Source of the DNA: Polyrhizophydium stewartii
Taxonomy: Eukaryota; Chytridiomycota; Chytridiomycetes; Rhizophydiales
DNA: 15,570 nt
Assembly (NCBI GenBank): GCA_027604665.1
Contig: JADGIZ010000342.1
Location: forward strand, 1 to 15,570
Reading direction: 5' to 3'
A program made the translations under genes and the position numbers. This document shows positions 1 to 15,570 of the stretch, one piece after another (positions within the stretch are counted from its first letter, which is position 1; each line of letters starts with the position of its first letter). The notes under the pieces were generated by a model. The model did not search any database. It saw nothing but the letters and a program-made list of their open reading frames with translations, and was not told where the DNA came from.

Positions 1-763
1 GCGGCGGGGAGGTCAGCGGCGGGGCGTCGAGCGCACGCGGCAGCGCGACGGCGGTGCGACGCACGACGACGACGGCGCCCGGGACGAGCGAGCCCGAGTG
101 GGTCTCGGCGAGCGACTTGACGTGCGCCAGCATGATGGCGGCGACCTCCTCGACGGCGAAGGCGTCCGAGGCGTTCTGGCGGAAGAGCACGGTGGAGCGC
201 ACGGGATCCTCGACGAGGTCGTTGGCCGAGGCGCCGCGGAAGGCGGCGACGGCGGGATCGGCGAAGCGGGCGCCGAGCAGCGGCTTGATGCCGGCGTAGG
301 TAGTCTCTGGGAAGCGCATGCCCTGCGCGGCGCGGGCGGCGGCGGCCGGGCGGGGAGAGGCGGTCAGCGCGGGCCGGGCCCGTCGCGGCGCGGCTCCGAG
401 CCGCGTCGGCGGTCTGCCGGTCGGGCCGGCAGTCTGACGGAGCGGGCGGATCGTCTGACGGAGCGGGCGGGGCGGCAGGCGGGCACAGCGGCAGCAGGCG
501 GAGCGGCAGCAGGCGGGCGAGCGCGCGCTCACCAGGTCGACGGCGCGCGAGCCGACGGCGCGCACGCCGTCGCGGACGTTGACGGCGGCGTGGGTCATGC
601 GCTTGGACTCTGCGTTGAGCACCACGTCGGTCTTGCCGCCGGCGCGCACGACGGCGGCGCGCAGCCACGCGGCGCCGGCGTCGATGCCCGCGACCGCCGC
701 CGCCGCCTGCGCGGCAAGCGCGACCACGTGCGCGGCCGCAAGCGCGAGCGTCCCGGCGTGCAT
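1..763 (-). CDS. LHS1: Lhs1/HYOU1 (GRP170)-like ER-lumenal Hsp70, N-terminal part, 3' end beyond window
   Basis: This looks like the large ER Hsp70 (Lhs1 in yeast, HYOU1/GRP170 in animals), a nucleotide-exchange factor for BiP/Kar2 that helps import and fold proteins in the ER lumen. Proposed exon 1 is 763-533 (77 residues) and exon 2 is 322-65 (86 residues); the intron is 532-323 (GTGAGC...CAG, phase 0). Residues 1-24 form a hydrophobic Ala-rich signal peptide, followed by GIDAGAAWLRAAVV and VVLNAESKRMT, which match the start of the Lhs1 ATPase domain. Exon 2 continues with the ATPase-domain stretch FRQNASDAFAVEEVAAIML, AHVKSLAETHSG and GAVVVV. A GTGCGT at 64-59 with a CTGAC further along suggests a second intron that leaves the window. 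The phosphate-1 loop lacks the Thr/Ser usual after GID.G. Family assignment is fairly firm. The reading past position 65 is inferred. Confidence 0.8.
   Translation of the reverse strand, partial: MHAGTLALAAAHVVALAAQAAAAVAGIDAGAAWLRAAVVRAGGKTDVVLNAESKRMTHAAVNVRDGVRAVGSRAVDLVSARSPACCRSACCRCARLPPRPLRQTIRPLRQTAGPTGRPPTRLGAAPRRARPALTASPRPAAAARAAQGMRFPETTYAGIKPLLGARFADPAVAAFRGASANDLVEDPVRSTVLFRQNASDAFAVEEVAAIMLAHVKSLAETHSGSLVPGAVVVVRRTAVALPRALDAPPLTSPP
432..516. repeat. Short tandem duplications in the Lhs1-like intron
   Basis: An 18-bp unit GTCTGACGGAGCGGGCGG occurs at 432-449 and 453-470. A 15-bp unit AGCGGCAGCAGGCGG occurs back to back at 487-501 and 502-516. Both lie inside the proposed intron 532-323, so they should be non-coding. 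Confidence 0.85.
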
Positions 764-1011
764 GCGTGCGGTTGCGAGTGCGCGGTTGCGGGGCAGCCGC
801 TGCCGGCCCGCCCGCCCGCCGCTGCCCAGATGCCGCCGCGCGCCCCCATTGGCTGCCCGCGCGCCGCGCGCTGGTTGGCCACCGCCTTCATTATGCTGGC
901 GCAGCCCCATTGGCTGCCGCTATCGCCCGCTGCGGGGTCGGAGACTCGGCCGTGGGTCGGCGGCCGGGCCACGGCTGCGGCGCAGAGGCGGCCAGCAGCG
1001 GGAGCGGGAGC

Positions 1012-1013
<2 letters not shown>
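764..1013 (-). promoter_or_regulatory. Probable Lhs1 promoter with duplicated CCAAT boxes
   Basis: This is the gap between the thiolase 3' end and the Lhs1-like start. On the minus strand it holds two copies of the 14-mer GGCAGCCAATGGGG, with the CCAAT cores (ATTGG on +) at 849-853 and 910-914, roughly 85 and 145 bp upstream of the ATG. Repeated CCAAT boxes with the same flanks suggest NF-Y/HAP complex binding. The distal one is followed after 9 nt by CCAGC, which resembles but does not match the mammalian ER-stress element CCAAT-N9-CCACG. Function is inferred. Confidence 0.45.

Positions 1014-1060
<47 letters not shown>
1014..1060. repeat. (GA)n microsatellite, about 23.5 units
   Basis: This is an uninterrupted GA dinucleotide tract (CT on the minus strand). 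It lies 38 nt downstream of the thiolase stop codon and about 250 nt upstream of the Lhs1-like start. It is flanked on the left by short GGGAGC units. Open frames reading through it as Ser-Leu or Arg-Glu runs are artefacts of the repeat. Confidence 0.97.
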
Positions 1061-1061
<1 letters not shown>

Positions 1062-1097
1062 CAGCAATGAGGCGCAGGCGCTCATGAGGAGGCCCCC

Positions 1098-2808
1098 TCA
1101 CACGCGCTCCAGCACAATGGCAATGCCCTGCCCGCCGCCGATGCACGCCGACCCGACCGCGTACTGCGACTGCGTGCGGTGCAGCTCGTGCACGAGGTGG
1201 CCCGTGATGCGCGCGCCGCTCGCGCCCAGCGGGTGGCCAAGCGCGATCGCGCCGCCGTTGGTGTTGATCTTCTCGGGCGACAGGCCGAGCTCCTTGGCAA
1301 CCGCGAGCACCTGCGCGGCAAACGCCTCGTTGACCTCGATCAGCGAGATGTCCGACAGCGCCAGGCCCGCGCGCTTGAGCGCCGTCTGCACCGCGGGCAC
1401 GGGGCCGATGCCCATGATGGCCGGGTCCACGCCAACGTAGTTCCAGCTCAGGATGCGCGCGAGCGGCTTGAGGCCGTACTCCTTCACGGCATCCTCGCCA
1501 GCGACAATCAGGCTCGCTGCGCCGTCGCAGATGCCCGAGGCGTTGCTGGGCACAGCGAAGCAGCGGTAGGCGGCAGCACTGGGTCAGCGCCAGGTCGCCC
1601 GGCCGCATCTCACGCGCTGCATCTCGCGCGGCGCGGCGCGGGGCATGTGCGACCTACCCGGCCGTGACCAGGCCCGTATCCTTGACAAAGACGGGCGCCA
1701 GCTTGGCCAGGCCCTCGATCGTGGTTGCGGGGCGCGGGTGCTCGTCGGCCTCAAAGGTCTCGGGACCCTTGCGGCCCTTGATCTCGACGGGGGCGATCTC
1801 GGCGCCAAAGACGCCGGCGGCGTGGGCGGCGGCCCAGCGCTGCTGGCTCATGAGCGCGTACGCGTCGGCGTCGGCGCGCGTGATGCCGTAGCGCCCGCCG
1901 AGCGTCTCGGCGGTGATGCCCATGGGCGTGCGCTTGGGGAACGAGTCGACCAGCGCGTGCGCCAGCGAGTCCTCGAGCGGCATGTCGATGCCGTAGCGCG
2001 TGCCGCCGCGCACGCCGCGCAGCACATACGGCGCCTGGCTCATGCTCTCGCTGCCGCCCGCCAGCACCACGCGCGCCTCGCCCAGCAGGATCTCCTGCGC
2101 CGCGTTGACCACCGCCTGGAAGCCCGAGCCGCACAGCCGGTTGACCGTCAGCGCCGGCGCGTCCTGCGCGAGCCCCGCGCGGTGCCCGACGTGCCGCGCC
2201 AGGTACGCCGCGTCTGCCCGCCCGCCGCGTCAACCATTCGCTCGCCAGCCGCGTGATGCTGGCTCCGACGGCCGCCGGCGCTCGGCCGAGCTGCTCCCCA
2301 GCCCCCGGCGAGCGGCCCGAGCCGCCAGAGGAGCAGCGTCCACCGGTGCGGCGGCAGCGGCCGCCGACCGCCGGCACACATGCGCGCACGCACCCGCCGA
2401 CGTCTGCAGCACGTTGCCGTAGATCACCGAGTCGACCTTGGCGCCGGCAGGCAGCTCCGCAACGGCCGCCTTGGATGCAAGCCCGCCGAGCTCGTTGGCC
2501 GTGAACTTGGCAAGCTTGCCGTTGAAGGCGCCGAACGGCTGTCCGCCCGCACGCGCATGCCCGCGCCGGCCCAGCGTCGCCGCCGCACAGATGACCGCAG
2601 TGCGTCAGCCGCCGCTCCGCAGCCACGTGCGCGGGACCAGGCACCCACCGTGCGCTTGGCGGCGACTGTCCGCGCGCCGCGGCCCAGCACAGCGCCCAGG
2701 CAGCAACAGCAGCGTCAGCCCGGCTGCGTCGGCACCTCGTCAACCCCGGCGCCCAGCAGCGCGCGCGCTCGCCCCACCGATGTACACGTTCTTGGCGAGA
2801 CGGCTCAT
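1098..2808 (-). CDS. ACAA2: 3-ketoacyl-CoA thiolase, mitochondrial ACAA2 type
   Basis: The enzyme cleaves 3-ketoacyl-CoA with CoA in fatty-acid beta-oxidation. Five exons join in frame: 2808-2778, 2665-2649 (17 nt), 2538-2394, 2213-1658 and 1545-1098, giving 398 residues against 397 in human ACAA2. Introns are 2777-2666 (GTGGGG), 2648-2539 (GTGGGT), 2393-2214 (GTGCGT) and 1657-1546 (GTAGGT), all ending CAG. The N-terminus reads [19 protein letters not shown], as in ACAA2. Active-site residues are all present: Cys92 in NRLCGSGF, His354 in GHPLG and Cys384 in SACIGGGQG. There is no C-terminal peroxisomal SKL. ACAA2 has a non-cleaved N-terminal mitochondrial signal, so a matrix location is likely. 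The ATG follows a CAG, so an upstream exon cannot be excluded. Its start is 127 bp from the divergent YJU2 start. Confidence 0.93.
2649..2665 (-). other. 17-nt microexon of the thiolase gene
   Basis: These 17 nt supply two bases of a Val codon and then Ala-Ala-Lys-Arg-Thr, exactly the residues needed to join NVYI to PFGAF in the conserved thiolase N-terminus. They are flanked by GGACAG on the acceptor side and GTGGGT on the donor side. The flanking introns are 112 and 110 nt. Without the exon the reading frame breaks and the conserved AAKRTPFG motif is lost. Confidence 0.85.
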
Positions 2809-2935
2809 CTGTGCGAGTCGGACAAGGATGGACTCGCCGCGCGTCCAGACCAAATGGCCACCGGCAACCGCGCCCTCAGGACGCGCGTATGTCTCAGCAC
2901 ATTACTGCGTTTCCGCCGATTCCAGTAACCACAAA
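2809..2935. promoter_or_regulatory. Bidirectional promoter between thiolase and YJU2
   Basis: These 127 bp separate the two divergent start codons and must hold both 5' leaders and core promoters. No CCAAT or TATA box is obvious. Composition is less GC-rich near the YJU2 side (about 2900-2935). Confidence 0.5.
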
Positions 2936-4185
2936 ATGTATGGCCGCTGGACAGCCGCCCCGCCAACACGCCGCTCGCCGCCCACCGCCCGCCTGCTGAC
3001 CGCCCGCCCCGCGCAGGTCCGAACGCAAGGTCATCACCAAGTACTACCCGCCGGACTTTGACCCAAGCAAAATCCCGCGGCGCAAGATACCCCGCGAGAC
3101 GCAGCAGAAGGTGCGCCTCATGGCGCCGTTCTCGATGCAATGTGCGACCTGCGGCGACTACATATACAAGGGCAAGAAGTTCAATGCCCGCAAGGAGCGC
3201 GCCGAGGGCGAGACATACCTGGGCGTGCAGGTGCGTCCGTCTGTTCTGTCCGCGCTGCCGCCCGCTGCGCTGACACTCGCTTCGCCGACACTCTCTTTGC
3301 CAACACTCGCTGCTCGCACGGCATTGTCCTCGGCCTCGCCGGCGCTCCGTCCCTCGCATGGCCGCACGCCCGCGCACTCGCACGCCCCCGCCCGCACAGG
3401 TGTTCCGGTTCTACATCCGCTGCCCGCGCTGCGCAACCGAAATCACCTTCAAGACGGACCCGCAGAACGCAGACTATGTCGCCGAGCACGGCGCCGTGCG
3501 CAACTTCGAGCCCTGGCGCGAGCAGTCGACGGTGCAGGAGGAGCTCGACGCCGAGCGTGAGGCCGAGGAGGAGAACAACCCCATGCGTGCGCTCGAGAAC
3601 CGCACGCTCGAGAGCAAGCGCGAGATGGACATTCTGGACGCCCTCGACGAGATCCGCGCCAAGAACGCCGCACTCGAGCGCTCGGGCGGCGCTGACCTCG
3701 TTGCCAAGCTCGCGGCGTCCGCGGAGGAGCAGGAGGCACGCAGGCGCATGCTCGAGGAGGAGGAGGACGAGCGCCTGGCGCAGGCCATCTTCCGCGATGC
3801 CGACGGCGATGTCGTCAAGCGCCTTGAAGACCCCATCGAAACCCTGCCAGGCGACGACGCAGACGACGCTGCCGGTCAACCCCTGCGGGCCTTCATTGCC
3901 GACTCGGACCTCGTCTCGCCGTCGTCATTTGATGCTGCGCCTGGTGCGGGCGGCCCAGCGCCAGATGCTGCGGCAGGCAGGAAGCGGCCATTTGGCGCTG
4001 CCGCTGGCCCGGCCATTGTCGTCAAGAAGCGGGTGGTCGCACAGATGGCAGCCAGGTCCGCACCAACGGCGGTATCAGCATCTGCCTCGGCCAAGGAGCC
4101 TCCCGCGGCAGCGAAACCCAAGCCTGCGCAGGCGCAGGCACTCGGGTTGCTCGCTGGCTATGCCGACTCGGACGAGGACGAATGA
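2936..4185 (+). CDS. YJU2: Splicing factor YJU2 (CCDC94/Cwc16 family)
   Basis: YJU2 joins the activated spliceosome and promotes the first catalytic step, docking the branch helix. The exons are 2936-2937 (AT only), 3017-3230 and 3400-4185, giving 333 residues. Intron 1 (2938-3016, GTATGG...CAG) splits the ATG after its second base. Splicing yields [20 protein letters not shown], the near-invariant family N-terminus. Intron 2 is 3231-3399 (GTGCGT...CAG). Zinc-binding cysteines are C43/C46 ([19 protein letters not shown]) and C80/C83 ([20 protein letters not shown]). RNFEPWRE follows, then a charged helical stretch of about residues 115-200 and a low-complexity tail ending [13 protein letters not shown]. 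It is convergent with the Brl1-like gene, with 103 bp between stops. Identity is very secure. The split start is inferred from family homology plus splice signals. Confidence 0.95.
2938..3016 (+). other. Intron splitting the YJU2 start codon (AT|G)
   Basis: The donor GTATGG directly follows AAAAT. CTGCTGACC near 2991-2999 is the branch-point candidate, and CGCGCAG is the acceptor. Joining AT (2936-2937) to GTCC (3017 on) creates ATGTCC and the expected Met-Ser-Glu-Arg-Lys. The intron is 79 nt, not a multiple of three. Unspliced RNA has an ATG at the same place but reads a 41-residue off-frame peptide ending at 3061. Confidence 0.8.
3272..3316 (+). repeat. Three imperfect 15-bp tandem repeats in YJU2 intron 2
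   Basis: The units at 3272-3286, 3287-3301 and 3302-3316 share ACACTC at the same place in each. They lie wholly within intron 2 of YJU2 and explain the repetitive peptide seen when the intron is translated. Confidence 0.8.
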
Positions 4186-4288
4186 GAAGCACCGCCGGCG
4201 CGCCAGCGCATCTCCACAGTGTGAATGCGGCTGCTCAACGTTCCGTCGTGTGCGAGGGGCCTGCTCCAGCTCATGTCTCAACAATCCC

Positions 4289-6135
4289 TTAATTCATGAA
4301 CTGCTGGCTGCGCCGTGACCGTATCCTCGGCCCCGAGCCGCCAGGCGCATATGCACCAACCATGCCGTCTGCGCCGCCGCGTAGCCCCAGTGCGTCGGGC
4401 ATCGCCACGGACGGCGCCGCGGGTGGGTGATGGTGGTGGTGCACCGCCGCCGGCTCGCTGTGGGCGCCTCGGCGGCGCAGAAAGCCCAGCGCCGAGCTTG
4501 TGAGCATCAGCGTGCCGAACAGCGTCAGGCTGCCAAAGATCTGGGCCGTTCCATGTCAGCCTGATCTCGCGCACACATGAGATGCAGATGCACGGCAAGC
4601 ACGCACCATGGTCTTGTACGAGAGCGGGTCGATCAGCTTGTTGAGGATCTCAGCGAGCGTCTCGGCGCCAACCTTTAGCCTGCACAACCCGCACATACTG
4701 TGAGCGTGTGATCTACACAACAGACACCGCACACATCTCGCCGCATCCCACCTGCCAATCTCCTTGGGATCGCGCGACATGCACGTCTCCCACTCGACGC
4801 ACAGCTTCTCGACCGCCGGCACGCGCTGGCCCGGCGTGCAGCGGTTCTCAAAGTACGACTTGGTGCACTCGGCAATCTGGTTCGAGATCTCTGCAGCCGC
4901 GCGGGAAAGATCAGCGCCGGCCGCCAGATCGGACCGAGCCTCTGGCCGCACTCACCCTGCGAGAACTCGTCGGCCTTCATCTTGAGGTCGTGGCGGACCG
5001 AGGCAATGAACTGGATCACAATGTAGGACACAATCGCGACGATGAATGCCGTGAAGAACACCTGGATATAGCCCGTGATGAGGTACGGAAGGTGGAGGTG
5101 GCTGATGCCCGTGGATCCCGGTGCGCCGGCTGCGCCTGTTCTGCCCGCCGAGGGTCGGAACAGCGAAGGACGCCACCGGGTGCTCTCCTCGATGAGCACG
5201 TCGTCGTCGTCGCCGCTGGCCTCGTCGCCGTCGCTGACGCCGTGGCCTTGCACGCCGCCGAGGGCAACTAAGGCGTCCGTCTTCTTGCGCTTGCGGCTGC
5301 GCAGCTTGCGCTCGCTGTCGTCGCCCGCGCCGGCGGCCAGGCCGCCAACGAGCCCGGCAAGCCTGCTCCGCAGCGTCTCGGCTGCGCCAGATCCCGCAGC
5401 CCCGGCGACGCCGTCTGCGGACGAGGCGGCCGACGACGGTCGCACACGCCCGATGGGCGATGGCGTCGACGGCCCCGGCGTCTCGGCCCCCCGCGCGGCG
5501 TCGGCCCGCACGCTTGCGGGGAACGACAGCTCGCTCGGGCTCTCGGCGACCAGCGCGCTGCCGCGCAGGCCCACACCAACGCCGCTGCCCGTGCGGCCGA
5601 CCGCCAGCGCCGCCTTGGAGTTGAAGCGGTACACGCCTGCCGTCGGCGGGTCCGGTGACCCTGGGATCGTCGTGAACAGGTCGCCCGCACGGGTGTGTCC
5701 AAACGGCTTCGGCGCCTCCTCGCTGAACAGGCCCGAGTCGACGTGCTGCTGCTGGTACGGGTGCTGCTGGTGCTGCCCGCGCGGATAGAACGTTTGCGAC
5801 GCCCCGTGCACCGGCGCGGCGTAGCGCTGCGCCGCGGCGGCCGCAGCGGGCGCCGCCGCCGGCGACGCAAAGACCGACTCGGCGGGCGGGAGCTGCGGCT
5901 TGGCGTCGGGCTTGTCGTGAGCCGCCGCTGCAGCTGCCGGCGGGCCGGACATGCCGGCGAGCCTCGACAGCGCGAGCAGCCACGTGCGGCCCTCGGCGGG
6001 CGCCAGGTTCCCGTGCATCTCAAAGTCCATGGGCGCCTCGGTGCCGCGCGCCGCTGCGCCCGCTGGCTTGCCGCCGCCCGCGCGTGGCTGCTGCCTGGCC
6101 GGCTGCCGCCCTTGCTGCCCGGACCCGGCGAGCAT
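4289..6135 (-). CDS. BRL1: Brl1/Brr6-like nuclear envelope membrane protein
   Basis: The Brl1/Brr6 family acts at the nuclear envelope in nuclear pore assembly and membrane homeostasis, mainly in fungi with closed mitosis. The exons are 6135-4956, 4890-4752, 4679-4607 and 4540-4289, giving 547 residues. The introns are only 65-72 nt (GTGAGT, GTGGGA, GTGCGT), each ending CAG. The N-terminal 340 residues are low-complexity, with a basic RSRKRKK NLS-like patch and an acidic run. TM1 is about 354-378. The lumenal loop carries four cysteines at 402, 411, 424 and 430 (AECTKSYFENRC, LCVEWETC), the disulfide hallmark of the family. GRLKVGAETLAEILNKLIDP precedes TM2 (about 465-484), and a short His-rich tail follows. 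The start at 6135 has A at -3. An internal Met at 6030 in APMDFEMHG would give 512 residues and is a credible alternative. Brl1 versus Brr6 is not resolved. Confidence 0.9.
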
Positions 6136-6164
6136 CTTGCTGCGGAGATCAGCGAAGATTCCAC
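6136..6164. promoter_or_regulatory. Very short divergent gap between Brl1-like and SAP-like genes
   Basis: Only 29 bp separate the two ATG codons if both annotated starts are right, or 134 bp if the Brl1-like protein starts at 6030. No promoter motif is recognisable. The transcription starts may lie inside the opposing coding exon. Confidence 0.4.
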
Positions 6165-7733
6165 ATGGCCGACGCCGCGGCCTTGCGCTCGGCGCTCGAC
6201 GGCCACACGCTGCGCGTGCTGCAGGACATGTGCCGCGCCGAGGGCCTCAGTGCTGCTGGCAAGGTGCGCTGCCGCGCGCATGTCCCGTGGCTCGTGCCCG
6301 CCGCATCGGCTCGTGCCGGAAGAGCCCGTCGTGCGCCGCTGTCCGGACGGCGTGTCCGGCGATGTGGCCGTTGCCTGACCCGCTCGGCCTGCGCTCGTCA
6401 ACAGAAAGAGGCCGTCATCAGGCGCCTTGTGACCCACGAGATGCAGCAGTCCGCAGCCCAGCCGAGCGGCCAACCGAGCGGCCAGCCCAAGCCGCAGCCC
6501 AAGCCGCAGCCCAAGCCGCAGCCCAAGCAGCCGCCCAAGAATGGCGGGACCGACCAGCTCAAGAGGAGCGCCGGGCAGCCGACTCTGAAGGTCGAGGCAG
6601 CAGTAGAAGGTCCTCACGATGCACGCCATAACGGCAAGGCTCAAGCCGCGCCGCCGCCCAACCCCGAGATGCCCGCAGGCCTCGAGAAACGCATTCGCCA
6701 GCAGGAGCAGATTGACAAGCTGCTGCAGACCCAGGGGCAACAGCAACAACCCTCGCAGCAGATCCAGATGCCGCCGCCGAGCGCACGGCCAGCGCCGCGG
6801 CCAGATACCTTCCATTGCATCCCGTGCGGCAAGAAACTACCCATGAGCGCCGTGGGCGGCGCTGCGACCATCTCCGGCATGCGCATCGTCGTCCGCATGG
6901 ACGGAACGGGCGCTGATGCGCCGCCAAAGATTGTCCCACTCGTGCTGCGCATTCCAGACCACACCGATACCCGCTTTGCCAATGAGAAGCGATTGTGCAG
7001 GGCCTGCGTCGATCGCAACCTGCAGATCGCCGTGCTCCTCGGCGTCTCGACCGACCAGCCCGCCAGATCAGCCGCCACACCTGCTGCGGGCTCTGTGACA
7101 GCATCAACGCCGCGAACAGAGGTCATGCCAGTCAACTCGGCCGGCAAGCGTCCGTGGGACGCTGCATTCCTCAAGACCCCGATTACCACCGACGACAATC
7201 CATTTGATGTCAACTCGACCATCAACAAACGCGCGCGGCCGGCAGATCGCGGCGATGTGGCCATGCCCACGTCGGGCTTACGCTCGCGCCTGTTCTCGGT
7301 CGAGCCGCAGCCGACGCCTGTGCTCGGCGACTTGCAGAACCGCAACCGACGACCGCTCCCCGCTGCACACGCCGCCAAGGCCTCGGCAGCCGGCAAGCCC
7401 ATCGCCCCTGGCGTCGTGGCACCTTCCAGCGTCGCCCGCGCCGTCAGCCAGATCGCCCGGCCAACACAGCCGGCGGGTGTGCACCAGCAGCAGCAACAGC
7501 AGCATGCACCTGCGAATGGCGGAAGCAAGGCCGCCCGCCCGCACAAGACCCGCGTCGAGGCAGCGCGGTCGAGCGTCGTGGCAGCGGCGTCGCCCGACCG
7601 CCCACGGTACACGCCCGTCGAGTGCCCGCGCACGGCCGAGCGGGTCGAGCATCTGATGCGCGACCTTGGGTCAGCATCGCGCGACCAGCTCGACAAGGTT
7701 CTTGGCGCGCGCAGCGCCAAGCTGCCGCGCTGA
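6165..7733 (+). CDS. Unrecognised protein: SAP-like N-terminus, paired CxxC motifs, disordered tail
   Basis: The exons are 6165-6263 and 6405-7733 (intron 6264-6404, GTGCGC...CAG, phase 0), giving 475 residues. Spliced residues 11-42 read LDGHTLRVLQDMCRAEGLSA then AGKKEAVIRRLV, a good fit to the SAP helix-turn-helix (DNA/chromatin binding). A Pro-Lys-Gln repeat tract and a Gln-rich segment (about 125-160) follow. A compact, less repetitive domain contains C171/C174 (FHCIPCGKKLP) and C231/C234 (KRLCRACVDRNLQIAVLLG), a possible four-Cys zinc site with 56 residues between the pairs. The remainder is Ala/Pro-rich with KR patches (NKRARP) and a Gln run near 440. The C-terminus holds a short helix (TAERVEHLMRDLGSASRDQL). 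A nuclear role is inferred from the SAP-like motif and basic patches. I do not recognise the family. PIAS-type SUMO ligases were considered, but no SP-RING is present. Confidence 0.72.
   Translation: MADAAALRSALDGHTLRVLQDMCRAEGLSAAGKVRCRAHVPWLVPAASARAGRARRAPLSGRRVRRCGRCLTRSACARQQKEAVIRRLVTHEMQQSAAQPSGQPSGQPKPQPKPQPKPQPKQPPKNGGTDQLKRSAGQPTLKVEAAVEGPHDARHNGKAQAAPPPNPEMPAGLEKRIRQQEQIDKLLQTQGQQQQPSQQIQMPPPSARPAPRPDTFHCIPCGKKLPMSAVGGAATISGMRIVVRMDGTGADAPPKIVPLVLRIPDHTDTRFANEKRLCRACVDRNLQIAVLLGVSTDQPARSAATPAAGSVTASTPRTEVMPVNSAGKRPWDAAFLKTPITTDDNPFDVNSTINKRARPADRGDVAMPTSGLRSRLFSVEPQPTPVLGDLQNRNRRPLPAAHAAKASAAGKPIAPGVVAPSSVARAVSQIARPTQPAGVHQQQQQQHAPANGGSKAARPHKTRVEAARSSVVAAASPDRPRYTPVECPRTAERVEHLMRDLGSASRDQLDKVLGARSAKLPR
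6485..6529 (+). repeat. 12-bp coding tandem repeat encoding Pro-Lys-Pro-Gln
   Basis: There are three full units and one partial unit of GCCCAAGCCGCA. A related pair of 12-bp units encoding Pro-Ser-Gly-Gln lies just upstream (about 6462-6485). The repeat sits inside the second exon of the SAP-like gene and would vary in copy number without changing the frame. Confidence 0.9.
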
Positions 7734-7818
7734 CGCAGTGGCGGCCCGCGCGGCGTTCCGCTGCGTGCGCCGGCGTCCCGTGTGTGCTGGCATGCGTCTG
7801 CGTGCGGCAGCCGTGAGC

Positions 7819-7824
7819 AATAAA
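7819..7824 (+). terminator. AATAAA polyadenylation signal of the SAP-like gene
   Basis: This is a canonical AATAAA 86 nt past the stop codon of the upstream plus-strand gene. It is the only clear one I noticed in this GC-rich window. Confidence 0.6.
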
Positions 7825-8144
7825 CCACCCCGCTCGCTGCGTCATGTCTGCGCGCGCTGACGCGCCTCCGTCAGCCAGCCCGCGGCCGGCCGTTAAAGAG
7901 GCCGCCGCCCGCCAGCTGCCGCCGGTCATCCACAGGACTGTGAGGTCTTCGCCTTGGTCGCAGCCGCCCTCAGAACCGGCGCCCTCATATCGCGCGCGTC
8001 TTCGCACTGCCTTCTCCCTGTCGGTTGTCCACTCGTCACGTCCTCTGCCTCTGCCTGTGACTGACGCCCAACAGTCGCCTCGTCGGAGCCACTGCTGTCT
8101 ATCCGTCGCAAGGACTCGCCCCCACCCACCACACACGCGCAAGC
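7825..8144 (+). promoter_or_regulatory. Upstream region of the 136-aa protein, possible 5'-leader intron
   Basis: About 320 bp hold the promoter and leader of the next gene. Pyrimidine-rich stretches lie at about 8030-8060 and 8115-8135. A GTGAGG at 7940 and a CTGAC-then-CAACAG at 8061-8074 could bound a 135-nt leader intron, but the branch-to-acceptor distance is short. No CCAAT or TATA box is evident. Confidence 0.3.
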
Positions 8145-8555
8145 ATGACTGTCAGCACCCTTGGGCAGCAGCTCTTGGCCCAGTCGCTGCCGCCGTCGGA
8201 GATCGAAGTTCAGGAAATTGACGAGTACGTCACCCCTGACCAGAAGGAGCTCCTGCACGCCGGCAGCGTCGTTGTCGTGCGCAAGGCGCTCAAGGACGGC
8301 GAAGAGTGCTACAACGTGCACGTCATCGAGGGCAAGAAGGTCGGCGCCATGATTGGCGTGCTCGACCGCAAGTCGGTCATTGGCAACGACCTCGTCGCGG
8401 GGCAGGCGTACATCGTCACCGCGGACCTGCGCGCGTCGGACAAGCTCGCTGACAAGCGCAAGTCGGCAAAGCACCACGGCATGGTCAAGTGCATGCTGAT
8501 CCAGGACATCATCGAGGGCGGCGAGGCCGGCGTCGACAAGAAGAAGCACAAGTGA
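8145..8555 (+). CDS. Unrecognised 136-residue lysine-rich protein, single exon
   Basis: This is an intact uninterrupted frame with A at -3 (AAGCATGACT) and a stop at 8553-8555. The protein looks real rather than a shadow: acidic and hydrophobic residues alternate in short strands (SVVVVRKALKDGEECYNVHV, GAMIGVLD, QAYIVTADLRA, GMVKCMLIQDIIEG) that suggest a small beta-barrel or mixed alpha/beta domain. A basic KLADKRKSAKHHG loop and a terminal KKKHK follow. There is no signal peptide or membrane segment. I do not recognise the family. eIF5A was considered because of size and strand pattern, but its hypusine loop is absent. It is convergent with the bestrophin-like gene across 304 bp. Confidence 0.75.
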   Translation: MTVSTLGQQLLAQSLPPSEIEVQEIDEYVTPDQKELLHAGSVVVVRKALKDGEECYNVHVIEGKKVGAMIGVLDRKSVIGNDLVAGQAYIVTADLRASDKLADKRKSAKHHGMVKCMLIQDIIEGGEAGVDKKKHK

Positions 8556-8859
8556 GCGAGCGTCTCGCGCGACGCGCACATGAACCACCCCGCTCTTCCC
8601 TCGGCACGGCACGCTTCATCCCGGTTTTGTTGGCGCCTGTATTTACGCAGACGATGCTCTGGCCGGCTCGGCAATCTTGCTTCCACTCTCCCGTCGTGCA
8701 TTGATTGCACGCGATGGGGGATGGCCGACCCCTGCGTCGTTGATGTGCATTGAGCCAAGAAAGATCCAAATGAATTCTCTGCAAACCACACCTTGATCGC
8801 CATCGGCGCTTGTCTTTTCCCGCGCACGCCCATGAACGGCGTTTGCCAGAGGTGACTCG
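8556..8859. other. Convergent intergenic region, nothing recognised
   Basis: This lies between the stop codons of the 136-residue protein (+) and the bestrophin-like gene (-). It is lower in GC than its surroundings and presumably contains both 3' UTRs. I see no RNA gene, repeat or canonical AATAAA. Confidence 0.6.
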
Positions 8860-10892
8860 TCACTCCCAAAACTTTCCAAGCGTCGGGCTGTCGCTGCTGA
8901 GCAGGGGCGCCTCCATGATATACTCGATATCGCCGCGCAGTTTCTGGCAAAAGTGGTCGAGCGGCAGGTCGTTCTGTTGCCAGCAACAGATCACCGTCGG
9001 AATCAGTGCACAAGATTCAGCTCGCAGGCTGCAGGTCGCGGTTCGCATGGCACACAGGCAAGACGCACCTCTTCGGTGCCAAACGGGCCGTCGATCTCGG
9101 CCGCGATGGCGTCGGCGCCAAAGTAGGCAAACGCCACGACACACGAAACGAGCACGACCGTCCAGCCGAGCGAGCGGACGAGCTGGAACGGCAGCCATAG
9201 AAAGTACATCAAGAGGATGTGCTTCATGTGCGTGTCGTACGACCGCGGCAGAGGGACGTTGAGGATCTGTCGACACGCAACGGCAATGACCATGTCAGCG
9301 CCAGGGACAACACTCGAGTCTGCGCCAGACACAACGCACCTGTTCAAACTTGGTCACCGAGTCGATCATGGTGTTGATCGCTTGTGTCATCGACGGCACG
9401 TCGTCTGGGTCAGCAAGCCGATCCTGTCGCTGCCGGCGGATGTAGAAGCCGATGCGGTGGATAATGTCCAGCGGCGTGTTGATCACAAGACTTCCGTCCT
9501 GGTCGTACATGGGGAAGCGGTTCATCGGCTCTTGGCCGTGTGCGCCGAGAGCAGAGTCCATGGACGTGATTGACAGCGCCGACTGCGCGCTCACGAGCGG
9601 CGGCGTCGTGACGCCGTTGGCGCTGCCGTGGTCGATGGCGTCGTAGTGCGGAAGAAGCTCGGAATCGGCATCATCATTAGTGGACTGTTGCAAGGCTGTT
9701 GGTTGTGCGTCATGGTGCGTGATGACAGACAGATTGGGCGGGAGCGGAGTTGACTGGCGCAGGGACGGGCTGCTTCCACGACGACTATCGCGTTGCGTGT
9801 CGGCTTGATCCGCGGTCGCCGATGCTGCATACGGGGCTGTGCTATGACCAGCCTTTGAAGTTGCCGTGGCGGTGACTGTTTTGGTGGTCGTGACCGTCGT
9901 TCTGGTGGTGTGGGTTTGCTGCATTCGAATGCGCTCGCTGCGCCGCGGCGTGATCGGCACGGCCGATGCAAACGGCTGGTTTGAATTGCTGGCCTCGCCC
10001 CTCCACTGGCGGATGCCAGGCCGTCGCGAAGAGTGCACCTCGTATGAAGCAGTCGAATGGATGCTGTGCTGGCGGCTCAGAGTGCTCGGAACAGGAGTGC
10101 GCGCCGCACTCGGCGCCATGTCGTGCTGTCCGCCCGCCGTGGCTCTGTCATCGTCAAAGAGATCCACCATGCTCTGTCGCCACGTGCGCACCTCAAAGTA
10201 CCCCGGAGGCAGCAGCCGCCGGACTTCATCGTCGAGCTGGGATGCCGGTCGGCCCTTGTCGCCTGTAACCAAGGAGCCCCGACGCGGATTGTGCGCACCG
10301 CTGCCACGCCGCCCAGCGTGCTTCCCGCGACGCAGCGCGCACTTGGTCGCAACGGCGACCGCCAGCAGCATGCGCATCATCTGGTGCTTCTCGGCGTCGT
10401 GCTCGCGCGTCGGCGTCTGGATGCCGTTCCAGATCAGACGAGCCAGGTTGCGCGTCTGAATCAGCAGCGTCGTCCACAGTTGTGCGCCTTGCCAGTATCG
10501 ATCAAAGGCGCGGTTGGTCCGGAAGGCGAGCAGAAAGGCCAGTGCGACGCCGAGCATTGAGATGAGTCTGTGAGAACCGATGCAGCCGGCGAATTGCGAC
10601 AGGAGGGGAGTGCAGGGGTGCAGAGCCAGGAGTAGGGACGTCAACTGGCGCGAGCAGCGTGCGCCATGCAGCGCGTGAGGGAAACGCACTTGTCCTCGAA
10701 TGTCCAACGCAGTATATCGCTCTTGTTCAGGCTCACGATGAGCGCCGACCACGCCGTCGCGGCCGCAACGACTGGCAGGATCGTCGGCACGATGCTGCTC
10801 CGGAAGCTGAGCGCGCGCAGCATCGAGCGCCAGTAGCGGTCGTGGCGGCGGCGGCGCGGGCGGTCTAGCGGCGCAGTATGATACCCCTGCAT
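8860..10892 (-). CDS. Bestrophin-like anion channel (RFP-TM/UPF0187 family)
   Basis: This is a membrane protein of the bestrophin superfamily, pentameric chloride/anion channels in characterised members. The exons are 10892-10690, 10567-9340, 9266-9069 and 8973-8860, giving 580 residues. All three introns (122, 73 and 95 nt) begin GTGCGT and end CAG. The N-terminus carries an RRRR patch and first hydrophobic helix (VPTILPVVAAATAW). LISMLGVALAFLLAFRTNRA and FDRYWQGAQLW match the family core. TPLDIIHRIGFYIRRQ corresponds to the fungal LPLEI segment. LPRSYDTHMKHILLMYFLWL and a following helix lead to the hallmark GPFGTEENDLPLD, built across the last splice. Residues of about 209-415 form a long Ser/Thr/Gln-rich disordered insert between the conserved halves. 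The target membrane and selectivity cannot be read from sequence. It shares a 167-bp divergent promoter with EMC8/9. Confidence 0.9.
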
Positions 10893-11059
10893 TCCTTGCG
10901 GTATGGATCCGTGCTGCGGAAGCCTGCAGCGTGCGGGGATCTCTCGCGCGGCGGCGAGAGCGGCGGAGGTGTCGGCTCCTCATCTCGGCCGCGGCTGCGC
11001 GGGTTTCTGGCCGCGTCCGTCCGTGAATGCCTGACAGACGAGCTCTGCGCCGCCCCACC
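10893..11059. promoter_or_regulatory. Bidirectional promoter between bestrophin-like gene and EMC8/9
   Basis: These are 167 bp between divergent ATGs. No CCAAT, TATA or palindromic operator stands out. The EMC8/9 side ends in a near-ideal CCCACCATGTCC start context. Confidence 0.45.
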
Positions 11060-12094
11060 ATGTCCGCGCCGACGTTCGAGGTGTCCACGGCGGCATACGC
11101 CAAGCTGGTGCTGCACGCGGCCAAGTACCCGACAGAGCCCATCTACGGCGTGCTTCTGGCCGAGGCCGGCGCATCCGCTACCGCGGGCGGCAAGCAGCGC
11201 ATCGTCGACGCCGTGCCGCTCTTCCACTCGCACTGGATCCTCACGCCGTCGCTGCAGCTCGGCATGGAGCAGGCAAGCTGCCGCGCGGTCTGCACGAGGC
11301 GGCCCGCCTGCGCGCAAGCTCGCACACTGGGAATGCGCGCCGTACAGGCGCCTTGCAGCCTTGTGCTGCACGCAGCGGCCCCGCGCCTGTGCTCCGCGAA
11401 CACGGCTCCTTGGGAGGTCTGTGGCTTCCTCGACTCGCCGCTGACAGAGTGCAACGCCCACCGGTGCTGCTGCGCTGCCCCTTGGACGGCCGGCGGCTGC
11501 AGATCGAGATCTACGCCAAGCAGGCTGGCCTCAAGATCGCTGGTGCATACGCCGCCAACGAGCTCGAGACGAACCGAGGCGTCGAGCCCGCCGTCGGCGC
11601 CGCTGCCGCCCAGATCGACACACACACTGGCGGCCATGCGCTGCTGCTCGTGGTGAGTCCGGCGCAGCGTGCACTTGGCTTTGACATGAGTATATGTTAT
11701 AACACTCTGCGTGCGCCTCATTAGTTTGACCCCATCCAGTTCAAGAAGGGCCGCTTTGCGGCTGTCGTGAGTGGCCCGTCTTGCTGCTTGTTGCTGGGCC
11801 TCTTCGCGCCGCATCTGACGCCGGACTCAACCCTCAGCCGTACGGCCACCAGTCCGGCGCATGGCGGGAGCTTGCCAAGGCACAGTGAGTGTGCTTGGAG
11901 GCAGCCAGCTCCCAAATGGGTTGCGTTGAGTACGGCGCTGACCGCCGGCCGGCAGAGTCGAGCACGACGACGGTGCCATTCAGACCGCCGCCAAGCTGGT
12001 CAAGGACCAGGCGTTCGCATCGCTGTTTGACCTTGACAATCACCTGGACGACATCTCGCTGGATTGGATCAGGAACCCGGACGTCAAGATCTGA
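11060..12094 (+). CDS. EMC8: ER membrane protein complex subunit 8/9 (EMC8/EMC9)
   Basis: EMC8/9 is the cytosolic, catalytically inactive MPN-fold subunit of the EMC insertase, which inserts tail-anchored and multipass proteins into the ER membrane. The exons are 11060-11272, 11503-11652, 11740-11766, 11838-11884 and 11956-12094, giving 191 residues (human paralogues about 208-210). The last three introns begin GTGAGT. The first (11273-11502) begins GCAAGC after CAG, a GC-AG intron. Matching landmarks are FEVSTAAYAKLVLHAAKYPT, VPLFHSHWIL, QAGLKIAGAYAANE and the near-invariant FDLDNHLDDISLDWI close to the C-terminus. No JAMM metal ligands are expected in this family, and none are seen. The third exon is only 27 nt. 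Exons 3 and 4 have the weakest family support, because that segment (FKKGRFAAV-PYGHQSGAW) is variable. Confidence 0.9.
11273..11502 (+). other. GC-AG intron in EMC8/9
   Basis: The exon ends GAGCAG and the intron begins GCAAGC, one base from the CAG|GCAAGT consensus of GC-AG introns. It ends GGCTGCAG before ATCGAGATC. The join gives GMEQIEIYAKQAGLKIAG in frame, as family alignment requires. No GT donor nearby restores that sequence. The CTGAC branch candidate lies about 57 nt before the acceptor, farther than in neighbouring introns. Confidence 0.75.
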
Positions 12095-12260
12095 ATGTGC
12101 TTGGGTGTCGGCCGAGCGACAAATGGCCTGCATCTGGCGCGCGGGCGGCTCGCATGTCCAGCTTGCTCCTGCGTGTGCATGCGCTGCGTGCGCGGCGACG
12201 GCAATGAATGCAGCGCACGTTGACGCATCTGCGAGTTGGCCCCATCTGCGGACGCCTCGA
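12095..12260 (+). promoter_or_regulatory. Tandem intergenic region EMC8/9 to IQ-motif gene
   Basis: This region of 166 bp holds the EMC8/9 3' end and the next promoter. In-frame ATGs at 12204 and 12123 could extend the downstream protein by 19 or 46 residues. The 12204 ATG has G at -3. No polyadenylation or promoter motif is clear. Confidence 0.4.
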
Positions 12261-14630
12261 ATGGGCCGGGTCACCAAGATCGTGCGAGACCGGCCACGCG
12301 GCAGCGACGGCACGGTGCGCGCGTGGGCGTATCGCAGCAGCATCGCCGACGAACTGCTGCGCCTGAGCGACGACGACGCATCGGCGGTGGGCGGCGCCGC
12401 CGCTGATCGCACCCGGCCGCGGCCACGCCCGGCCCCGCTGACGGTGCGCTGCGCGGCCGCGACCAGGTGCCATACGATCTCGTCTTCCGGCCGCGGCCCA
12501 GGGTGATCGACGACCGCAGCATCAGCAGCATGTCCAGCTCGGTGCGCTCGGCCGCCAGCGCCTCGCCTTCGCCGCCTCCGCCGCACGATGCCCCGTCGCG
12601 GGGTCCCGCTGTCGCCGCCGCCGCCGCCTCGGCCCCGGCCGTTTCCTCCGCAAAGTCGTTTCCTTCATCGGGGATGACGATGCTGCCACAGCACCACCCG
12701 CTGCCGCAGTCGTACCGCGAGCAGCAGAACCAAGAGCAGCAGCAGCATCAGCAGCAGCAGTACCTCCAGCACCAGCATCATCATCTGGCGCCGCAGGTCA
12801 TGCAGCTCACGCTGCCGCTGTCGCAGCTGGCACTCGCCGACCAGACCCGACGCCGGCCCGACCAGCCTGCGAACGGCTCGGCCAAGCGGTCGTCGGCGCC
12901 GGCGATGCCGCTCCCGTACGCTGCAGCGCAGCCGTTCCAGCAGTATGCGCCGTACCATCAGCATCCGCATCAGCAGCAGCAGGCTGCGCAGCACTCAGGC
13001 CCGCACGCCCACTTCCAGGTGCCTAGGTCGCCACCGTTCGCGACGCTCGACCGTGGGTTCGGACAAGACGACCTCGGCGGCCCGGACGGCCGCCGGCGTG
13101 CGTGGCAGCCCGAGCCCGCCGTCGCAGCGCCAGTCCACATCGACGCAGGCGCGCAGCTGCCCTCCTCGACTGCCTTTGTGGCGCACCGCCATCAGGTGTC
13201 CGCGGGGACCGCCGACTTTGGCCGGACCCGCACCCTCTCGAAGCGGGCATCGCAACCCAACTTCCACACGCAGACGGGCGGCCTGATGGCACCGCAGGCC
13301 TACTCGCAGCAGCAAGACCTCTCGCAGCAGTTCTCGTTGCAGCACGATCTCGCGCAGCAGCATGCGCCACTCGCGCCGATGATGCAATCGAGGCAGATGC
13401 TGCAGATGCTGCAGCAGCCAGTGTCGATGCCGGCGGCCCAAATGCAGATGCACCTGCCGGCGTCGATGCCGGCGCCTTCTCATACGATCGCCTCGCAGAA
13501 GCCCTCTCGTGCCTCGCAGATCATTGAGCGCGAGCTTGTTGCCCTCGACGGCGGCCTCGTTCCGGCACAATATCGTAAGCCGTGCGATGCAGCGCTTTGG
13601 TAGCCCAGGCGGCCTTGCTGACAAGCGAGTGCCGTCCAGAACCGAGATCTGGCGCCGAGTCGGAAGAGAAGCTTGCAGCAGGCTCTGCAGAGACGGGCGA
13701 TCTGGCCGAGATGCTGCATTCGTCGTCCGAGATGTTTGAGCTGCCTGAGAGCGAGTCGCGGCTACTCGACGAGTACAAGGCCGAGATTGCTGGCTTGGTC
13801 GACCTATCGTCTCGCGTGGAAAAGCTGCAGCTCCAGGTGCATCCACGCTTCGGCACGCTCCACTTGCGCCTGTGGGCTGCCGCTGAAGCTGCTTGCGCGC
13901 GTAATGATGCAGATGAAGGAAGTCAAGCAGTTCATGCGGTCCATGACGCAGATGGAGGAGGAGAGGCTCCTGCCGCAGATCGTGCAGATCCAGGCTCTCA
14001 TGCGTGGCGCGCTGGTGCGCAAGCGGCTGCGAGAGCAGGGCGTTGTCTTCAGACGCTGGACGGCAGCCGACGCGGAAACGGCGCAAGAGGCGGAGCTGGA
14101 TGCGGAAACCGCGGCGGTGCGGCGACTGGTGGCCGAGATACATGCTTCCTCAAAAGTGGAACGCCAATCAATGGAGTCTGCGGCAATCAAGATCCAGGCT
14201 GCGTGGTGCGTCGTGCGCTTTGGCTGCTGACTGGCTTTGCTTTGCGACTGACCGAGCCTTCTGCACCAGGCGAGGCTGCCTCACGCGGTCCATGCACTGG
14301 CCCGACTTTCAGATCAAGGTGCTGGCGGGCATGAACCGCACGCGCGCACAAGAGATCCGCGAGCTTCGGTCCGTGGTGCAGGAACTGTCGCAGCAGGACG
14401 CGGAGCGCAAGCGCGAGATGGACCAGCTGCGCTCGCTTGTCGAGCAGCTCATGCAGCGGGTGCGTGGGCTGCGTCGGCTTGCCCATCTGGCAGTCACCAC
14501 CTTGCTCACGCATTGCCGTCGCGAACCAGATTCCGGGATCCCTGCCCGCGCCATCGTCGTCTGCGGACGCAGGCCAACCACAAAGTTGACCGCGGCCGTC
14601 GGCGGCAGCCAGTGGGCGGCGCAGAAATAG
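12261..14630 (+). CDS. Gln/His-rich protein with two IQ motifs and coiled coils, unrecognised
   Basis: The proposed exons are 12261-12386, 12467-13574, 13640-13836, 13913-14205, 14270-14459 and 14613-14630, giving 643 residues. Intron donors are GTGGGC, GTAAGC, GTGCAT, GTGCGT and GTGCGT, and all introns end in AG. The N-terminus is basic/acidic (MGRVTKIVRDRPRG). Residues of about 60-400 are low-complexity, rich in Gln, His and Pro. Residues 410-500 are charged and helical (ESRLLDEYKAEIAGLVDLSS). Two perfect IQxxxRGxxxR calmodulin-binding motifs sit at 503-513 (IQALMRGALVR) and 571-581 (IQAAWRGCLTR); the second is completed only by splicing. Residues 590-638 look coiled-coil (EIRELRSVVQELSQQDAERK). 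Calmodulin or myosin-light-chain binding is expected from the motifs. No motor domain is present. The start (12204 is an alternative) and the last tiny exon are uncertain. I cannot name an orthologue. Confidence 0.7.
13988..14020 (+). other. First IQ motif
   Basis: This encodes IQALMRGALVR, an exact match to IQxxxRGxxxR, the calmodulin/EF-hand light-chain binding consensus. It is contained in a single exon. Confidence 0.85.
14192..14288 (+). other. Second IQ motif, split by intron 14206-14269
   Basis: The upstream exon gives IQAA and two bases of Trp. The downstream exon supplies the last base, then RGCLTR. Retention of the intron replaces the motif's basic half and stops the frame within a few codons. 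Confidence 0.8.
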
Positions 14631-15152
14631 CAACCCCAAATACAGCGGCCGGCCTGTGTCGTGTCCGGTTCACGTGTCTCGTTGCGTGGTGGATGCAGGT
14701 TTATGGCGAGGCAATGTGCATGGCTGGTGGTCCGTCCAGCGCATGAGCGGCGCTCGCTTGTGCGGGCATCTGTATCGAGAGCGAGACGGCGGATTTGGGG
14801 CAGGCAACACATGTAGGAGGGGCAGAGAAGCGGTTGGGTGTGCGGGAGGACAGGCCGAGGCAGTGGCGGAGGCGGTGAAGTTGCTGGCGGGGAAGCCAGG
14901 CAGCACGCAGGCAGCAAGACAGATGAGGGACACATGTTTGTGATGTGAAGAAAGGGGAGAGAGGCAGAACAGAGTGGAATGCCGGGTGGCATGCATGTAC
15001 GCGAGATATGGCTGGCAGGGAGGCTCAGGGCTGGCTGGCGAGTGGCGACCAAGAAGCCCAGCCAGGCAGGACGCTCGGGCGGCGGGGGCTGGGCAGGCAG
15101 CCAGTCGAAACCCCCCGCTGGGACAGCGACGGGCCGACTGAGGACCCCCCGC
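14631..15152. other. Convergent intergenic region, nothing recognised
   Basis: About 520 bp lie between the ends of the IQ-motif gene (+) and the tail-anchored protein gene (-). The plus strand is purine-rich, with short GGCAGG/GAGGCGG-like direct repeats. I see no gene, RNA or polyadenylation signal I can support. Open frames here are products of the base composition. Confidence 0.6.
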
Positions 15153-15463
15153 TTAGAACATATAGTATCCCGCCAGGAACGCGACGAGGATCGCGATGAT
15201 GAGCGTCGCCAGCGAGATGCCCTCGTCCTTGCGCATTCTTTGGGTGGTGAGGACGGCCGAGGGCGATCCAGCGGGCGAGATGGGGCTCGGCCGCGCGGGC
15301 GAGTCCGCGGCGCCGGGCAGGCTGTGGCCGGACGCCTCGGCGCGGCGCAGGCGCACCTGGTTGATGCGCTCGATCTCGATCTTGTATGCTTCACATGCCG
15401 ACTGCAGCGACCTGATCTTGTCGCGGGCCTCGGCAAGCTCGCGCTCGCGCTCCTGCAGGGCGG
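15153..15463 (-). CDS. C-terminal exon of a tail-anchored coiled-coil protein, VAP/Scs2-like
   Basis: The last exon ends with TAA at 15155-15153. It encodes a coiled coil (QERERELAEARDKIRSLQSA and CEAYKIEIERI), a Ser/Pro-rich linker, the basic TTQRMRKDEG, and a single C-terminal hydrophobic helix (ISLATLIIAILVAFLAGYYM) with one residue after it: a tail anchor. This order matches the C-terminal half of VAP/Scs2 proteins, which tether the ER to other membranes by an N-terminal MSP domain. That domain would lie to the right of the window and is not seen. The open frame continues to 15566, but TGCTGACCC near 15500-15508 followed by CTCGCAG at about 15464 suggests the upstream part is intron. An alternative acceptor gives 15452 as exon start. 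Another tail-anchored protein is possible. Confidence 0.55.
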
Positions 15464-15570
15464 CTGCGAGCCACGGCGGCGGGCAGGGGCGGCGTGGGTC
15501 AGCATCGCAGGCACGATCGGGGCGAGTGGGCGGCGGTGGGGCGGCAGGCGACGGGCCGGCGGGCATGGGC

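Follow-up and report, generated by a model that had tools for sequence, protein, structure and literature searches.

An intron that probably splits the start codon of YJU2 in the chytrid Polyrhizophydium stewartii

Where does the YJU2 protein of Polyrhizophydium stewartii, a chytrid of the order Rhizophydiales (database taxonomy), begin, and does an intron interrupt its initiation codon? The window analysed here is the whole stretch of 15,570 nucleotides on contig JADGIZ010000342.1, and a search of the 690 contigs (12.86 Mb) of the genome placed the YJU2 matches in two exons of this contig and only there. The predicted YJU2 protein recovers the public entry 'Pre-mRNA-splicing factor cwf16 [Polyrhizophydium stewartii]' (P0001) with 100% identity over 100% of the query, and the spliced protein matches PF04502 (Saf4/Yju2) along the full length of the profile (positions 1-332 of 332), with 280 bits against a curated cut-off of 27.8. 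Comparison with PDB sequences identifies the protein as YJU2 and not as YJU2B/Saf4: its three best-matching YJU2 chains score 224.6-228.1 bits, YJU2B 66.6 bits and Saf4 54.9 bits. Five of the seven distinct PDB sequences matched carry the names YJU2, CWC16 or CCDC94 and are presumably of human and yeast origin; all five begin MSERK, and in each residue 1 of the chain aligns with residue 1 of the query. The whole-length match and the MSERK start are features that the P. stewartii protein has in common with the YJU2/CWC16/cwf16 family (PF04502).

The letters at 2931-2943 read ACAAAATGTATGG, and those at 3010-3030 read CGCGCAG followed by GTCCGAACGCAAGG. Removal of 2938-3016 joins the AT at 2936-2937 to the G at 3017 and yields ATGTCCGAACGCAAG, also given as ATGTCCGAACGC, and the additional removal of intron 2 (3231-3399) leaves a single YJU2 frame of 333 residues. 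Given the proposed intron, the bases 2938-3016 lie between the second and third letters of the ATG, and its GT-AG ends, branch motif and length all fall inside the training range of introns from the same genome, the donor being weak. The first-pass annotation had proposed that an intron splits the ATG of YJU2, and the letters, the 79-nt length (2938-3016) and the phase agree with its account; the splice model, the codon statistics, the conserved N-terminus and the anomalous models of the relatives support this conclusion, which is drawn from DNA and homology. Probably, a 79-nt phase 2 spliceosomal intron splits the start codon of P. stewartii YJU2, so that AT and G would form AUG on splicing; the use of the donor at 2938, the transcription start site and the role of the AUG as initiator are all three what we infer. 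The features of the window are the following:

2936..2937, plus strand: start of the YJU2 start codon (AT) and end of exon 1, with A at -3, -2 and -1
2938..3016, plus strand: putative intron 1, 79 nt, phase 2, splitting the ATG; donor GTATGG at 2938-2943, branch CTGAC at 2996-3000, acceptor ...CGCGCAG ending at 3016
3017..3230, plus strand: YJU2 exon 2, from the G of the start codon to ...TYLGVQ; PF04502, with YJU2 structure chains aligned from residue 1
3231..3399, plus strand: YJU2 intron 2, 169 nt, phase 0; donor CAG/GTGCGT (genome consensus), acceptor CACAG
3400..4185, plus strand: YJU2 exon 3, ending at the stop TGA; within the exact reproduction of P0001
2925..3016, plus strand: rival intron of the public model P0001 (ATG 2854, donor CCA/GTAACC), judged unlikely
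2809..2935, plus strand: 127-bp gap, by sequence, from the split ATG to the putative thiolase start, promoter region and 5' leader
1098-2808, minus strand: thiolase (Pfam)
4556-6246, minus strand: Brr6-like protein (Pfam)
9003-11142, minus strand: fungal bestrophin in several exons (Pfam)
11035-11724, plus strand: UPF0172 match below the curated cut-off (Pfam)
2-919, minus strand: open frame with an Hsp70 match (Pfam)
1014-1059: 23 GA repeats, between the frame with the Hsp70 match and the thiolase gene
8145-8555, plus strand: 136-codon open frame (MTVSTLGQQLLAQSLPPSEIEVQEIDEY...) with no Pfam match

The splice signals were scored with a small gene model trained on loci of the same genome located through the chaperonin and mitochondrial carrier families, from which 54 introns were kept and 45 (both flanks above 12 bits) used for scoring. 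The training basis is codon statistics, not RNA; the YJU2 contig lies outside the training set, and the codon table excludes four of the 41 loci (L026, L030, L033 and L035), whose match contains a stop. The consensus of the 54 introns comprises (i) the donor G/GTGCGT, (ii) the branch CTGAC, and (iii) the acceptor CAG, with 37 of the 54 lengths between 60 and 130 nt; the 5' splice consensus of P. stewartii is GTGCGT, with C at +4, not GTAAGT or GTATGT. The acceptor at 3016, taken with the CTGAC 18 nt upstream, scores 13.77 bits against a training median of 10.97 and a 75th percentile of 13.13 (45 introns), which bears out the first-pass description of a good acceptor just before base 3 of the ATG. 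The donor at 2938 reaches 2.39 bits, the 4.4th percentile of the 45 training donors, its weaknesses being T at -1 and positions +3, +4 and +6 off consensus.

Enumeration of models with an ATG in 2600-3016 and GT-AG introns of 35-400 nt reaching the SERK frame returned 10 ATG models, every one via the acceptor at 3016, with seven donors: 2938 (2.39 bits, the best), 2788 (2.11), 2887 (1.74), 2782 (-0.47), 2891 (-3.57), 2925 (-3.88) and 2909 (-5.57). The statement that the AT at 2936-2937 is the only one nearby followed by a donor went too far as to the letters, since AT/GTCTCA (2891) and AT/GTACAC (2782) likewise yield MSERK; it stands to the extent that neither of these donors reaches even the lowest score among the 45 training donors. 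There is no ATGC, and hence no AT/GC donor, within 2806-3016. Donors in an AT/GT context that score at least as well as that at 2938, 50-150 nt before the acceptor, were present in 396 of 5000 dinucleotide-shuffled versions of 2810-2997 and, among 5000 random windows taken from this genome, in 499 (about 8-10%), so that the donor alone is modest evidence; the split-start case draws its weight from the conservation of MSERK, the branch point and acceptor, and the poor alternatives.

Across the whole genome, each donor word was counted at intron-like spacing before CTGAC and CAG, alternative CAGs being counted separately. GTATGG...CTGAC...CAG occurs at 79 places (the YJU2 intron included) versus 11 for the reversed pattern, GTGCGT at 1546 versus 164, GTATGT at 115 versus 38, and GTAACC at 16 versus 63. 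Control words at the same spacing gave 57 (TTGGGA, the letters of GTATGG without GT) and 54 (CATACG), and the strong GTATGG enrichment suggested by the reversed pattern alone was rejected as overstated; GATGTG (194) was discarded as an unfair control word because it contains a GTG donor. Per word occurrence (in the genome loci GTATGG occurs 19, TTGGGA 23 and CATACG 24 times, with 6-157 occurrences for each of all the words), the ratio to TTGGGA/CATACG is about 1.7-fold for GTATGG, an uncertain value, about 2.9-fold for GTATGT and about 4-fold for GTGCGT, with GTAACC about level. At most, GTATGG represents a minor class of donors in this genome, and with so slight an excess the genome-wide counts do not settle the choice of donor.

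By these word counts, but not by the nine-base score, the GTATGT at 2887 is a serious competitor, and it is the chief rival to 2938. Splicing from this donor (CGC/GTATGT) would remove an intron of 130 nt, inside the training range, and the product from the ATG at 2828 would be MDSPRVQTKWPPATAPSGRA-SERK. The donor score, however, is below that of 2938, the leader has a codon score of -7.7 over 19 codons, the conserved Met would be lost, and just 19 bp would separate the start codons of YJU2 and of the thiolase, whose putative start codon, placed from sequence at 2808-2806 on the minus strand, is divergent from YJU2. We consider the use of the donor at 2887 improbable.

The coding signal changes sign at the split ATG, with -16.9 bits over the 30 codons before it and +14.2 bits over the 40 codons after it, the other two frames being negative. 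No ATG lies between the in-frame stop TGA (2997-2999) and SERK, which leaves the unspliced sequence with no ATG in frame at the start of the protein, and the next Met is residue 36. The reading frame above 2936 is open to the ATG at 2828 and to that at 2780, so the intron 2938-3016 could follow an internal Met, with the split ATG coding for a methionine behind 36 (or 52) residues; the ATG at 2828 has A at -3. The leaders of the rival models have negative codon scores, with the longest inside the spread seen for random frames. For the leader of 36 codons the value is -15.1, where random frames have a mean of -18.1 (sd 18.7), and its GC3 is 0.64 against 0.86 in training exons. Translation from 2828 would again leave 19 bp to the thiolase start, and a leader is found in none of the 207 relatives beginning M[SA]ERK among the matches listed. 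According to a passage of PMC8022279, Yju2 promotes branching, and in yeast its N-terminus sits on the branch helix and contacts it and the branch A, a position that makes an extra leader unexpected. Taken together, an upstream start on the same intron appears distinctly improbable.

It is very unlikely that the N-terminus comes from an exon further upstream, from some other donor, GT or not, or from translation that begins at a codon other than AUG. The donors at 2788 (2.11 bits) and 2811 (GTGCGA, 2.73 bits, slightly above 2938) score about like that at 2938, and the former with the ATG at 2780 would give MYT-SERK; this ATG and donor nevertheless fall where the thiolase on the opposite strand has its putative first coding exon, the donor at 2811 belongs to no ATG model, and AT/GC donors are absent as noted above.

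The public model P0001 places the start at the ATG at 2854 and the donor at 2925, adding 23 residues; it is the deposited annotation and is exactly reproduced with the intron 2925..3016. Its donor GTAACC (-3.88 bits) falls below all 45 training donors, the word is rarer than its reversed pattern and about level with the control words per occurrence, and its leader is non-coding-like (-5.6 over 23 codons) and unlike the leaders of the relatives in the pairs tested. In a passage on annotation, the 2025 P. stewartii assembly paper (PMC12204190) mentions RNA-seq for B. dendrobatidis strains only. The public gene model of YJU2 looks wrong at its start, and that P0001 should be correct as deposited is scarcely credible.

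The N-terminus of the family was compared in 217 distinct protein entries, each representing one cluster, drawn from the best 120 of 5210 and the best 120 of 2914 matches. Among the matches listed, 207 of 217 fungal relatives begin M[SA]ERK, in line with the five PDB sequences and with Met-Ser-Glu-Arg-Lys as the start that had been expected of the family. The ten exceptions among the 217 are P0001, P0003, P0004, P0006, P0007, P0014, P0028, P0052, P0111 and P0217. P0014 is a plant protein with a further domain, and P0111 is partial. P0028 (Rhizophlyctis rosea), P0052 (Irineochytrium annulatum) and P0217 are YJU2 models without a plain M-S/A-ERK start, and the SERK segment is absent from P0052. 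As putative initiator, the joined ATG is supported by this conservation and by the codon scores.

The M[SA]ERK start is missing from every model listed for Polyrhizophydium, Batrachochytrium (three models, two species) and Homolaphlyctis, five in all. Leaders of 24, 16, 10 and 12 residues precede SERK in P0001, P0003, P0004 and P0006, respectively, and P0007 (the JAM81 model) is cut, starting one residue late with ERK. Five of the six possible leader pairs were compared, and none of the five scored above shuffles; the YJU2 proteins of B. dendrobatidis and B. salamandrivorans share 92.5% identity over the 160 residues after the leaders despite the dissimilarity of the leaders themselves. The last leader residues of P0001, P0003, P0004 and P0006 are Q, Q, W and L, all of which fit a codon ending in G, and would be compatible, as a weak indication, with a phase 2 intron in the relatives. 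P. stewartii is nearer to B. dendrobatidis than Homolaphlyctis is, according to a passage of PMC12204190. The models of Globomyces (same order, Rhizophydiales) and of Entophlyctis helioformis (Chytridiales in NCBI) begin with plain MSERK, a comparison with the P. stewartii start codon at the level of protein models. The simplest reading of these protein models suggests that a start-codon intron may have been gained in the clade of Batrachochytrium, Homolaphlyctis and Polyrhizophydium and overlooked by gene finders. The models of B. dendrobatidis, B. salamandrivorans and Homolaphlyctis (P0003, P0004, P0006 and P0007) are possible cases of misannotation at such an intron.

No relative was found in viral contigs, and further genome contigs contained one (L044, JAIYDP010000115.1, 3001-3664), in which ATGGGTGAAAGG is contiguous and hence no start intron is present; the chytrid DNA found in these searches was that of P. 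stewartii alone. This contig is filed under a Verrucomicrobiaceae MAG, and the YJU2 relative is broken up as if by introns; it looks like eukaryotic contamination of the MAG.

Within the P. stewartii genome, a split start was found in none of the 28 introns of the strict AT/GTGCGT...CTGAC...CAG/G pattern by a codon test (negative before, positive after the ATG) that is crude, as the 40 codons past the ATG may enter a further intron, and this count sets a low prior for a single split-start case; a looser pattern gave 64 matches versus five for the reversed one. Yarrowia lipolytica, in which introns within the start codon are known, belongs to another phylum than P. stewartii. Passages on this yeast describe (i) 47 genes with a one-base first coding exon, the A of the ATG (PMC2911113), and (ii) 42 introns whose 5' splice site directly follows one of the three letters A, T and G of the ATG, with phase 0 in the case of the G (PMC13309789). 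The 47 Yarrowia genes are split as A/TG, whereas P. stewartii YJU2 is split as AT/G, and the 42 introns are reported to be efficiently spliced, whereas the intron predicted in P. stewartii has a weak donor. A passage of Nielsen and Wernersson 2006 (PMC1626468) describes as relatively rare those introns that interrupt the start codon, with phase 1 or 2 at codon 1, and lie inside the ATG as proposed for YJU2; the paper characterises the commoner phase 0 introns right after the ATG, and its passages include no chytrid or YJU2 case. The rarity of introns in initiation codons claimed in the first-pass annotation holds in general, with Yarrowia as the exception. PMC10182648, considered as a further precedent, was rejected, as it concerns a mutation in the start codon and not an intron. 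The literature searched, in limited library listings, contained no report of such an intron for YJU2; the type of intron is already known, and what is new is the gene and the lineage.

Under the split-start model, the first exon of YJU2 would be non-coding and end in AT, and splicing would create the AUG (CACAAA-AUG-UCC), giving a protein that would begin with the MSERK found in almost every YJU2 protein listed. With the intron kept in the RNA, translation from this AUG (AUGUAUGG) would follow a different frame, 41 residues long with its stop in exon 2, so that YJU2 would not be made from unspliced RNA. Such a retained-intron RNA, with its 41-residue frame, is a likely target of nonsense-mediated decay. 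A passage of PMC7049704 describes an A-rich context before the start codon, like that of YJU2, in genes for ribosomal proteins from several fungi. Ordinary constitutive splicing is the likeliest role of intron 1; since YJU2 is itself a branching factor, the weak donor could in principle, as a speculation, couple the supply of YJU2 to its own splicing in a feedback. A broader scenario, which we regard as unlikely, comprises a single origin of the start-codon intron in the ancestor of Batrachochytrium, Homolaphlyctis and Polyrhizophydium and its retention with a weak donor, so that output would be tied to branching efficiency and a branching factor would gate its own start codon, all five models of the clade being wrong or incomplete at the N-terminus as gene finders disallow a split ATG.

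Gene finders, which put the whole ATG in the first coding exon, are blind to start codons that are split. A core spliceosome protein of P. stewartii apparently carries a wrong annotated N-terminus, as may its counterparts in related species, including two amphibian pathogens. If the split start is true, the message must be spliced before the splicing protein YJU2 can be made, and the locus would offer a simple test case of whether a splicing factor controls the formation of the start codon in its own message.
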